DNA of 64,000 bases from positions 3,636,501 through 3,700,500 of the forward strand of contig NZ_CP020772.1 of the NCBI RefSeq assembly GCF_002097535.1, written 5' to 3'. The stretch comes from Halobacillus mangrovi (GTDB lineage: Bacteria > Bacillota > Bacilli > Bacillales > Halobacillaceae). This document shows positions 1-64,000 of this stretch, piece by piece (position 1 is the first letter of the stretch; each line of letters starts with the position of its first letter). The translations under genes and the position numbers were made by a program. Under the pieces are notes generated by a model. It was not told the DNA's origin and did not search any database. It was given only the letters and a program-made list of their open reading frames with translations.

Positions 1-694
1 TAAAGGTCTGATCTGTAAAACCTTCTCCTGTGAAGTTGGAATTACGCCCATCATAGACGCCTTCTTCACTTGCTTCGAGGTAAAGTTTGTTCATCATTCC
101 TGCCATATTGTATTTCTGGCCGCCGAGGGCAGGAATCCAAAGGGCTGCCATCGAATCTGCAGAGCTTAAACGAAATTCAATTGGACGATCCGTTGGGATA
201 TGAAGGTAATTGACCGTTTCTATTCCCTGCTCCGGATAACTGAAGAACCATTTCCAGTCGGCTGATGTAGCATGAATGACTAACGGTTCCTCATCTAAGG
301 TTTCTGAAGGATCCTCATAGGATGTAGCCGCTGCAGGGTCTTCCAGATCATACAGTGTTTCAACTGTAGGAATAGACAGCGCTATAACAATAACGAAAGG
401 AACAACTGTCCAAATGATTTCAATTAATGTATTGCCATGAATAGATGGATCGTAGTCTTTATCTCCACGACCAGGTCGATCGCGGTATTTGATAAGCATA
501 TAGGCGAATAAGCCGAAAACAACGACTACAATTCCCAGCATGAACCAAAGAGAATATATAATCAGGTCATTTTGACTTTGAGCCACAGGACCCTTAGGAT
601 CAAAAACAACCATCTGTTCACATCCGCTTAAGAAGAAAACTAAGCTGAGCGGAATCAAAAACAACCATTTAGACCGATGCCGCTTGTTTTTCAT
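1..694 (-). CDS. qoxA: Cytochrome aa3 quinol oxidase subunit II (5' part; gene runs off the window)
   Basis: Subunit II of the aa3-type menaquinol oxidase of the respiratory chain, a membrane lipoprotein. About 231 N-terminal residues are visible. The start ATG at 694 follows a TAGGAGTG ribosome site. A signal peptide ends in the lipobox LSGC at about residues 22-25, followed by a membrane segment near residues 45-65, the KYRDRPG loop, the HGNTLIEIIWTVVP segment and the start of the cupredoxin domain (SADSMAALWIPALGGQKY). The order and motifs match Bacillus QoxA closely, including the DPKGPVAQSQ stretch after the lipobox. The part that would show loss of the CuA ligands is outside the window, so quinol rather than cytochrome c specificity rests on this resemblance. 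The rest of the qox operon should lie to the left. Confidence 0.93.
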   Translation of the reverse strand, partial: MKNKRHRSKWLFLIPLSLVFFLSGCEQMVVFDPKGPVAQSQNDLIIYSLWFMLGIVVVVFGLFAYMLIKYRDRPGRGDKDYDPSIHGNTLIEIIWTVVPFVIVIALSIPTVETLYDLEDPAAATSYEDPSETLDEEPLVIHATSADWKWFFSYPEQGIETVNYLHIPTDRPIEFRLSSADSMAALWIPALGGQKYNMAGMMNKLYLEASEEGVYDGRNSNFTGEGFTDQTF

Positions 695-980
695 GTAGTT
701 TCACACTCCTATCAATCTATAAAATTTGTCCTAATAAGTATCCGAGATATTTATAGTAAGGCTTGAATGATTATAGCAGATTCAGTCGAATTCTAGGGTC
801 TTGTTCAATAAGTTGTCACATAAGGTTCAAGAATCCTTAAAATTTCTGCAACAATTCAGCCATGATTCCATGTCTTTTATGGTTTAAATGGTATGTTCTT
901 CATATCAAGCCACCAGGTACCAACAATCTTATTAGGAAAAAATGCCTCGAAACTTTACTCAGAAAAGTAAACCGCAGACA
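695..980. other. Intergenic region upstream of qoxA
   Basis: No open reading frame with a ribosome site is visible. The stretch should hold the qoxA promoter, but no clear -35/-10 pair could be chosen by eye. It ends at the terminator of the symporter gene to the right. Confidence 0.5.
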
Positions 981-1017
981 AAAAAGCCTTTCAAGGGTTC
1001 TAGTACCCTGAAAGGCT
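981..1017 (-). terminator. Rho-independent terminator of the symporter gene
   Basis: Stem AGCCTTTC/GAAAGGCT with an inner AGGG/CCCT and an 8-base loop. On the minus strand it is followed by a T run. It lies a few bases past the stop codon of the symporter. Confidence 0.85.
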
Positions 1018-1023
1018 CGTTCA

Positions 1024-2634
1024 TTATCCCGTTTGAAGAGATTTTACAGATTTTGTTGGTTTTTCTCGAATAAAACTCATGCAAGTGATAAACAAGCTAG
1101 AAACAATCAAAGCTAAAACCATTCCTAAAATTCCTGATGTATAGAGATAATCAAATCCTGGAACGAGCACTAGAATCAATAGCAAGGCGAAAGCTGTTGC
1201 GTAAGCTCCAATTCCTGTTAGAGAAGCGTTCCAAACCCAGGCATTGTTCTTATCCAGCAAGCTCACAGTTACTATTGTAATGATATTAATCATCATACCT
1301 ATCCAGACCGGATGAATATTCAAGTAAAACTCGTTGATGCCCCATCCTCCGAGATGGTACCAAAGCAATCCAGAGAAAGAACCTGTAAACAAGGAAACAA
1401 ACGCAGCCCTTTTGGTGACAACAGGCCAGAATATCGCTGCAACAACGGGTGCAAATGTAGCAGAATTACGTGTCACCCAGGCTAACACATTCCACCACGC
1501 GGATTGATCTGACCTTAAAAAGGCAAAGCCAACCATCAGGACCGTCAGTAATAGCAGTGACCATTTCGTGTAAGTGACCAGTTGTTTGTCCGTTGCTTTT
1601 GGATTAAGGGCCCGGCCTACATCACGACCAAGACTTGTTGCACCGGAAAATTGACAAGGTGCTCCCCAGCTTAAAGCCGCTGCCCAGAATCCTAAGAAAA
1701 ACAAGGCTACCAACGGTGCCGGAAGAGTTTCCATTAGATAGAGAGGAACCGCTACGAGCCCTTGTGTCTCCCCTGGAACGACCTGAGCGGCAGCCAGCCC
1801 GAAGACTACGGCCCCAATAATAAGTGGAATCCCTAACAGCGACGCATATAGCAGTCCATTCCTTCCTTGCTCAGGTGTCTTGCAGGAAAGCGCCATTTGA
1901 AAAGCTGCCTGTGCAAGAATGACATTAAATAGGAAGGTTCCGAACCAGGCTAGGATCGTTTGCACGCCTACACTCCCAAAGGAGGCGTAGCTCGGTTTAT
2001 CCTGAAACAACGATTGCAGTCCATCTATTCCTGGATTAACAAAAAAGGCATAAGTACCAATTGCAAGCATAACGAAAAATACAATGACATTACTAAGCTG
2101 CGTTAATCCCACAGACCACATACCACCAAACTGCAGGTATACAAATAACAATAGTGCGGTAACTCCGACTGACAACATAAGTGAAAGACCAGTAAACACA
2201 GAGAGTGCCGATGCAAAGGCTAAGGCCGTTGCTACCGACCACATTGGAAAAGTGAACGCCGTAATCGCACCAGCTAATCCGCGAACCTTTTCACCGTATC
2301 GATCCCCTAGCAGCCCAGAGATAGTCACAAGCGCCTTTTTTCTGAATGGGGCAATGAGTACTAGGGCAATAATCAGCACTTGTACCGTCTCGGCAACCCC
2401 ATACCATATCGCCGATACACCCTGCAGATAACTTAATTCTATAATAGCGATATAAGAAGAACCTGAGAAAAGTCCCGTAATACAAACCGTTACAAAAAGA
2501 GTGTTAAAGCCTCGACCGCCTACAAAATAGCCGTTTCCGCTTGAAGCTTTCCTCCTTGCCACCTGGCTGATAAGAATAAGAAAAAATGTGTACGCCAAAG
2601 CAAAACCGATGAACCAATACCCGACTGTTGTCAT
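1024..2634 (-). CDS. Sodium:solute symporter (SSS family) under SAM-I riboswitch control
   Basis: A 536-residue polytopic membrane protein of the SSS family. It begins at a first hydrophobic segment (residues 5-25), then has the family-typical YFVGGRGFNTLF loop and about 13 predicted membrane segments. It has the length and topology of PutP/PanF-like sodium-coupled transporters. The ATG at 2634 follows an AGGGAGGC ribosome site. The gene is monocistronic, with a terminator behind it and a SAM-I riboswitch with its own terminator in the leader. Genes under this riboswitch in Bacillaceae serve methionine, cysteine or SAM metabolism, so a sulfur compound such as methionine is the likely substrate. 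That is inferred from regulation only; the sequence does not show the specificity. Confidence 0.85.
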   Translation of the reverse strand: MTTVGYWFIGFALAYTFFLILISQVARRKASSGNGYFVGGRGFNTLFVTVCITGLFSGSSYIAIIELSYLQGVSAIWYGVAETVQVLIIALVLIAPFRKKALVTISGLLGDRYGEKVRGLAGAITAFTFPMWSVATALAFASALSVFTGLSLMLSVGVTALLLFVYLQFGGMWSVGLTQLSNVIVFFVMLAIGTYAFFVNPGIDGLQSLFQDKPSYASFGSVGVQTILAWFGTFLFNVILAQAAFQMALSCKTPEQGRNGLLYASLLGIPLIIGAVVFGLAAAQVVPGETQGLVAVPLYLMETLPAPLVALFFLGFWAAALSWGAPCQFSGATSLGRDVGRALNPKATDKQLVTYTKWSLLLLTVLMVGFAFLRSDQSAWWNVLAWVTRNSATFAPVVAAIFWPVVTKRAAFVSLFTGSFSGLLWYHLGGWGINEFYLNIHPVWIGMMINIITIVTVSLLDKNNAWVWNASLTGIGAYATAFALLLILVLVPGFDYLYTSGILGMVLALIVSSLFITCMSFIREKPTKSVKSLQTG

Positions 2635-2664
2635 ATTTGAAGCCTCCCTCTAAGTTGTTTATAC

Positions 2665-2699
2665 AAAAAACGACCCCTTCCAAATAAGGAAGAGGCCGT
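2665..2699 (-). terminator. Expression-platform terminator of the SAM-I riboswitch
   Basis: A 12-bp stem (ACGGCCTCTTCC with GGAAGGGGTCGT, two G-U pairs) with a six-base loop and a TTTTTT tail, ending about 30 bases before the symporter start codon. Its left arm CTCTTCC can instead pair with GGAAGAG, which abuts and overlaps the 3' strand of P1 of the aptamer. This is the arrangement of a SAM-dependent terminator/antiterminator switch. Confidence 0.88.
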
Positions 2700-2706
2700 C
2701 TCTCTT

Positions 2707-2810
2707 CCTCATCTTCCAGACTTAACGTCTGTTGGAGTTAGCACCTTGTCAAAACTGACAGGTTGCTGCAGGATCGCGGGACCAAATTCCTCCCCTGCTC
2801 TTGATAAGGA
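2707..2810 (-). promoter_or_regulatory. SAM-I (S-box) riboswitch aptamer
   Basis: Read on the minus strand, it shows the S-box order: CTTATCAAGAG, GGGGAGGAATTTGG, GCAGCAACC, AAGGTGCTAACTCCA and GAAGATGAGG. P1 forms between CCTTATC and GATGAGG. The inner stems TGTCAG/TGACA (P3) and CAGAC/GTCTG (P4) are present. High SAM would stabilise P1 and leave the downstream terminator free to form, switching the symporter off. Confidence 0.92.
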
Positions 2811-2836
2811 TGTTTTTCCGTATAAATTTAACTATC

Positions 2837-2865
2837 ACTGTACAGCAGTAGATTAATAAAGTCAA
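2837..2865 (-). promoter_or_regulatory. Sigma-A promoter of the riboswitch transcript
   Basis: TTGACT (2860-2865) and TACAGT (2837-2842), separated by 17 bp, placed just upstream of the S-box aptamer on the minus strand. Confidence 0.6.
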
Positions 2866-3049
2866 TGATAAATCTGAAAATTAAAATAAATCGGGCGATG
2901 GAATCAGCCAATGCAGCTCCACCTCCTAAGAACTTTAACAGACCTAAGAATATCAAAGGTGACTCCTTTCACGATAAAGGCGGCTAGCGTACCACAAATC
3001 TCATACAACATAATTCTTAGTGCGTTTTCCACGTTTTGCTGGCTGTACC

Positions 3050-3086
3050 AAAAAAAGAGGATCCTTTTCTAAGGTCCTCTTTTTTT
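3050..3086 (-). terminator. Terminator of the first CotY/CotZ-type gene
   Basis: AAAAAAGAGGA...CCTT pairs with AAGG...TCCTCTTTTTT across a 4-base loop with one bulge, just past the stop codon. It has A/T runs on both sides. Confidence 0.8.
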
Positions 3087-3097
3087 AAAAAATAACT

Positions 3098-3619
3098 TTA
3101 TTCAGTTTCAGTAGCAGCACGTCTTCTACGTGCGGGAGCGATACCTCCATTACCATTTCCATTCATGACTACGTTAGGATCAATGCATTGAACTGTACAT
3201 AAGCAGTCACAGTCAACGACTATACATTGCCCCGTACGCTCTAGTGTTAAATCGCCTCCTGTACCACATATTTCCCTTAGAGGTACACAACATTGGTTTC
3301 CTGTATTAATCTGTCTACTAGGCAGCAATAGTTCAAGTTGGACACAGCCTGTATCTTCATTAACATTGTTAACTCGGAAATAGACTGTTATTTCACAATC
3401 ATTGTCTTCCAGATTAATAAAACCGAACAATGCTGTATTCGCCTTAGTTGTTAAGACAACCGGAATGGTATCGTGATTATTGTTGACCATACTACAAAAG
3501 TCATTTACGCAACCATTACTTGGAGTATTTGCATTATCCTGCCTTTCTTTAATATCCGCTAAAACACTACACACACAATTTAGAAAACCATTTCCATCAG
3601 AATTACTTCCACAACTCAT
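3098..3619 (-). CDS. Spore coat protein, CotY/CotZ family (173 aa)
   Basis: A cysteine-rich structural protein of the spore crust or outer coat, of the family that self-assembles into disulfide-linked sheets. It shows the family features: an N-terminal CVCSVLADI helix, NDFCSMVNNN, the TIPVVLTTK strand, an FFRV-type segment (TVYFRVNNV) and a Cys-rich C-terminal half with CIVVDCDCLCTVQC. It ends in a short basic tail (ARRRRAATETE). The ATG at 3619 is chosen because GAAAGGAG lies eight bases before it; a TTG seven codons upstream overlaps that ribosome site. It is the shorter member of a tandem pair and lacks the N-terminal extension of its neighbour at 3930. Confidence 0.88.
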   Translation of the reverse strand: MSCGSNSDGNGFLNCVCSVLADIKERQDNANTPSNGCVNDFCSMVNNNHDTIPVVLTTKANTALFGFINLEDNDCEITVYFRVNNVNEDTGCVQLELLLPSRQINTGNQCCVPLREICGTGGDLTLERTGQCIVVDCDCLCTVQCIDPNVVMNGNGNGGIAPARRRRAATETE

Positions 3620-3661
3620 ACAAAAGTAATCTCCTTTCAATATTTAAAATCATTTTCGTAT

Positions 3662-3688
3662 TACAATATGCTTTCTCTTTCAAAAGGC
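3662..3688 (-). promoter_or_regulatory. Sigma-K-like promoter of the first CotY/CotZ-type gene
   Basis: CATATTGTA (3662-3670) fits the sigma-K -10 pattern CATA-N3-TA exactly. GC stands 16 bases upstream where AC is expected. About 40 bp before the start codon, on the minus strand. Confidence 0.5.
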
Positions 3689-3781
3689 TTGTGTAGGTGT
3701 CCCGCATATGTAAATTTTGATTTATCAACCCAAATCCTTTAAGAAATGATCCATTCAATTAAAGTAATGAATAACATAAAA

Positions 3782-4470
3782 TATCAAAGGTGACTCCTTT
3801 CACGATAAAGGCGGCTAGCGTACCACAAATCTCATACAACTTAATTCTTAGTGCGTTTTCCACGTTTTGCTGTCTATAACCAAAAAAAGAGGATCCTTTT
3901 CTAAAAGGCCCTCTTTTTTATAAATAGTTTTATTCAGTTTCAGTAGCAGCACGTCTTCTACGTGCGGTAGCGCTACCTCCATTGCCATTTCCATTCATGA
4001 CTACGTTAGGATCAAGACATTGAATGGTACATAAGCAATCACAATCAACGACTATACATTGTCCCGTACGCTCTAGTGTTAATGCGGGGCCTGCACCACA
4101 TATTTGGTTTAGACGTACACAGCATTGGTTTCCTGGAGCAATCTGTCTACCTTCATTAGGCAGCAACAGTTCAAGTTGGACACAGCCTGTGTCTTCGTTA
4201 ACATTGTTAACTCGGAAATAGACTGTTATTTCACAATCATTGTCTTCAAGATTAATAAAACCGAACAATGCTGTATTCTCCTTAGTTGTTAAGACAACCG
4301 GAATGGTATCAGGATTATTGTTGACCATACTGCAAAAGTCATTTACGCAACCATTACTTGGAGTATTTGCATTATCCTGCCTTTCTTGAATATCCGCTAA
4401 AACACTACACACACAATTTAGTAAATCATTTCCATTAGAATTACTTCCACTTGGGATAGGTCTTGGTGCA
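3782..4470 (-). repeat. Tandem duplication unit, copy 2
   Basis: Matches 2951-3640 over the non-coding flank, terminator and about 165 codons. The copies differ by scattered substitutions and a small insertion in the coding part. Confidence 0.85.
3882..3919 (-). terminator. Terminator of the second CotY/CotZ-type gene
   Basis: Same hairpin as at 3050: A-run plus GAGGATCCTTTT pairing with AAAAGGCCCTC plus T-run, just past the stop codon. Confidence 0.78.
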
Positions 4471-4580
4471 TGGTTTTGTGCATGGTTTTGTGCATGGTTC
4501 GGCGAACAGTCTGAACTTTCCAGACTCTCTACTAAATCGTTACTCTCGTCATAGTAACCATCGTAGCAGTTTTTCTTCAT
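3930..4580 (-). CDS. Spore coat protein, CotY/CotZ family (216 aa, with N-terminal extension)
   Basis: Paralogue of the gene at 3098, over 85 percent identical by eye over the last 165 residues, including CIVVDCDCLCTIQC. It has about 45 extra N-terminal residues: a MKKNCYDGYYDESND start, an acidic Ser/Glu stretch and a three-fold NHAQ/NHAP repeat. The ATG at 4580 follows AAAGGAGAG at normal distance, which excludes the ATG 18 codons upstream. The Tyr/Asp-rich N-terminus resembles that of the third family member at 12363. The extension was probably lost from the other copy or gained here after duplication. A spore crust or exosporium basal-layer role is inferred from the family. Confidence 0.88.
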   Translation of the reverse strand: MKKNCYDGYYDESNDLVESLESSDCSPNHAQNHAQNHAPRPIPSGSNSNGNDLLNCVCSVLADIQERQDNANTPSNGCVNDFCSMVNNNPDTIPVVLTTKENTALFGFINLEDNDCEITVYFRVNNVNEDTGCVQLELLLPNEGRQIAPGNQCCVRLNQICGAGPALTLERTGQCIVVDCDCLCTIQCLDPNVVMNGNGNGGSATARRRRAATETE

Positions 4581-4635
4581 ATTTATCTCTCCTTTATTAA
4601 AATATACCTCATCCTTGTTCTTCAGGTACTCCATA

Positions 4636-4664
4636 TAAAGTATGTAGGTTAGGTGAAACGGGGT
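4636..4664 (-). promoter_or_regulatory. Sigma-K-like promoter of the second CotY/CotZ-type gene
   Basis: CATACTTTA (4636-4644) fits CATA-N3-TA. AC stands 18 bases upstream, one or two more than usual. About 56 bp before the start codon. Confidence 0.5.
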
Positions 4665-4916
4665 TCATACAATCACCCATTATTTATGGAAAACAAACGT
4701 TAGCCCATGATAAAAATTCTCCATAAAATTTTTTATTCGATTCATACATGCTCTTTTAGTTGATAAAGGAAATTTAGTTTATAAATTCTTTCATACCAAT
4801 AAGCCCCTGTAAAATATATGTAATTTGTTGAAAGATGGTGAATAAAGATAGATATAACGATACACGTTATTTAATTTTCAGAATAAACAATCAAATGACA
4901 AGAAGAGATACAACCA
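4665..4916. other. Gap before the symporter pseudogene
   Basis: No gene. The last ~75 bases (from about 4840) resemble the leader of the intact symporter gene at 13468, including ATTTTCAGAAT, AACAATCA and the AGA-rich ribosome site, so they belong to the decayed duplicate. Confidence 0.6.
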
Positions 4917-5439
4917 ATGGGAGAATGGCTTTCTAGCCATCATTATTTCTCAAACATTTGTAGATAACATCTTAGGTTGTTCTTGCTACCGCCTTCATTA
5001 TTATCCTTGCCCTGCCTTCCAAAAAGGTGATGTATCAGGGACGGATGGGCCGACGTCTTTATCTCTGTTGCCATTTACTTATTCCTTCCGCTCTATTGTT
5101 GGGTCTTACTACTATGGAGGAACAAATATTTAGTTCATTAAAGAAAGCAACCCCGCGTTATTGGCTTTCAGATGAGGAACGATGGTTTTTGTATTGATAG
5201 GTTCCGTTTCTATCATAAGCCTAGTATGGAAGATGGCCGATTTATTCATGGCTCTTATGAAAGTGATCAACTTGGTAGCAATATGCCTAGTAGGTAAAGT
5301 AGCTTTCAAGGTGCTAATAGATTATGAAATGCAGCGTAAGGAAGGAAAAGAGTCTGTTTTCAAACCGTTTGAACTAGATATTGATAATACGGAAGCTTGG
5401 GAAGAGGAAGAATGTTTAAAAGAAAAAGCGGTCATATAA
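4917..5439 (+). pseudogene. Decayed sodium:alanine symporter (AGCS) gene, internally deleted
   Basis: Remnant of a second copy of the intact AGCS gene at 13468-14895. Its first codons (MGEWLSS...FSNI) match MEELLSS...FSNNI of the parent. After about 14 codons it jumps to sequence matching the parent at about 14370 (TTTGTAGATA), lacks a further ~40 bp near 5035, then follows it to the end (GSYYYG, KMADLFMALM, DYEMQRK). Frame is lost in between. The last 85 codons stay open from 5182, but they would encode only the C-terminal membrane segment and tail. The segment is homologous at DNA level and ends with its own terminator. Not expected to make a working transporter. Confidence 0.9.
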
Positions 5440-5452
5440 TAATAGAAAGAAT

Positions 5453-5480
5453 AAAGGCTTGGGATTTCCCAAGCCTTTTA
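5453..5480 (+). terminator. Terminator behind the symporter pseudogene
   Basis: Perfect 11-bp stem AAAGGCTTGGG/CCCAAGCCTTT with an ATTT loop, followed by TTAAT. Confidence 0.8.
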
Positions 5481-5699
5481 ATGCTTCATCATGTATTGCT
5501 CTTCTTTATTGATTTCATATCATATGACACACGTAATCTAGCCTATGTTCATAGTTTATTGTAACTAGACGATTTCCTCTTAAATAAGTCAGCTTGAATA
5601 TACTCTTTTATGTACTTGTACAAATACCTATTTTTACCAGATTAGGCTTTAATATAGTAAGCCTAGCGACACTCGTCCATTCCAAACCAACACCAGGTA
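5481..5699. other. Intergenic region before the first SPOCS-like gene
   Basis: No gene. It contains a small hairpin (TAGGCTT/AAGCCTA, 5643-5665) of unknown meaning. Confidence 0.4.
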
Positions 5700-5708
5700 C
5701 ATATATTA
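5700..5708 (+). promoter_or_regulatory. Sigma-K-type -10 element
   Basis: CATATATTA fits CATA-N3-TA about 60 bp before the start codon at 5768. No AC dinucleotide lies at the expected -35 distance, so only the -10 half is supported. Confidence 0.35.
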
Positions 5709-5767
5709 CTAGTGAGTCAGAAGAAACTACTAAACTTTTGACTTAAATATATTAAGGAGTGAAAAAT

Positions 5768-6556
5768 ATGAGAAAAAACACTGGCTGTGGAAATGGTCAC
5801 AAAAAATGTCCACCACTTCCAAGTAATGAAGTAGCAAAGTCTAGAAGCTTGCATACTGATACCTTCGGTGTCCCTTTCGGTGACGAAGAAAAGACAGTTG
5901 TCCTTCAAGATGTTTTCATTCAATCTCTTACAGAAGCAGATTTTTATCTGCCAACTTATGCAAGAGCAATTAAAAACATCGAGAAAAACGTGTTCTTAAC
6001 TCAATGTAAAGCGATTCCTGTGCCTGGTTTTCCTTGTAAAGTCAAACTTTTCGTAGAAGGATTTGTACACAAAAACATTCAATATGTTGAAGAGGGTTTC
6101 GGTAATGTAAAAGATTTCAGCATTGATATTCCATTCAAAGCCTATGATCTAGTAAAACTTGAAAAACCGGTTAAATTCCCATTTGGTACTGAATTCAGTG
6201 TCAAAGACAATGTACTTCAGTACAGAGAGCTAGCAAAAGATGGCATGGGAGCCGACCGCTGTGAATTTGGTTCACTAACATGGGAAATCAATAATGAGCC
6301 GATCGAGTGCAAACTCCTTGCGCACGCCGTAAACCAGTTGGACATTGTGCACAACTTTGATAACTGGGGACGTTTTAACAAGATCACAGAAAAAATGGAT
6401 ATCACCCTTGTTATTAAACTAACTCAAAAACAGCAAAAAGATAAAAAACGTAAGAAACCACCGGTTAATTCTAGTAATGGATACTCTTCTGAAGAAACAA
6501 CTGAATCTTATCCTGAAACGTCTATGGACAGATTCAGAAGAAGCATTGGTCGGTAA
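5768..6556 (+). CDS. SPOCS-like (CsxC-type) spore surface protein
   Basis: 262 residues, no signal peptide or membrane segment. It belongs to a family of three similar proteins in this window (5768, 8499, 9680). The shared core reads IKNIEKNVFLTQC, then LFVEGFVHKNIQYV, then an IDIPFKAY strand and a late block with a CEF...EW pair. That beta-rich core resembles the SPOCS (DUF3794) domain and the CsxC family of spore surface proteins; this link is from memory, not a search. The tail is basic, then Ser/Glu-rich. The ATG at 5768 is chosen because AAGGAG lies eight bases before it; a GTG three codons earlier overlaps that site. It is likely a coat or exosporium component, from the neighbourhood of CotY/CotZ-type genes. 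Confidence 0.7.
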   Translation: MRKNTGCGNGHKKCPPLPSNEVAKSRSLHTDTFGVPFGDEEKTVVLQDVFIQSLTEADFYLPTYARAIKNIEKNVFLTQCKAIPVPGFPCKVKLFVEGFVHKNIQYVEEGFGNVKDFSIDIPFKAYDLVKLEKPVKFPFGTEFSVKDNVLQYRELAKDGMGADRCEFGSLTWEINNEPIECKLLAHAVNQLDIVHNFDNWGRFNKITEKMDITLVIKLTQKQQKDKKRKKPPVNSSNGYSSEETTESYPETSMDRFRRSIGR

Positions 6557-6566
6557 GCAATAAAAC

Positions 6567-6600
6567 AATAGGTGTCTCTTTAGATTAAGAGACACCTATT
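6567..6600. terminator. Convergent (bidirectional) terminator
   Basis: Perfect 14-bp stem AATAGGTGTCTCTT/AAGAGACACCTATT with a six-base loop, between two converging genes. Confidence 0.8.
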
Positions 6601-6621
6601 ATCTTTTACTTGAGCCCTTGT

Positions 6622-8427
6622 TTAGGAATAACAATGAATATATTGCTCTTGTAATAGATCTATACATAATTGAACATTTCCTTGAACTAAAAATTCTTGA
6701 GAATTACAATGTACATCTAACTCATTATGCCAAACAAAGTGGATCGATTGTAATTGTTCTTCAATAGGTTTCGCAAAGCTTTGGTGATGTTCATAGTGAA
6801 CACTTTCTTCTTGCTCATCTTTAAAGGCATATTCTTTTTGGCTTTTATGGGAGTGTATCGGTTCCTTGAGCCACTTTATACCGACAATTCGATCCCAATA
6901 AACAGGACATTTCAGAGAATGGAATGTGCGTTCAGATGTATCACTTACATATTCAATATCTGCTAGGAGTACCCCGCTTAAGAACGCAGTGGATGATTTT
7001 GAAAGCACTTGGACTTTTAAGGACTGGAGGTTCCATTCGATTTTTGTTACCTCTTGAATCCCCTCTATGAGTTTGACCGATTCCATGATATCAATATCAA
7101 CGTTGAGCCTTGAGAGTAAAACCGGAAGTTTAACTAAAAGAGGATCTTCTTCTTGTTCTTTCTCTTTCTTATCTAAAGGGGCTTTTGCATCTACAATATC
7201 CTTTAGTTCTGCCAAAACTTCGTTACTAGAGCTGCACATTTTTTCGTGCAAGATATCAGAAAATTTTTCCGATAGAGGCCGAGACTCTTCTAAATAATCC
7301 ATTGGATCAATCTCTTCTTCATCTAGTGAAGAAGATTCGTAGGGTTCAGAAGAGGATTCATCTAGTTCGATGGACGAATCTTCTAATCCTTCGAATTTGA
7401 AAGGAGAAGATTCACTTTGTTCTATTGAGGCATCCTCTAATTTATCGATTTGGAAGGAAGAAGATTCATGTTGTTCTTCATAAGCATCCTCTAATTCATC
7501 GATCTCGAAGGAAGAAGATTCGTTTAACATGGTAGAAATGTCACTATAAATGGCATCTTCTTCCTGATGTGAAAAATCCTTTTCATGTACGTCTTCCTTT
7601 ACTTCCAATCGATCAACCGATTCTTCCACAATGGATTCAGCCAGGTCCATTTCCTTTTGAGAAATATAGTGGTTTTTAAATCCGTCATATTGACTTGAAG
7701 AACTCTCAATAGAGGTAAGGATGTCTGATAATATTAAAAAATCACCTTCACCATCATAAGCATCGTCTTGTGTATAGATTTCTTCATCTTCAAATAAATC
7801 TTCTTCTTGGATCCAGTTAATAAGGTTAGAAGAAGCTGCCTCATCTTCGTCACTAGAAGACCATTTTTTAATAGGCACAATTTCATTATACATGGACGCT
7901 TCAGATGAGGATTCATCTAACATAGAAAGAAACTCTTTTAAAAGCGACCCCTTTTGGCCATTATCACTTAAATTATTTCTTTCATCAAAAAACTTATCCT
8001 CATCAAACTTAAACTTATCTTCTTGATAATTGTCAGAACTATTGCTTTTGGGGCTAGAGGTATTTTCTTTCCGTTTGGAGGATTTACGCTTCCTAAACTC
8101 ATTAGAATCGGCTCTTTTTTTGGAGTCTTTCTTTTTCTTGTCACGCTTTGAGCCCGTGGATGAATGTTGATTAGATATTTCTTGATCATAAACCTCAGGT
8201 GGGGGAGTGATCACAGGATGAGAATTTATGTCCCCGTTCCTAAGAGGTGTATAGATATTATTTTTTTTGGAGACCTTTTTATTATTCATTTGTTTTTTAG
8301 GATGGGTGGAGTGATGGTATTCGGCAAGGTCATTCTTATAACGATTTGATTCAGATGGGCGTGCGCGTTTGGATCGATGCCGATTATTCCAATGCTTCTG
8401 TATGAATGTGTTTTTTTCACTCTTCAT
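6622..8427 (-). CDS. Large acidic Ser/Glu-rich protein with C-terminal SPOCS-like domain (601 aa)
   Basis: Three parts are visible. Residues 1-130 are basic and low in complexity (KKKDSKKRADS, SSKRKENTSSP). Residues 130-400 are highly acidic and Ser-rich with clusters such as DESSSE and three tandem 18-residue repeats of the type ESSSFEIDELEDAYEEQH. Residues 430-601 are a globular domain whose start (LPVLLSRLNVDIDI...LSGVLLADIEYV) aligns with the core of the SPOCS-like neighbours (VPVVLAELDLQLNL...IKGFVRKNIQYA). No signal peptide or membrane segment. The ribosome site is weak (TAGGGT). It lies 71 bp behind the gene at 8499 and is probably co-transcribed with it. A spore coat or exosporium role is inferred; the acidic part could be phosphorylated or bind calcium or basic coat proteins. 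Confidence 0.72.
   Translation of the reverse strand: MKSEKNTFIQKHWNNRHRSKRARPSESNRYKNDLAEYHHSTHPKKQMNNKKVSKKNNIYTPLRNGDINSHPVITPPPEVYDQEISNQHSSTGSKRDKKKKDSKKRADSNEFRKRKSSKRKENTSSPKSNSSDNYQEDKFKFDEDKFFDERNNLSDNGQKGSLLKEFLSMLDESSSEASMYNEIVPIKKWSSSDEDEAASSNLINWIQEEDLFEDEEIYTQDDAYDGEGDFLILSDILTSIESSSSQYDGFKNHYISQKEMDLAESIVEESVDRLEVKEDVHEKDFSHQEEDAIYSDISTMLNESSSFEIDELEDAYEEQHESSSFQIDKLEDASIEQSESSPFKFEGLEDSSIELDESSSEPYESSSLDEEEIDPMDYLEESRPLSEKFSDILHEKMCSSSNEVLAELKDIVDAKAPLDKKEKEQEEDPLLVKLPVLLSRLNVDIDIMESVKLIEGIQEVTKIEWNLQSLKVQVLSKSSTAFLSGVLLADIEYVSDTSERTFHSLKCPVYWDRIVGIKWLKEPIHSHKSQKEYAFKDEQEESVHYEHHQSFAKPIEEQLQSIHFVWHNELDVHCNSQEFLVQGNVQLCIDLLQEQYIHCYS
7361..7522 (-). repeat. Three 54-bp in-frame tandem repeats
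   Basis: Encodes residues ~302-355 of the 601-residue protein: three diverged copies of ESSSFxIDxLEDAxxEQx. The unit is 54 bp. Confidence 0.75.
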
Positions 8428-8498
8428 ATACCCTAGAAAGGTGCTGCTTTTCTAGCATCCTTCCCAACCCCCTCCTTCTTCTATTTTTTCCATTCTTA

Positions 8499-9287
8499 TT
8501 AGTCACATGATTCCGAATAAGAGTCTTTTTCACAGTAATCATTTGTCGTTGAAGCCACCCGTATTTGTTGATTTTGTAAAACTTTCAAGCGGATATCTAG
8601 AACCATTTTTTCTTCCACTTTAGTAAAGTACCCTTCATTAAACGGAGCATCTCCTGGAAGTGGCATACGATCCAGGGCTTCATCCCATTCAATGATGCTG
8701 CTTGAAATCAGCTCACAGAAAGGAAGCTCATTATAGAATTGGCGGCTCTCCTGGTGAAATTGGGAAAGATCACTTGATAGCAGCTGGTCTTTTTCAGGGA
8801 ACCCGGACGGTAAGGATTTCGTCACGGCAAAATCAAACTCTTCCCGATTGTTGATTTTCGGCTGGACCGGATATGATAAGAAGTCTTTAATTTCCGTTAC
8901 ACATTCAAATGGAATGTCTACTGTATAAGAGTGCAAATCAGAGGCTACTGATTTTGATGTACTTTGATCGATCTCAGGACTAGGACTTGCATATTGGATA
9001 TTTTTACGTACAAATCCTTTAATAAATAATTTGTGAGTTGGAAGCAGCAATCTGCATTGAGTCAAATTGACTCGTTTTTTAATGTCTTTGATCTCTAATA
9101 CTGGTTCAGGGAAGGTGATGGTTTCATCTAAATTTAATTGCAGGTCAAGTTCCGCTAATACTACAGGAACTTTAGAGTAAATTTTTCCGAGACTTACTTT
9201 CGGTTTAATCGCTTTGTTCTCACAATGGTGTAAGTTTGATGTCACTTTACAATCATAGTTATTGAAACCCTTATTCATATCAGTCAT
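8499..9287 (-). CDS. SPOCS-like (CsxC-type) spore surface protein
   Basis: 262 residues, cytosolic type, paralogous to the genes at 5768 and 9680. The core reads VPVVLAELDLQLNL, EIKDIKKRVNLTQC, LFIKGFVRKNIQYASP, a VDIPFECV strand and the block LSSDLSQFHQ...FYNELPFCELISSSIIEWDEA, which is almost the same in the 9680 gene. The ATG at 9287 follows AGGAGG by seven bases; an ATG ten codons upstream overlaps the ribosome site. A good sigma-K promoter lies just upstream, so expression late in the mother cell is likely. The function as a coat or exosporium protein is inferred from family and context. Confidence 0.72.
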   Translation of the reverse strand: MTDMNKGFNNYDCKVTSNLHHCENKAIKPKVSLGKIYSKVPVVLAELDLQLNLDETITFPEPVLEIKDIKKRVNLTQCRLLLPTHKLFIKGFVRKNIQYASPSPEIDQSTSKSVASDLHSYTVDIPFECVTEIKDFLSYPVQPKINNREEFDFAVTKSLPSGFPEKDQLLSSDLSQFHQESRQFYNELPFCELISSSIIEWDEALDRMPLPGDAPFNEGYFTKVEEKMVLDIRLKVLQNQQIRVASTTNDYCEKDSYSESCD

Positions 9288-9315
9288 TTGATTTCCTCCT
9301 AAGCAAATATACTTC

Positions 9316-9341
9316 ATCGTATGTGGGATGAATGACTATGT
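9316..9341 (-). promoter_or_regulatory. Sigma-K-like promoter of the 8499-9287 gene
   Basis: AC (9340-9341), 16 bases, CATACGATG (9315-9323) on the minus strand. All key positions of AC-N16-CATA-N3-TA match except the last. Start codon about 28 bp downstream. Confidence 0.6.
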
Positions 9342-9625
9342 TTGGGCGAAAGTCTGAATTCTGGGTTTGAATATGGGTGATAGCCCTTGTGGAGAAAGGG
9401 GTTTGCGGGCAAGAATTTTTATTTATGGTGCTGAATTTTATAAGGCAGCAGGAGAATTTATTCCCTTTAACAAAGACACTGCCTGGATAATCCCCATTAA
9501 GGTTTGTCCAATCTTTGAATTTGAAATTAGAGTTACACGTCTCTTGGTGACTCATTTTATTTCTTATATAGAAGAAAAATTTAAAATGACCAAGAACATT
9601 CATTTTGAATAAGTTATAGATATGT
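9342..9625. other. Intergenic stretch between two SPOCS-like genes
   Basis: Two short open frames cross it on opposite strands (9280-9603 minus, 9367-9612 plus). Neither has a ribosome site nor recognisable product. No other structure seen. Confidence 0.45.
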
Positions 9626-9670
9626 AAAAAACATAACCAACCACTAAATATGGATAGTGGTGATTATGTT
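9626..9670 (-). terminator. Terminator of the third SPOCS-like gene
   Basis: AACATAA...ACCACTA pairs with TAGTGGT...TTATGTT with a small internal mismatch; on the minus strand a T run follows. Ten bases past the stop codon. Confidence 0.8.
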
Positions 9671-9679
9671 TCTACGCTT

Positions 9680-10465
9680 TTACGCAGTGCCGTTGTCGTT
9701 GTTAACTTCCACTAGCTGCTCTTGAAGAACTCTGACTCTGAAGGTGAGCGTCATTTTCTCTACCATATGGTGGAAAAAGCCCTCATCGACAGGACTGTCG
9801 TCGCCATATCCACCGTTTATAGATTTACGATCTGTGGCCTCATCCCATTCGATAATGTCATGAGATACGAGTTCACAAAATGGCAGGTCGTTATAATACC
9901 CAGTACTTGCTTGGTGGAACTGTGAGATGTCACTAGATAAAAACTTATCTTTTTCAGGGAAGCCTTTACCTAAATCTTGAGCTCTGAAGAAATCGAATTC
10001 ACTTCTTGTATTGGTTACAGGCAAGATTGCATCTACTTCTAACGTAACTTGTGTGAAGCATTTAAAAGGAATCTTTACTGTTAATGACTTCAACTCAGCC
10101 GATACGCATTCACCTTTGTCATTATGACAAGGAGAGGCGTATTGAATGTTTTTACGTACATATCCCTCAAGGAACAATGGAAAAGGTCCTACTGAAGATG
10201 GATCCGTTGGTCTTGCCACTCGAGTCATCAGACGGCATTGAGTAATAATGACTCTTTTCTTAATATCCTTAATTTCCATAACTGGATGAGGGAATTTGAT
10301 ATCAGCAACTAGATGAGTCGTAACATCATAAGTCCCCAATTTTACAGGCACTCTGATTTGACGGGTATCCGTTATGGCTGTTTCAGCATCTCGACTGCTC
10401 ATGCACTGTTCAACTGAAGCAGACATACTAAGGTCTACACAATCATGATGATTATCTTTTTTCAT
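9680..10465 (-). CDS. SPOCS-like (CsxC-type) spore surface protein
   Basis: 261 residues, the closest relative of the gene at 8499. Shared blocks are VPVKLGTYDVT, EIKDIKKRVIITQC, LFLEGYVRKNIQYASP, VKIPFKCF and the GFPEKDKFLSSDISQFHQ / YYNDLPFCELVSHDIIEWDEA pair. The N-terminus is His- and Cys-containing (MKKDNHHDCVDL). The ATG at 10465 is preferred; a TTG one codon upstream is equally close to the AAGGAGG site. It has its own terminator and a sigma-K-type -10, so it is a single-gene unit transcribed away from the actin-like gene. Role in the spore surface inferred. Confidence 0.72.
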   Translation of the reverse strand: MKKDNHHDCVDLSMSASVEQCMSSRDAETAITDTRQIRVPVKLGTYDVTTHLVADIKFPHPVMEIKDIKKRVIITQCRLMTRVARPTDPSSVGPFPLFLEGYVRKNIQYASPCHNDKGECVSAELKSLTVKIPFKCFTQVTLEVDAILPVTNTRSEFDFFRAQDLGKGFPEKDKFLSSDISQFHQASTGYYNDLPFCELVSHDIIEWDEATDRKSINGGYGDDSPVDEGFFHHMVEKMTLTFRVRVLQEQLVEVNNDNGTA

Positions 10466-10498
10466 CAATTTTTTCCTCCTTTTGATTTAACCTCACTG

Positions 10499-10525
10499 TA
10501 TTTTATGCATACCTGTCTACCATGC
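10499..10525 (-). promoter_or_regulatory. Sigma-K-like promoter of the 9680-10465 gene
   Basis: CATAAAATA (10499-10507) fits CATA-N3-TA. GC stands 16 bases upstream where AC is usual, as at 3688. Confidence 0.5.
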
Positions 10526-10645
10526 ATGGTTAAATGAATCAGTATAAACGTGGATTTTTATGACAACTTTTAAAAAATGTCGATTTATAGACTAGATTCC
10601 ATTTAACAGGCACATATTTAAAAAGTTTTTATTAGTACTTGCACA

Positions 10646-10672
10646 CCCTCCCGCCCAATTCGCATAGGCTAG
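10646..10672 (+). promoter_or_regulatory. Sigma-K-like promoter of the actin-like gene
   Basis: AC (10646-10647), exactly 16 bases, then CATAGGCTA (10664-10672): a full match to AC-N16-CATA-N3-TA. The start codon is 22 bp further on, so the leader would be only about 15 bases and would begin near the AGGAGGT ribosome site. Confidence 0.6.
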
Positions 10673-10693
10673 ACCATCAGGAGGTCGATCAAC

Positions 10694-11884
10694 ATGTTAA
10701 AAAACAATATTTTTGCTGTAGATGTCGGAAACAGCTGGTATAAGGTCATCGCTTCTGACGATGGGGAATTGCTTGAATACCAGATGCCAAATGCCATTGC
10801 CTTATTTGATGAAGAATTTTATGAAAAACCCTACGATGAAGAAGATGTGGATTTCGAGGAAAATCTCATTGTTGAAATTAAAAGCCCGACCGTAGTTGAC
10901 AGACGTGAAATTTATTACATCGGTAAAGCTGCGATGAAGCAAAAGAATGTTAGTCTCACCTCTTTTAATAATCAAAAAATCGATGAAGAACGCACTTATA
11001 TTCTCTTACATTCGATAGCTGCATACCATGCCCTTCTCTCCAACCCATCAGAAGCAGAAATTGATTACCATATTGATCAATTGGCTGTATCCCTCCCAAC
11101 CACACAATACAAAGAAAAGAAAGAAGTCTTCAAAGAACGCTTGAAAGGCGTTCATACTGTTATTTTTCATAAAGTTCCCGGCATTCAAGAACCAAAAGAA
11201 GTGGCTGTAAAGATTCATATTGACGATGTCATTGTAGGAGCTGAAGGGGCACTTGCCTATTTAAGCCTCACACGTGATCCTGAGACTTTGAATATCAACA
11301 ATGATTCACTGGTAAATGACTCACGAAAAGGCATTATCATCGGAGACTTAGGTGGAGATTCGGTTGACTTTGTAGGAATAAAAAATAACAAGCCTGTCGC
11401 TTCTATTGAAGGAGAGCAATTTGGTATCAATCAATTTTTAGATAACATCATTCAAAAAGTGAGCAAGAATGAGCTCTACAAATTTAATTCAAGATCAGAG
11501 CTTGAAGAAAAATTAGCGGCAGGGCAGTCGGAATGGTATGTGGAGCCTTTTGCCGGTGTAAAAAAAGATATTAGTAAATACATTATCCCTCAACTCAAAT
11601 CTATGGCCATTAAATACCTTGAACATTTTGATCGAGTGAGGAGCAGTTCAAATGAGATCAACGGGGCCGTACGCTATATTGCCGTTGGTGGTGCGGCAGA
11701 TATTGCTCAAAGACAAATCAAAGAAGCTGCAGTGAAGTGGAGTGAACGAGGCAGACCTATTGAATTAACATTTCCTGAGGATATGGCTAAACTGAATGTT
11801 CAAGGCCTGTTGATCCTTGCGAAAATGAATCTGCTTAAGAAGGATAAGATCGGTCAGAATGATTATGTATTGGCAAAAAGCTAA
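10694..11884 (+). CDS. ParM/StbA-type actin-like ATPase
   Basis: 396 residues with the actin fold signatures of plasmid-segregation ATPases: phosphate-1 loop VDVGNSWYKVI (residues ~9-19), LAVSLPTTQY, phosphate-2 loop IGDLGGDSVDFVGI (~218-231) and the adenosine motif IAVGGAADIAQ (~336-346). Members such as ParM and Alp7A form polar filaments that push DNA copies apart. The ATG follows AGGAGGT at good distance. What is odd is the setting: a chromosomal-looking locus inside a spore coat gene island, with a mother-cell-type promoter, and no replication gene nearby. No clear array of centromere-like repeats is visible upstream. It could be a relic of a plasmid partition system or a filament with a sporulation role. 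Confidence 0.85.
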   Translation: MLKNNIFAVDVGNSWYKVIASDDGELLEYQMPNAIALFDEEFYEKPYDEEDVDFEENLIVEIKSPTVVDRREIYYIGKAAMKQKNVSLTSFNNQKIDEERTYILLHSIAAYHALLSNPSEAEIDYHIDQLAVSLPTTQYKEKKEVFKERLKGVHTVIFHKVPGIQEPKEVAVKIHIDDVIVGAEGALAYLSLTRDPETLNINNDSLVNDSRKGIIIGDLGGDSVDFVGIKNNKPVASIEGEQFGINQFLDNIIQKVSKNELYKFNSRSELEEKLAAGQSEWYVEPFAGVKKDISKYIIPQLKSMAIKYLEHFDRVRSSSNEINGAVRYIAVGGAADIAQRQIKEAAVKWSERGRPIELTFPEDMAKLNVQGLLILAKMNLLKKDKIGQNDYVLAKS

Positions 11885-11896
11885 AGGGTGAAAATA

Positions 11897-12265
11897 ATGT
11901 CAAGAATATACAGTGATTATTTTAATCAAACTGTTTTAACTATTCCTGACACATTCATTGATGTAAAAACTGGCGAAACTCATCAAGTGTCTCCTAAAAT
12001 CAATGAAGAAATTGAATACCATTCCATGAATAATACACTGCAGCACCTCATCTTCTCTGCTCTTCATAGCTACTTTCAACAAAAGCAAACGAATCATGAA
12101 AGTACAAATGATTTACTACTTGAATTACTAGAAATCAAAAAAATGTTGAATCATGGAAACAGGAATAGTTCCTCAGTCAGGAGCAAGCCGATTGAAAAAT
12201 CAGTCACGTCTGAAAAAGTGGATCTGAAAGAGATCGAGGATCTTCTTGAAGCATTTGGGGGATAA
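11897..12265 (+). CDS. Small partner of the actin-like protein (candidate ParR-type adaptor)
   Basis: 122 residues, soluble, starting 12 bp behind the actin-like gene; ATG at 11897 lies eight bases after AAAGGG. A Tyr/Asn-rich N-terminal part (SRIYSDYFNQTVLTIPDTF) is followed by a probable helix (LQHLIFSALHSYFQQKQ), a second helix (LLLELLEIKKML), a Ser/Lys linker and an acidic C-terminal peptide KEIEDLLEAFGG. ParR-type adaptors bind their filament through such a C-terminal peptide, and the gene order filament-then-adaptor is usual. No ribbon-helix-helix DNA-binding motif is obvious, so DNA binding is not supported by what can be seen. Confidence 0.6.
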   Translation: MSRIYSDYFNQTVLTIPDTFIDVKTGETHQVSPKINEEIEYHSMNNTLQHLIFSALHSYFQQKQTNHESTNDLLLELLEIKKMLNHGNRNSSSVRSKPIEKSVTSEKVDLKEIEDLLEAFGG

Positions 12266-12277
12266 GAAGCTTATGTA

Positions 12278-12312
12278 TAGAAGGTAGCCTAACCGATTAG
12301 GTTTACCTTCTA
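12278..12312. terminator. Convergent terminator between actin operon and coat gene
   Basis: TAGAAGGTA-CCTAA pairs with TTAGG-TTACCTTCTA (one bulged base on each side), loop CCGA, between converging genes. Confidence 0.7.
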
Positions 12313-12362
12313 TTCTGATTTTCTCAGAATAAATCGACTTGTAGTAGTGCTTCTGACCATTC

Positions 12363-12992
12363 TTACAAATGTACTGCAGGCAAGCAAGTTACTGCACAGA
12401 AACAGGATAGGTCAACGTTAATACAAATTCCAGTGCCTACTAAGTCATCCAGATCCTTGTGGTCTATTTGGCCGCAAGCTGAGTGATCATGTTTGCTGTG
12501 GCATTTTCCATCTCGATCCTTTTTAGGTTTCAGATCTGATTTAAACACAAGCAATTCAAGAACCGCACATTTCTTATCGATATCTTTGACTTTGAAAATG
12601 AACGTGTTGACACATTTGAATTTTGTCTTCTTCGAGTGGCAAGTGTATGTCGTGACTCCTGTACCCTTATAAGGATCACATCCACAATATAAAATGACTG
12701 GAATGGTGTTTTTCTTTACTTTTTTCTTTTCCCCTAACAAGTCTTCGATCGACTGTTTACAGGATGTATGGCAGTGGTTATCCTTTTCAGCTTTCTTTTG
12801 TGCAATTAGAATTGCTTCTAATACATCTTCTACACAGTTTTTATAGTGTTTGAACTTTTTATCGTCTTTCTTTTTATCATCTTTCTTTTTATGTCCGCAG
12901 CATTTTTTCTCATGATCTTTTTTCCAGTCATAATCAGAGTCATAACTATCATAACTGTCATAACTTTCGCTTAGATAATCATTAAAACTCAA
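12363..12992 (-). CDS. Spore coat protein, CotY/CotZ family (209 aa)
   Basis: Third member of the CotY/CotZ family here. It has a Tyr/Ser/Asp-rich N-terminus (repeated YDSYDS), a Lys/Asp-rich linker (KKKDDKKKDDKK), a helix with NCVEDVLEAI, TIPVILYCGCDPYKG and the Cys-rich end CINVDLSCFCAVTC that mirrors CIVVDCDCLCTVQC of the paralogues. It is more diverged from the tandem pair than they are from each other. The start is probably TTG at 12992, eight bases after GGAGGAG; the GTG three codons upstream (13001) touches the ribosome site. It likely builds the crust or exosporium basal layer together with the other two. Confidence 0.85.
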   Translation of the reverse strand: MSFNDYLSESYDSYDSYDSDYDWKKDHEKKCCGHKKKDDKKKDDKKFKHYKNCVEDVLEAILIAQKKAEKDNHCHTSCKQSIEDLLGEKKKVKKNTIPVILYCGCDPYKGTGVTTYTCHSKKTKFKCVNTFIFKVKDIDKKCAVLELLVFKSDLKPKKDRDGKCHSKHDHSACGQIDHKDLDDLVGTGICINVDLSCFCAVTCLPAVHL

Positions 12993-13380
12993 TTTTTTCA
13001 CTCCTCCATTTATTGGCTCACCACATTATACGTTGAAGAGTGAATCTTGCTTAATAAGAACGCCCAGAAATGGAGGATAAAGAATTCTAGGTTGTCCTAA
13101 TGTTTCTCCAGTCTAAAAGCCGCTATAGAAATAATAAGAGTGCATTAAAAAGAGCTTCGGTTTTCCAAGCTCTTTTTTCCCTTTCTTCACTTCGTATCTT
13201 GTCACAGGTGAATTTTCCCCTAAACCATATAATACATGAATATAAATACCCCTTTTTATACATTAAATTCCATCATCCTCCTTCAAAATAATTGTTCATA
13301 AAAGGAATATTAGTTTAAAAAACCCTCTATTAGCAATAACTTTCATCTATTGTCAGAATAATGTAATTTGCCTTAATCTA
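12993..13380. other. Gene-free stretch with an isolated hairpin
   Basis: No convincing gene. A short plus-strand open frame (13100-13291) has no ribosome site and crosses a terminator-like hairpin. TATAAT occurs upstream of the coat gene on the minus strand but without a clear -35. Confidence 0.45.
13147..13178. terminator. Isolated terminator-like hairpin
   Basis: AAAAAGAGCTT/AAGCTCTTTTT with a nine-base loop and runs of A and T on the two sides, with no gene immediately before it on either strand. It may mark a lost gene or a small RNA. Confidence 0.5.
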
Positions 13381-13408
13381 TTGAAATCAAAAACAGCTTA
13401 TGTATAAT
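13381..13408 (+). promoter_or_regulatory. Sigma-A promoter of the sodium:alanine symporter gene
   Basis: TTGAAA (13381-13386), 16 bp, TATAAT (13403-13408), 59 bp before the start codon. Confidence 0.65.
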
Positions 13409-13467
13409 AATACCCGTGATTGAATTTTCAGAATTAACAATCATAAAGACAAGGAGAGATTCGACTA

Positions 13468-14895
13468 ATGGAAGAATTGCTTTCAAGCATTATTGACTTT
13501 TCGAATAACATTCTTTGGGGATACGTCCTCATTGCAGGATTGTTAGGAATTGGGATCTACTTCACCATTGCATCCCGATTTGTACAGTTCAGATTTATTG
13601 GAGAAATGATCCGGGTATTGGGGGAAAAACCTCAATTCGAAAATGGAAAGAAAAATATATCACCGTTTAAATCCTTCTGTGTAGGTGCTGCCACACGTAT
13701 TGGTACAGGGAACCTGGCCGGAGTTGCGGTAGCCATTACTTTAGGAGGACCTGGAGCGGTATTCTGGATGTGGATTGTCGCCCTCCTTGGGGGAGCAACG
13801 GCTTTCATCGAGAGTACACTGGCACAGGTATATAAAATCAGGGATTCAAAAGCATTTCGCGGCGGTCCAGCTTATTATATTGAAAAAGGTCTAAAAGCTA
13901 GATGGCTGGGGATTGTTTTTGCTGTACTCATTGCTGTTACATTTGGACTTATATTCAACTCTGTTCAAAGTAATACGATTGCTTTGGCTTTTGAAAATGC
14001 TTTTGGTGTCAATCGCTTAGTCATTGGATTGATCGTAACAGCCATCACAGGTCTGGTTATCTTTGGAGGGGTGCACAGAATTGCCAATCTATCTAGTGTC
14101 ATCGTTCCAATTATGGCTGTTCTTTATTTACTAATTGCCACTGTTGTATTGATTATTAATATTGGAGAATTGCCTTCTGTTATTGGGTTGATTGTCGGAC
14201 ATGCCTTAGGGTTCGAACAGGCTGTGGGCGGCGCAATCGGTGCAGCTATTCTAAATGGTGTAAAACGCGGGTTGTTCTCTAACGAAGCTGGTATGGGTAG
14301 TGCACCAAACGCAGCGGCAACTTCTACGACTTCACACCCGGCAAAACAAGGGCTTATTCAATCACTAGGTGTATTTGTAGATACGATTTTAGTTTGTTCT
14401 TCAACAGCATTCATTATTTTGCTTGCTCCTGCATTTCGTTCAGGGGACATATCAGGAATTGAATTGCTGCAGAACTCTCTTAACTCACATATTGGCGGAT
14501 GGGCAGGCATCTTCATTTCCGTGGCCATCTTCTTATTCGCTTTCAGTTCAATCATTGGTTCTTATTACTATGGAGAAAGCAATATCGAGTTCATCAAAGA
14601 AAGCAAATCAGCGTTACTTGCCTTCCGTTTAGGAACTATGGCCTTTGTACTCATTGGTTCCGTATCCAGCTTAAGCCTGGTATGGAAAATGGCCGACTTG
14701 TTCATGGCACTCATGACCGTGATTAACTTGATTGCCATTGGGTTGTTAGGTAAAGTGGCCTTTAAAGTCTTGAAGGATTACGAAATGCAGCGCAAGGCAG
14801 GAAAAGATCCTGTATTCAAACCTTCAGAATTAGGAATAGAGGATACCGAAGCCTGGGAAGAAGACAAAGAAGAAGAAAAAAGAGCTGCTATTTAA
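13468..14895 (+). CDS. Sodium:alanine/glycine symporter (AGCS family)
   Basis: 475-residue membrane protein that couples sodium entry to uptake of a small neutral amino acid (alanine, glycine or glutamine in relatives such as AlsT). It has the family signature near residues 70-105 (GAATRIGTGNLAGVAVAITLG split over two helices), the RGGPAYYIEKG loop, and NGVKRGLFSNEAGMGSAPNAAA near residue 265-285. Length and topology are those of intact members. Start ATG follows AAGGAGA. It is a single-gene unit with its own promoter and terminator. Its promoter-proximal leader and 3' third are duplicated in the decayed copy at 4917-5439. The acidic tail (EAWEEDKEEEK) is kept in both copies. The exact substrate cannot be read from the sequence. 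Confidence 0.93.
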   Translation: MEELLSSIIDFSNNILWGYVLIAGLLGIGIYFTIASRFVQFRFIGEMIRVLGEKPQFENGKKNISPFKSFCVGAATRIGTGNLAGVAVAITLGGPGAVFWMWIVALLGGATAFIESTLAQVYKIRDSKAFRGGPAYYIEKGLKARWLGIVFAVLIAVTFGLIFNSVQSNTIALAFENAFGVNRLVIGLIVTAITGLVIFGGVHRIANLSSVIVPIMAVLYLLIATVVLIINIGELPSVIGLIVGHALGFEQAVGGAIGAAILNGVKRGLFSNEAGMGSAPNAAATSTTSHPAKQGLIQSLGVFVDTILVCSSTAFIILLAPAFRSGDISGIELLQNSLNSHIGGWAGIFISVAIFLFAFSSIIGSYYYGESNIEFIKESKSALLAFRLGTMAFVLIGSVSSLSLVWKMADLFMALMTVINLIAIGLLGKVAFKVLKDYEMQRKAGKDPVFKPSELGIEDTEAWEEDKEEEKRAAI

Positions 14896-14902
14896 TAGGA
14901 AG

Positions 14903-14934
14903 AAAAAGAGCCTGGATCTTCAGGCTCTTTTTTG
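14903..14934 (+). terminator. Terminator of the AGCS symporter gene
   Basis: AAAAAGAGCCTG/CAGGCTCTTTTT, loop GATCTT, T-rich tail. Confidence 0.88.
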
Positions 14935-15032
14935 TATGAGAAACTGTCATCAATTCTCAATATCTTCTCCACAGTTTCTTCAGAAATCAGGCGTAAACTA
15001 TAAATATAGAAAAGAAAAAGGAGCTGATAGAC

Positions 15033-15338
15033 ATGAAAAAGCTATTTATTGGAGCTTTAGCATTGGGAATAGTGGCTACTGGCGGAGTGACAAGTGTGTA
15101 TGCTCATAGCAATCAGGGAGGGATGGCATCAGTAGATATGAATATGATTGAGATGAATGACATGCACCAAATGATGCAAGGTCAAAACGGTTTCATTAAT
15201 TTTGGTCAGATGAAAAAAGTAATGGAAGACATGCATCCTGATTTGACCAAACAGGAAATTAAGGAAATGTACGCGGCCATGCATGGCACAAATGGGGCAG
15301 AACCTAGTGCAAACTTCGAAAATTGCATGCATGAATAG
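15033..15338 (+). CDS. Small exported Met-rich protein (101 aa)
   Basis: An N-terminal signal peptide (MKKLFIGALALGIVATGG... ending in YAHS, likely cleavage at about residue 24-25) is followed by a short mature protein of about 77 residues. The mature part holds about 14 Met and five His, including MIEMNDMHQMMQGQ and KKVMEDMHPDLTKQE, and ends CMHE. It resembles a family of small exported proteins in Bacillaceae of unknown function that share the FINFGQM...MHP core; databases sometimes mislabel these as dehydrogenases. The Met/His content would suit binding of copper or another soft metal, but that is inference. Monocistronic, between two terminators. Confidence 0.7.
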   Translation: MKKLFIGALALGIVATGGVTSVYAHSNQGGMASVDMNMIEMNDMHQMMQGQNGFINFGQMKKVMEDMHPDLTKQEIKEMYAAMHGTNGAEPSANFENCMHE

Positions 15339-15346
15339 CAAACATA

Positions 15347-15390
15347 AAAAGCTGTCCTAAGGATGGTTCATTCCTTTTAGGGCAGCTTTT
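15347..15390. terminator. Convergent terminator
   Basis: AAAAGCTGTCCTAAGGAT pairs with ATTCCTTTTAGGGCAGCTTTT with one or two mismatches, between converging genes. Confidence 0.8.
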
Positions 15391-15401
15391 GGGTTCAAGC
15401 T

Positions 15402-15584
15402 TTATATTGAGGGGTTCTTCAACAATTGTTGAAGTTGAGTGATATCCTGCATATGTTCATCTCGAAACTGGGTAAAAAGCTGCCTTGCTTCAGGGTTCGT
15501 AATTTCCATCAAGTACTTGTTGTATAACATTTGGTTTTTCATTTCCACCTCTAAGATCTCGTTCAGTTTATCAAACGTATTCAT
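15402..15584 (-). CDS. Small helical protein, end of the DUF421 operon (60 aa)
   Basis: 60 residues, fully helical in appearance, with Met/Gln-rich faces (EVEMKNQMLYNKYLMEI, then EARQLFTQFRDEHMQDITQLQQLL). The spacing of Glu/His residues recalls half of a ferritin-like or CotF-type bundle, but no named family is certain. The ATG follows GGGAGG. It is the last gene of the unit 17247-15402, 15 bp behind a similar 66-residue protein. The DUF421 context suggests a spore role. Confidence 0.6.
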   Translation of the reverse strand: MNTFDKLNEILEVEMKNQMLYNKYLMEITNPEARQLFTQFRDEHMQDITQLQQLLKNPSI

Positions 15585-15599
15585 CTTTCACCCTCCCAC

Positions 15600-15800
15600 T
15601 TAAACAATTCCATATCCCCTCATTTTCTCTGAAAGCATACTTTGGCGAGTACGCGACGCCATTTCCATCCCTTGATACACTTTTTGGAGTTGAGGATCTG
15701 TCATTTCTTTCTGTAATTCTGCAAATTTATTAGCAAGCATCTGTTCCTGATATAGCAATTCTTTAAAAGCATTGTTCATGATTTCCTGTTGAGTAAGCAC
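15600..15800 (-). CDS. Small helical protein, DUF421 operon (66 aa)
   Basis: Alpha-helical, Gln/Met/Glu-rich: LTQQEIMNNAFKELLYQEQ, then FAELQKEMTDPQLQKVYQGM. It looks like one half of a CotF/ferritin-like helical pair and resembles the next gene in style, though not obviously in sequence. The GTG at 15800 is chosen because AAAGGTGATC, a long match to the end of 16S rRNA, lies before it; a GTG three codons upstream overlaps that site. 32 bp behind the DUF421 gene at 15833. Function unknown. Confidence 0.55.
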   Translation of the reverse strand: MLTQQEIMNNAFKELLYQEQMLANKFAELQKEMTDPQLQKVYQGMEMASRTRQSMLSEKMRGYGIV

Positions 15801-15832
15801 ATGGATCACCTTTCCGCCTTAAATTAGAATGT

Positions 15833-16546
15833 TTATTTAACAGAATAATAAAATTCTCCATCCGGACTTATCGTAGCTAAATACGTATCTTTAATAGTGG
15901 GAACCCCTTTTTGGTTCAACTGTGTCGTGAGCCATTCTTCGGTGAGATCTAACTTTTTTAAATTAGCGTGATCAACCCTCCCATTATTAATTAATATCGT
16001 TGGCACCCCTCCCGATGGTACTGGAATCTGAAAATCAACAGGAGTTGGCGGTGTGTGTCCAGATTTTTTCACAACACTTAAATGTCCGCTTGATTCCAAT
16101 ATAACTTCGTCGACTTCCTTAAGATCCGGCGCTTCTGCAAGCCTCATCTCTGCAAGAAGCAAGTCTGTACTGAAAAAGGTTTTCTTCATGTTCTTTACAT
16201 TCAGCTTCCCTTTCTTCACAAGTACGGTCGGCTCTCTTCTGATTAAAGAAGCAAATCGAGAGCTTCTTACACTAAGCCATGCAACTACAAAATGCCAAAA
16301 ATAAAGGGTCACCGTCGCAAGGACAGTGGTTGAAAATAGAATTTTCCCATCTAGCAATGGGGCTACTGCCAGAGCTCCCAACATCCATAGAAATACAAAA
16401 TCAAATGCAGTGAATTGACCTGCTGCACGCTTTAAAAGGAAGCGGCTCATGAAATAGATCATCAACACGGACACAATGGTCCTTAACGCAAAACCACCTA
16501 GTGACAGATCCTCGGTTGCCTGGAAAACTTCAACAAGTTGATTCAT
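15833..16546 (-). CDS. DUF421 (YetF-like) membrane protein
   Basis: 237 residues: three membrane segments (about residues 18-38, 45-62, 65-88) and a cytosolic DUF421 domain with the characteristic RREPTVLVKKGKLN, LLLAEMRLAEAPDLKEVDEVILESSGHLSVVKK and PTILINNGRVDHANLKKL blocks. YetF and 2Duf relatives sit in the spore inner membrane and affect spore wet-heat resistance; their molecular action is unsettled. The start ATG overlaps the stop of the preceding DUF421 gene (ATGA), so the two are translated together and may form a heteromer. It is about 40 percent similar by eye to that neighbour. Confidence 0.85.
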   Translation of the reverse strand: MNQLVEVFQATEDLSLGGFALRTIVSVLMIYFMSRFLLKRAAGQFTAFDFVFLWMLGALAVAPLLDGKILFSTTVLATVTLYFWHFVVAWLSVRSSRFASLIRREPTVLVKKGKLNVKNMKKTFFSTDLLLAEMRLAEAPDLKEVDEVILESSGHLSVVKKSGHTPPTPVDFQIPVPSGGVPTILINNGRVDHANLKKLDLTEEWLTTQLNQKGVPTIKDTYLATISPDGEFYYSVK

Positions 16547-17247
16547 GTCGCTCTCACACTGACATGGATGTTTCCACTTGGTTCTATCGTTGCGAGCAGA
16601 ATCTGCTTTATTGAATATCCCTTTTTGAAGATTTCGTCCTCAAGCCAGCTTTTCTTTAACCCAAGGGTATTCAGGTGATCTTGGTCTATTTTCCCATCAT
16701 AAATGAGGACGGCCCCCGATCCAGATGGTTGTTCAGGAAGCTTCATCATCTTCCTTGTTACGGGAGACGACTCTGGTGTTTTAATCACACTGAGTTCTCC
16801 CATCGGCTCCAATACGGCTGTAGCGACTTCTGATAAGTGATGCGCCTTTTTCAATCGCAGCTGAGCTAATAAATCTCCTATAGTCATATGGACTTTTTTT
16901 AGATTTTCTTGAAGGATCTGCCCATTCATCACTAAGGTTTTGGGACTTGTCCCTACCCAAACCGGAAATTTAAAGTCCAGCCATGATAGTAATAAACTAA
17001 GTGAATAAGCTGCTGCTATAATGATGAGCGCTGCCACAAGTGAAGACTCTGGATTCACCATTCGCGACGTGGCAACATGGGCCATACCAGCATGAGTGAT
17101 AAAATTGAATGCTGAAACTATTCCTACCTGCCGGGGGCCCATCAGCCGGGTCATCATTAACAGGCTGAAGTACAGGATCGTTACTCTTAAGAAAATTTCT
17201 AAAGAACCTAAAGAGGAACCACCATTCCATAAAAGATTCCAATCCAT
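16543..17247 (-). CDS. DUF421 (YetF-like) membrane protein
   Basis: 234 residues with the same plan as its neighbour: membrane segments near residues 15-35, 42-60 and 65-85, then the DUF421 domain (SPKTLVMNGQILQENLKK, DLLAQLRLKKAHHLSEVATAVLEP, VLIYDGKIDQDHL). The ATG at 17247 follows GGAGGGG; an upstream in-frame ATG 25 codons away has no ribosome site and lies in a T/A-rich leader. First gene of a four-gene unit (two DUF421 proteins, two small helical proteins). By analogy with the DUF421 part of 2Duf/YetF it may act in the spore inner membrane; this is inference. Confidence 0.85.
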   Translation of the reverse strand: MDWNLLWNGGSSLGSLEIFLRVTILYFSLLMMTRLMGPRQVGIVSAFNFITHAGMAHVATSRMVNPESSLVAALIIIAAAYSLSLLLSWLDFKFPVWVGTSPKTLVMNGQILQENLKKVHMTIGDLLAQLRLKKAHHLSEVATAVLEPMGELSVIKTPESSPVTRKMMKLPEQPSGSGAVLIYDGKIDQDHLNTLGLKKSWLEDEIFKKGYSIKQILLATIEPSGNIHVSVRAT

Positions 17248-17320
17248 ATTTGACCCCTCCGTCCAATACCTTGATCTATTTAGTATTATTATTTTATAGG
17301 GGAATCTTATACAAATTAAC

Positions 17321-17360
17321 AAAGAAAAACCTTACAAAGGTTAAGTCAACTTTTGTAAGG
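17321..17360 (-). terminator. Terminator of the LarA-homologue/larC2 unit
   Basis: CCTTACAAAAGTT/AACCTTTGTAAGG (one G-A mismatch), loop of five, then TTTTTCTTT on the minus strand. Confidence 0.82.
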
Positions 17361-17375
17361 CAGGCTAGAATTTTA

Positions 17376-17465
17376 TTATTTCTCTAGCATCGCTTTTAAT
17401 TTTTCTAAGTCTTTCCTATTAGCGTTTCCCATCATAAGCCCCATAACAGGGGTGAAAACCTTCAC
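17376..17465 (-). CDS. 29-residue open frame coupled to larC2
   Basis: A GTG overlapping the stop of the LarC2-like gene (GTGA) opens a frame for 29 residues: KVFTPVMGLMMGNANRKDL, then EKLKAMLEK. A GAGAG sequence lies before the start. The stop is followed by the terminator of the unit. The motif PVMGLMMGNANRKDLEKL is not low-complexity and is reminiscent of the small C-terminal GatB/YqeY-type helical motif, so it may be a real micropeptide, or the tail of a protein lost by frameshift. Confidence is modest because of size. Confidence 0.45.
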   Translation of the reverse strand: MKVFTPVMGLMMGNANRKDLEKLKAMLEK

Positions 17466-17938
17466 TCTCTTCTGTCTATCAATTTCCAAATTTGTTGATA
17501 AACTTTTTTAATCGGAAGATCTTGTTCCGAAGCTATCCTCTTACAGTCTTCGTATTCAGGAGAACGCTGCACCACTTCACCGTTATGGACCCCTTCCTTT
17601 ATTTTAATATCTCCCCAATCTGTAATTAAACGAGTAAATCGCCTCTCCAGACGGTGTACTGTTATTGGATAATACCGAACACCTAAAGTAGTAGTATTTC
17701 TAAACAATATACTCTTCATTTGTTCTAATTTTTGCCCATCACAAAGTAATTGGAGTTGAACTCCCGGACGATTTTTCTTCATATATATTGGAGTATAAAA
17801 TACATCATTTGCTCCGGCTTCGAATAACTTTTCCATCACGTACCCCAGCCACTCTCCTGGAGTATCATCTAAATTCACTTCCATTTGAATCATTCCGTTA
17901 TCATTATGTTCATCATCATGAGCAAAGGGTTGAGACAT
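17462..17938 (-). CDS. larC2: LarC C-terminal half (nickel insertion protein, LarC2-like)
   Basis: 158 residues matching the C-terminal part of LarC, the CTP-dependent protein that puts nickel into the pyridinium bis-thiocarboxylate precursor of the nickel-pincer cofactor. Recognisable blocks: MIQMEVNLDDTPGEWLGYVMEKLFEAGANDVFYTPIYMKKNRPGV (given in pieces: VNLDDTPGEWLGYVM, AGANDVFYTPIYMKKNRPG), LQLLCDGQKL, TTTLGVRYYP, and the end REFE-type SPEYEDCKRIA. In Lactiplantibacillus the two halves are joined by ribosomal frameshifting; here LarC1 is encoded 9 kb away, behind larB. This gene instead follows a LarA homologue at 74 bp. The two chains must meet in trans to work. Confidence 0.85.
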   Translation of the reverse strand: MSQPFAHDDEHNDNGMIQMEVNLDDTPGEWLGYVMEKLFEAGANDVFYTPIYMKKNRPGVQLQLLCDGQKLEQMKSILFRNTTTLGVRYYPITVHRLERRFTRLITDWGDIKIKEGVHNGEVVQRSPEYEDCKRIASEQDLPIKKVYQQIWKLIDRRE

Positions 17939-18011
17939 AGTATTTCCACTTCCCTTAACACGTTATACTATCTTACAGTCAAAACTATACATAGAAATCG
18001 TGTGTGTCAAA

Positions 18012-19265
18012 TCATTTCATCGGAATGAAATATCCATCCTTATCGAATGCCATTTCCGCAGGCTCCTCTAATACTTCAAAACTTTCATTACTTTTCAATT
18101 CATTATATATAACTTCTGACACATAAAGCTCCCCAATATGAAGTGTATTAGGAATGCGAACAATTCTTGCTTCCTCATCCTTAACCCCCCAAGTTGCCCG
18201 CAAGGCAGCTTTTAAGGCTCCTTCATCATTTTCGAGTACAATCGGAATCTTTGCCCGATCCAAAAAAGTGCTCGTCACTACATTTTCATTCATAGCTGTA
18301 AAATCAATTTCATCAAATAAACGTTTAGTTGTTAAATCTGCAAGTCCTATGCCCAATGCATTTCCATGACTGGCTTCACTTAACTTAGACGCAATCAAAT
18401 ATTTAACTGAAGGACTCTCTGGTTCGTTTACACCTAAAACTCTAATTCTTCCTATTATATTTGTATCCATCCCTGTGCCACTATAGTTTTTACCGATCTC
18501 ATCAACCACAAGGATATCCATTCTTTCTACAGGTAAACGAGGCATCATTTCAAACGATTCTGTTAACAGCTCAGCCTCTCTCGTTTTTATATGATCAGGA
18601 AGTATTGCCTCAATGATTGCTATCTCTTCGTGAGCGTTTTCTACTATTGCAATACCAAATAAAGTGTTAGTTTTAGCTACCGCAACCTCTCCTACATAAG
18701 GCATCATATCTCTAATACCTTTTATTCCATAAGTATGTAAAGCAAGAGCTTGCTTATGTTTCCCCATTCCAATTGAAGCCATTTTTAAAATGCCGCTTTC
18801 AATCGTATTTTTAAAGTCAGTATGCGCTTTTACTCTACCCATGACAATAATGCCGTCTGCATGATAAGCATGTTTATCTGTATAAACAGGGATTCCATCC
18901 TCCGTTTTCCCTACTTCCACAACGTCCATTGAAGAGCGAATCTCGCACCCTGTAGATTCTTCTGTAACTCCAAGACCTTTAAGGACCTCCACCTGCCCTT
19001 CAGCCGTTGCGCCTCCATGACTTCCCATAGCAGGGATAATAAAAGGAATGGCTCCTCGTTTTTTTATTTCTGCGCCAACACTATGAACAATTTCAGGGAT
19101 GTTTGCAATCCCCCGACTCCCCACTGTTATAGCGATTTCCATCCCCTTTTCAATAAGACTATCAGCATCCATGTTTACGAATTGCTGCGCCACCGTTCCC
19201 TTAATATCCTTAACAGAACTTACCTCAAATTTTTGCTTGATTTTCGCCATTTTTGGAAAAGCCAT
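18012..19265 (-). CDS. LarA-family nickel-pincer-dependent isomerase (DUF2088 type)
   Basis: 417 residues, a distant lactate racemase homologue. The catalytic positions have counterparts: His in AMGSHGGA, His in RVKAHTDF, Lys in the SGILKMASIGMGKH segment (site of covalent cofactor attachment in LarA) and His shortly after it (LALHTYG). The enzymes invert an alpha-hydroxy carbon by hydride transfer with the nickel-pincer cofactor. It lies in the unit kinase-TRAP-PdxA2-this gene-larC2, so the substrate is likely a four-carbon acid sugar: C2 epimerisation would turn D-erythronate into D-threonate, the substrate of the kinase. That reaction is inferred, not known. The ATG follows AGGAGTG. A hairpin separates it from pdxA2 (87 bp). 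Confidence 0.82.
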   Translation of the reverse strand: MAFPKMAKIKQKFEVSSVKDIKGTVAQQFVNMDADSLIEKGMEIAITVGSRGIANIPEIVHSVGAEIKKRGAIPFIIPAMGSHGGATAEGQVEVLKGLGVTEESTGCEIRSSMDVVEVGKTEDGIPVYTDKHAYHADGIIVMGRVKAHTDFKNTIESGILKMASIGMGKHKQALALHTYGIKGIRDMMPYVGEVAVAKTNTLFGIAIVENAHEEIAIIEAILPDHIKTREAELLTESFEMMPRLPVERMDILVVDEIGKNYSGTGMDTNIIGRIRVLGVNEPESPSVKYLIASKLSEASHGNALGIGLADLTTKRLFDEIDFTAMNENVVTSTFLDRAKIPIVLENDEGALKAALRATWGVKDEEARIVRIPNTLHIGELYVSEVIYNELKSNESFEVLEEPAEMAFDKDGYFIPMK

Positions 19266-19320
19266 ATAATGACACTCCTATTCATTTATTCATACTACGG
19301 TCTATTATACAGATATTAAT

Positions 19321-19354
19321 AAAGCAAGAGATCAAAATGATCACTTGCTTTTTT
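19321..19354. terminator. Hairpin between pdxA2 and the LarA homologue
   Basis: AAAGCAAGAGATCA/TGATCACTTGCTTT with one mismatch. The T run is on the plus-strand side; on the minus strand it is followed by only a weak T tract, so read-through into the LarA homologue is likely. TATAAT stands at about 19307 on the minus strand. Confidence 0.5.
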
Positions 19355-19363
19355 AGTAATAGA

Positions 19364-20377
19364 TTATTGTTGTAATACATTTTCTCGAGGTGCTAGTTCA
19401 ATTGCCAGGTGAAGGGCTTCTTTCAGTGAGAGCTCACTAGCAATGTTCTTACCAGCAATATCAAAAGCAGTCCCATGGTCTACACTTGTCCGGATGATTG
19501 GAAGGCCTACCGTAATATTGACTCCAGCTTCTAGACCTAGAACTTTAATAGGACCATGACCTTGATCATGATATTGAGCCACTACGATATCAAAATCTCC
19601 ACGTTTAGCTCTAAAGAATAATGTATCTGCAGGCAGTGGCCCTTGAACATTGATTCCGCTCTCTTGAGCCTTCTGAATTCCAGGGATCACTTTCTCTTCT
19701 TCTTCTCCATTTCCAAACAGACCATTTTCACCTGCATGAGGGTTTATACCACAAACAGCAATACGGGGTGATTCAATACCAGCCTTCTTTAAGGTAGTAT
19801 CAGCTAGTTCAATAACCTTATACACTCGATCTGAATCAATTTTTTTAATAGCATCCATTAAACCAATATGAGTGGTCACATGGATAACTCTAAGGTCAGG
19901 CGCAGAAAGCATCATTGCGTAATCCTTTGTATTCGTTAATTCCGCTAATATTTCTGTGTGTCCAGGGTAGATATGCCCTGCTTTATGAAGTGCCTCTTTA
20001 TTTAGAGGTGCCGTGCAAATCCCATGTATTTTATTTTCATTTGTCAAAGCTATTGCTTTTTTTAAATAGTGGAAGGCTGCATTACCTGCTTCGCTAGATA
20101 CTTCTCCCCATTTCAAGTCCTCTGTCACTAGATCAAGATCCAATATATCAATCGTTCCATGTTGGTATTCCGCGTCTTTCGGCTCAGTAATAGGATGTAA
20201 TTCTAGTTCTACCCCTGTTACATGAAGAGCACGTCTGAGAATCTTTAAATCACCTATTACAAATGGGTTACATTGTTCATAAATGTCAGGATCATTTAAT
20301 GCTTTCACAGTGATTTCTGCTCCTATCCCAGATGGGTCGCCCATTGTAATGGCAATGGAAGGCTTAGTTGATGACAT
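19364..20377 (-). CDS. pdxA2: PdxA2-type 4-phosphoerythronate/threonate dehydrogenase
   Basis: 337 residues of the PdxA family. In DUF1537-kinase pathways PdxA2 oxidises D-threonate (or D-erythronate) 4-phosphate at C3 with NAD and decarboxylates the product to dihydroxyacetone phosphate. The family pattern is complete: ITMGDPSGIGAEI at the N-terminus, GICTAPLNKEAL, GHTEILAELT (metal site His), VHTTTHIG-type block (IHVTTHIGLMDAI), CGINPHAGENGLFG, PLPADTLFF, YHDQGHGPIK (metal His) and TSVDHGTAFDIAG. Being beside a DUF1537 kinase and TRAP genes it is catabolic, not the pyridoxal biosynthesis enzyme. Start ATG follows GGAGG. Confidence 0.9.
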   Translation of the reverse strand: MSSTKPSIAITMGDPSGIGAEITVKALNDPDIYEQCNPFVIGDLKILRRALHVTGVELELHPITEPKDAEYQHGTIDILDLDLVTEDLKWGEVSSEAGNAAFHYLKKAIALTNENKIHGICTAPLNKEALHKAGHIYPGHTEILAELTNTKDYAMMLSAPDLRVIHVTTHIGLMDAIKKIDSDRVYKVIELADTTLKKAGIESPRIAVCGINPHAGENGLFGNGEEEEKVIPGIQKAQESGINVQGPLPADTLFFRAKRGDFDIVVAQYHDQGHGPIKVLGLEAGVNITVGLPIIRTSVDHGTAFDIAGKNIASELSLKEALHLAIELAPRENVLQQ

Positions 20378-20402
20378 GTTGTTTCCTCCTTTTTCTCTGT
20401 AG

Positions 20403-21677
20403 TTATTTTAGTCCATTGACTAAGAACAATGATATTTCAGGTATATAACTTATGAGTAAAACATCAATAATTAATACAAGCAGGAAGATCATTACAGCTT
20501 TAGAAAGTTGCTCAAGCCTTATTTTAGAAATCTGCATGGCAACGAATAAGTTGACACCTAAAGGAGGCGTAACCATTCCTATGGCTAAGTTTACAACCAT
20601 AATGATTCCGAAGTGGATCGGATCGATTCCAAGTTGAGTAGCAATAGGTGCTAAGATAGGTGCTAAAATAATAACCGATGCTGAAGTCTCAAAGAACATG
20701 CCAACTACTAATAAAAAGACATTTATAATTAATAAGAAGACTAGTGGATTATCTGAGAAATTAATGAAAGATTGCGCAACGGTTTGAGGAACTAACTCTT
20801 TCGTAAGCAGCCAACCTAAAAGCCCTGCGTTACCTATAATCAACATAATGATTGATGTAGTAATTCCAGATTTAACAAAAATCGGTATAAGATTTTTAAT
20901 TGTGATTTCCTTATAAACAAAAATACCAATGACTAACGCATAAAACACTGCAACAACAGCCGCCTCAGTTGGAGTAAATATTCCTCCATAAATACCACCC
21001 AGAATGATTACCGGCATAAGCATAGCAAAAACAGCATCCAAGAAGGCTCGAAGTTGTTCAGCTGGTGTGTACTTTTGTGTTCCTTTGTAACCTTTTCTTT
21101 TAGAAAAGATGAACGCAGTTAATATAAGAGATAAACCTATAAGTAGCCCCGGGATAATTCCAGCAATAAATAAGTCTCCAATTGATACACCTACGACGAC
21201 ACCATACAGAATCATTGGAATACTAGGCGGGATAATTACTCCAAGCGCTCCAGATACGGACTGTATCGCAGCAGCAAAGTTCACATCATAGTGCTTGGCT
21301 ACCATCGCAGGAATCATTATTGAGCCGATTGCTGCAACAGTAGCAGGACTAGATCCTGAAATAGCTGCAAAGAACATGGAGGTAATAACAGTAACCCCAG
21401 CAAGTCCACCTGTCATTGAGCCAACTAATGTATTAGCAAAGTGCACCAGTCGTTTTGAAATTCCTCCCGATTCCATAAGTCCGCCTGCAAGAATAAAGAA
21501 TGGGATCGCCATTAACGGAAATGAATCTAGAGAAGTGAAGATTCTTTGTACAATGACGATTAACGGAAGATCACCTGAATACCAAACAGCTATTGTAGAA
21601 GAAAATCCTATTGCTAATGCAATGGGCATGGTCAGTAAAAATAGCACCAGCATCGAAATTAATAATATCGATGTCAT
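20403..21677 (-). CDS. dctM: TRAP transporter large permease (DctM)
   Basis: 424 residues, about 12 membrane segments, the large channel subunit of a sodium-driven TRAP transporter. Typical features are the first-helix start MTSILLISMLVLFLLTMPIA, FFILAGGLMESGGIS, GSSPATVAAIGSIMIPAM and the late GMVTPPLGVNLF motif. It overlaps the small subunit gene by four bases (ATGA), as in many TRAP operons. With DctP and DctQ it should import the acid sugar used by the kinase and dehydrogenase next to it. Confidence 0.93.
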   Translation of the reverse strand: MTSILLISMLVLFLLTMPIALAIGFSSTIAVWYSGDLPLIVIVQRIFTSLDSFPLMAIPFFILAGGLMESGGISKRLVHFANTLVGSMTGGLAGVTVITSMFFAAISGSSPATVAAIGSIMIPAMVAKHYDVNFAAAIQSVSGALGVIIPPSIPMILYGVVVGVSIGDLFIAGIIPGLLIGLSLILTAFIFSKRKGYKGTQKYTPAEQLRAFLDAVFAMLMPVIILGGIYGGIFTPTEAAVVAVFYALVIGIFVYKEITIKNLIPIFVKSGITTSIIMLIIGNAGLLGWLLTKELVPQTVAQSFINFSDNPLVFLLIINVFLLVVGMFFETSASVIILAPILAPIATQLGIDPIHFGIIMVVNLAIGMVTPPLGVNLFVAMQISKIRLEQLSKAVMIFLLVLIIDVLLISYIPEISLFLVNGLK

Positions 21678-22165
21678 ACCGGACTTCCCCCTTTCAACTT
21701 TAAGGCTCTCTCAAGAATGACCGCTATAATATTAATGATCATAAAGATAGATCCAATAGGTATAGCCGCATATGCCCACGCCATAGAAATCCTCATAGCA
21801 GGTGAAGTTTGCCCCATTACACTTCCCGCTAATTGAAAGCCATAGTTGACTAGGACCAGTAAAAATACAATACTCAATGTATATATAAAAATAACTAATA
21901 TATTTTTGTATTTTTCTGATAGAACCTCTTTTATAGCATCGACTGCAATGAGCTCCATTTTACGTAATGCCAGGGCTGACCCAATAAATACACTCCAAAT
22001 CATTATGTAGCGCGCTAATTCTTCCGACCATCTTAGCGATTCATCAAGTACAAATCGAGAAAATACTTGATAAAAGACTACAACTGACATCACCATTAAT
22101 AGCAAAGCCAGTACTATACCTAAAACTTTGTTGAACCCATCTATAGCTTTGATGATCGCCCCCAT
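21674..22165 (-). CDS. dctQ: TRAP transporter small permease (DctQ)
   Basis: 163 residues, four membrane segments; includes the family motif RWSEELARYIMIWSVFIGSALALRKMEL in two parts (SLRWSEELARY, IGSALALRKMEL) and AWAYAAIPIGS. It is the small membrane subunit that pairs with DctM. Of two adjacent ATG codons the second (22165) has the better distance to AAGGAGGG. It starts 74 bp behind dctP, with a strong hairpin between them. Confidence 0.9.
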   Translation of the reverse strand: MGAIIKAIDGFNKVLGIVLALLLMVMSVVVFYQVFSRFVLDESLRWSEELARYIMIWSVFIGSALALRKMELIAVDAIKEVLSEKYKNILVIFIYTLSIVFLLVLVNYGFQLAGSVMGQTSPAMRISMAWAYAAIPIGSIFMIINIIAVILERALKLKGGSPV

Positions 22166-22186
22166 CATAACCCTCCTTTATTAAAA

Positions 22187-22226
22187 GGAAGGTGTAGGGG
22201 GAACAGCGGTACCCCCACACCTTTCT
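22187..22226 (-). terminator. Hairpin between dctP and dctQ (leaky terminator or processing site)
   Basis: AGGTGTGGGGG/CCCCCTACACCT with one bulged base, loop of about 11, then TTCCTTTTAAT on the minus strand. It lies inside the TRAP operon after the binding-protein gene, where such hairpins raise binding-protein output over the membrane subunits. Confidence 0.65.
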
Positions 22227-22238
22227 TATGCAGTTTTA

Positions 22239-23258
22239 TTATTCAGCTGCCTCTTTAATTTTCTTTATCAATTCAGACCCGAATTCATCAGAATACTTTT
22301 CATACACTTCTTTAGTAGCTTCCTGGAATGACTTTTTATCCACATCTTCAACAACTTTCATACCTTTTTCTTTAAGCTGTGATACCATTTCCTTTTCCAT
22401 ATCCGCAACAACTTGACGTTCATATTCTGCACCTTCTTGAGCTGCTTCTTGAATCACCTTCTGTTGGTCCGCGGATAATTCATCGAATACTTTCTGACTT
22501 ACAAGTAATGCAGCCGGGGAGTAAAAATGTCCGGTAAGGCTTAAGTGTTCCTGCACTTCATAGAAGCGGGAAGTTAAGATAATTGGCACTGGATTCTCTT
22601 GTCCGTCAACGACACCTTGTTGAAGTGCTGTAAATAATTCAGTGAAGGACATTGGCGTAGGATCTGCTCCCATGGCTTTGAAAGAATCCATATGAACTTG
22701 GTTTTCCATTGTACGGATCTTAAGTCCCTCAAGGTCAGAAGGCTTCTCAATTGGGTGGGAACTATTGGTTACGTTTCGGAAACCGTTCTCCCACCACGCT
22801 AAACCTTTAATGTTAGAGTCTTCCAGTTTATTAAGTAGATCCTTTCCAATTTTCCCATCCAGAACATTGTAAGCGTGTTCTCGATTTTCAAATAAGAACG
22901 GTAAGTCAACCACATTAATTTCTGGTGCAAATCCTCCCAATGGACCTGTTGAACTTAATACCATATCAAGTGTACCCACTTGTAAACTCTCAACCATATC
23001 ACGTTCTCCACCTAAAGACCCGTTAGGGAATATCTTAACTTTCAAATCTCCATCTGATTTTTCTTTTACAAGTTCAGCAAACTTCTCCAGTCCTTTGTAA
23101 TAATGCGAATCCTCTGCTAATGTGATTCCAACCTGTAGGGTTCTAGGTTCAGAGCTGCTCTTTTCAGATTCTTCACCATTTCCACTAGCCTCATTATTTC
23201 CACAGGCAGTTAGTAAACTTAATACTAGTAAAGTAAATACAAAAAATAATTTTCTCAT
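22239..23258 (-). CDS. dctP: TRAP transporter solute-binding lipoprotein (DctP)
   Basis: 339 residues: signal peptide with lipobox LTAC (Cys at about residue 19), a Ser/Glu-rich linker, then the DctP fold. Recognisable are LAEDSHYYKGLEKFAELV, FPNGSLGGERDMVESLQVG, the GFRNVTNSSHPI block and the substrate carboxylate-binding Arg in GLKIRTMENQVH. NPVPII completes the family pattern. It captures the substrate outside the cell and hands it to DctQ-DctM. In DUF1537 pathways such binding proteins take D-threonate, L-threonate or D-erythronate; which one here cannot be read directly. Confidence 0.93.
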   Translation of the reverse strand: MRKLFFVFTLLVLSLLTACGNNEASGNGEESEKSSSEPRTLQVGITLAEDSHYYKGLEKFAELVKEKSDGDLKVKIFPNGSLGGERDMVESLQVGTLDMVLSSTGPLGGFAPEINVVDLPFLFENREHAYNVLDGKIGKDLLNKLEDSNIKGLAWWENGFRNVTNSSHPIEKPSDLEGLKIRTMENQVHMDSFKAMGADPTPMSFTELFTALQQGVVDGQENPVPIILTSRFYEVQEHLSLTGHFYSPAALLVSQKVFDELSADQQKVIQEAAQEGAEYERQVVADMEKEMVSQLKEKGMKVVEDVDKKSFQEATKEVYEKYSDEFGSELIKKIKEAAE

Positions 23259-23288
23259 ATAGATTCCTCCTTATTATTATTAAACATC

Positions 23289-24596
23289 CTATATTGTTGC
23301 TCTTACTCCCAATAATGCTTGTAATGCGTGAAGAAATGCTTGTTCAGAGCCAAAGGCTCCTGCTTTTGTAACAATTGGCAGGCCCTCAAAAGGACCACCA
23401 AATAACTCTCCATAAGGAATCCCATCTTCTACTTCACCAAAAACTCGTATTCCGTTACCATCTAATTGGTTACATGTAACTCCGGCAATGTCGCCTCCAG
23501 TCAATATGATTCCTTGAATTGTACGGGACCTTACTAAGCGGCTTGTGATTTCACCGATACCGGCTGAAATTCTTTTACCTACTTCATAGTTAGTAAGACC
23601 AAATTCTCCTTGTACTTCCTTTACAGTTAAGAAATGTTCTTTATCTCGATTGGTGGAAATAATCAAGTCACCATTTTTTAGTAACTCTTGACCTTTTTCA
23701 AGAACTCTTTCTACCTCTTCAGAAAAAGATGAACTCTGGAGAAATTCGCATGGCTGTATAACGATTTCATTAATATTGTTATGTTCCTTTAACACGCGTG
23801 TTTGTTGATGAGTTACTGGGCTCATACTACCGCCCACCACAAGTATGGGGTGTCGAGCCTGTATGGTTTTACTCTCTACATGATCCCTTTTACAAATTAA
23901 AGTGCTTATGTGTGAGGCAATCCCTGCTGACCCTACCCATAAAGCGTTCTCTTTTAATTCCCATCCCGCTAAAGAAATAGAGTTTAAATCCTCCTCAGAC
24001 ACTGCATCCATAACCACAATGGACTTTGGAGAATGAATGGAGATATCTCTTAACCTTTCAATTAAATATGTTGGTCCTTTCCTCACGTCTTCAAGTGAGA
24101 TAAGCTTTACTGATCTATTACTTTGCTTTTCAAGTAAAGCAACCAGATTACTGTCATCTACAGGACAAGTAGGATCGTTAGCAAACTCCGTATCCGTTAA
24201 CGGTATTCCCGATACATAATGAATTCCATTTTCTGTTACACGATTACTTTTCGGAAAGGAAGGGACAACGATTGATATTTGGAACGGATAGACATCCATC
24301 ACTGCGTCAATTTCTGCTCCAATATTTCCTCTCATGGTGGAATCAATTTTCTTGAATACTCTTGTAACTTGCGCTTTATGTAATTTTGAAGCTATATTAT
24401 GAACAATTTTGTATGATTCCTCAGTTTCGACAGCACGACTATCAGAGTTAACAACAATCACATCCCCAGAGACTATAGAGGTCTCCACTTGTGCTTCAGA
24501 GAACAAGACGGTTGTCTGCAATCCTTGCTTCGCAAATTGTACACCTGTATCATTTGCTCCGGTTAAATCATCTGCTATAATACCTAAACTTACCAC
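23289..24596 (-). CDS. dtnK: Four-carbon acid sugar kinase (DUF1537, DtnK/OtnK type)
   Basis: 435 residues. Phosphorylates a four-carbon aldonate (D-threonate or erythronate) at O4. The N-terminal domain shows the family start LGIIADDLTGANDTGVQFAK, the KKIDSTMRGN substrate loop and VPSFPKSNR; the C-terminal domain shows VVGGSMSPVTHQQ, LTGGDIA and KAGAFGSEQA, which form the ATP site. Together with PdxA2 next door the D-threonate branch (kinase plus 4-phosphate dehydrogenase) is the best fit. GTG at 24596 follows GGGGGG by six bases; the longer upstream frame would run through the promoter region. Two cre-like sites precede it, so glucose repression through CcpA is likely. Confidence 0.88.
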   Translation of the reverse strand: MVSLGIIADDLTGANDTGVQFAKQGLQTTVLFSEAQVETSIVSGDVIVVNSDSRAVETEESYKIVHNIASKLHKAQVTRVFKKIDSTMRGNIGAEIDAVMDVYPFQISIVVPSFPKSNRVTENGIHYVSGIPLTDTEFANDPTCPVDDSNLVALLEKQSNRSVKLISLEDVRKGPTYLIERLRDISIHSPKSIVVMDAVSEEDLNSISLAGWELKENALWVGSAGIASHISTLICKRDHVESKTIQARHPILVVGGSMSPVTHQQTRVLKEHNNINEIVIQPCEFLQSSSFSEEVERVLEKGQELLKNGDLIISTNRDKEHFLTVKEVQGEFGLTNYEVGKRISAGIGEITSRLVRSRTIQGIILTGGDIAGVTCNQLDGNGIRVFGEVEDGIPYGELFGGPFEGLPIVTKAGAFGSEQAFLHALQALLGVRATI

Positions 24597-24613
24597 TCTG
24601 TTCCCCCCTTTCC

Positions 24614-24627
24614 GGAAACCGCTTCCA
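24614..24627 (-). promoter_or_regulatory. cre-like site (CcpA) at the kinase operon
   Basis: TGGAAGCGGTTTCC, 12 of 14 positions of TGTAANCGNTNNCA, 18 bp before the GTG start. Confidence 0.5.
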
Positions 24628-24697
24628 AAATATAAATATAAAAACATCCACTTACAATCTATATCCAAACGGTTTATTGTATAATATTGAAACACTT

Positions 24698-24711
24698 AGT
24701 AAGCGTTTGCA
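24698..24711 (-). promoter_or_regulatory. cre-like site (CcpA), upstream copy
   Basis: TGCAAACGCTTACT on the minus strand, 12 of 14 positions of the cre consensus, about 100 bp before the kinase start and upstream of a TATACAAT-like -10. Confidence 0.5.
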
Positions 24712-24787
24712 ACTATTATATTACCTCATATTGTTGCAATAAGCAATACCACTTTTGTGATTTATTATAATTTTATTTTTTATAAAT

Positions 24788-24817
24788 AAAAAAGACGTAA
24801 GCTTATTTAAGCTTACG
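24788..24817 (-). terminator. Terminator of the PrpR-like regulator gene
   Basis: GCGTAAGCTT/AAGCTTACGT, loop AAAT, then TTTTTT on the minus strand. The left arm is inside the last codons and the loop holds the stop codon. Confidence 0.85.
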
Positions 24818-26572
24818 CCACAATGTAGTACGGTTAATTCCTAGCCTGGCCGCTGCTTTTGATTGATTCATTTCCTCTTCCTCAAGTACTTTTTGAATGA
24901 TTTGCTTCTCTATTTCTTCAAGGGTGAGCGTCAAATCGATATCGTTGCTAAGTGCATCATTATTTGGATCGAATTCCATTTTTTCCAATATCGTTTGGAC
25001 TTGTTCCATACCAATGTAATAAGACTGTGCTTCTTGAACTAGCTGCTCAATCGTTTGTTTCAGCTGTCGTACATTACCGGGCCAATCATAATTAATCAGC
25101 CTAACTAATGCATCATCTCTTACTCCTATTACTTGCTTTCCGTATTTCGTATGATTCTCTGATATAAACAATTGTATGAGATTTTTTATGTCTTCTTTCC
25201 TCTCTCTCAGCGGAGGATATTTGATTACAAAACGGGAAAGCTCGTCGTACAAATCACGATCAATCATTCCTTTCCGAACCATGGCCTCTGCCCCAACTCC
25301 AGAAGAAGTTATCCACCTTGGGCTGTTACCGTATTGATTTAATTTTTTTATAAGAGATAGCAAAAGATGCTGTGCATCCCGAGACAACGTTTCAATCCTA
25401 CGTAAGTATACAGTACTTTGAACATTTTGAGAAAATCCAGCTTGAATAATCTGTCGCAACTGGTCCGCAGACAATAAATGACAATGCATAATGATAAATG
25501 GTTCATGATAGCCCTCTTTAGAGGAGTAAATGGATCGTGCAATTAGATCTTTGCCATTCCCCTCTTCACCTTCAATCCATATTGGGTCAATCGTTTTGCT
25601 GAATTTGTTGATTTGGTAGAGGACTTTTTTAGTTGAATCGCTTCTTCCTGTAATCGGGGTAAATGGAATGTCTGGTATAATTTCGACAGCAAATTGGCCA
25701 GTATCTATATCTTTAAAAAGATTTTGATGAAATAATTTCTCAAGGTATAAAATAACATTTTCTTCATGTAGTGAAGAACTAACCTTCCACAGATAGTCAT
25801 GGAAAACCACACTTTTATCCTTTTTTTCACCTGAAATGAGTGTCTCCTCAACTATTTTCTGAATTTCCTTAGTACTTCCAAACTCTTCTTCATTAATATC
25901 AGACAGGCTTGAATGGTTACAATAAATGACTTTATGGGTAGAACTGATAATAAAAATCAGACGGTTATCTTTTTCTAGAATCGCCTGGTACCGTGAAAGG
26001 TCTGCATTTAATCGGGAAAATAGTCGATATACCCTTCTTGCCTCTTCTAAAGATTCAAGTATCGCTTCCTTCCCTGATGTTATCAACACTCCATTCAAAC
26101 CCATTTTTTTAGCTGCTTCAACTGTGATTACATCTCCAATTACAACTTCAAACCCTGAATTCTTAAGTTCACTCAAGCGCCTTTCGACTTCATGATCTTT
26201 TGTAATGGTCATTGTTTCGATGTTTAAATCTAATATGTCGCATATCGTAGCCGCACCCCTTGAAATATTAGGGAAAGCAACGATGCACGCTTTACCTACA
26301 AATCCTTTTACCAACGTAAGATTTCGTAAGATATCATAGCCTGAAACTTGGATGTCAATGACCGGAATCCCAACATGGTCCTGAATTAAAGATGCTGTCC
26401 CTCCTCTACTAATAATCAGGTCGTATTCTTCTTGAGCATCCAGAGCTATCTTCAAACCATTTTTCAAATTTCCTTTCTTAATCGTTAAATGGATATCATC
26501 AACTTCATGACTTATTTCTTTTACGATTTCAACCAGCCCTTCATAAGGGGCCACTACTAATGCCTTTATCAT
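24803..26572 (-). CDS. PrpR-like regulator with degenerate AAA+ domain
   Basis: 589 residues. Residues 1-185 are a PrpR_N sensory domain (IKALVVAPYEGLVEIV, IISRGGTASLIQ, GVLITSGKEAI), then a coiled linker and PAS-like domain (~195-300), a bacterial enhancer-binding type AAA+ region (~320-540) and a Fis-type helix-turn-helix (MNQSKAAARLGINRTTLWRKL). Walker A is near-normal (GEEGNGKDLIARSI), but Walker B reads TVYLRRIETL in place of LFLDEIGEL and the GAFTGA loop is missing. It therefore probably cannot drive sigma-54 promoters and may act with sigma-A. The ATG at 26572 follows GAGGAG. It stands between the larEBC1 genes and the acid-sugar operon, so it likely senses an acid-sugar metabolite. 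Confidence 0.82.
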   Translation of the reverse strand: MIKALVVAPYEGLVEIVKEISHEVDDIHLTIKKGNLKNGLKIALDAQEEYDLIISRGGTASLIQDHVGIPVIDIQVSGYDILRNLTLVKGFVGKACIVAFPNISRGAATICDILDLNIETMTITKDHEVERRLSELKNSGFEVVIGDVITVEAAKKMGLNGVLITSGKEAILESLEEARRVYRLFSRLNADLSRYQAILEKDNRLIFIISSTHKVIYCNHSSLSDINEEEFGSTKEIQKIVEETLISGEKKDKSVVFHDYLWKVSSSLHEENVILYLEKLFHQNLFKDIDTGQFAVEIIPDIPFTPITGRSDSTKKVLYQINKFSKTIDPIWIEGEEGNGKDLIARSIYSSKEGYHEPFIIMHCHLLSADQLRQIIQAGFSQNVQSTVYLRRIETLSRDAQHLLLSLIKKLNQYGNSPRWITSSGVGAEAMVRKGMIDRDLYDELSRFVIKYPPLRERKEDIKNLIQLFISENHTKYGKQVIGVRDDALVRLINYDWPGNVRQLKQTIEQLVQEAQSYYIGMEQVQTILEKMEFDPNNDALSNDIDLTLTLEEIEKQIIQKVLEEEEMNQSKAAARLGINRTTLWRKLK

Positions 26573-26655
26573 AACAAACTCCTCTGTTGCAATATTCAAC
26601 ACATTTTAGTTATATCACGCTTGATTCATGTTTTCAACCTATTTCTGCCAATAAT

Positions 26656-26686
26656 AAAGAGCTATGCTTTTTCTGCATAGCTCTTT
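26656..26686 (-). terminator. Terminator behind larC1
   Basis: AAAGAGCTATGC/GCATAGCTCTTT, perfect 12-bp stem, seven-base loop, tail TATTATTGG on the minus strand. Confidence 0.75.
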
Positions 26687-26701
26687 TATACATCTTTCTA
26701 T

Positions 26702-27436
26702 CTATATAGTACCCATCATCAATCTTAAGACATTCGGATGTTCCTTGAAGTCTTTATTTCCAGCACCATATCCCACTTTTTCAACTTTTAAAGATGGTAA
26801 TGGACCGAAGCCATCCACTAAAACCGCCAAAAATCCAGCTCCTGTTGGAGTCGTCAGCTCACCTTGAATTTCTGTGGATTGTATGGGTATTCCTTTAACT
26901 ATTTCTAAGGTTGCTGGTGCAGGAACGGGATATAACCCATGTGCAATACGGATAGTTCCATTTCCCAGCGGCACTGGAGAAGAATAAATTTTCTCAACAC
27001 CTAAATGGTCTATTAAAATACACGCACCTACGATATCAATAATAGAATCAACCGCTCCAACTTCATGGAAATGAACTTTTTCAAACGGGATGCTATGTAT
27101 TTTCGCTTCTGCTCTACCAATCTTTTCGAATACTCTTAACGCCATATTCTTCACACGTTCATTTAAATCCGAATTCGTGATAATTTCGACGATATCACTG
27201 TAATGACGGTGTTCATGATGATGTCTTGTATACTCCTCGTTTAAAATTACATTGAAATTTGTAGATGATATGCCTGTCTTTACAACCTTCTCTACCGAAA
27301 GATCATACTCAGAACTAAACTTTAATTGTTTCAATTCATTTTCAAGTACTTCAAAGCTGCCGCCTAAATCTAGTAGAGCACCAATTGTCATGTCTCCGCT
27401 GATCCCCGAAAAACAGTCTAAGTATAGAACTTTCAT
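26702..27436 (-). CDS. larC1: LarC N-terminal half (nickel insertion protein, LarC1)
   Basis: 244 residues covering only the N-terminal domain of LarC: LYLDCFSGISGDMTIGALLDLG at the start (given in parts: LYLDCFSGISGDM, IGALLDLGG), a His-rich loop (YTRHHHEHRHYSDIVEI), KVHFHEVGAVDSIIDIVG and ELTTPTGAGFLAVLV. The frame stops after about 244 residues (LRLMMGTI) and is followed by a terminator, so the C-terminal half is not joined by simple frameshifting here; a LarC2-like gene lies at 17462. Third gene of larE-larB-larC1, 17 bp behind larB. It acts in the last step of nickel-pincer cofactor assembly. Confidence 0.9.
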   Translation of the reverse strand: MKVLYLDCFSGISGDMTIGALLDLGGSFEVLENELKQLKFSSEYDLSVEKVVKTGISSTNFNVILNEEYTRHHHEHRHYSDIVEIITNSDLNERVKNMALRVFEKIGRAEAKIHSIPFEKVHFHEVGAVDSIIDIVGACILIDHLGVEKIYSSPVPLGNGTIRIAHGLYPVPAPATLEIVKGIPIQSTEIQGELTTPTGAGFLAVLVDGFGPLPSLKVEKVGYGAGNKDFKEHPNVLRLMMGTI

Positions 27437-27453
27437 TTGCCTATTCCATCCTT

Positions 27454-28215
27454 TTATTCCTGATTTGATTGATTCTTATGAATTAACGATACGTAATATC
27501 CTGCCCCGAATCCATTATCAATATTTACTGTACTGATTCCAGGTGAACATGAATTCAGCATGGAAAGAAGGGCAGCCATACCCTGGAAATTCGCACCATA
27601 ACCAACGCTAGTTGGTACAGCTACTATTGGATTGTTGATTAACCCTCCTACTACACTAGCGAGTGCACCTTCCATACCAGCAACTACAACTGTCGCCTTT
27701 GCCTTTTTAATATCCTCAAGAAAATAAAAAAGCCTATGAATCCCAGCGACCCCTACATCATAAAATCGTTTTACTGGGGATCCAAATGCTTCCGCAGTTA
27801 CGGCAGCTTCCTCTGCTACTGCAAGATCAGAAGTCCCCGCACAGACGACACAGACGTAACCATCAAACAGAAATTCAGTTTCCTCTTCGTGCCGCCAATA
27901 AAGCGTTCGTGCCTCCTCGTTGTAGATCAGATCTGGAATAGATTCCATAATGAGTCCAGCTTTACTTTCATTAATACGTGTGGCTAAGACACGATTCGTC
28001 TTCAATTGCAGCGCTTTCATTATTTCTATAATTTGGCCAGCACTCTTCCCTTCTCCATAAACAACCTCAGGGAATCCTGTGCGACTTTCCCGATTTGAAT
28101 CGACCTTGGCAAACCCCATATCTTCAAAGAGAGAAAGCTTGGTTTTGGCTTCTTCAATCGTAATTTTCCCTTCCTTAACTTTCTGTAATAAAACATCCAT
28201 TGAATCTGTTTGCAT
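27454..28215 (-). CDS. larB: Nickel-pincer cofactor biosynthesis carboxylase/hydrolase LarB
   Basis: 253 residues with the PurE-like fold of LarB, which carboxylates nicotinic acid adenine dinucleotide at C5 and cleaves its phosphoanhydride. Motifs: GFPEVVYGEGKSAGQI, VVCAGTSDLAVAEEAA, DVGVAGIHRLF, VVVAGMEGALASVVGGL and the C-terminal SCSPGISTVNIDNGFGAGY with the Cys that attacks the pyridinium ring in characterised LarB. Length is normal. The ATG follows AAAGGAGA. It lies 25 bp behind larE and 17 bp ahead of larC1 in one unit. Confidence 0.93.
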   Translation of the reverse strand: MQTDSMDVLLQKVKEGKITIEEAKTKLSLFEDMGFAKVDSNRESRTGFPEVVYGEGKSAGQIIEIMKALQLKTNRVLATRINESKAGLIMESIPDLIYNEEARTLYWRHEEETEFLFDGYVCVVCAGTSDLAVAEEAAVTAEAFGSPVKRFYDVGVAGIHRLFYFLEDIKKAKATVVVAGMEGALASVVGGLINNPIVAVPTSVGYGANFQGMAALLSMLNSCSPGISTVNIDNGFGAGYYVSLIHKNQSNQE

Positions 28216-28240
28216 CTATTATTCTCCTTTATTGCTATAA

Positions 28241-29044
28241 CTACAGGTTCAGCACTTTATTCATACTCCCACTTTTATAACCACTTAGGTCAAGAGTTAC
28301 AAATTTATATCCATAGGACTGAATAGTCTTGGTAATTTCATCATGATGCCGTAACACGAGCTCCATATCAGCAGGTTCTACTTCAATTCTTGCAATTTCT
28401 TCATGTGTCCGGACTCTCATTTGCCTAATCCCTAAGCCCTTTAAGTACAACTCTGACTTTTCTACTTTATTCAGCTTTTCTTGAGTGATACGTTCTCCAT
28501 ACGCAATTCTAGAAGAAAGACAGGCAAAAGACGGCTTATCCCAAGTTGGTAATCCAAACTCCTTAGAAAGCTCGCGGATTTCTTCCTTATAAAATTCAAC
28601 CTCTTCTAGCGGGCCACGCACATTATATTCTTTAGCCGCTTTTGCTCCAGGTCGATATTCACTATTATCATCAGCAATCAGACCATAGACAATATTTTCA
28701 TAGCCTAACTTATTCATGATTGGATAGACTTCTTCAAAGAGCCCCTTTTTACAGAAATAACATCGATTGAGATCGTTTTCAGCATAACCAGGAATAGCAA
28801 GCTCTGATGTTTCAATCACTTGATGCTTTACTCCAATCCGTTTTGCTAGCTCTTTTGCTTCTTCCAGTTCATGGGATGGGTATGTTTCGGAATCAGCCGT
28901 TATAGCAAGAACCCTTTCGGGACCTAGGGTATCCACCGCTACTTTTAGCAAAAACGTGCTATCTACGCCGCCGGAAAAAGCTACTACGATGCGATTAAGC
29001 TCTCTTAAATTTGTTTTTAATTGTTCCAGCTTTTGATATACCAT
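28241..29044 (-). CDS. larE: ATP-dependent sulfur transferase LarE
   Basis: 267 residues. The PP-loop SGGVDSTFLLK (residues ~24-34) adenylates the carboxylates of the pyridinium precursor, which then receive sulfur. It has NRCYFCKKGLF and the FACLSSRI segment holding the Cys that corresponds to the sacrificial sulfur donor of Lactiplantibacillus LarE. I cannot tell by eye whether it also carries the three-cysteine iron-sulfur site of some LarE types. The end (GYKFVTLDLSGYKSGSMN) is typical. First gene of larE-larB-larC1, behind a nickel permease. Confidence 0.93.
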   Translation of the reverse strand: MVYQKLEQLKTNLRELNRIVVAFSGGVDSTFLLKVAVDTLGPERVLAITADSETYPSHELEEAKELAKRIGVKHQVIETSELAIPGYAENDLNRCYFCKKGLFEEVYPIMNKLGYENIVYGLIADDNSEYRPGAKAAKEYNVRGPLEEVEFYKEEIRELSKEFGLPTWDKPSFACLSSRIAYGERITQEKLNKVEKSELYLKGLGIRQMRVRTHEEIARIEVEPADMELVLRHHDEITKTIQSYGYKFVTLDLSGYKSGSMNKVLNL

Positions 29045-29186
29045 GATGTTTGTCTCCTTCTCTATTTATGTAAGGGGATACATAATTGTTTTAACTCCAT
29101 ACTACATAACAATCATCTATTTTAAAAGGACAAGATTCGCTTTAAGATCTAGATAAACGTGCCATGCATTATAGTTTTACTTACTA

Positions 29187-29786
29187 TCATAAATAAATAG
29201 ATGTTATATAAAAAACACCAAAGATTACACTTATCATACCCATCGATAAACTTAATGTATTCTTCCATTTGCTGCTTACACTAAATAGTGAAAAAGGCAG
29301 CCCTAGGAGAATAGTAAAAGACATCATGCCTAAAATTGTTCCGCCTCCAAAGAGAGCGAGATAAAGGAATGCATGTGTCATAGAATCCACTGTAGTCATA
29401 AGTAACACAATCATTGCTGCACTGCCTGCCAATCCATGAACAAAACCGATCACAGCCGGCCGATAGAGTTTGTGATTCATCTGTTTTTGTTTAATGGTAT
29501 CGATCACAGACTTAACTCCCAAATAAATAATCATAATTCCTACGAGCCCTTCAAAGACTGTAGCTAGCGAATTTGGGATAGAAACTTTCATTAAGAAAAC
29601 AATGACACCTACCAAGGCAATTGTTAATGTATGACCGATTCCCCAGGTCACTCCTTCTAAAGATGACCTCTTTATACTTTTATGCTTCCTAGCTAATGTG
29701 GAAACAGCTACAATATGATCAGGTTCTAACGAGTGTTTTATACCTAATAAAAAGCCGATAGACAAAGCAGACCATAATTCTGACAA
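29187..29786 (-). CDS. Nickel permease (UreH/NicO-like) of the lar region
   Basis: 199 residues, six membrane segments. The first helix carries the metal-site motif HSLEPDH (HX4DH type) followed by IVAVSTLARKHK, and a later helix carries GFVHGLAGSAAMIVLL. These are the signatures of the UreH-type nickel transporters and it is clearly related to the urease-linked gene at 55553. The start is probably TTG at 29786, right after AGGAGGGGG; the upstream 23 codons have no ribosome site. Position between LarA and larE points to nickel supply for the pincer cofactor. Confidence 0.88.
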   Translation of the reverse strand: MSELWSALSIGFLLGIKHSLEPDHIVAVSTLARKHKSIKRSSLEGVTWGIGHTLTIALVGVIVFLMKVSIPNSLATVFEGLVGIMIIYLGVKSVIDTIKQKQMNHKLYRPAVIGFVHGLAGSAAMIVLLMTTVDSMTHAFLYLALFGGGTILGMMSFTILLGLPFSLFSVSSKWKNTLSLSMGMISVIFGVFYITSIYL

Positions 29787-30017
29787 AATCCCCCTCCTGA
29801 CTACGTATTGTTTTATTTCGTATGGTAAGCACCTGACCTTTAGCCTATCATACATTCGATCGAAAGTTTATTTAATTCATATTCATTTCTATAGTAAAAG
29901 GGCCAAACCAGTCAAGAGGGGGAGTGTGAATCAACTGTTCATAAACCCCATTAATAGGATTGAGGGGGATTTATTAATCACGCCTACTGGTTTTATTCAA
30001 TCAATTTTGTTTCGTAT

Positions 30018-31280
30018 TTAATCTTCTACAAAAGGAATGGTCAATGGACCAAGAGGCAGAACTGCAATCTTCATAGATTCTCCGTATATCTTCTTTAATT
30101 CTTCTAATGTTGTCTCGATATCTTGAATTGGGGTAAGCATAGACTTCCTCACTTGTTCTTCTGAAAGCTCGGAATAAACATACACATCTGCCCACACTTG
30201 AATGACTGCCTGCTTCTGCACCTGCCATTGATCGAGCATATTAAAATCTGGATTATTGATCATATCAAGTAAGGACTGAGGGCTGTCAGCCATCTCAAAA
30301 ATCTTTGCGTAATTTCCGTGACTTGGAAGACCATCTGAACATTCAGAAGCCATAATGATAGCTCCTCCTTCCTTCACAATTTTATGAGCAGCACTCATTC
30401 CTTTTACAGCTTGATAAAGGTTTTGGTCAAGCGGGTAGCCGGAGTTTGAGGCGATGACGACATCAAATCGTTCCTCACATCTAACCATTGAATGTTCTTT
30501 TGCAAAATCACACCCTTTATCATGGGCTTCATATAGTTCGCCAGCAAAAACAGCTGAAATTTGTTTTTCTCGATTTAGTGTTACATTCAACATAAAGTTC
30601 GGTTTACACATTCCATTAATTTCACGTGTCATATCTTGAACAGGATTTCCATTCATATTCCCCCATGTTGAAAGAGGGTCGCCGATCATTCTAGCATTGT
30701 GAAAAGTCATAATCGTTTCTATTCCAGCAATACCTGGCATGATTCCTTTTGGTCCTCCTGAGAACCCTGCAAAAAAATGAGGTTCAATAAAACCTGTCAC
30801 AATCCTAAAATCAGCTTCAACATAATCCTTATTTAAATACACATTACATCCGAATTCACTTGTTCCTATATTGACAAGCTCCTCTTTATTATGACATTGG
30901 TTATTTACAATCCGAATGTTGTCTACTACCCACTCTCCTAGCATCTGGACAAATTCATCCCTTGTTTGGTCACGGTGAGTTCCTGTTCCATTGATAATTA
31001 TGAAATTCTCATATGGAACATGATCTAACTCCTCAATTAATAGAGGAACAAGGATGTGATTAGGTGTAGGCCTTGTGATATCACTAATTACTATGGCTAC
31101 CGTGTCTGTTGACCTCACCACATCTTTCAATGGAGGTAAACCAATCGGGTTACGTAATGCTTGTTGAATAGAGTCTCTCTCATTTTTTAATGCCGGTAAA
31201 TTCTTAGGCTCTACTACAAAGGATTGCTCTGGCAAATCTAATGACAGCCCGTCTTTTCCATAGAGTAATGTTGTTTGCAT
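30018..31280 (-). CDS. larA: Nickel-pincer-dependent hydroxyacid racemase (LarA family)
   Basis: 420 residues, a full-length LarA homologue. Catalytic pattern complete: NGTGTHR (first catalytic His), GFIEPHFFAGFSGGPKGIMPG (in parts: IEPHFFAG with the second catalytic His; SGGPKGIMPG with the Lys that binds the cofactor) and TIMTFHN with a nickel-ligand His. DITRPTP and SGYPLDQNLYQAVKG are also typical. The ATG at 31280 follows GGAGGG. It sits behind a KdgT-type permease and a glycerate kinase, so glycerate (or another small 2-hydroxy acid) is a more likely substrate than lactate. No lactate genes are nearby. The product name lactate racemase should not be assumed. Confidence 0.9.
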   Translation of the reverse strand: MQTTLLYGKDGLSLDLPEQSFVVEPKNLPALKNERDSIQQALRNPIGLPPLKDVVRSTDTVAIVISDITRPTPNHILVPLLIEELDHVPYENFIIINGTGTHRDQTRDEFVQMLGEWVVDNIRIVNNQCHNKEELVNIGTSEFGCNVYLNKDYVEADFRIVTGFIEPHFFAGFSGGPKGIMPGIAGIETIMTFHNARMIGDPLSTWGNMNGNPVQDMTREINGMCKPNFMLNVTLNREKQISAVFAGELYEAHDKGCDFAKEHSMVRCEERFDVVIASNSGYPLDQNLYQAVKGMSAAHKIVKEGGAIIMASECSDGLPSHGNYAKIFEMADSPQSLLDMINNPDFNMLDQWQVQKQAVIQVWADVYVYSELSEEQVRKSMLTPIQDIETTLEELKKIYGESMKIAVLPLGPLTIPFVED

Positions 31281-31380
31281 TCTTAATCCCTCCATTCTTT
31301 ATAAGTACACAATCCCACAAAAGCCACTAAATTTAATAGTGTAAAAAGGGGTCTTGTTTACAGGATGTAAAGTTTTTTTG

Positions 31381-32520
31381 TTATGAATTGTAATTTACAG
31401 CAGAACGTACATTTTTCTCTCGTTTTTCATAAGAATCCTGCCCAAGATCTTCTTGTTTTCCGTTGATTCCTTTTTGCTGTTGATACTTATCAACAATGAT
31501 AACTGCAATTGGACACAAAATGGCTGTTGTCAGTGTGGCAATGGATATTTGCGCTGTTGCCACATTAGCAATGTTCTGAAATGCTGATGCTTCAGACGCC
31601 GTCATCATTCCTGAGCTTGCAGCTACACCTGCAGCAGCTGCTACAGCTGCTGGTGTGGCCGCTGCATTACCTGCTGTCGAAGCTTCTGCTACTGGGGCAA
31701 TATAACTCTTTTCTTTTAATAATTTAAACACAAGGATTCCTATTCCTCCGGTAAGAATGGTAGTCAGCATACCAATCGTCAAACCAGCTGCAACAACAGA
31801 AGGATTAAAGAAGTTAGCCATATTCATACCGGCTCCAAGAGCAAATGCAAAGAAAGGTACTGGTAGTATTTCTCCTGGTTTTAAGAATTTACGAATTTCT
31901 GGATCCAAATTACCTAATACCATTCCAATAGCAATTGGGAGTAATACAGCTATAAATGAAATAATAGGAAAACTAGATCCAAGTAACCCTAGAGACATAA
32001 GTGTAAAGAATGGACCATCATTTAATGAAAGAATCGCTACAGCTCCCACATCTGATCGATTTCCATATTGACCAGTCAATGCAGCGTACATACCACCATT
32101 TCCATTTGTCATACCAGCAATAATAGCAAGAGTAGATAAACCGAATAACCCACTCATTGGATCAAAGATATAACCAAATAATAAACCGACTCCTAAACCA
32201 ACTAAGTATTTCGTAGTCGTTAGGGCTACACCTTTTTTAAGTGCTTTTCCCCCTATCCTTAAATTCATTTGACTTCCAGCACAAAATAAAAACAAAGCAA
32301 TAAGTACGAGAGCACCATTTTTGAAGAGTTCCTCTGAGAATCCGCCTATTCTTAAAAACTCATAATAACCTTCAGATGTTTCTGAAACACCAAGACTCTT
32401 TAAAAATTTCATCACTACTGGGATATGCATCTGATCAATAGTATTCATCAATGCACCTAACAAAAGTGGAACCACCATTAGACCGCCTGGAACTTTTTCA
32501 ATCGTTTTTTTTATTCTCAT
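31381..32520 (-). CDS. KdgT-family permease
   Basis: 379 residues, about 10 membrane segments, of the 2-keto-3-deoxygluconate permease family. Start VPGGLMVVPLLLGALMNT, TKYLVGLGVGLLFG, IAGMTNGNGGMYAALTGQYG and ILSLNDGPFFTLMSLGL are family blocks, and an Ala-rich segment (AEASTAGNAAATPAAVAAAA in the C-terminal third) is usual. Its start overlaps the glycerate kinase stop (ATGA). In this operon it probably imports glycerate or a similar hydroxy acid rather than ketodeoxygluconate, by inference from the neighbours. Confidence 0.87.
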   Translation of the reverse strand: MRIKKTIEKVPGGLMVVPLLLGALMNTIDQMHIPVVMKFLKSLGVSETSEGYYEFLRIGGFSEELFKNGALVLIALFLFCAGSQMNLRIGGKALKKGVALTTTKYLVGLGVGLLFGYIFDPMSGLFGLSTLAIIAGMTNGNGGMYAALTGQYGNRSDVGAVAILSLNDGPFFTLMSLGLLGSSFPIISFIAVLLPIAIGMVLGNLDPEIRKFLKPGEILPVPFFAFALGAGMNMANFFNPSVVAAGLTIGMLTTILTGGIGILVFKLLKEKSYIAPVAEASTAGNAAATPAAVAAAAGVAASSGMMTASEASAFQNIANVATAQISIATLTTAILCPIAVIIVDKYQQQKGINGKQEDLGQDSYEKREKNVRSAVNYNS

Positions 32521-33671
32521 GAAAGAACCTCCCTATTTATACTTTCATAAAAAAAAGAACGTGTAACTTGCTCAGCACTCAACTCTAGTAATTCTTCGGC
32601 ATTTTCAACGGCTTCATATAGCGTCATAGGTTTGTTGACAATGCTGGTAACGCTTACAATCCCGAACTTATATAGTACGTCTATACCGGAACCAATAGAA
32701 CCGGCAATAACAATTGTAGGAACATCCTTTCTTTTAGCCGCTTGTGCAACTCCCATTGGTGTTTTACCTGACGCCGTTTGTTCATCCACTTGCCCTTCTC
32801 CAGTAATGACAAGGTCTGCCTCAGTCAAGGCATCAAACATTCCAATATGATCTAGAACAACATCTATACCACGCTTCATTTCCGAAGGGAAAAAAGCTTG
32901 AAAAGCACCTCCTATACCTCCAGCTGCCCCAGCCCCTGGCCTGTCATCAAGTTGAAGCCCTGTTACTCTCTCTACTTGATTAGCCCAATGTTTCATATTG
33001 CTATCTAGTACCTGAACCATTTCCGGCGTAGCGCCTTTTTGCGGGCCAAAAACAGCAGAAGCACCCTGTGGCCCAATCAATGGATTTTGTACATCTGAAG
33101 CAATGGTAAATTTACAATTTTTAATTCTTGGATCAAAGGAACTAGAATCAATCTGATCAATTTTGTTTAACTCTCCCCCTCCATAGGAGATATCTTCTGA
33201 ATGTTTATCAAGAATCCGCAAACCTAAGGCTTGTAGCATTCCTGCTCCTCCATCATTAGTAGCCGAACCTCCTAATGCTAGAATAAAAGAGGAGAAACCA
33301 TCATCTATAGCCTGTTTAATCATTTGTCCCGTTCCATATGTAGTCGTTTTTAAAGGAGAGAGTTCTCCTTCGGGAATGAGTGATAATCCTGATACGCATG
33401 CCATTTCTATCACACACGTTTCCCCGTCTCCTAACACTCCATATTCTGCTTCTATAGGATTACCTAGCGGTCCAATAACCTGTATCCTCCTCTTTTTTCC
33501 TTCAGTAGCAGCCGCTAAAGTATCCAAAGTCCCTTCTCCCCCATCTGCAACCGGTAATATTACCGTTTCCGCATTTGAGTAAGCTTTTTTAATACCTTCT
33601 TGAATGGCCCGAGACACTTCGACCGCATTTAGACAACCTTTAAATGAATCTGGTGCAACAATAACCTTCAC
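32517..33671 (-). CDS. glxK: Glycerate kinase (GlxK/GarK family)
   Basis: 384 residues, full length. Phosphorylates D-glycerate, in this family usually to 2-phosphoglycerate. Motifs: VIVAPDSFKGCLNAVEV at the N-terminus, PVADGGEGTLD, ALGGSATNDGGAGMLQALG, the GRPGAGAAGGIG-like segment (DRPGAGAAGGIGGAF) and VITGEGQVDEQTASGKTPMGVA. The start is GTG at 33671, seven bases after AAGGAGG. It is the first gene of glxK-kdgT-larA and has a cre site right upstream. A racemase next to a stereospecific kinase suggests use of both glycerate enantiomers. Confidence 0.92.
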   Translation of the reverse strand: MKVIVAPDSFKGCLNAVEVSRAIQEGIKKAYSNAETVILPVADGGEGTLDTLAAATEGKKRRIQVIGPLGNPIEAEYGVLGDGETCVIEMACVSGLSLIPEGELSPLKTTTYGTGQMIKQAIDDGFSSFILALGGSATNDGGAGMLQALGLRILDKHSEDISYGGGELNKIDQIDSSSFDPRIKNCKFTIASDVQNPLIGPQGASAVFGPQKGATPEMVQVLDSNMKHWANQVERVTGLQLDDRPGAGAAGGIGGAFQAFFPSEMKRGIDVVLDHIGMFDALTEADLVITGEGQVDEQTASGKTPMGVAQAAKRKDVPTIVIAGSIGSGIDVLYKFGIVSVTSIVNKPMTLYEAVENAEELLELSAEQVTRSFFYESINREVLS

Positions 33672-33686
33672 TTATCTTCCTCCTTA

Positions 33687-33700
33687 AGTAAGCGCTTTCA
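33687..33700 (-). promoter_or_regulatory. cre site (CcpA) of the glycerate operon
   Basis: TGAAAGCGCTTACT on the minus strand, 13 of 14 positions of the degenerate cre consensus, 16 bp upstream of the glycerate kinase start. Confidence 0.65.
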
Positions 33701-33817
33701 ATAACTTGAATCCCATTATACTTTTATTGACTATCCATGTCTTCGGGTATAGTGTTTAAAAAAAGACAAAATATTTCAATATTTTTTGTTTACTATGACT
33801 AAATAGGAGAGTTGGCT

Positions 33818-34921
33818 ATGTTAACGAAAGAAATTGCGGAAGATATTGTAAAGGAGACGTCCTTACGGCTGAATCGTAACGTTAACATTATGAACAATAA
33901 AGGGATAATCATAGCAGCGAAAGATCATTCTAGAATCGGGCAAATTCATGAAGGTGCGTTAAAAGTATTAAAGATAGGTGAAACACTTATTATACATTCG
34001 AATCAAAAAGGAGATTGGAAAGGGGCTCATCCTGGAATCAACCTTCCAATAATCTTCCAAGAAAACATCTTAGGGGTTATAGGAATTACTGGGGACCCAA
34101 ATGACATGGGTGACCTCGGAGGTCTTGTCAAAATGACTACAGAACTTATGATTAAGCAAGAATATATCACCTCACAAATGGAGTGGAAACAACGAACCAA
34201 AGACATGATTATTGAAGAGTTATTAAAAGACATCCCCTCCCAGGAGCAGATAAATCGCGGTCTTCATTTACTTGGTACACACTTCTCCCCACCTTATATA
34301 ACCGTTGTGATCCAGTTACAAGATAGATCTATATCAAATCAAACCTTAATTCATAAAATAGAAGAAAATGTTGGGTGTGATAAAGCTCTTGTTGGTTTCA
34401 TAAACTCTACCCGGTTATACATCATCTTTACGTGCATGAGTGAAGATCAAGCAGAGAATAAACTTCATCGGGTCTATTATCAATTAAAAAGGCTCAGAAT
34501 AACTTTCAGAATGTCTCACAGCACTTTATTTTACGATGATAAGAAGCTTAGTAGATCCTTTGAAGACTGTGAACTCGCCTTAAAAATAACGAAAGACGGG
34601 CAAGATTTAATTTCATTTACTCAAGTGGAGACAAAAGCATTAATCTATCAAATCAATGATGAAGGCGCCAAACATTTCCTCAGTAGAATTGAAGAATACC
34701 TTGACAAAAGTACTATTCAAACTTTAAAAACCTTTTTTGAGAATGATTTAAATATTCAACAGTCAGCTGAAGCGTTGTTTGTACATCGAAATACATTAAT
34801 CTATCGTTTGCAGAAAATAAAAAAGAAAACGGGATATGATCCAAAAACCTTCAGAGATGCCCTAACACTCCAAATAGCTATGTGGCTATTAAGTAGAGCA
34901 GAGATTAATGGTCATAAGTAG
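33818..34921 (+). CDS. CdaR-type sugar diacid/glycerate regulator
   Basis: 367 residues. The N-terminal sugar-diacid recognition domain begins LTKEIAEDIVKETSLRLNRN and includes IMNNKGIIIAAKDHSRIGQIHEGAL and the GVIGITGDP strand. The C-terminal PucR/CdaR helix-turn-helix is DLNIQQSAEALFVHRNTLIYRLQKIKKKTG. It is transcribed away from the glycerate kinase operon, sharing a ~145 bp regulatory region. Family members activate glycerate and glucarate genes in response to glycerate, so this is the likely activator of glxK-kdgT-larA. The ATG at 33818 is seven bases after AGGAGA; the TTG two codons earlier is too close. Confidence 0.88.
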   Translation: MLTKEIAEDIVKETSLRLNRNVNIMNNKGIIIAAKDHSRIGQIHEGALKVLKIGETLIIHSNQKGDWKGAHPGINLPIIFQENILGVIGITGDPNDMGDLGGLVKMTTELMIKQEYITSQMEWKQRTKDMIIEELLKDIPSQEQINRGLHLLGTHFSPPYITVVIQLQDRSISNQTLIHKIEENVGCDKALVGFINSTRLYIIFTCMSEDQAENKLHRVYYQLKRLRITFRMSHSTLFYDDKKLSRSFEDCELALKITKDGQDLISFTQVETKALIYQINDEGAKHFLSRIEEYLDKSTIQTLKTFFENDLNIQQSAEALFVHRNTLIYRLQKIKKKTGYDPKTFRDALTLQIAMWLLSRAEINGHK

Positions 34922-34984
34922 ATACAATGAGTTGAAAGCACCTTATTTAAAAGGTTTTTAGTCTTGGGAATGAACGATGATTAC

Positions 34985-35023
34985 AAAAAGAGTGATGGTC
35001 AGAAAACGACCATCACTCTTTTT
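34985..35023 (+). terminator. Terminator of the CdaR-type gene
   Basis: Perfect 16-bp stem AAAAAGAGTGATGGTC/GACCATCACTCTTTTT with a seven-base loop. Confidence 0.88.
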
Positions 35024-35051
35024 AGATTATATATCATTTAAAGATTTTAAC

Positions 35052-35086
35052 ACCTCAGGTCATCCATAATTTGGATGACCTGAGGT
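35052..35086 (-). repeat. Conserved palindrome, copy 1 (operon-end hairpin)
   Basis: ACCTCAGGTCATCCA/TGGATGACCTGAGGT, perfect 15-bp stem, loop TAATT, 15 bp past the stop of the DapA-family gene. Almost the same sequence occurs at 55491 and 63106. The T tract behind it on the minus strand is weak (GTTAAAATCTTT), but a terminator role is likely. Confidence 0.85.
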
Positions 35087-35101
35087 CGGTTTTATTGGTA
35101 A

Positions 35102-36019
35102 TTATACATATTGGAGGCTTACGCCGTATTTGTTTAAGGTTTCTCGGATTTCGTTTTGGAGTTCTTCGGATGGAAGATCCATTGGCAGCCGTAAATGCGG
35201 CTCAATCTTGCCCATCATGCCAAGCGCTGCTTTTACAGGAGCTGGGTTAGTATCCTTGAAGAGTACATCATTCAGCTCCATCAGTTCATAGTGAAGCTTT
35301 TGAGCTGTCGCTACATCGCCGTCGAACCAGGCATCATGCATCTGCGCTACCTTTCCTGGCAGCACATTCGCTGTGGCACTGACAGATCCCACGCCGCCGA
35401 TCGCAAGCATTGGATAGCAAAGCAATTCGATCCCTGAGAATAATAAGAAATCACGACCGCACTTTAACAGTACGCGGTTGACGTGTTCGAAGTCTTTGTT
35501 TGATTCTTTAACCCCGATAATGTTCGGGCAGTCTTTACTCAACTGAGCTAACGTATCCACATGGAGGTTCTGCGCTGTACGCCCAGGAATATTGTAGACG
35601 ATAATCGGAATATCTACAGAGTCAGCGACCGTTTTGAAGTGTTTGTATAATGCTTTCTGGTTCGGCTTGTTGTAGTAAGGCACGATGACTAGCGCAGCAT
35701 CCGCTCCGATTTCCTCTGCTTTTTTCGTCAGACGCATCGTTTCGTCATGATTGGTGGACCCTGTTCCCGGTACAAATGGAACTCTGCCACTAATCGTCTG
35801 ATGGGCTGTTTTCATGACCTGTACTCGTTCTTCTTCTGTTAAAGAGCTCGGTTCCCCTGAAGTGCCCGTAACCGAAATCGCGTGAGTACCATTTTCCAAT
35901 TGAAATTCGATTAACTTCGAAAGGGTATCAAAATCGATGTCATGATTCGCTTTAAATGGCGTAATGACAGGAGTGACCGAACCTCTTAATCGCGATTTAA
36001 TCTCTTGATAATCTTTCAT
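35102..36019 (-). CDS. DapA-family class I aldolase of the hpa cluster
   Basis: 305 residues, dihydrodipicolinate synthase superfamily: GSVTPVITPF, GTSGEPSSLTEEER, VPGTGSTNHDET, PYYNKPNQKALYKHF, IVYNIPGRTA (catalytic Tyr) and IIGVKESNKD with the Schiff-base Lys. It is the last gene of the operon starting at hpaE. The 4-hydroxyphenylacetate pathway ends in an aldolase that makes pyruvate and succinate semialdehyde, and no HpaI-type enzyme is present, so this pyruvate-binding aldolase may fill that step. A lysine biosynthesis role is less likely because no dap genes are near. ATG follows GGAGGA. Confidence 0.85.
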   Translation of the reverse strand: MKDYQEIKSRLRGSVTPVITPFKANHDIDFDTLSKLIEFQLENGTHAISVTGTSGEPSSLTEEERVQVMKTAHQTISGRVPFVPGTGSTNHDETMRLTKKAEEIGADAALVIVPYYNKPNQKALYKHFKTVADSVDIPIIVYNIPGRTAQNLHVDTLAQLSKDCPNIIGVKESNKDFEHVNRVLLKCGRDFLLFSGIELLCYPMLAIGGVGSVSATANVLPGKVAQMHDAWFDGDVATAQKLHYELMELNDVLFKDTNPAPVKAALGMMGKIEPHLRLPMDLPSEELQNEIRETLNKYGVSLQYV

Positions 36020-36041
36020 CCTATCTCCTCCTTCTCGTTCT

Positions 36042-36917
36042 TTACATACTCATTTCTAATTCTCGTAAATCCCCTTGCGCATGCAGAGCGTCCATTTCAA
36101 AGTCAGCAATGAAATTGTTCCATTGCAATCTAGCATCCTTAAGCTCTTTAAACAGGAGCTCATCAAAAAAAGTGATGGTAAGCTGCCCCGGCCTGTGAAT
36201 GGATTTAAACTCACACATCCCTTTTGCATGAAATTTACTATTGTTAACAGTTACTTCGTATTGGCCAGGAGAAGGCATATAGTAGGTCGGATCAAAAGAA
36301 AACGTACACGTGCTACCTTTGCCTTTAACCTCTCCAGTCATTTCATAGCTTCTCCCGAGGTATGTCGGAATTTCTTCGACTCTTCCTGTAGAAATAAGCG
36401 ATCTCAATAGAGTCGAGCTTACTTTTTGCTCATGTTTCTCAAATTTTGAGACGGTTGTGACACCGAATCTGCCCTCACTGTCTATAGGCAGCTGATTCAT
36501 ATCTCCTTTGCCTTTGAATCCATATTTATAATCGAACCCAGCTACGACGTGCTTACTGTTCAGTCCGCATAAATATTGATCCACAAACTGCTGATGAGGA
36601 ATTTTTGCCACTTCCTTTGTAAAATCAACAACATAAAGGAAATTGACGCCAAGTTGTTCAAATACCTCCGCTTTTTCAGAAAGCGGTGTTATAAAATTAG
36701 TGATCGTCGGACCTTTCGGAATGACAGAAGAGGGATGCTGAGCAAAAGTCATAACCGCAAGTTTTAACCCCTTATCTTTCGCTATTTTCTTCGCTGTCCG
36801 TATAATTTTTTGATGTCCTAAGTGGACGCCGTCAAAAAATCCTAAGGCCATCACGCATGACTGACTGTTTTCTTGAATCGATCGTGCAATGGGGTGTTTG
36901 ATAGGGATGGTTATCAT
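36042..36917 (-). CDS. FAD synthetase (RibF/RibC-like) of the hpa cluster
   Basis: 291 residues. The N-terminal FMN adenylyltransferase domain has the nucleotide-binding ALGFFDGVHLGHQKII segment (in parts: GFFDGVHLGHQ), TFAQHPSSV, FDYKYGFKGKGD and SSTLLRSLI. The C-terminal part (~185-290) sits where the riboflavin kinase domain would be but is weakly conserved; GDVVHGKGRGR-type motifs are blurred to GEVKGKGST. It may therefore make FAD from FMN only. A second FAD synthetase in the operon next to an FADH2-using monooxygenase and flavin reductase suggests local cofactor supply. ATG after AAGGAGGAGGG. Confidence 0.82.
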   Translation of the reverse strand: MITIPIKHPIARSIQENSQSCVMALGFFDGVHLGHQKIIRTAKKIAKDKGLKLAVMTFAQHPSSVIPKGPTITNFITPLSEKAEVFEQLGVNFLYVVDFTKEVAKIPHQQFVDQYLCGLNSKHVVAGFDYKYGFKGKGDMNQLPIDSEGRFGVTTVSKFEKHEQKVSSTLLRSLISTGRVEEIPTYLGRSYEMTGEVKGKGSTCTFSFDPTYYMPSPGQYEVTVNNSKFHAKGMCEFKSIHRPGQLTITFFDELLFKELKDARLQWNNFIADFEMDALHAQGDLRELEMSM

Positions 36918-36936
36918 CCTTTGCCCTCCTCCTTCG

Positions 36937-37395
36937 TTATGTCATTTGCATGTATTTTCCTTCATAAAAAGCTAGTGGTTCACCATCTTGAACATTCAAG
37001 TTGATCACTTCTCCCACATACAACGTATGGTCCCCTGCTTCGTGGGCTTGATAGACATTACAAGCAAGACTGACAAGAGAGTTTTCTATAACCGGAAGAT
37101 CTTCAAATGTTTCAAATTCCACATGTTTATTTTCTTTAATTTGCCCTGCAAAGATCATCGACATTTCTTTTTGATCTCCAGAGAGAATATTGACGGTGAA
37201 TTTACTTGCCTTTTGAATCACTTCATTCATTTTTGCTCTTTTATCGATAGAAATAAGGATAAGCTTGGGATCAAGGGAAACCGACATAAACGCATTGGCT
37301 GTCATCCCGTGAACCTGGCCATCAACTTCTGATGCTATAACCGTTACCCCTGTCGCAAACTTCCCCATGGCAGTTCTGAACATACGATCGTCCAT
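36937..37395 (-). CDS. hpaC: Flavin reductase component of 4-hydroxyphenylacetate 3-monooxygenase
   Basis: 152 residues, flavin reductase-like FMN-binding fold: FRTAMGKFATGVTVIAS, GMTANAFMSVSLDPKLILISID, FTVNILSGDQ, FAG and the end YVGEVINLNVQDGEPLAFYEGKY. It reduces free FAD or FMN with NADH for HpaB. Start is one of two adjacent ATG codons (37398 or 37395) behind AGAGGTGATC; the second has the better distance. It lies between the FAD synthetase and hpaD. Confidence 0.9.
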   Translation of the reverse strand: MDDRMFRTAMGKFATGVTVIASEVDGQVHGMTANAFMSVSLDPKLILISIDKRAKMNEVIQKASKFTVNILSGDQKEMSMIFAGQIKENKHVEFETFEDLPVIENSLVSLACNVYQAHEAGDHTLYVGEVINLNVQDGEPLAFYEGKYMQMT

Positions 37396-37424
37396 CATGA
37401 TCACCTCTAGTTAATTTTTCTTGA

Positions 37425-38405
37425 TCAAGTTACAAAAGTTGGCTTGCGCTTCTTCAGTTTCGGCTCAATAAGCGTTACTTTTTCATTCGAATGAACATCA
37501 AGGACTTCTGATGCTTCATCAAACCAGCTGTCAGGAGCTTTATGGCCCCAGAACGTCTGACGCATCGGATCATCGAGATCCCAGCGAACCGGTTTGAAAT
37601 CAGGGTCACTTGTCAAATAGTCTCCATTATAAAGCTCGATACGGTGGCCGTCCGGATCCCTTAAGTAGAGGAACATCGCATTAGATAGCCCGTGCCTTCC
37701 AGGTCCTCGTTCAATCGCAGGGCCGTACCCCATAGAAGCAAGTACATCGCAGCCGTCAATCAGGTTCATAGGGTCCTTCAGCCAAAAACCGATATGGTGA
37801 AGTCTTGGTCCAAGTCCATTCATATAGGCCACATCATGGACGCTTGGTTTACGGTGTAGCCAGGCCGCCCATATTTTCTTTTCTTCCCCTTCTGTATATT
37901 CAGAGCAGGCGAAGCCTAATTGATGAATATAGTGGTCATACGCTTTTTCCACATCCGGAACCATGCAGTTGAAATGATCGATCCGCTGCACCTTTGCCCC
38001 TTTATGGTAGTGGTATTTTTGGATCATTCGTTCTGCCTGATCCATTTCCGCATAGTACTCCACAGGCAATCCGGAGACATCCTGAATTCTCAGCGCACGC
38101 CCGACAGCTTCCTGGGTACCCGCTTCCATCCACTTGACTTCGGTACCCTGTCCGTCATAAAAGGCAGCTAATTGATTTAAATCTTTCTCCGATCTTACTT
38201 TGTAGCTAATCACTTCTACGGCAGGAAAATCTCTTTTTTTCAGAACAAGACTATGATGATTATGCTCTTCAAGCCCTCTGAAAAAAATCTGCTCGTCATC
38301 TGACGCTGTTTCTATGAAACCAAGAGCTTCGTAAAAAGCTCTTGATCTCTTTAAATCGGTGACATGTAATACGGCACGGCCGGCACGGATGATATCAAAA
38401 TTCAT
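37425..38405 (-). CDS. hpaD: 3,4-dihydroxyphenylacetate 2,3-dioxygenase
   Basis: 326 residues, extradiol dioxygenase of the VOC superfamily with two tandem modules (residues ~8-130 and ~140-290). The metal ligands are visible in the second module: His in RIDHFNCMVPDV, His in GPRLHHIGFWL and Glu in HRIELYNGDY. It opens the ring of homoprotocatechuate to 5-carboxymethyl-2-hydroxymuconate semialdehyde. The ATG at 38405 is eight bases behind AAGGAG; a GTG three codons upstream is too close. It starts 12 bp behind hpaB. Confidence 0.93.
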   Translation of the reverse strand: MNFDIIRAGRAVLHVTDLKRSRAFYEALGFIETASDDEQIFFRGLEEHNHHSLVLKKRDFPAVEVISYKVRSEKDLNQLAAFYDGQGTEVKWMEAGTQEAVGRALRIQDVSGLPVEYYAEMDQAERMIQKYHYHKGAKVQRIDHFNCMVPDVEKAYDHYIHQLGFACSEYTEGEEKKIWAAWLHRKPSVHDVAYMNGLGPRLHHIGFWLKDPMNLIDGCDVLASMGYGPAIERGPGRHGLSNAMFLYLRDPDGHRIELYNGDYLTSDPDFKPVRWDLDDPMRQTFWGHKAPDSWFDEASEVLDVHSNEKVTLIEPKLKKRKPTFVT

Positions 38406-38417
38406 CTTCTCCACTCC

Positions 38418-39893
38418 TTATACGCTTGTATAGTTTGGTTTGGAAGTTTTTACTTTTTTCAAAAAGTCCTGTACATAGTCTTTATATGGCTCTTTATTGA
38501 ACTGTTCAAAGTAGGTCATCCCCATTTTCACGGGATCCCCAAAGAAGTAATATTCATAGTGTGTCTGCCTGCTGCCAAAGGCACTCATCGTCAGATCCCA
38601 GGCGAGACGGAACAGTTTCACACGTTCATAACCTTCCAGATTCTTAGACTGCAGGGCACGGTTAACGAGTGGACCAATTTCTTCATGATGGAAATCCTCT
38701 TCTGTCGGAATACCCATCAGTCCGGAAGCGCCTAGAATTCGCAAGATTTCAACTAATCGTGGATACATTCTCGGATACCAGTTTCTTGCTGCATTCAAGG
38801 CTTCAAAGTCAGGGGTCATCGTTCCCCATTTATCCAGCTTGGCGTTGTGCTCCGCTTTGAAGAGGTGAGATTTCATCGTTTCAAGCACGAGCATGATTTC
38901 CGTTCCTTTGTCCTGAACATGCTGGAACTTGTCGATTCCGATTGATTCCATCAGATTCAGCACCACTCCAAGCAGAAATTCAGTTTTGACTACGTTTTTG
39001 GCTACGACCTGGTGGGACATGTGCACGACAGCGTTCGTTTCAGCAAACGTACGGTTGCAAATCGAAGAGTTCCCACAAACAAACACCTTATCCCATGGGA
39101 CAAATACGTTGTCAAAATAAACAATCGCATCGCCCTCTTCAAAACGGCTGCTTAATGGGTGATCCCACGTGTTCTTACCGTAATCAAAGGATTCACGGCT
39201 GATGAACTTAAGCCCTGGAGTATTGTTCGGTACTACAAAGGCAAGAGAATACGGGTCATCGAGCTCGCCAGCTTTTTTAACCGTAGAAGGGAAGACGAGA
39301 ATCTCATCCGTAATACCGCCCTGGGTGGCAAGTAAGCGAGCACCGTCAACAATGATTCCGTCCGAGCGTTTTTCAACGAGGTGAAGCGCTACATTTGCAT
39401 CCTTTTGCTCGTGCTGTGCTTTTTGCCGGTTCACTTGTGGGTGGATCAAAGTATGAGTCAAGCTGATGTCATTTTCTCGTGCGTAGTCATAATAATTTTT
39501 AGCATTCTCCGCAAACATCGGGTCATCTTCACCAAACAAGTCGTTGGCTACCCCCATCGCCATCACTTCTGCATTCAAATAGTCAGGAGAACGTCCCATC
39601 AAACCTCCAGAAAGGCGTGCCCATTCCTGGATCGCTTCTCTACGCTTGATCAAATCATCGATCGTTTCCGGGCGGTAAAACGTCATCCCTACTTTATCGC
39701 CCGTTTGAGGAGAAGTGTAGAGCATTTTTTCAGGCTTTTCATATTGAAGGTCATATAAATCAGCCATCGATTGAACGACATTTTTGAAAGCTGGATGAGT
39801 GGTCGGGTCCTCGACACGTTCTCCGTGAATATAGATATTATTTTTAGCCTTTTTTAACTTCTCTTTATACTGTGCTCCTGTTTTTGCTGGCAT
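38418..39893 (-). CDS. hpaB: 4-hydroxyphenylacetate 3-monooxygenase, oxygenase component
   Basis: 491 residues, FADH2-dependent hydroxylase with an acyl-CoA dehydrogenase-like fold. Recognisable: GAQYKEKLKKAKNNIYIHGERV, RPETIDDLIKRREAIQEWARLSGG (parts), GRSPDYLNAEVMAMG, SFDYGKNTWDHPLSSRFEEGD (parts) and WDKVFVCGN. It adds a hydroxyl to 4-hydroxyphenylacetate to give homoprotocatechuate. Start ATG follows AAGGAGGAG. Second gene of the operon, 18 bp behind hpaE; hpaC lies two genes downstream. The length is that of the shorter Thermus-type HpaB. Confidence 0.94.
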   Translation of the reverse strand: MPAKTGAQYKEKLKKAKNNIYIHGERVEDPTTHPAFKNVVQSMADLYDLQYEKPEKMLYTSPQTGDKVGMTFYRPETIDDLIKRREAIQEWARLSGGLMGRSPDYLNAEVMAMGVANDLFGEDDPMFAENAKNYYDYARENDISLTHTLIHPQVNRQKAQHEQKDANVALHLVEKRSDGIIVDGARLLATQGGITDEILVFPSTVKKAGELDDPYSLAFVVPNNTPGLKFISRESFDYGKNTWDHPLSSRFEEGDAIVYFDNVFVPWDKVFVCGNSSICNRTFAETNAVVHMSHQVVAKNVVKTEFLLGVVLNLMESIGIDKFQHVQDKGTEIMLVLETMKSHLFKAEHNAKLDKWGTMTPDFEALNAARNWYPRMYPRLVEILRILGASGLMGIPTEEDFHHEEIGPLVNRALQSKNLEGYERVKLFRLAWDLTMSAFGSRQTHYEYYFFGDPVKMGMTYFEQFNKEPYKDYVQDFLKKVKTSKPNYTSV

Positions 39894-39911
39894 AAATAAA
39901 CTCCTCCTTGA

Positions 39912-41435
39912 TTATTTTTTTCCGAATTGAGGGATACGATGTTCTCCCAGCGCTACATGAATGATTTGTACTTCTGTATAAAATTCAAAGGCATAATGAC
40001 CGCCTTCACGTCCTATTCCACTGTGCTTGGAACCTCCGAATGGCGTCCTTAAATCCCGTACATTCTGAGAGTTGATCCACAACATTCCTGAGTCAATCGC
40101 CTGTGCAACACGGTGGCCTCGCTGAAGATCTTTGGTCCAGACATAGCCCGCTAGTCCGTAGCGGACATTATTCGCATGCTCAATAACTTCTGCTTCATCG
40201 TTGAAGGTCATCACAGCGATCACAGGGCCAAAGATCTCTTCCTGTACCACTCTCATTGACGTATCTGCATTGAGAAGTAAAGTTGGAGCAACAAAATTAC
40301 CGCGGCTGTGCTCTTCCGGAACCGATCCGCTGATCACCTGACAGCCTTCTTCTTCGGCCAGTTCTAAATAACTTTTCACACTTTCGTAGTGTTTCGTATG
40401 AATTAAAGGTCCGACTTGCGTGTCTTCTTTCATCGGGTCGCCTACGATAATGTTTTGTACTCGCTCTTTCAAAGCTGCAATAAAATCAGCAGCGATGTCC
40501 TCATGAACGTACAATCGTGAGTTGGCGGTACAGCGTTCTCCATTAAAGGAGAAGATCCCCCACGTGCAGGCGTCAATTGCCCGCTCAAAGTCTGCATCAT
40601 CAAACACGATGATTGGTGATTTTCCACCTAACTCCATAGAGAAACGCTTCAACGTATCCGCGCCATTTTTCATAATTTCAGAGCCTGTCGTCGTTTCTCC
40701 TGTAAAAGAAATTAACTCCACATCCTCATGAGCAACCAACGACGCACCTGCCGTTTCCCCGTATCCATGAACAACGTTAAAGACACCGTCAGGAAGGCCA
40801 GCTTTATCAATGATTTCAGCTAATCGATTCGCCGTAAGTGGTGACCATTCTGCAGGTTTTAAAACGACTGTATTTCCTGTAGCCAAAGCCGGCGCAATCT
40901 TCCATGTCTCAAGCATGAACGGGGCGTTCCAAGGTGTGATTAACCCGGCTACCCCTACAGGTTTATGAATCGTGTAGTTGAGAAACTCATCATCTACCTG
41001 GTACGCATCTCCGACTAGACGACTCTTCACCATCTCCGCATAGAACCTGAAGTTGTGTGCAGCACGTGCGACCATTTTCTTCGTCTGGCTGATTGGCAGG
41101 CCTGTATCGTAGGATTCAAGCGGAGCAATTTCATCAATATGCTCATCGATTAAATCTGCAATTTTATAAATGTAACTTAACCGATCATTTTGTGAGAGCC
41201 TCCCCCATTCCCCTTTGAAAGCTTTCCTGGCTGCTTTTACCGCTTTGTCTATATCGCCTTCTGCCCCTGAAGCGATTTTGTTGATCTTTTCATTAGTAAA
41301 AGGATTATAATTATCGAATTGTTCACGACTTTCTGCATCTACAAAAGCTCCATCAATGTAAAGTTGAATGTCTTTCACTTCTTTAATCACACGTTTTCCT
41401 GCTTCGTTAATATCAGATAAAGTAAGTTCACTCAT
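39912..41435 (-). CDS. hpaE: 5-carboxymethyl-2-hydroxymuconate semialdehyde dehydrogenase
   Basis: 507 residues, aldehyde dehydrogenase family. Key motifs: LITPWNAPFMLETWKIAPALATGNTVVLKPAEWSP (parts: TPWNAPF, VVLKPAEWSP), FTGETTTG, the general base Glu in MELGGKSP and the catalytic Cys in FSFNGERCTANSRLY. It oxidises the ring-cleavage semialdehyde with NAD. ATG at 41435 follows AGGAGG by six bases; a TTG five codons earlier is the ribosome site itself. It is the first gene of hpaE-hpaB-hpaD-hpaC-FAD synthetase-dapA-like, with a cre site directly upstream and a divergent LysR gene. Confidence 0.92.
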   Translation of the reverse strand: MSELTLSDINEAGKRVIKEVKDIQLYIDGAFVDAESREQFDNYNPFTNEKINKIASGAEGDIDKAVKAARKAFKGEWGRLSQNDRLSYIYKIADLIDEHIDEIAPLESYDTGLPISQTKKMVARAAHNFRFYAEMVKSRLVGDAYQVDDEFLNYTIHKPVGVAGLITPWNAPFMLETWKIAPALATGNTVVLKPAEWSPLTANRLAEIIDKAGLPDGVFNVVHGYGETAGASLVAHEDVELISFTGETTTGSEIMKNGADTLKRFSMELGGKSPIIVFDDADFERAIDACTWGIFSFNGERCTANSRLYVHEDIAADFIAALKERVQNIIVGDPMKEDTQVGPLIHTKHYESVKSYLELAEEEGCQVISGSVPEEHSRGNFVAPTLLLNADTSMRVVQEEIFGPVIAVMTFNDEAEVIEHANNVRYGLAGYVWTKDLQRGHRVAQAIDSGMLWINSQNVRDLRTPFGGSKHSGIGREGGHYAFEFYTEVQIIHVALGEHRIPQFGKK

Positions 41436-41450
41436 GCTTTTCCTCCTCAA

Positions 41451-41464
41451 TGATAGCGCTTTCT
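41451..41464 (-). promoter_or_regulatory. cre-like site (CcpA) at hpaE
   Basis: AGAAAGCGCTATCA on the minus strand, 12-13 of 14 cre positions, 16 bp upstream of the hpaE start and close to its ribosome site. Confidence 0.6.
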
Positions 41465-41624
41465 TTTATGTCCAAAAAAATAAACCTTGACCTCGGACTA
41501 AATTTGCAAATATTCGCTAAAGTTTGTATATTCAAATTATCCCATAGGCCAATCTATATTAAAAATATCTATAATATCTATATTGCATATGATTTTCATA
41601 TACATATGAAACGGAGGTAAGACA

Positions 41625-42539
41625 TTGGATATCAAGCAATTACGATACTTTCGTACAGTTGCTGAAGAAGGTCAAGTAACAAAAGCAGCAAAAAAACTCC
41701 ATATGGCTCAGCCTCCTCTCAGCCAGCAAATTAAACTGATGGAAGAAGAACTTGAACTGAAGTTGTTTGACCGCCATGGCCGTAAGCTTGAATTGACGAG
41801 TGCAGGAGAAGTGCTCTATCAAAAAGCAGGACAAATTCTTAATGATTTAGAAGAAACAATCGTAGAAGTTAAAGAAACAAATGAAGGGATTACTGGTACC
41901 CTTCATATCGGTTCTAACAAATCATGCTTTTCCTCTTTGACAGGTCCCTTAAATCAGTTGAGACAGCAATATCCAAACCTAACCTATCAGCTTAGAGAAG
42001 GAGATACCTACTTTTTGGCCGAATGCATTCGAAGACGAGAAATCGAAATGGCGGTGGTCCGTCTACCTATTGAACGAGATGAATTTGAAATGGTCCCTCT
42101 TCCTTCCGAACCTTACGTACTCGTTACACCAAAATCCTGGGACTTGTTTCCTTCGGCAGCTAAAGAAGTCGAGGTCGAAGATTTGAAAGATCTTCCGTTA
42201 ATGCTTTTACATCGAATCAGCGGAATGGGGCAATTTGAATTGATTGTGGATGAATGCAGAAAGCACGGATTTGACCCTTATGTGATTTGTGAATGTCCAG
42301 ATGCTACGATGTTGTTATCGCTAGTGGCTAATGGTGTGGGAGCAACCATTGTTCCACGGTCTACTTTGGAAGCGTTTTCTTTTTCTAATATTGAAAGCTA
42401 TGAGTTTAGGAATGCTGATATTGAAGCGAAAGCTGTGGTGATCTGGCATAAAGACCGATATCTAACGAAAGCCTCCAGAAGGTTGTTGCGTTTGTTCGAA
42501 TTAGATAGGACTGATTTAGAAAAACTCGTTCAACTATAA
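41625..42539 (+). CDS. LysR-family regulator of the hpa cluster
   Basis: 304 residues. N-terminal helix-turn-helix MDIKQLRYFRTVAEEGQVTKAAKKLHMAQPPLSQQI (parts: LRYFRTVAEEG, HMAQPPLSQQIK), then the two-lobed effector domain from about residue 90. The start is TTG, six bases after GGAGGT. It is divergent from hpaE with a 190 bp gap that is rich in A and T. LysR proteins bind such gaps and control both sides, so it probably activates the hpa operon in response to 4-hydroxyphenylacetate or homoprotocatechuate. The inducer cannot be read from sequence. Confidence 0.9.
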   Translation: MDIKQLRYFRTVAEEGQVTKAAKKLHMAQPPLSQQIKLMEEELELKLFDRHGRKLELTSAGEVLYQKAGQILNDLEETIVEVKETNEGITGTLHIGSNKSCFSSLTGPLNQLRQQYPNLTYQLREGDTYFLAECIRRREIEMAVVRLPIERDEFEMVPLPSEPYVLVTPKSWDLFPSAAKEVEVEDLKDLPLMLLHRISGMGQFELIVDECRKHGFDPYVICECPDATMLLSLVANGVGATIVPRSTLEAFSFSNIESYEFRNADIEAKAVVIWHKDRYLTKASRRLLRLFELDRTDLEKLVQL

Positions 42540-42605
42540 ATGAAAACTCCCCCTCCTATTTTCTGAAGAATTCAATCCGACTGTTTCCGTTTTTTATTAC
42601 CAGTA

Positions 42606-42730
42606 AAGGTGAGAGGGGAAATTGCTCGCTTTCCGCGGGGATGACGGCAAGCCTCCTCGGTTCTGCAACCTGTGGGGTCTTGCCAGCCATACCATTCCCG
42701 CAGGAGTCTCCCAATCTCCCCTCTCACCTT
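42606..42730 (+). repeat. ~125 bp imperfect-hairpin element, copy A
   Basis: Bounded by a perfect 14-bp inverted repeat AAGGTGAGAGGGGA/TCCCCTCTCACCTT. Inside are CTTTCCGCGGGG, GGCAAGCCTCCTCGG, TGTGGGGTCTTGCC and CCCGCAGGAGTCTCCC. The same core recurs reversed at 42925 and in decayed form at 48237. Not coding. Confidence 0.8.
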
Positions 42731-42924
42731 ATGTTTAATTGATTAAACAGAAACGCGATCATAGGAGGAATTAAGGCCCTCTCTTTTTTATTCACTCTGG
42801 AAGTACACTAGTTCCACCCTATAGAAAGAGTGTTAAGTTTCTATTGTTGAAGGTAATTCAATATAACCGTCTCTCTGTGGATATTTATAAATAATTCTAA
42901 TGTGTTCGTAAGAATTATGACGCG
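42731..42924. other. Gene-free spacer between two repeat elements
   Basis: No gene. Short open frames here (for example 42841-43077 minus) run into repeat copy B and lack ribosome sites. Confidence 0.5.
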
Positions 42925-43050
42925 GGCGTTGGTGGGAAACGGCGAGACTCCCGCGGGAGAAGAAGCTAGGCTAGACCCCGCAAAGAGCGCAGCGATTGAG
43001 GAGGCTTGCCAGTTTCCCCGCAGGAAAGCGAGTCGTTTCCCGCCAACGCC
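42925..43050 (-). repeat. ~125 bp imperfect-hairpin element, copy B (inverted)
   Basis: 17-bp terminal inverted repeat (GGCGTTGGTGGGAAACG with CGTTTCCCGCCAACGCC, one G-T pair). Read on the minus strand it follows copy A: CGCTTTCCTGCGGGGA, GGCAAGCCTCCTCA, GCGGGGTCTAGCC, CCCGCGGGAGTCTCGCC. The outer arms differ from those of copy A while the core is kept. Confidence 0.8.
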
Positions 43051-43236
43051 AAACTCTCTATTATTAACGAACCCCACTTATTTGAAAATAACCCTTCATA
43101 CTCTGCTATTAAGCGAAATAACTCCTATAGTTAATAGCCAACATCATTTTACAAAATTCTCAAATTAAAAAGGAAAATGCATCCTTTTATGGAAATGAAC
43201 TTATAGGATTCAAATACAATTTTGGAGGCTGGGTAG

Positions 43237-43716
43237 ATGGAAAAGGTTGATCCCATCACGATATCTGGAGTAACAGAAATCAGGAAAAAGAAATTAGTAG
43301 GCTTTCGCGTCGTTTGTGAAGATATGGCGGGTTATGGTCAGGTAATTCCTAAAGCTTCAATGGTATTAGACCGTCGCAAAGGGGAGATTAAGAACCTTGT
43401 GGAGCCTGTTAAGCTTATCGGGGCTTTTAAAGCTGCTGAGACCTGTGAGGAAGACGATGGCTACTGGGTTTGTTATGAAGTTGAAAGTTTTGAAGATATC
43501 CCTGATGGAATGGCCAGCCTTACTGTTCCGGAAGAAACATATGCCGTCCTTCATTTTAGGGGCCATGCATCGGAGATTTACAGTGTCTATGAACATTTAC
43601 ATCAATGGATAGAGGAAAATGGATATAATCGATCACCAGAAAAATGGACGCTGGAAATCTATTCTAAGTGGACAGAAACGGAAGATCGTCTAGATCTTTG
43701 CGACCCAATTCATTGA
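43237..43716 (+). CDS. GyrI-like/effector-binding domain protein
   Basis: 159 residues, soluble, made of a single bacterial effector-binding (GyrI-like) domain: two repeats of a beta-alpha unit with KKKLVGFRVVCEDMAGYGQ, YEVESFEDIPDGMASLTVP, YAVLHFRGHASEIYSVYEHLHQWI and LEIYSKW. Relatives bind small molecules and either regulate or sequester them. It has no DNA-binding part. ATG follows TTGGAGG. It stands alone between the repeat elements and a small VOC gene, with no sign of a functional partner. Confidence 0.78.
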   Translation: MEKVDPITISGVTEIRKKKLVGFRVVCEDMAGYGQVIPKASMVLDRRKGEIKNLVEPVKLIGAFKAAETCEEDDGYWVCYEVESFEDIPDGMASLTVPEETYAVLHFRGHASEIYSVYEHLHQWIEENGYNRSPEKWTLEIYSKWTETEDRLDLCDPIH

Positions 43717-43782
43717 TTAAACACATAGTACTGTTCTCCAAGGGAAGCGAGCAATCTCAGCGTATTTTAGGAGGTTATAAAT

Positions 43783-44154
43783 ATGAACAAAAGTCCAATA
43801 AAAAACAAAGTCAATTTAGTCTTTATACCAGTAAGTGATATTGAAAAATCAAAAGAATGGTATTCTAGAATGCTAGGAATAGAGGATGGTGAAAGTCATT
43901 TTGATCATCTATTCGTTGCAGATATGGATGGAGCCGGGATGATTCTCGATACAATGCCGATGTGGAGAGATGAAAACGGAAAACTTCCACGGTTAAATGC
44001 CCCGGTTGTGCAATTCGGTACGGAAGATATCGACAGGTCCTACCAATTTATGAAAGAAAATGGCGTGGAACTTGTGACAGAAGTCCAGCACAACAAATTT
44101 TTTGTCTTCAAGGATCCAGACGGGAACATGCTTATGGTGTGTGAGGATCATTAG
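43783..44154 (+). CDS. VOC-family (glyoxalase/dioxygenase-like) protein
   Basis: 123 residues, one VOC module: VNLVFIPVSDIEKSKEWYSRMLG, HFDHLFVADMDGAGMILDT, PVVQFGTEDIDRSYQFMKENG and FFVFKDPDGNMLMVCE. Metal-site residues of glyoxalase I type are only partly visible (Glu near the end). Such single-module proteins include bleomycin-resistance-like and unknown lyases; the function cannot be stated. ATG follows AGGAGG. 66 bp behind the effector-binding gene, possibly co-transcribed. Confidence 0.8.
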   Translation: MNKSPIKNKVNLVFIPVSDIEKSKEWYSRMLGIEDGESHFDHLFVADMDGAGMILDTMPMWRDENGKLPRLNAPVVQFGTEDIDRSYQFMKENGVELVTEVQHNKFFVFKDPDGNMLMVCEDH

Positions 44155-44230
44155 ATATTTTCTTTAGTTATCCGTAATACCTTTCCATTAAAATGCGTCG
44201 TCAAGGCTTTACTAAGCCATTTTAACTAAA

Positions 44231-44275
44231 GAAAAAAGAACTTCCCCACATCGTTGGGAAGTTCTTTTTTTTTTT
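44231..44275. terminator. Convergent terminator
   Basis: AAAAAAGAACTTCCC/GGGAAGTTCTTTTTT with a long T run, between the VOC gene and the symporter gene. Confidence 0.9.
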
Positions 44276-44281
44276 ATTGAA

Positions 44282-45874
44282 TTAACGTACATGTATTCTT
44301 TTCGTTTGGACGTCTTCTTGTTCAACTTGTCTGTGTGAAGTGAACAAACTTACAGTAATAAAAACAAGGGTAGATAGAGGCAGCGCATAAAATAGCGGAT
44401 CTACATGGGTCCATGGATAAGCAAGAAGATAGCCTTTTCCAAAAAGTGCTTCAGAAAGACCAAAGGCTACGGACTGCTTTTCATGCAAAAATAAGAACCC
44501 GAACATGCTGACTCCGAAGCCAGTAATAATACTGTAAACAGCTCCTGCACGTGAAGCTTTCTTCCAATAAAACGCTCCAACTAATGCAGGCAGGAAACCG
44601 GCAGCACAAATTCCGAACCAAAACGCGGTAGCCTGAGCGATGACTCCTCCCGGTAAAAGGTAAGCCAGAATGACTGATAGTAGGACCCCGACGATAACAC
44701 CAAGGCGCGCGGGGCTGATGACATTTCCTAACACCGACCGGACCCCTAACGTTTTCAGGATGTCTTCACCAAACGCACTTGCCTGCACGTGGATGAGAGA
44801 GCTTACGGTGGAAATTGTCGCTGACAGGAGAGTAAGCGTAAATACATAGATGAACCATCCAGGCATCAATGTGTTGATGAACTTTGGAATAACAAGGTCA
44901 GGGTTTCCGCCAGCAACACTGATCGAAAGTTCTCCGGCCGTTTCCATAAAATAAACATTGCTGAGCGGTCCGATCATGTAAGCTGCTCCTGTCATGAAAA
45001 AGATAAAGATTCCGCCGACAAGCACAGAACGATACAGAGCACGGTCGTTGTTTACGGTCATACAGCGCATGGCTAATTGCGGCTGTGCAAGAACCCCGAT
45101 ACCGACACCCATGATGATCGTGCTGACGAGTGTCCACCACATAGGAGAACCTAATTCAGGCATGCTTGTCCATCCTTGGTGCCCCTGGGAAGCGAGGGAG
45201 TCTGGAACCATCGATTTAAGTGAGGCTAACGCATGGTGTCCATCCACGATGCCCCCTACCGCTTGATAGCTGGCAAATAAGAAAATAGCCATTCCTATGA
45301 GCATGATCACCGCTGCGAACGCATCGGTATACATAACGGCCTTGATTCCTCCACCAATAACATAAAGCGCAATAATTACGGCAAGAATCAGTAAAGCTGC
45401 GTTAAAGTTCAACGACAGCGTTTCCTGCAGGAACCGACCCCCACCTATTAACACGATACTTGTGTAAGCAGGCATAAAGATAAAAATGACAATACCTGAG
45501 AAGACCGTGATGAACTTCGAATCATAATGTTTCCCTAATAAAGAAGGAAAAGTCGTAGCATCTAGTTTCAGAGAGAGCCTCCGAATCTTTTTTCCAAAAA
45601 CAGCGAAAGCAACAAAAATACCTAGGACAATGTTTAAAAAAGCGAGCCACAATAGACTTAATCCATAGATAGAAGCAACTCCGCCAAAACCGACCATAGC
45701 TGATGTACTGATAAAGGTGGCACCATAGGATAATGCCATGACAATTGGATTAATGTTTCGTCCGCCTACTAGATAATCAGCTTCAGACGTTGTCTTTTTA
45801 TAGCCGTAATACGCAAGCAGCGACATGACAGCAATATAAGCAAGGCATAAAGGAATTAATACAGAAAGATTCAC
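44282..45874 (-). CDS. Sodium:solute symporter (SSS family) of the hpa region
   Basis: 530 residues, about 13 membrane segments. Family blocks: YLVGGRNINPIVMALSYGATFISTSAMVGFGG (in parts: YLVGGRNINPIVMALSYG, ATFISTSAMVGFGG), GGGIKAVMYTDAFAAVIM with the G-G-x-x-A-V-x-x-T-D signature, and YPWTHVDPLFYALPLS near the C-terminus. GTG start at 45874 overlaps the stop of a 39-residue partner. Position before hpaF/G on the same strand suggests uptake of an aromatic acid such as 4-hydroxyphenylacetate; that is inference from place. A cre-like site precedes the pair. Confidence 0.87.
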   Translation of the reverse strand: MNLSVLIPLCLAYIAVMSLLAYYGYKKTTSEADYLVGGRNINPIVMALSYGATFISTSAMVGFGGVASIYGLSLLWLAFLNIVLGIFVAFAVFGKKIRRLSLKLDATTFPSLLGKHYDSKFITVFSGIVIFIFMPAYTSIVLIGGGRFLQETLSLNFNAALLILAVIIALYVIGGGIKAVMYTDAFAAVIMLIGMAIFLFASYQAVGGIVDGHHALASLKSMVPDSLASQGHQGWTSMPELGSPMWWTLVSTIIMGVGIGVLAQPQLAMRCMTVNNDRALYRSVLVGGIFIFFMTGAAYMIGPLSNVYFMETAGELSISVAGGNPDLVIPKFINTLMPGWFIYVFTLTLLSATISTVSSLIHVQASAFGEDILKTLGVRSVLGNVISPARLGVIVGVLLSVILAYLLPGGVIAQATAFWFGICAAGFLPALVGAFYWKKASRAGAVYSIITGFGVSMFGFLFLHEKQSVAFGLSEALFGKGYLLAYPWTHVDPLFYALPLSTLVFITVSLFTSHRQVEQEDVQTKRIHVR

Positions 45875-45990
45875 TCTTCCTCACCTTCCCCTCGATTCCA
45901 CATCACTGCCCCATAAAAGACACAGCCAACCGCAGACAGAACTGTAGCTACCCAGATAAATGCAATAGAAGCATCATCAATCCCTAACAT
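45871..45990 (-). CDS. Symporter small accessory protein (39 aa)
   Basis: Short single-span membrane protein: MLGIDDASIAFIWVATVLSA, then VGCVFYGAVMWNRGEGEEE. ATG at 45990 lies behind AAAGGAGGG, and its stop overlaps the GTG of the symporter gene (GTGA), so the two are translationally coupled. Small proteins of this kind next to SSS transporters are known as symporter small accessory proteins, which are thought to aid assembly or activity. Too short for usual gene finders. Confidence 0.82.
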   Translation of the reverse strand: MLGIDDASIAFIWVATVLSAVGCVFYGAVMWNRGEGEEE

Positions 45991-46037
45991 GTTCGCCCTC
46001 CTTTAAGTATTATGATTCTATTAACCTAACCAATTGA

Positions 46038-46051
46038 AGAAAACGCTTACA
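46038..46051 (-). promoter_or_regulatory. cre-like site (CcpA) at the symporter pair
   Basis: The plus-strand sequence AGAAAACGCTTACA matches 13 of 14 cre positions (the site is near-palindromic). It is about 50 bp upstream of the accessory-protein start and lies between that gene and the terminator of hpaF. Confidence 0.55.
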
Positions 46052-46059
46052 AAGAACAA

Positions 46060-46091
46060 TTAAAAGAAGAAGGCCTTTGTTCCGGCCCTCT
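46060..46091 (-). terminator. Terminator of hpaF
   Basis: AGAGGGCC/GGCCTTCT (one G-T pair), loop of eight, then TCTTTTAATT on the minus strand. Confidence 0.65.
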
Positions 46092-46098
46092 ACCCCTT

Positions 46099-46479
46099 TT
46101 ATTTAAACCGGCTATGGATGTTGTTGTGTTTGTAGGTTTTATGTTGGAATTCTACTATCTCAAGCGATAAAGCTAAGTATTTTTCTTCAAAGATGGAAGC
46201 GAAATGCTCTTTCATTACTTGAAATAGTTCTTCACAAGTCGCTTCTTTCGTTTCTTCACTTCTGCCTTTGCCTATTTTTAACGTCGTATGGACGAACGCA
46301 TCGTCTTCTTTTCCATCAGAAATGTGATAATCGGTGACTTTATGGGCTCTTACACGGATTCCGCCAATCGGATAGATGTCACCACGTTTTACTAACACCT
46401 GACTGATCTTTTTAAGCAGACTTTGAATATTTGTATGAGGCGTTAAGTTATCGGTGTATTCTACAATTACATGTGGCAC
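46099..46479 (-). CDS. hpaF: 5-carboxymethyl-2-hydroxymuconate delta-isomerase
   Basis: 126 residues, tautomerase superfamily (CHMI). The mature chain begins with Pro (MPHVIVEYTDNL), the catalytic base, and has GGIRVRAHKVTDYHISDGKEDDAFVHTTLKIGKGRS (parts: RVRAHKVTDYHI, DAFVHTTLKIGKGR). It isomerises the HpaE product before decarboxylation. ATG follows AGGAGGA. It is the last gene of a short unit hpaG1-hpaG2-hpaF. Confidence 0.9.
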   Translation of the reverse strand: MPHVIVEYTDNLTPHTNIQSLLKKISQVLVKRGDIYPIGGIRVRAHKVTDYHISDGKEDDAFVHTTLKIGKGRSEETKEATCEELFQVMKEHFASIFEEKYLALSLEIVEFQHKTYKHNNIHSRFK

Positions 46480-46497
46480 AACGATTCCTCCTAAAAG

Positions 46498-47244
46498 TTA
46501 GCTTTTTTCATCAGTAATCGTATTAATAAGCCGGCCTAAGCCTTCTATCTCAGTAATAACCTCATCTCCTACTTTTGTATCGACGGTCCCTTTTGGTGTT
46601 CCTGTCAAAATAAGGTCTCCTGGATTTAGTGTCATAAAGCTGCTCAAATATTCAATGAGGACGGGAATATCAAAAGTCATATCCTTGGTAGAGCCTTCCT
46701 GAACAAGCTCCCCATTCACATACGTACGTAAAGCAAGATTCATAGGATCTTTAACATCTACGGCATTGACCAGCCAAGGTCCGATCGGGGTGCAATGATC
46801 CCGATTTTTCACTCGCAAATTCGGTCGATAATAATTCTCTAAGTAATCACGAATCGCGTAATCATTGGCAATCGTATAGCCGGAGATATAGCTGTACGCG
46901 TCTTCTTTTTTGATGTTCTTTGCCTGTCGTCCAATGACGACAGCCAGTTCACACTCATAATGCATGTTTGTCACATCAGATGGTCGATAGGTTTTGCCGC
47001 GGTGACCGACGAAAGTATTCGGTCCTTTCAAAAAGACAAGCGGCTCTTCCGGTGCATTGAAAGAAAGCTCACTCGCATGATCGAAATAATTCAATCCAAG
47101 CGCAAAACTCGTCTGCGGCTCCACAGGTGGCAGCCAAACAACTTCTTCTTCCGACAGTCGCTGGCCATTATCCAGTTGAACCCCTTCAGAAACTTCCGTT
47201 GCCTGATAAATTCCGCCTTGAAAGGCTACCCGTGCCGTCTTCAT
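46498..47244 (-). CDS. hpaG2: Fumarylacetoacetase-family isomerase/decarboxylase (HpaG C-terminal half)
   Basis: 248 residues that match the C-terminal half of enterobacterial HpaG: FALGLNYFDHASELSFNAPEEPLVFLKGPNTFVGH (parts), HYECELAVVIGRQAKNI with the metal-binding Glu residues, GYTIANDYAIRDYLENYYRPNLRVKNRD (parts) and GDLILTGTPKGT. In E. coli the two FAH-type halves are fused and carry out decarboxylation and isomerisation to 2-oxohept-3-enedioate. Here they are two genes overlapping by four bases. The start ATG overlaps the stop of hpaG1. Confidence 0.9.
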   Translation of the reverse strand: MKTARVAFQGGIYQATEVSEGVQLDNGQRLSEEEVVWLPPVEPQTSFALGLNYFDHASELSFNAPEEPLVFLKGPNTFVGHRGKTYRPSDVTNMHYECELAVVIGRQAKNIKKEDAYSYISGYTIANDYAIRDYLENYYRPNLRVKNRDHCTPIGPWLVNAVDVKDPMNLALRTYVNGELVQEGSTKDMTFDIPVLIEYLSSFMTLNPGDLILTGTPKGTVDTKVGDEVITEIEGLGRLINTITDEKS

Positions 47245-48029
47245 GACTTAACCCCTCCTACACGTACTTCTTTTTCCACTCTGTTTTCCAGAACTCCCAC
47301 TTGGTCAATCTCGATTCGGATTAGATCCCCATCTTTTACACGAGGAGGTTTTTCTGGAATACCGACAAGAAGCGTATCGCCTTTTTCAAGCGTCATAAAT
47401 TCAGTAACATCGACAAGCAGCTGCGGAACCGAGCGAACTAGATTCCCTGTATGATTTTCTTGCTTGCATTCTCCATTCACATAGACACGAATAGTGAGGT
47501 TATCAGGGGTCGGAACGGCATCACGTTCGATGATCCATGGACCTGCAGGACAGAACCCATCGCGTGCTTTGTGCTTCACCGCTGGCCTAAATACGCTTTT
47601 ATGAGGAACACTAATATCATTAACAATGGTATAACCCTCAATATAGCTCATCGCTTCTTCCTCGCTTAACCGCGAAGCTTTTTCTCCTATTACTAGTGCA
47701 AGACAGGCTCCAACTTCAAGCTCTGATACATCTGCTGGCATAGGAATAGAAGTTTGATGACCAGTAATGGTGTTTTTAGGTTTGATATAGAGAATCGGAG
47801 CTTTGGGAGGAGATTTGTAGGGCTCTTGATGTAAGGCATCTCCCATTTGATCTAGAGCACCTTGATAGTTTAATAATGTTCCGTAAACCGTTCCTGAAAT
47901 GGGGGCCTCCCAGGAATGATCGGATAGGTCGACATTTTTTCCATTCCATTGGATTGAATTTTTATTTGGATGAACTTCTATTTCCTGCATCTGCAATCTA
48001 CCGTTAAATTTAGCTTTTGCTTTGGGCAT
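47241..48029 (-). CDS. hpaG1: Fumarylacetoacetase-family protein (HpaG N-terminal half)
   Basis: 262 residues corresponding to the N-terminal half of E. coli HpaG: GTVYGTLLNYQGALDQMG, EPYKSPPKAPILYIKPKNTI, VGACLALVIGEKASRL (metal Glu in the VSELEVG part), GYTIVNDISVPHKSVFRPAVKHKARDGFCPAGPW (parts) and GDTLLVGIPE. It has about 60 extra N-terminal residues (KAKFNGRLQMQEIEV...). ATG at 48029 is eight bases behind AGGAG; the 17 codons upstream have no ribosome site. First gene of hpaG1-hpaG2-hpaF. Confidence 0.88.
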   Translation of the reverse strand: MPKAKAKFNGRLQMQEIEVHPNKNSIQWNGKNVDLSDHSWEAPISGTVYGTLLNYQGALDQMGDALHQEPYKSPPKAPILYIKPKNTITGHQTSIPMPADVSELEVGACLALVIGEKASRLSEEEAMSYIEGYTIVNDISVPHKSVFRPAVKHKARDGFCPAGPWIIERDAVPTPDNLTIRVYVNGECKQENHTGNLVRSVPQLLVDVTEFMTLEKGDTLLVGIPEKPPRVKDGDLIRIEIDQVGVLENRVEKEVRVGGVKS

Positions 48030-48236
48030 TTGTTTCACTCCTTCAAGTGATGACAGCGTTATTCTGCAAAATATTCGCAATTATCATGTAATTACAAAGT
48101 AACACTCGATCTTTCATATATAAAATATTGATTATGTTCGTTTTGCATACGAAAAAAATATAATCCTGATTTATCAGGTAAGAACCCTACCATAGATAAG
48201 ATTGTAATTAACTATTCCATTCATTAGTTAGAGAAA

Positions 48237-48325
48237 GGTTGGCCGGAAAACGACTCTATTTCCGGAGGCGATATGGGAAGCCTCCTCAGATTTATAGCCT
48301 TCCGGGATCTCACTGCCCCACAATT
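48237..48325 (+). repeat. ~125 bp hairpin element, copy C (decayed)
   Basis: Keeps GGTTGGCCGGAAAACGACTC at the left, TTTCCGGAGGCGATATGGGA, AAGCCTCCTCAG and CCGGGATCTCACTGCC, in the same orientation as copy A; the right arm is degraded. It lies between the hpaG1 promoter region and the terminator of the next gene. Confidence 0.6.
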
Positions 48326-48332
48326 AACCAGC

Positions 48333-48363
48333 AAAAAAAGGAGCCGAATTCGGCTCCTTTTTC
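48333..48363. terminator. Terminator of the PHB depolymerase-like gene
   Basis: AAAAAAGGAGCCG/CGGCTCCTTTTT around AATT, a near-perfect palindrome with A and T runs at both sides; the right arm reaches the stop codon. Confidence 0.88.
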
Positions 48364-49222
48364 ATCTTTGAAATTTTATTAAGTGGTCAAAGAGTATCTT
48401 TGTCGCGTCCAACTGGAGAACTACCTTTCCGGTTAAAGAAGAGGCTTGAGACAACGGCCCTCCTGGCCACGTGTGTCCTCCGCCTTCAATTGAATAAAAC
48501 TCGACTTTTTCTTCTTCTTTCTGAAGGTAAGCATCTTTCCTAATGAGGAATTCTTCGTCTTCGCTGACCCGCTCCTGATGTTTTGTTACATCAGCCCCGC
48601 AGGATTTTGCAAAAAACTCTACTGTTTCATCTGCTGAGAGGAGCTGATCAATCATATAGGAAGAGTCATAGTGACCGTCATAGGGAACGAGCTTATCATC
48701 GGTGCCCATTATGAAGACCATGGGCATAGGTTTGTTCCATTGAAAATTCTCAGCCAAATCTTTTACCAATGGCCCGGAAACTCCCCCCACCCCGGCAAAA
48801 ACATCTTGGCATTCAAGACCAAGTCTCAAGCTGAAGGCTGAACCGTTGGAAAACCCCGTGGCATAAATTCTACTTTCGTCCACTGGATACCTTTGTTTCA
48901 ACCAATCAATCAGTTCCAATACGAAGCCAACATCATTGACCTTATGCTGATAGGCAGCATTTTTTTCTCTGCCTTCATTCCATTGCTTTGTCATTCGGTC
49001 TGAAGGATCAAAATGAATCGCTTCTGGAAAGACAGTTATTACCTGATGCTCTTCCGAAAGCTTGTGGAAGTTTGTTATTTTCATATGATGCCTGGCGCTG
49101 CTGCCGGCACCGTGGAAACAAAAAACAACGGGGAGTGACTGCTTAATGTTTTCAGGTGCACTGTAATAAAAGGATCGCTCTCTTTTTTCAAATGGTATGG
49201 TTTGTGGTCCAAAAACTTCCAC
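48362..49222 (-). CDS. Alpha/beta hydrolase, PHB depolymerase-like
   Basis: 286 residues of the short-chain polyhydroxybutyrate depolymerase/feruloyl esterase group (LpqC-like). It shows the oxyanion-hole region VVFCFHGAGSSARHH, nucleophile elbow YATGFSNGSAFSLRL, an Asp in FIMGTDDKLVPYDG and the catalytic His in IEGGGHTWPGGP. There is no signal peptide, unlike most secreted depolymerases, so a cytosolic ester or thioester substrate is likely. GTG start at 49222 follows AAAGGAAG. It sits between the hpa genes and an NhaC antiporter and may belong to the operon coming from NhaC (24 bp gap). True substrate unknown. Confidence 0.82.
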   Translation of the reverse strand: MEVFGPQTIPFEKRERSFYYSAPENIKQSLPVVFCFHGAGSSARHHMKITNFHKLSEEHQVITVFPEAIHFDPSDRMTKQWNEGREKNAAYQHKVNDVGFVLELIDWLKQRYPVDESRIYATGFSNGSAFSLRLGLECQDVFAGVGGVSGPLVKDLAENFQWNKPMPMVFIMGTDDKLVPYDGHYDSSYMIDQLLSADETVEFFAKSCGADVTKHQERVSEDEEFLIRKDAYLQKEEEKVEFYSIEGGGHTWPGGPLSQASSLTGKVVLQLDATKILFDHLIKFQR

Positions 49223-49246
49223 GATGATCTTCCTTTTCTTTTTGTA

Positions 49247-50677
49247 TTAATGACTCCCTGTTCCTGATGAGGCCCTTTGCTCTTCAAAATCCACTACATC
49301 TTCTGTGGCTAACGGAGTTAACGTAAAGCCGGTATATCCATAAATGATCGCGATGATGGGAGAAATGAAACAGATAAATGAAAATGGAATATAACCGATT
49401 CCGACGTTTAACGTTGTCATAATAAATGCCCCTGTCACTCCCCATGGAATTAAAGGGTGAATAAGTGTTCCCGCATCTTCAAGCGTTCGGGACATATTTT
49501 TTGGATGAAGGTTCGTCTGTTGATAACTCTCCTCCAGCATTTGGCCAGGAAGGATGATGGACAGATACTGTTCACCTACAACGACATTGATGCCTAAACA
49601 AGACAACACGGTTGAGGTAATGACGTTGCCCCGGCTTCGTAAAAATCTCTTCAATCCTGCAATAATGGCGTGCGCTAAGCCGATTTCTCGTATAATTCCG
49701 CCGAATGAAAGCGCTATCAAAATTAACGATACACCAAATAGCATACTATCTAAACCGCCGAGTGACAATAAGTTATCAATTGCTTCTACGCCTGTATCTG
49801 CGGTATAACCGAAGTGCGCGGTGTTCATAATTGTACCCAGGGACACACCTGGAACTGTATAATAGGTAGTCAAAACCGCAGCCACTAACCCGATAATTAA
49901 AGACGGAATCGGACTGACCTTTCTAAAGGCCAAAATAATGATGAGTAGAGGGGATATAAGTGTGACAGGTGTCAGCATAAATTCATTATTCAGAGTCGTC
50001 ATCATTGTTTCTACTTTTCCAACATCAGCCGCTTCCCGATTGGAAAAAAAGCCAATCGCTGCAAAGATTCCAAGAGTAATAAGTAAGCTTGGGATCGTTG
50101 TCCAAAGCATATGACGGATATGCTGAAAAATATCAACTTTAGCTGTAGCTGCAGCCAGGTTTGTTGTATCCGATAGAGGGGACAATTTATCTCCAAACAT
50201 CGCTCCGCTCACAATGGCCCCGGCCGTAATCGCTGGAGAAACCGACATTCCATAGGCGACGCCCATCAATGCAATTCCAATTGTACTCATGGCACTCCAG
50301 GAGCTTCCTGTCATCGTTGCTACTACGGCTGTAATAATCACCGCACTGACTAAAAAGATGGATGGCGATAATACCTGCAGACCGTAATATGTAATCGTTT
50401 GGACGGTTCCATTCAACACCCACACGCCTACGGTAATTCCGATCAGGCTTAAAATAATGATTGCAGGAACACCGTAAGAGACTCCTCTTGTCATAGCTTT
50501 TTCTAGCTCTTTCCACTTGTATCCTAATTTAAGTCCATACAAGGTAACGATAATTGCAGCTATGACAATGGGTATATGAGGCGCGGTTCCATAGACTAAG
50601 ATGCTGACTCCAAGGATGGCAATAATAAAAAGAATAATGAGACTCGACATGAGAAACGAAGGCTTTCTTTTTTCCAT
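49247..50677 (-). CDS. Na+/H+ antiporter, NhaC family
   Basis: 476 residues, about 12 membrane segments; GSSWSAMSTIGIALMGVAYGM and GAIVSGAMFGDKLSPLSDTTNLAAA with the D-K-x-S-P-x-S-D-T signature are diagnostic of NhaC. Members exchange sodium for protons, or malate for lactate and protons (MleN). Later parts carry LGINVVVGEQYLSIILPGQM. Start ATG follows GAGAGGGGA. The hydrolase follows 24 bp downstream. In a halophile a sodium export role is natural, but the gene context among aromatic catabolism genes leaves an organic-acid exchange possible. Confidence 0.9.
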   Translation of the reverse strand: MEKRKPSFLMSSLIILFIIAILGVSILVYGTAPHIPIVIAAIIVTLYGLKLGYKWKELEKAMTRGVSYGVPAIIILSLIGITVGVWVLNGTVQTITYYGLQVLSPSIFLVSAVIITAVVATMTGSSWSAMSTIGIALMGVAYGMSVSPAITAGAIVSGAMFGDKLSPLSDTTNLAAATAKVDIFQHIRHMLWTTIPSLLITLGIFAAIGFFSNREAADVGKVETMMTTLNNEFMLTPVTLISPLLIIILAFRKVSPIPSLIIGLVAAVLTTYYTVPGVSLGTIMNTAHFGYTADTGVEAIDNLLSLGGLDSMLFGVSLILIALSFGGIIREIGLAHAIIAGLKRFLRSRGNVITSTVLSCLGINVVVGEQYLSIILPGQMLEESYQQTNLHPKNMSRTLEDAGTLIHPLIPWGVTGAFIMTTLNVGIGYIPFSFICFISPIIAIIYGYTGFTLTPLATEDVVDFEEQRASSGTGSH

Positions 50678-50803
50678 GTAATTCCCCTCTCTAGGATTAT
50701 TGAAAAAATTCTACCGTTTTCTTTCCTTTTTCGACCAACATCATTTCTGAAACCAGGTGGAGCGTGAGAATTCCCCCTGCACGCTCGCAGTGATTGGCTT
50801 TTT

Positions 50804-52042
50804 CTAGATCAACTCTACTAACATCACATAAGGGTTTTCAATATAGTCGATGAACCGGTTCGTGAAGGCAACTGACTGGGAACCATCTGCCACTCGATGA
50901 TCAAAAGTCAGCGTTACATTCATCATCTGTCTAATGACGATTTCATCATCAATGACGACAGGTGTTTTCTTCGTTTTATGAAAAGCCATCAAGCCCGTTT
51001 CCGGATAGTTTAAAATCGGTGTCGCCCCGGTACTGCCCATCGGCCCGACGTTACTAATCGTAAAGGTGCCTCCTCGTAAGTCTTGTCCAGAAAGCTGATT
51101 GTCTACAGCCTTCTTCGTTAGTGCTTTCATGTGTTTATGGATATCTACTAATGATAGATTCTCCACATTTTTCAGGACAGGAACAATTAAGCCTTCCTCT
51201 GTCCCTGTAGCCAGTCCAATATTGTAAGACGACTCTAGAAGAATTTCTCCCTTTTCTTCATCTAATTTAGAGTTGAATATCGGGAATTCTTTCAAAGAAA
51301 GCTGGAGAGCCTTAATAAAAAAGGCGGCCACAGAAACCTGAGTTCCAGGACGTCGATCCGTGCCCCGCTTCAGCTGCTCTTTCAGCTTTATTACTTCCGT
51401 CATATCCACTTCATCAAAATGAGTGACATGCGGAGCAGTATAAAGCGATTGGGTCATTTTCTTGGCGATTTGTTTTCGGCGGCCATTAAATGGGATGGTT
51501 TGCTGTTGTCTTGCTGGTCCAAGTTTCGGCTCATTTTTAACCACCGCTTCCCGCTCAGGAGCAGGCTGGGATTTTGCTTCGACATACTCATAGATGTCCT
51601 TATCCAGGATACGCCCACCCTTTCCTGTACCTCTCACATCCTCGATTTTGATGCCCTGTTCCCTTGCGATTCTCCTGGTATGGGGGGAAGCCTTCACACG
51701 AGTAGGCGGAAGTTCCAAGTTAAACGTTCTTGGCCCGGAGCTTTGGGCCGGCTCTGGATGAGCACTAGAAGATTGGCCGGCAGGGACTCGCTTCTCAGAT
51801 GGCTGCTTTTGTTCTGTCCTCATCGTTAAAATGGTCGTGCCTACTTCAATTACATCGCCAATATCAAACTTAATCTCATCAATGACTCCGTCCGCTGGGG
51901 CAGTCAGTTCGGCTGTCATTTTATCAGTCTGAACCTCAACAAGAGGAGCGTCATTTTTGACGAACTCCCCTTTTTTTACAAAATAATAAAGGATCTCCGC
52001 TTCATGCATTCCTTCACCAATATCATGCAATTTCACATCCAT
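50804..52042 (-). CDS. 2-oxoacid dehydrogenase E2 (dihydrolipoamide acyltransferase)
   Basis: 412 residues: lipoyl domain with VEVQTDKMTAELTAP (lipoyl-Lys near residue 42), a flexible Pro/Ala/Ser linker, the peripheral subunit-binding domain ASPHTRRIAREQGIKIEDVRGTGKGGRI (parts, residues ~118-150) and the catalytic domain ending in FDHRVADGSQS with the active-site His. It transfers the acyl group from E1 to CoA. The ATG at 52042 is eight bases behind AGGAGG. Last gene of aminotransferase-E1 alpha-E1 beta-E2; no E3 gene is in the window. The general look is of branched-chain or aromatic oxoacid complexes rather than the main pyruvate complex. Confidence 0.9.
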   Translation of the reverse strand: MDVKLHDIGEGMHEAEILYYFVKKGEFVKNDAPLVEVQTDKMTAELTAPADGVIDEIKFDIGDVIEVGTTILTMRTEQKQPSEKRVPAGQSSSAHPEPAQSSGPRTFNLELPPTRVKASPHTRRIAREQGIKIEDVRGTGKGGRILDKDIYEYVEAKSQPAPEREAVVKNEPKLGPARQQQTIPFNGRRKQIAKKMTQSLYTAPHVTHFDEVDMTEVIKLKEQLKRGTDRRPGTQVSVAAFFIKALQLSLKEFPIFNSKLDEEKGEILLESSYNIGLATGTEEGLIVPVLKNVENLSLVDIHKHMKALTKKAVDNQLSGQDLRGGTFTISNVGPMGSTGATPILNYPETGLMAFHKTKKTPVVIDDEIVIRQMMNVTLTFDHRVADGSQSVAFTNRFIDYIENPYVMLVELI

Positions 52043-52054
52043 ATTCAAGACCTC

Positions 52055-53053
52055 CTAGTAGGATAATGCCGTATTGATGGCATGAATGATTTTTTCACTG
52101 CTTGGCAAGTACTCTTTTTCAAGAGAATATACAGGCACTGGGGTGTCAAAGCCGGTGACTTTTTGGATTGGAGCTTTCAAGAAGAAAAAGGCCGTGTCAT
52201 TAATGACGGAAATAATTTCTGCATTCACTCCACCCGTCGCTGGTGCTTCATGCACAATGACGACACGACCTGTTTTCTCTACAGATTCCTGGATCGTCTC
52301 TTTATCTAATGGGTAAAGCGTTCTTAAGTCAATCACATCACACGTAGTTTTCTGATTCTTTTCGAATTGTTCGACGGCTTTCACCGTATCTGGCACCATA
52401 GCTCCCCACGTCAGCACTGTCACGTCATTTCCTTTCTTTACATAGGAAGCTTTGCCCAGCTCGATGGAATATCTTTCTTCAGGAACTTCCGTACGGGACG
52501 AACGATAGCTCCTCATCGGTTCTAGAAAAAGTACAGGATCAGGATCCTCGATACTTGCAATCAGCAGACCTTTCGCATCATAAGCATTGGATGGAATCAC
52601 AACCTTCAAACCGGGGATTTGTGTAAATAAAGCCTCTACACTATCCGAATGGATTTCTGGTGCTTTTACTCCAGCACCATAAGGCGCTCTAATTACCATT
52701 GGCACGGTGTAACGTCCCATCGAACGCTGCCGCATCCTTGTTGCATGAGTCATTAGCTGATTGAACGCTGGATAGATAAAGCCTAAAAACTGCATCTCAG
52801 TGATTGGACGAAAGCCATTCACCGCTAGACCGATCGATGTTCCGATAATTCCTGATTCGGCAAGTGGTGTATCGATGACACGCTCTTCTCCAAATTGTTC
52901 AAACAGTCCTTCCGTTGCACGGAATACGCCTCCGTTTTTCCCGACATCTTCCCCAAGAACGAGGACGGATTCATCTTCTTCTAGCATCGTTCTCATCGCA
53001 TCTGTAACAGCCTGAACCATCGTTAATTTTTTCACTTGAACAGCAGTCGTCAT
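52055..53053 (-). CDS. 2-oxoacid dehydrogenase E1 beta subunit
   Basis: 332 residues of the transketolase-like family: TMVQAVTDAMRTMLEEDESVLVLGEDVGKNGGVFRAT (parts: VLVLGEDVGKNGGVFRAT), DTPLAESGIIGTSIGLAVNGFRPI (parts), RAPYGAGVKAPEIHSDSVEALF (parts), GKASYVKKGNDVTVLTWGAMV (parts) and HEAPATGGVNAEII. It holds part of the thiamine diphosphate site with E1 alpha. Start ATG overlaps the E1 alpha stop by four bases, and E2 follows 12 bp downstream. Confidence 0.92.
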   Translation of the reverse strand: MTTAVQVKKLTMVQAVTDAMRTMLEEDESVLVLGEDVGKNGGVFRATEGLFEQFGEERVIDTPLAESGIIGTSIGLAVNGFRPITEMQFLGFIYPAFNQLMTHATRMRQRSMGRYTVPMVIRAPYGAGVKAPEIHSDSVEALFTQIPGLKVVIPSNAYDAKGLLIASIEDPDPVLFLEPMRSYRSSRTEVPEERYSIELGKASYVKKGNDVTVLTWGAMVPDTVKAVEQFEKNQKTTCDVIDLRTLYPLDKETIQESVEKTGRVVIVHEAPATGGVNAEIISVINDTAFFFLKAPIQKVTGFDTPVPVYSLEKEYLPSSEKIIHAINTALSY

Positions 53054-54126
53054 GACATTTGCCCCCTCTTTATTAACCTATGTTGTTCACGCTGCTCTTC
53101 CAGCGTCCAAGTCGGTTTTTCAAAAACGTTGTCAAACACATCATCAATGTTTGCTTCAGGGTAATCTTTCATTTCTTCTAAGGCGGTATTGATTTCATTC
53201 GTGATGTTCTTTTCAGTTGTCATTAACCACTCTTCATCCCAGATCTCTTCATTTTTCATATACTTCTTGAGCCTTAACAGCGGATCAGTAGTTGACCTTC
53301 TGTGATCGCTCTCGGATTGATTACGGTATTTCGAAGGATCATCCGCTGTCGTATGTGCACCGTATCTCCACGTGACCGCTTCAATCAGTGTCGGCCCTTC
53401 ACCGTTACGTGCTCGATCGACCGCCATTTTCGTCTCCATATAGACGGCCACAATATCATTACCATCGATTCGGATACTCGGAATCTCGTACGCCAATCCT
53501 TTTTGAGCAATCGTTTTTGAGTTCATCTGCTTCTCCATTGGAACGCTGATAGCATAGCCATTATTCTGGTTAAAGAAGACGACAGGCGTTTTGAAAACGC
53601 TTGCAAAATTAAGCCCTTCATGGAAGTCCCCCTCTGATGTAGCCCCATCTCCGAAGTACACGAGGGAAACCCGGTCTGTATTTTTCTTTTTCTCTGCCCA
53701 TGCCACCCCGGTAGCGTGGAGCAGTTGGGAGGCGATCGGAACCGCTGGCGGGAAGATATTTTTTCCTTCTGGCGGGATGCCGCCTTCAATACGGCCGACC
53801 CAATATAATAGTAGGTTGCGAAGTGAATGGCCAAACGTCATCGTTGCTGCATGATCACGATAGGTTGGGAACATCCAGTCGCCATCTTCAACCGCTAAAG
53901 CACTGCCTACTTGCGCTGCTTCTTGTCCTTCATACGGCACATAAGTCCCGATTCTGCCCTGCCGCTGAAGGTTTACACACTTTTTATCCATCATGCGCGC
54001 TCTCAACATTTTTTCATAAAAAAGTTTGAGCACATCCAGCGTCAGCATTTCTTTTACCTCAGGATTTACAAGCTCTCCGTCTTCACTGATGTATTGCGTT
54101 AATGGAAATTTCTCAAGCATGTTCAT
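53050..54126 (-). CDS. 2-oxoacid dehydrogenase E1 alpha subunit
   Basis: 358 residues; thiamine diphosphate motif GDGATSEGDFHEGLNFA then NQNNGYAIS, plus GRIGTYVPYEGQEAAQVGSAL (parts: GTYVPYEGQEAAQVG), PTYRDHAATM and a phosphorylation-loop-like RYGAHTTADDPSKYR. It decarboxylates the 2-oxoacid made by the aminotransferase encoded just before it. ATG at 54126 overlaps the aminotransferase stop (ATGA). The sequence is PdhA/BkdA-like and does not settle the substrate. Confidence 0.92.
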   Translation of the reverse strand: MNMLEKFPLTQYISEDGELVNPEVKEMLTLDVLKLFYEKMLRARMMDKKCVNLQRQGRIGTYVPYEGQEAAQVGSALAVEDGDWMFPTYRDHAATMTFGHSLRNLLLYWVGRIEGGIPPEGKNIFPPAVPIASQLLHATGVAWAEKKKNTDRVSLVYFGDGATSEGDFHEGLNFASVFKTPVVFFNQNNGYAISVPMEKQMNSKTIAQKGLAYEIPSIRIDGNDIVAVYMETKMAVDRARNGEGPTLIEAVTWRYGAHTTADDPSKYRNQSESDHRRSTTDPLLRLKKYMKNEEIWDEEWLMTTEKNITNEINTALEEMKDYPEANIDDVFDNVFEKPTWTLEEQREQHRLIKRGQMS

Positions 54127-55247
54127 CGCTTCAACACCCCTTTTTCACTCTTTCGGTACTCTTTCAAATAGGCTTCTAAGCAATCAATAAAGTATTGGTT
54201 ATCTTTTTGCTCACCGATCGTCACACGAATCATTGTTGGATACCCCATCAAGTGACCTGGCCTGATAATCACTCCAAGATTTAATAGATATTCATAAACC
54301 TCTTTAGCAGGAGCACCGACATCCACCATAATGAAGTTGGTTTGTGTAGGGAAGTAAGATAGATTCATAGCTTCAAATTGTTTGGTTAAAAACTCGCGCC
54401 CCTCTTTGTTTAAGCGGATGCTTTCATAGAGAAACTCATCATCATCCAAAGATGCAGAAGCGGCGGCTTGCGCTAGACGGTTCACATTGAATGGCTCTTT
54501 CACTTTATGTAAATCGTTCACCATTTCTGGGGCCATAAGTCCGTAACCCACTCTTAAAGCGGCAAGACCGTAGACTTTTGAAAAAGTCCTTAAAATCACC
54601 ATATTCGTGTATTGATCGAGTAAGGGGAGGGTTTCTAAGTATTGGGAGGAATCCGCGTATTCATAATAAGCTTCATCCATGACAAGGATGACGTGGGATG
54701 GGACTTTTTCGATAAAAGCCTTTAAGCGTTCTTTCTCTACGATCGTTCCAGTCGGGTTATTAGGGTTGCAGACAAATACCATTTTCGTTTTCTCATTAAT
54801 GGCCTCTGCCATTTTATCTAAATCGTGGATACCGCCTTCCTGCATCTCAACCTCAACAGGACTACCGCCTTCGATGATGACGTTTGTTTTGTAGCGAGGA
54901 AATGTCACCCCTGCCATCACAACCTCATCGGCTTCGTTTATGTACGTTCTCGTTAGCAATCGAATAATTTCATCTGAACCATTTCCAAATACTACTTGAT
55001 TAGACGCTACCCCAAGTTTATTCGCTAATTTTTCAGCAAGAAGTGGTGAAGTAACCTCTGGATATAACGGAATTTCTTTCATTTCCGTACGTATAGCTTC
55101 TGCTGCGAGCGGAGAATAACCAAAAGGATTCTCGTTGGAAGCCATTTTTACGATTTTTGATAGTCCTTTTTCACGTTTCAGTTCTTCCACCGGTTTCCCC
55201 GGAGAATACATCGCAATCTGATCGATTTGCGGACGTGGTTTAACCAT
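54123..55247 (-). CDS. HisC-like aminotransferase
   Basis: 374 residues, class II PLP aminotransferase of the histidinol-phosphate/aromatic type: YSPGKPVEELKRE, SNENPFGYSP, FGNGSDEIIRLLTRT, VFVCNPNNPTG, VILVMDEAYYEYAD and the PLP Lys in RTFSKVYGLAALRVGYG. The gene is fused by a four-base overlap to a 2-oxoacid dehydrogenase operon rather than to histidine genes, so a catabolic role is likely: transamination of an aromatic or branched amino acid to the oxoacid used by E1. HisC-type enzymes often accept Tyr and Phe. ATG follows AAGGAGGAA. Confidence 0.88.
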   Translation of the reverse strand: MVKPRPQIDQIAMYSPGKPVEELKREKGLSKIVKMASNENPFGYSPLAAEAIRTEMKEIPLYPEVTSPLLAEKLANKLGVASNQVVFGNGSDEIIRLLTRTYINEADEVVMAGVTFPRYKTNVIIEGGSPVEVEMQEGGIHDLDKMAEAINEKTKMVFVCNPNNPTGTIVEKERLKAFIEKVPSHVILVMDEAYYEYADSSQYLETLPLLDQYTNMVILRTFSKVYGLAALRVGYGLMAPEMVNDLHKVKEPFNVNRLAQAAASASLDDDEFLYESIRLNKEGREFLTKQFEAMNLSYFPTQTNFIMVDVGAPAKEVYEYLLNLGVIIRPGHLMGYPTMIRVTIGEQKDNQYFIDCLEAYLKEYRKSEKGVLKR

Positions 55248-55490
55248 TAGTTGTTCCTCCTTCTACCATCCATTTATAGGAAATCTCATGTCACCACTAT
55301 TCATTTTAGAATTATCTAAATTTTCCCTCAAGAATATCATTTAAAGTTCAAACACGTTATCGCACTAAAATTTTTCTATCAATTAAGGGCCAAATCTTAT
55401 CATCATAGGCTTTTGCATTACTTGATATATGCGAGATTTGTCTAAACCCCTCGAAAATTTATTAATCGTTTTGAATAAAGAACCAAAAAA
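55248..55490. other. Intergenic region upstream of the aminotransferase operon
   Basis: No gene. It should hold the promoter of the aminotransferase operon; no clear hexamers were chosen. Confidence 0.4.
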
Positions 55491-55533
55491 TACCACCTCA
55501 GGTCATCCATAATCTGGATGACCTGAGGTGGTA
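55491..55533 (-). repeat. Conserved palindrome, copy 2 (operon-end hairpin)
   Basis: TACCACCTCAGGTCATCCA pairs perfectly over 19 bp with its complement across loop TAATC; on the minus strand ATTTTTTGG follows. It is 19 bp past the stop of ureH and must end the urease operon. Core identical to that at 35052. Confidence 0.9.
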
Positions 55534-55552
55534 ATCATTTCCTTCTATTCAA

Positions 55553-56188
55553 TTAACCGAAATATATACTGGATAAGTAATAAATTCCGTAAACGGTACT
55601 TATGATGCCAGCAATCTGAGTCATGGCTTTGTTCATACTCAATTTCTTTGTAGTCATTACAAACGGAAGTCCGATAAGCGTTGTGAATAGAAGCATTCCA
55701 ATAATTGTCCCTACTCCAAATGTAAGGATAAACATCGCCCCTTCCGCGAGACTATTCACTGAGCTTAATGTCAACAAAATCAAAGCTGCGCTTCCCGCTA
55801 AACCATGAATGAACCCCATAAATATCGAAGTTCCATAAGAGCGAGACTTCTTCGTTGACGAATGAGTAGTCCTGCTGGTTCTAAACTTTTTAAATGAAAT
55901 CATAGTAGTTATACCAAAATAGATTAACATGACTCCAACGACCGCCTCTAAAGATACAGCCCACGATTCTGGTATTTCTTCTTTCATTAGTATCACGATC
56001 ATTCCAAGCAAGAACAACGTTAATGTATGTCCGATTCCCCAAAAAACCCCTGTCATTGTTGATTGCCATAGACGTTTAGTTCTTGTCGCAATTGTAGACA
56101 CAGCAATAACATGATCAGGCTCTATGGCATGTTTGATGCCAAGTAAGAGTCCAAATCCTAATACAGAGAGCAGACCAATTTCATCCAT
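55553..56188 (-). CDS. ureH: Urease-associated nickel permease UreH
   Basis: 211 residues, six membrane segments. First helix GLLLGIKHAIEPDHVIAVSTIA carries the HX4DH nickel motif (HAIEPDH), and a later one GFIHGLAGSAALILLTLSSV (parts). It supplies nickel to urease. ATG at 56188 is nine bases behind AGGAGG; the ten codons upstream overlap it. Last gene of the urease operon, 34 bp behind ureD. It is a paralogue of the permease at 29187. Confidence 0.9.
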   Translation of the reverse strand: MDEIGLLSVLGFGLLLGIKHAIEPDHVIAVSTIATRTKRLWQSTMTGVFWGIGHTLTLFLLGMIVILMKEEIPESWAVSLEAVVGVMLIYFGITTMISFKKFRTSRTTHSSTKKSRSYGTSIFMGFIHGLAGSAALILLTLSSVNSLAEGAMFILTFGVGTIIGMLLFTTLIGLPFVMTTKKLSMNKAMTQIAGIISTVYGIYYLSSIYFG

Positions 56189-56222
56189 TCTGATAATCCT
56201 CCTAAAAAACCAAGACAACTAC

Positions 56223-57032
56223 TCACTTTCTCCATAATATCTTCTTTTTTCCTAACAGTTCTTCTCTTACAAGACTATGTATGTCATGAATCATTTTCTC
56301 AATGGTTTGAGTGCGATCTGACAAAATACGAACAACGACTCCACCACCGTCGATTTGAGAGATTCCAAAACGAATTTGCGAATACTCACTTTCGATCTTC
56401 CCATACATCTGATCGATCCATTCACGGTTTACATTTGGATGAAACAATACAAAGGACCCTATATGCGTGTAGCCTTCCATCTGAAGCACTCCGCCCAGGT
56501 CTTCATCCGGGTTCAAATAAAGATGGTCGTAAAGAACGAGTTTCCCACCCTGGTACACTTTCAACTTATTTCTAAGCCAATCATACCGAAAATCCTGCCC
56601 ATCCTTTGACCAACCTGGCGTTATGACTTCGCTAAAAATCAGACTAGACTTCTCGTCCATTTCCACAACGGTTTCTTGTATAAAACGCGCTCCATCATAC
56701 ATGATTAAGGGGTCGAGACAATACTCCAGGACACTGCCAGGCGCCAACCGAATCATCGTATATTGTTCTACTGGTTTAATAGGAGTTTTGTAGACTTTCG
56801 TTGATGCTTGACTCGTGACTACAAGTTCAGCCCCTTCCTCTACTTGGATATCAGTAAAGTAAGTATCTCCATCTACATACCCACCCCCGACGTGTATGAG
56901 ATAAACAGAAATAGATTGCTCATCAAGCTTAACGGGACGAGTGTATTTGAAGGCTCCTTCGTAATATCCATGAACTACGGTCCTCGGTTTGCGATTCTTC
57001 GCCGCCAGGCTTAGAAGGCCTGTGTATTTCAT
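56223..57032 (-). CDS. ureD: Urease accessory protein UreD
   Basis: 269 residues; helps carry nickel into apo-urease with UreF and UreG. Typical blocks: [31 protein letters not shown] (parts), [28 protein letters not shown] and [17 protein letters not shown] at 57032 overlaps the ureG stop (ATGA), which decides the start against the longer frame. The protein is sometimes named UreH in other systems, not to be confused with the permease behind it. Confidence 0.92.
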
Positions 57033-57643
57033 GCTTTCAATCCTGATAGGAAAGCGTTCGATTTTATCCAATCAATTACCTCATTCAAACCATCTTTTGT
57101 TTTTAAGTTTGTGAAAACAAAAGGTTTTTCTCCACGCGTTTTGATGGTGTCTTGCCTCATAATATCAAGGTCAGCCCCAACATGAGGAGCTAGATCCGTT
57201 TTATTAATCACAAATAGATCTGACTTAATCATCCCTTGACCGCTTTTCCTCGGAATCTTCTCTCCTTGCGCAACATCTATAATATAGATCGAAAAATCGA
57301 CAAGTTCTGGGCTGAAGGTTGCAGCAAGGTTGTCTCCTCCACTCTCTACGAAAATCAAATCTAAATCGGTATGCCGTTCCTTCAAATCATCTATAGCTGA
57401 AAAATTCATCGATGCATCTTCTCTTATTGCTGTATGAGGGCATCCGCCAGTTTCCACTCCAATGACACGATCTTCTTCCAGCACTCCATTTTTCAAAAGA
57501 AATTGCGCATCTTCTTTTGTGTAGATATCATTCGTTATGACAGCCATACTTAGCTCTTCTTGAAGCTCACGTGTCAAGCGTTCGACAAGCATCGTTTTTC
57601 CAGCTCCAACAGGACCGCCAATCCCTATACAAATCGGTTCCAT
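57029..57643 (-). CDS. ureG: Urease accessory GTPase UreG
   Basis: 204 residues, SIMIBI-class GTPase that drives nickel delivery to urease: P-loop [49 protein letters not shown] (metal-binding Cys-Pro-His), [20 protein letters not shown] (parts) and specificity motif [12 protein letters not shown]. Start ATG follows AAGGAAG. Length normal. Confidence 0.95.
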
Positions 57644-57666
57644 ATTTCCACTTCCTTTACTAGTTT

Positions 57667-58353
57667 TTATGACATGAACAGACGTACGTGCAGCCGTTCA
57701 TGGTGCATCTGTGCAATCTCCAGACCTGGACTTCCAGCGCCTAAATCATCCGATGACAAGCTCAGAATCGATTCAACTGATTTTTTTAATAAAGGCTGGA
57801 TATCCATTACGATCTTTTGACCAGCCGTTTGTCCAATCGGTATGCCCCGAACCGCATTTTGGACAAGGGAAGAAATCGTCGTGAACAAAAATGTCTCAAT
57901 CGACTCTTTCTTCGATATATTCAAAGAATGATAGACAGTAGCTAGTACAATGGCGGGATGACCGTACGCGTTTTTCTTCTTAACCCATCCGAGATAATAC
58001 TCCAACTGAGATGAAGGGTACAATTCCATACAAAGCTTTGCCATCCTCTCTCCCATTTTTTGATTTCCTTCTCTCGTCTCTCTTGCCATGCAAGTGGTGT
58101 ACAGGACATGATCGAGTTCAAGAAGCATCTCCGTGAACCCTTTTTCTAAATTCTCATAAGCAATTTTGTTAGCAAGTCCATCATTGAAAATTAGTTGTTT
58201 CCTCAAAAACACTTTCAAGGCATTATAAAAGCTCGCTGCATCTGTCACTACATCCTCTTGTATATACGTTTCAAACCCAAAAGAATGAGAAAAAGCTCCA
58301 GATGGAAAGTTTGAATCACTGAGCTGCAGTAATGGCATTAGTCGATTATTCAT
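57667..58353 (-). CDS. ureF: Urease accessory protein UreF
   Basis: 228 residues, all-helical Ure[28 protein letters not shown] (parts: [19 protein letters not shown]), [25 protein letters not shown] (parts), [19 protein letters not shown] (nickel-complex contact region). ATG at 58353 overlaps the end of ureE by eight bases; the longer upstream frame lies inside ureE. It links UreD to UreG in the activation complex. Confidence 0.92.
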
Positions 58354-58792
58354 GATGATGGCCAATATACCGAAAAGGCTCTGCAACCTTCCTTTTCTCA
58401 CGTGTATGCGGTACGGTGAGTTCCTCTAATAGTTCTTCTATTAAGTAGTCATATTGAACGTACATTTCCTCACCTTCAAACTGAGCAGGAATATGGCGAT
58501 TGCCTAGTTGATGAGCAACTTCTCCCATCTGCTGGATGTTAACAGGGGATATCACTAATACGTCGTCTTTCTTGACTGAGATTACAACCATATTCTTTTC
58601 ATCCATGTATAAAACATCGCCATCAGCCAACTCTTCATTTTTTCCAAGTCTTATTCCTACTTCATTGCCATGATCTGTTTTCATGCGTTGGATTCTTTTG
58701 ACAAGCTGATCACTTTCTAAATAGATGTACTCCGCATGAGGAGGACGATTTTCTAATGTAGCTATATTGCCAACTATTTTTTCAACAAGCAT
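58346..58792 (-). CDS. ureE: Urease nickel metallochaperone UreE
   Basis: 148 residues: N-terminal peptide-binding domain (VEKIVGNIATLENR, SDQLVKRIQRMKTDHGNEVGIRL in parts), then the metal-binding domain with AHQLGNRHIPAQFEGEEMYVQYDY (parts) and a short His tail GHHHE. The ATG at 58792 follows GAGGTGA; the 44 upstream codons overlap ureC in another frame and are not coding. Confidence 0.92.
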   Translation of the reverse strand: MLVEKIVGNIATLENRPPHAEYIYLESDQLVKRIQRMKTDHGNEVGIRLGKNEELADGDVLYMDEKNMVVISVKKDDVLVISPVNIQQMGEVAHQLGNRHIPAQFEGEEMYVQYDYLIEELLEELTVPHTREKRKVAEPFRYIGHHHE

Positions 58793-58802
58793 TCTATTCA
58801 CC

Positions 58803-60512
58803 TCAAAATAAGAAATAACGCTGCGCCATCGGCACCGTTTCAGCCGGGTCACATTCGACGACTCTGCCATCCACTTTGACTTGGTAAGTTTGCGGATCCA
58901 CTTCAATCTTTGGGGTTTCCCCATTGTGAATCATCGATTTCTTCGTCAACTTACGGACTCCGTGAATGGGCATGACGTGTTTTTTCAAACCTAGATTTCC
59001 ATGGACATTTTCATCGTAAGCCGTTTGGGAAACGAACGTAAGAGATGTTTTTTCCTTTGCCTGCCCATGAGAGCCGAACATCTCTCTATAAAACACGGGC
59101 TGTGGAGTAGGTATGCTAGCGTTTGGATCTCCCATCAAGCTATGTGCGATCATCCCCCCTTTTATAACAAGCTCTGGTTTCACGCCAAAAAATGCAGGAT
59201 GCCATAAAACGAGATCAGCAAACTTACCTTTTTCCACACTTCCTACGTAATCTGATATCCCATGGGTGATGGCTGGATTAATCGTGTACTTCGCCACATA
59301 TCGCTTTGCCCTGAAGTTATCTTTTCCTTTATGGTCTCCCTCGAGGGGTCCTCGCTGTTTTTTCATTTTGTCGGCCGTTTGCCACGTCCGAATGATGACC
59401 TCTCCCACTCTTCCCATTGCCTGTGAATCAGATGAGATCATACTGAAAACTCCTAAATCATGAAGAATATCTTCCGCTGCAATCGTTTCTTTTCTGATAC
59501 GAGAATCTGCAAAAGCTATATCTTCCGGCACACTAGGGTCCAGATGGTGGCATACCATCAGCATATCCAAGTGCTCTTCCAGCGTATTGACCGTGTAAGG
59601 TCGTGTGGGGTTCGTAGAGGAAGGCAAAATATTCATATGGCTGGCAACCTCAATAATATCTGGGGCATGGCCTCCTCCCGCCCCTTCTGTATGATAAGTA
59701 TGGATCACCCTGTCACCTATCGCTTCAAGCGTGTGTTCCACAAACCCTCCTTCATTCAGCGTATCGGTATGAATAGCGACTTGGACATCGTATTCATCAG
59801 CAACCTTCAGACACGTATCAATGGAAGATGCTGTTGTCCCCCAATCCTCATGAAGTTTTAATCCGATCGCTCCTGCTTTAATTTGCTCTTGGATAGCTTC
59901 TTCACTAGAAGTGTTTCCTTTTCCTAAAAAACCTAAGTTCATTGGATATTCTTCTGCCGCTTCAAGCATTTTATGGATATTCCATGGCCCTGGAGTACAT
60001 GTGGTTGCTTTCGTACCTGTAGCAGGACCCGTGCCACCTCCTAACATCGTCGTAACCCCTGAGGAGAGAGCCGTTTCAATCTGCTGAGGAGCAACAAAAT
60101 GAATATGTGCATCAATACCGCCCGCTGTAACAATCATCCCTTCTGCAGCGATGATTTCCGTTGATGCACCGATAATGATATCGATGTCATCCATTAAAAG
60201 CGGATTTCCTGCTTTTCCGATCTGTGAAATCCGGCCATCCTTCACCCCGATATCCGCTTTATAAATCCCTGAATGGTCCAGGATTACTGCATTAGTGACC
60301 ACTAAATCTACAGCTTCTTCACGTGTAGCTAAAGGATGCTGCCCCATTCCGTCCCGAATTACTTTTCCCCCACCGAATTTTACTTCATCGCCATATGTAG
60401 TATAATCCCTTTCAATTTCTATAAATAAGTCTGTATCCGCTAAACGGATAGCATCTCCTGTAGTAGGACCGAACATCTCTGAATACTGTCTTCGCGTCAT
60501 CTCAAAACTCAT
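58803..60512 (-). CDS. ureC: Urease alpha subunit UreC
   Basis: 569 residues, catalytic subunit. The whole bi-nickel site is visible: HIHF (two His), [10 protein letters not shown] with the carbamylated Lys, [32 protein letters not shown], the flap Cys-His in [13 protein letters not shown] and the Asp ligand in [33 protein letters not shown] is the typical start region. ATG at 60512 overlaps the ureB stop. It hydrolyses urea to ammonia and carbamate. Confidence 0.96.
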
Positions 60513-60820
60513 ACATCGGCACTCCCATTTACGCGATTATTTAGCCCGTAAATTTTCCTTTCTCCTGAAAAGGACACGAGCTCTACCTCTTTTTTATCCC
60601 CCGGTTCAAACCGAACTGCTGTGCCTGCCGGGATATTCAAATGTTTCCCGAAAGACTGCTCTCTATCAAATTCCAGATAGGGATTGACTTCAAAAAAGTG
60701 AAAATGCGATCCGATTTGCACAGGACGATCGCCTCGGTTCAAAACGTCGACTCTATTCGTTGTCATTCCTTCATTACAAAGAATGGGTTCTTTTTTTAAT
60801 AAAAATTCACCTGGTATCAT
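60509..60820 (-). CDS. ureB: Urease beta subunit UreB
   Basis: 103 residues: [47 protein letters not shown] (parts) and [25 protein letters not shown] (parts). Structural subunit of the urease trimer. ATG at 60820 follows AAGGAGGAAG and is preferred over the ATG ten codons upstream, which overlaps the end of ureA. Confidence 0.95.
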
Positions 60821-60833
60821 CTTCTTCCTCCTT

Positions 60834-61136
60834 CTACCGGATAGGTTCATGGATGGTCACGAGCTTAACGCCATCAGGAAAAGTTGCTTCCACTTGAATA
60901 TCTGGAATCATCTCAGGAATGCCATCCATGACATCTTCTCTCTCTAGAATTGTTGCTCCATACTGCATCAGCTCAGCAACTGATTTGCCATCTCTTGCAC
61001 CCTCTACCACTTCATATGTAATGATGGCGACCGCTTCAGGATAGTTCAGTTTCAACCCTCTATCCTGTCGCCTTCTGGCAAGGTCAGCAGCCAATACCAC
61101 CATCAGCTTATCCATTTCTCTAGAGGTTAATTTCAT
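60834..61136 (-). CDS. ureA: Urease gamma subunit UreA
   Basis: 100 residues, the usual length: [46 protein letters not shown] (parts), [25 protein letters not shown] (parts). Start ATG at 61136 is decided by AGGAGGTGAG just before it. First structural urease gene, 36 bp behind the symporter-associated small membrane protein. Confidence 0.95.
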
Positions 61137-61172
61137 GCACTCACCTCCTTTCTTTCTAGGCGAACAGGACAA

Positions 61173-61415
61173 TTACAGCTGATCGTTTGAACCCTTCATA
61201 AATTCAACCACTGGTCGAAATGCGATAAAAAATCCCGCTATAATTAACCAGCCAAAGGACAAATACGTCCATCCTTTAAAAAATGACAGGCTGTAGTTGT
61301 ACCCTGTAATAAACATAACTCCCGGAAAAATGACGATGAATATTAGGGTCAACCCAAATGCCCACCTAGTACAGATCTTGGCATCCCTATTTAGCTGTTG
61401 CTCGTTTTTGTTCAT
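61173..61415 (-). CDS. Small two-span membrane protein paired with the urea symporter (80 aa)
   Basis: 80 residues with two membrane segments (about residues 21-40: FGLTLIFIVIFPGVMFITG, and 46-66: WTYLSFGWLIIAGFFIAF). The ATG at 61415 follows GGAGG and lies 29 bp inside the 3' end of the symporter gene, so translation is coupled. It has no known family that I recognise. Position between symporter and ureA suggests an accessory subunit for urea uptake, comparable to but longer than the 39-residue partner of the symporter at 44282. Confidence 0.8.
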   Translation of the reverse strand: MNKNEQQLNRDAKICTRWAFGLTLIFIVIFPGVMFITGYNYSLSFFKGWTYLSFGWLIIAGFFIAFRPVVEFMKGSNDQL

Positions 61416-62943
61416 AAGCCACATCCTCCTCCGTTGTTTGATCTTCATCAAAGCTGCGGAACTTATCTTTCAGAGATTCAAAATCAAATTCCTGGCTCGA
61501 CATCAAAGCGTGGCCGATGGATATAGTCCCACTTACAAGAAAGACTGTAATATTTCCGAAAAACATCGGCTGCAACTCACCTAAAGTACTGACACTTATT
61601 TCCCCAAAAAGCAGCTGAGCAGAAGTAATCCATACAGTCACCCCCAAAACCAACCCTGAGAATGCACCGTAGAACGTCCCTGTATTCGTCGCCTTCTTCC
61701 ACAGCAAACCTAATGTAACAGGGATAACGGCTCCGCTGACGAAGATGCCCATTGCCATATAAACGAAGCTTAGGCTGATGCCAACTTTAAACAATAATAT
61801 GGAGAGAATCCCCATCATCAATCCAAAACCTAAAGTAACGCGACGAGACACATTCAATAGCTTTTCACTGGTTGCTTGTGGATTCATTGATTTCCTATAG
61901 ATGTCAGTTACGATAATGTTTGTGATGGCTGTGAGTTCGGCAGCCCCTGTCGACATTACAGCCATAAACAGCATGGCTAAGAACAATATTGATCCGACGC
62001 TCCCAAGAAGGTGCGCAGCCATTTCGGGTGCTACAGAATCTGGGGTGGCAACAGAGATGCCAAGCCCAGCTGCACTTACGCCTAGGAATGTCGCAATCGC
62101 AAAAGGAATCGAAAACCATGCAATTCCTCCGTATATGTAAGCTCTAGAAGCGGCACTATCTTTACTGGCAATGGCTCTCTGCCAATACGCCTGGTCTACG
62201 AATACGGCACCAAAATTTCCTATGATGTTGATCATTCCGAAGAAAAGACCCGGAACGGATGCCATCGTAAGCATGGAAGTAGATGCAGGCAGATTGCTCA
62301 GTCCCTCGTATATGGGGTCAATTCCAAACTTGATATAAATCGTTGTAGCAAAAATAGCGAGAATGGCAAATATCATGACGGTATTGAAGTAATCGGCAAC
62401 GAAGGAAGCTTTCAGTCCGCCGATCATGGTGTAAATCGTGAAGGTTAGAGGAATTAAAAAGGCAGCAACATAGATGTTCATTCCTGTCAGGGAGTTCAAA
62501 GCAATCGCTCCGCCCAGGACAACCATAGCTGTCACTAAGATGTTGGTCATTAAAGCAAAACACATAATTAAGCGGTGATTCTTAACATCAAAGCGCTGGG
62601 CGATAAATTCTAAGAAGGTATGAGCGTTTGGCGCCCGTTTTTTTAAATGAATCGCCACAATTGCAAATAGAAGTACTTGAATACACGCACCAGCGGCATA
62701 CCAATAAGGACCGCTAATTCCATATTGATATCCTGTCGCTGATGACATCATCAAAGTCGCAGCCCATGTCCACGCTGCGATGATTGAAGCACTGGCTAAT
62801 CCAACACCAACACTTCTCCCCGCTGTACTAAATTGCTCTGCTGTCATCGCTTGTTTTCTTCTCCGTTGCATCACAAAGGTAACTAAAGTAAAGAAAATTC
62901 CGAAAACTAACAACAAGCCGTAACCAACGTAAGATGGTAACAT
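61387..62943 (-). CDS. DUR3-like urea/sodium symporter
   Basis: 518 residues, SSS family. Blocks typical of DUR3-type urea transporters: ASIIAAWTWAATLMMSSATG, YGISGPYWYAAGACIQVLLFA, HLKKRAPNAHTFLEFIAQRF and IGGLKASFVADYFNTVMIF. It shares an operon with all urease genes, which agrees with urea uptake driven by sodium (or protons). ATG at 62943 follows TTGGAGGATT. About 14 membrane segments. A GlnR/TnrA-type box lies about 70 bp upstream, so nitrogen-limitation control of transport and urease together is likely. Confidence 0.88.
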   Translation of the reverse strand: MLPSYVGYGLLLVFGIFFTLVTFVMQRRRKQAMTAEQFSTAGRSVGVGLASASIIAAWTWAATLMMSSATGYQYGISGPYWYAAGACIQVLLFAIVAIHLKKRAPNAHTFLEFIAQRFDVKNHRLIMCFALMTNILVTAMVVLGGAIALNSLTGMNIYVAAFLIPLTFTIYTMIGGLKASFVADYFNTVMIFAILAIFATTIYIKFGIDPIYEGLSNLPASTSMLTMASVPGLFFGMINIIGNFGAVFVDQAYWQRAIASKDSAASRAYIYGGIAWFSIPFAIATFLGVSAAGLGISVATPDSVAPEMAAHLLGSVGSILFLAMLFMAVMSTGAAELTAITNIIVTDIYRKSMNPQATSEKLLNVSRRVTLGFGLMMGILSILLFKVGISLSFVYMAMGIFVSGAVIPVTLGLLWKKATNTGTFYGAFSGLVLGVTVWITSAQLLFGEISVSTLGELQPMFFGNITVFLVSGTISIGHALMSSQEFDFESLKDKFRSFDEDQTTEEDVAYEQKRATAK

Positions 62944-63010
62944 AAGAATCCTCCAATATTTTTAATATGCTGAATAATATAACATATTATGACAGATAAT
63001 CAACATAACA

Positions 63011-63027
63011 TGTAAGGAAACCTAACA
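63011..63027 (-). promoter_or_regulatory. GlnR/TnrA-type nitrogen box of the urea operon
   Basis: TGTTA-GGTTTCC-TTACA on the minus strand matches TGTNA-N7-TNACA exactly. It lies 68 bp upstream of the symporter start and just upstream of TTGATT and TATATT/TATTAT candidates for -35 and -10. Confidence 0.7.
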
Positions 63028-63040
63028 TAAACACATATTG

Positions 63041-63054
63041 GTAAGCGTTACCAA
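63041..63054 (-). promoter_or_regulatory. cre-like palindrome upstream of the urea operon
   Basis: TTGGTAA-GCG-TTACCAA, a 7+3+7 palindrome; its core GGTAAGCGTTACCA matches 13 of 14 cre positions. Confidence 0.5.
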
Positions 63055-63105
63055 TTCACTAACAGCACCAGCACCGTATGATTAGAAATTTTTTTAAAAA
63101 ATTCT

Positions 63106-63138
63106 CCTCAGGTCATCCAGAATCTGGATGACCTGAGG
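63106..63138 (-). repeat. Conserved palindrome, copy 3 (operon-end hairpin)
   Basis: CCTCAGGTCATCCAG/CTGGATGACCTGAGG, loop of three, then GAGAATTTTTTAA on the minus strand. Same core as at 35052 and 55491. It stands behind the first terminator of ectC. Confidence 0.88.
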
Positions 63139-63177
63139 TGGTAATAGGTAATAAATAGAAATTTTACTCCTACAATC

Positions 63178-63216
63178 TAAAAAAAGAGCGCTTGGACATT
63201 TCTGTCCAAGCGCTCT
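63178..63216 (-). terminator. Terminator of the ectoine operon
   Basis: AGAGCGCTTGGACA/TGTCCAAGCGCTCT, perfect 14-bp stem, four-base loop, T7 run on the minus strand, 11 bp past the ectC stop. Confidence 0.92.
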
Positions 63217-63226
63217 ACTTCTAATT

Positions 63227-63619
63227 TTATTTTGATTCCTCTGGCAGTTTATAGACACCATCTTCGTCGTGGATTTCATCGCCAACGAGAGCCGGATTGA
63301 ATACACATACGACGCGGAAATCTGTTTTCGCACGCAGGTAGTGCTTTTCATGGCCGTCCAGGCAGTACATCGTCCCTGGTTTGATTTCGTACTTCTTACC
63401 ATCATCAACCGTTTCGATTTCTGCTTCTCCCTCGATGCAATAAACGGCCTCGATATGGTTTTTATACCAAATGTACGTCTCTGTCCCAGCATAAAGGACA
63501 GTGTCGTGAAGACTGAACCCTACATGATCATCTTTTAATAGAAATCTTCTGCTTTTCCAATTGTCATCTTTTACTTCACGTTCTGTGTTAATGAGATCTT
63601 CCAATTTAATTACCTTCAT
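63227..63619 (-). CDS. ectC: L-ectoine synthase
   Basis: 130 residues, cupin-fold enzyme that closes N4-acetyl-diaminobutyrate to ectoine, the main compatible solute of many halophiles. [54 protein letters not shown] (iron-binding Glu and Tyr), [17 protein letters not shown] (iron His) and [22 protein letters not shown] (parts) match EctC from end to end. ATG overlaps the ectB stop (ATGA). Last gene of the usual ectABC operon. Confidence 0.96.
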
Positions 63620-64000
63620 ACTTTTGCTTCCTCCTTACCTAATACAGCTTTAATGCTTTCTTCAATGATATCCAGACCTTTTACGATTGCTTCTTCTTCA
63701 ATAATTAGCGGCGGAAGCATCTTCAGAACTTCATCATCTGGACCAGAAGTTTCGATAATCAATCCTCTCTCAAAAGCTGCTTCTGCAATTTGGCCGGCTA
63801 ATCCTTCTTTCTTACTTGCGATTCCGAGCATCAACCCGCGGCCGCGCACTTCTGCTTCAAGTTCAGGATATTCTTCGACAAACTGATTTAAACGCTTTAG
63901 GAAAAGCTCACTTTTCTGCTCAATAGCTTCGCTGAACTCATCCGTCTTCCAATGATTCAAAGCTTCTGCTGCTGTAGCGAATGCCAGGTTGTTTCCACGG
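63616..64000 (-). CDS. ectB: Diaminobutyrate-2-oxoglutarate aminotransferase, C-terminal part (gene runs off the window)
   Basis: The last ~127 codons of EctB, which makes L-2,4-diaminobutyrate from aspartate semialdehyde, the first ectoine step. The frame is open to the window edge and reads [17 protein letters not shown], then [19 protein letters not shown] and [20 protein letters not shown], the class III aminotransferase end with the substrate Arg in EAEVRGRG. It ends in EAKV with a four-base overlap to ectC. The active-site Lys and start lie outside the window; ectA should lie further right. Confidence 0.95.

Follow-up and report, generated by a model that had tools for sequence, protein, structure and literature searches.

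A ParM/Alp7A-type ATPase and its short partner in a spore-surface gene island of Halobacillus mangrovi and related Bacillaceae: a candidate filament system of the mother cell

Main finding and proposed role

In Halobacillus mangrovi and its relatives, the gene of a ParM/Alp7A-type actin-like ATPase ("group A", here also parM) and that of a short partner protein are embedded in an island of spore-surface genes. The window, i.e., the whole stretch of 64,000 nucleotides that was analysed (contig NZ_CP020772.1, positions 3,636,501 to 3,700,500), holds the features collected in Table 1, except for the group-B pair of its last row. The reading that fits best, and which we consider probable with some room for doubt, is that the ParM-type pair was recruited to spore-surface assembly in the mother cell, since a parM gene beside genes for the outer spore layers suggests that its filament was taken over for spore-surface building. 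Such a recruitment had been put forward in the original prediction. It is supported by the lack of any plasmid relative above 32% identity in the records searched, by the conserved setting, and by the conserved −10 element CATANNNT, while the job itself is what we infer from them. Against this reading stand mainly another job in sporulation and the alternative that the pair moves DNA by means of a diverged ParR.

According to the proposed mechanism, the ATPase and its short adaptor were captured by the spore-surface island and would serve the mother cell during sporulation, where their own CATANNNT promoter would drive the pair together with the CsxC and CotZ genes. The ATPase would form ATP-dependent filaments, the partner would attach to the filament ends through its conserved C-terminal peptide, in the manner of the ParR peptide, and the N-domain of the partner, in which a ParR domain is no longer recognisable, would tie the filament to surface material. 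Candidates for this material are CsxC/CotZ assemblies and the forespore envelope or membrane, and the tethered filament might place, push, or template sheets of the exosporium or outer coat. The more specific picture of an ATP-driven, ParM-derived mother-cell cytoskeleton, which exchanged its DNA adaptor for a new domain and actively assembles or polarises the exosporium or outer coat, is tentative, and we give it somewhat less than an even chance.

Table 1. Features of the window around the ATPase gene and of the second chromosomal pair of the same genome
Feature	Position	Strand	Evidence or remark
CotZ-type protein	3098..3640	−	PF10612, 75 bits
CotZ-type protein	3930..4634	−	PF10612, 75.8 bits
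CsxC family protein	5759..6556	+	NF045794, 160.7 bits
601-aa Ser/Glu-rich protein, CsxC-like C-terminal part	6622..8427	−	NF045794, 29.5 bits, under cut-off
CsxC family protein	8499..9317	−	NF045794, 268.6 bits
CsxC family protein, divergent neighbour of parM	9680..10468	−	NF045794, 241 bits, cut-off 135
Conserved box GTACNNGCAC (window: GTACTTGCAC), near palindrome GTRC-NN-GYAC	10635..10644	+	in 54/65 loci
−10 element CATAGGCTA, mother-cell (sigma-E/K) type	10663..10671	+	CATANNNT in 65/65, CATANNNTA in 6/65 loci
ParM/Alp7A-type actin-like ATPase (group A), 396 aa	10694..11884	+	ORF, Pfam domains
Partner, 122 aa	11897..12265 (ATG start)	+	57-sequence alignment
Hairpin after the pair, possible terminator	12277..12313	+	inverted repeat; fold z −3.3
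CotZ-type spore coat protein, convergent with the pair	12363..13001	−	PF10612, 179.5 bits
Na+/alanine symporter gene	13468-14895		right of the convergent CotZ gene
Group-B ParM with RHH-like partner	L103 9994-11806 (own genome C1, about 500 kb)		second chromosomal pair

The ATPase and its relatives

The ATPase scored above the curated Pfam cut-offs for both ALP_N (54.4 bits, E 2e-14, cut-off 26.3) and Alp7A_like_C (28 bits, E 2e-6, cut-off 22). The key residues of DxGNSxYK, GDLGGDxxDF, and GGA, motifs that we take to form the nucleotide site, showed no variation in an alignment of 40 relatives, and the predicted ParM-like ATPase with three nucleotide-site motifs was thereby confirmed. Both genes of the pair lie on a 4.14-Mb contig and are thus not plasmid-borne.

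A protein search with the ATPase yielded 158 homologues at E ≤ 0.001. Among the 120 of these matches that were listed, identities ranged from 71 to 100% (the 100% match being the window's own), and at least 21 were located on contigs longer than 1 Mb. The check for plasmid relatives suggested alongside the original prediction was carried out on 72,556 plasmid records, which gave 19 matches to the ATPase, none above 32% identity, and 50,697 phage records contained no relative at all. A scan of species genomes identified 71 group-A loci under 16 genus names, a count from which one MAG and two records with apparently mislabelled titles are excluded; no B. cereus-group record is among the 71. The two titles concerned, Pseudomonas sp. 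ISL-84 (L048) and Chryseobacterium sp. ISL-80 (L079), carry a Bacillaceae-type island and are probably mislabelled or contaminated assemblies.

Group A is distributed sporadically. In an order-wide sample of 299 genomes it was present in 23 (71-100% identity), and a further 129 had only a distant ParM ("group B") with 27-35% identity among the matches listed. In a phylum-wide sample, a match at E ≤ 1e-30 was found in one of 299 genomes, namely the own genome. In a tree with five group-B and five plasmid ParMs, group A formed one clade (99/98), although this tree has long branches, Bsub_P above all.

Conservation of the spore-surface setting

The gene-order comparison across relatives that had been proposed was run on 70 loci (69 of the 71 named loci plus the window; the partial loci L096 and L098, shorter than 4 kb, were left out) after ORF calling and clustering, and the coat/exosporium setting proved to be conserved. 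The ATPase and CsxC-like families occurred in all 70 loci, the latter with 265 copies, followed by the partner in 66 and CotZ in 53, and the next most common gene family reached only 13. The ATPase ORF is split in two in L094 and L102, and the partner ORF was uncalled in L032, L055, L069, and L102. A divergent CsxC gene lay within 1.5 kb upstream of parM in every one of the 70 loci, a convergent CotZ gene within 1.5 kb downstream in 43, and four CsxC-cluster copies were present in 54. The family assignments were also stable: the nearest upstream CsxC-like gene matched the CsxC model NF045794 at E ≤ 0.001 in 69/69 loci, the window being counted apart, and all 53 CotZ proteins compared with Pfam matched (one protein per locus, 53 of the 56 cluster members).

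The flanks of the 70 loci fall into 19 groups, which join loci with at least two common flank families and may therefore merge unlike sites. Since the CsxC company is unbroken across these groups, the block persists at changing positions, and the CsxC neighbourhood of parM is beyond chance. In the order sample, CsxC was present in 23/23 group-A genomes versus 37/276 others; these 23 are not independent cases because the genomes are related. Conversely, 37 of the 60 CsxC genomes were without a group-A ParM. Fifteen CsxC regions from 15 of these 37 genomes had one to three CsxC genes (three in L151), and neither an ATPase nor a CotZ was recognised in them.

Within the window, spore-surface neighbours had been described for about 7 kb on both sides of the pair. 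This holds for the CsxC and CotZ genes of the left flank, although that side also includes a decayed partial symporter copy (4853-5462, 74-83% identity to 13403-14915). On the right, only the convergent CotZ gene fits the description before the symporter gene begins. A terminator had likewise been expected after the pair; the strong hairpin there agrees with it, but it was absent from the list of the terminator scan. As a side observation beyond the 601-aa protein of the window, other genomes have CsxC matches within open frames that are 400 to 1349 aa long.

Promoter region

From Halobacillus to Mesobacillus, the start codon of parM is preceded by a conserved block resembling GGTACnnGCAC-N18-GCATAgGATTcA. 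In the 65 loci counted (5 of the 70, which had no start anchor, were left out), CATANNNT was found in 65, GCAC in 64, GTACNNGCAC in 54, CATANGATT in 37, and CATANNNTA in 6, and the spacer from GCAC to CATA was N18 in 52, N17 in 9, and N16 in 3. The GTACNNGCAC box is possibly the −35 region and/or an operator of the pair; its free centre and near palindromy would suit a dimeric repressor, for which the partner is a candidate. As the −10 element is only about 30 nt from the start codon of parM, the conserved block could in part act in translation.

The sigma-K consensus combines the −10 CATANNNTA with a −35 AC about 16-17 nt before CATA. A full sigma-K promoter had been predicted for the pair, and AC-N16-CATAGGCTA indeed holds in the window. 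The relatives, however, mostly have GCAC-N18-CATA, and the full −10 element, present in the window, recurs in only 5 of the remaining 64 loci. The parM promoter may be read by sigma-E or by sigma-K.

The arrangement AC-N15..18-CATANNNT within 130 nt upstream was found for 49/72 parM ORFs, 58/265 CsxC, 13/56 CotZ, 0/66 partner, and 51/747 other genes. For the −10 type GCATANGAT, the counts were 28/72 parM, 46/265 CsxC, 1/56 CotZ, and 10/748 other genes, with none in shuffles. The promoter scan gave no sigma-70-type site before parM. Upstream conservation together with a −10 type common to the CsxC genes leaves a mother-cell-type promoter of parM well supported as a prediction from sequence. Before the CotZ genes, a TRGGC core, which we take to be GerE-like, was present in 41/56 cases against 10 in shuffles.

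In the own genome, GCATANGAT also precedes dpaA, yhbH, prkA, and yfmF, with dpaA and yhbH being sporulation genes by family name; in B. subtilis, dpaA, yhbH, and prkA are sigma-K or sigma-E genes. The looser pattern GCATANGATNNA had 31 sites in this genome versus 15 for the reversed control, but 24 of 30 sites examined were inside an open frame of more than 100 codons, and the dpaA and prkA sites are spanned by open frames of 369 or 220 codons. The combination TACNNGCAC-N16..19-CATANNNT was considered as a genome-wide regulon signal and rejected, because it occurs once in the own genome and hence defines no regulon. Separately, a block related to that of parM stands before cotE in seven loci of Rossellomorea; these seven are closely related and not independent. 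In these Rossellomorea-type loci (L087-L092, L100), cotE lies about 5 kb past parM with a promoter resembling that of parM; for one of the seven, the CotE name was checked against Pfam.

A common −10 type alone would give co-regulation, and the pair could therefore share only its regulator with the coat genes and do another job in sporulation, such as sporangium shape, engulfment, forespore positioning, or mother-cell lysis. A precedent for shape is the ParM-derived FcmB/FcmC, which controls cell shape in cyanobacteria (PMC12645912). Co-regulation, however, needs neither adjacency through 19 flank groups nor co-occurrence with CsxC, and we consider such a job unlikely.

Selection and co-divergence

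The dN/dS values of the ATPase were 0.020-0.051 (12 of 13 close pairs with finite dS), and those of the partner 0.131-0.267 (10 pairs). The ATPase is thus under strong purifying selection. In the 42 loci with all five genes, the divergences of ATPase, partner, nearest CsxC, and CotZ were correlated (Mantel r 0.69-0.85), whereas the second CsxC correlated with the ATPase at r 0.22 only, with a permutation maximum of 0.23; the correlations may reflect mere common descent.

These data bear on the notion that the island spreads as a block and carries the pair along without any spore role. The sporadic distribution (23/299 genomes) and the occurrence of the island as a block in unlike neighbourhoods are in line with a passenger, but the purifying selection on the ATPase, its invariant nucleotide site, and the conserved promoter are not. 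With the low dN/dS and the correlated divergence, passenger and decayed-plasmid readings are unlikely, and for the passenger we put the probability very low.

The partner protein

The ORF call places the start of the partner at GTG 11888, while the ATG at 11897 gives the 122 residues of the original prediction, whose acidic C-terminal peptide was also recovered as a conserved end, EIEDLLEAFGG. The protein comprises an N-domain (residues 1-64), a variable linker, and this peptide, with column identities of 0.68 (1-64), 0.23 (87-107), and 0.78 (last 11 residues) in 57 sequences. Judged by the alignment, the partner keeps the ParR layout of a domain, a variable linker, and a conserved C-terminal peptide, and a similar C-terminal DLLGDFL occurs in 4/5 group-B partners.

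The partner did not match the ParR-type partners of related ParMs. In hhalign comparisons, the alignments of five group-B and five plasmid partners, most with an RHH-like start, matched each other at 99.6%, in contrast to a probability of at most 1.1% for the group-A partner against either set, and a Pfam search of the partner gave no RHH match. This missing match proves little, because ParRs diverge widely; by eye, the partner from the B. subtilis plasmid likewise shows little resemblance to the remaining four from plasmids. The structure model (pLDDT near 90 across residues 11-60) has strands at 12-16 and 19-21 and a short strand at 28-30, followed by helices of 12 and 17 residues, and this strand-then-helices order could be a disguised RHH. 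Fold searches with the model gave weak, uninformative matches, and a profile comparison of the partner with CsxC or CotZ showed no link. Without a ParR match and with a model that is perhaps a disguised RHH, the adaptor binding domain is either replaced or altered past recognition. The charge of the N-domain was considered as a sign of lost DNA binding and dismissed: means were −1.9 in group A (n = 57) and values +5 to +6 in group-B ParRs (n = 5), yet plasmid partners span −4 to +3 (n = 5), so charge does not decide the matter.

The pair might thus still move DNA, with a diverged RHH-type ParR that binds GTRC-NN-GYAC or an unseen centromere, and with the coat genes as mere neighbours. Its filament would then segregate chromosome, island, or plasmid DNA, perhaps in sporulation. 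The plasmid-segregating Alp7A and ParMs are among the top fold relatives of the ATPase, the short strand and two helices of the partner model are compatible with an RHH, and the near-palindromic upstream box has a free centre. On the other hand, the box is single, and no repeat count exceeded the shuffle maximum in 12 of 65 upstreams tested, in a test that missed all five plasmid controls; around the pair itself, no repeat array was seen at this low power. Together with the hhalign contrast, the missing Pfam RHH match, the lack of close plasmid relatives, and the constant CsxC company, this makes a DNA-moving pair rather improbable in our view.

Comparison with known systems

Alp7A, which originates from a B. 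subtilis plasmid, and the plasmid ParMs of Bacillaceae and Paenibacillus differ from group A in that the latter is chromosomal and at most 32% identical to them. Their partners gave no match to the group-A partner, and group A is without a visible repeat array in the low-power test. The original prediction had regarded the new use of a ParM-type protein as a novelty. Repurposed or chromosomal ParMs have, however, been published (PMC12645912, PMC12270681), and a change of use in a ParM is by itself no novelty.

As far as the accessible text of the source goes, the chromosome-encoded Dh-cParM1, Cb-cParM, and Bt-cParM share a chromosomal location and a conserved ParM fold with group A, and functions beyond plasmids were proposed for them (PMC12270681). 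Conserved neighbours of Cb-cParM include a sporulation amidase gene, but no coat or exosporium setting is described for the three in that portion of the paper, while group A is tied to CsxC and CotZ (PMC12270681). Bt-cParM comes from Bacillus tropicus and might belong to group A or to group B. The Nostoc FcmB/FcmC evolved from plasmid actins and sets cell shape; it resembles the group-A pair in having a ParM-type fold and a partner, but its non-DNA job is cyanobacterial cell shape and not a Bacillaceae spore-surface island (PMC12645912). CorM/CorR of Anabaena, known here from the PDB title 9rmi alone, likewise appears to combine a ParM-type fold with a partner. In the accessible text of the FcmB/FcmC and cParM papers, no connection is drawn between an actin-like protein and the spore coat or exosporium (PMC12645912, PMC12270681). 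Literature searches outside subscription papers and preprints gave, among the papers listed, none that ties coat or exosporium genes to a ParM/Alp protein.

CotZ is a member of the ExsY/CotY/CotZ group. Morphogenetic proteins and SpoIVA, an ATPase that forms a static polymer, are also invoked to explain how coat and exosporium are assembled. Self-assembly accounts for the exosporium and coat, with ExsY and CotY forming self-assembling exosporium or crust lattices (PMC5434927). CsxC, the family of the genes flanking the pair, was found in the exosporium of C. sporogenes, and the accessible section of that report mentions no actin-like gene (PMC4942563). If recruitment of the pair to the spore surface is correct, a dynamic actin-type filament would add a cytoskeleton to coat and exosporium assembly, and one more plasmid-type actin would have been co-opted for a task of the cell.

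Group B of the Bacillales resembles group A as a chromosomal ParM fold (about 30% identity) and differs from it by an RHH-like partner and a separate locus. Its partners from five genomes align with plasmid ParR-type partners, and group B is possibly a widespread chromosomal ParMRC system. Upstream of its ParM, GTATAC/TGTACA-type palindromic words recur, exceeding the shuffle maximum in 2/5 cases.
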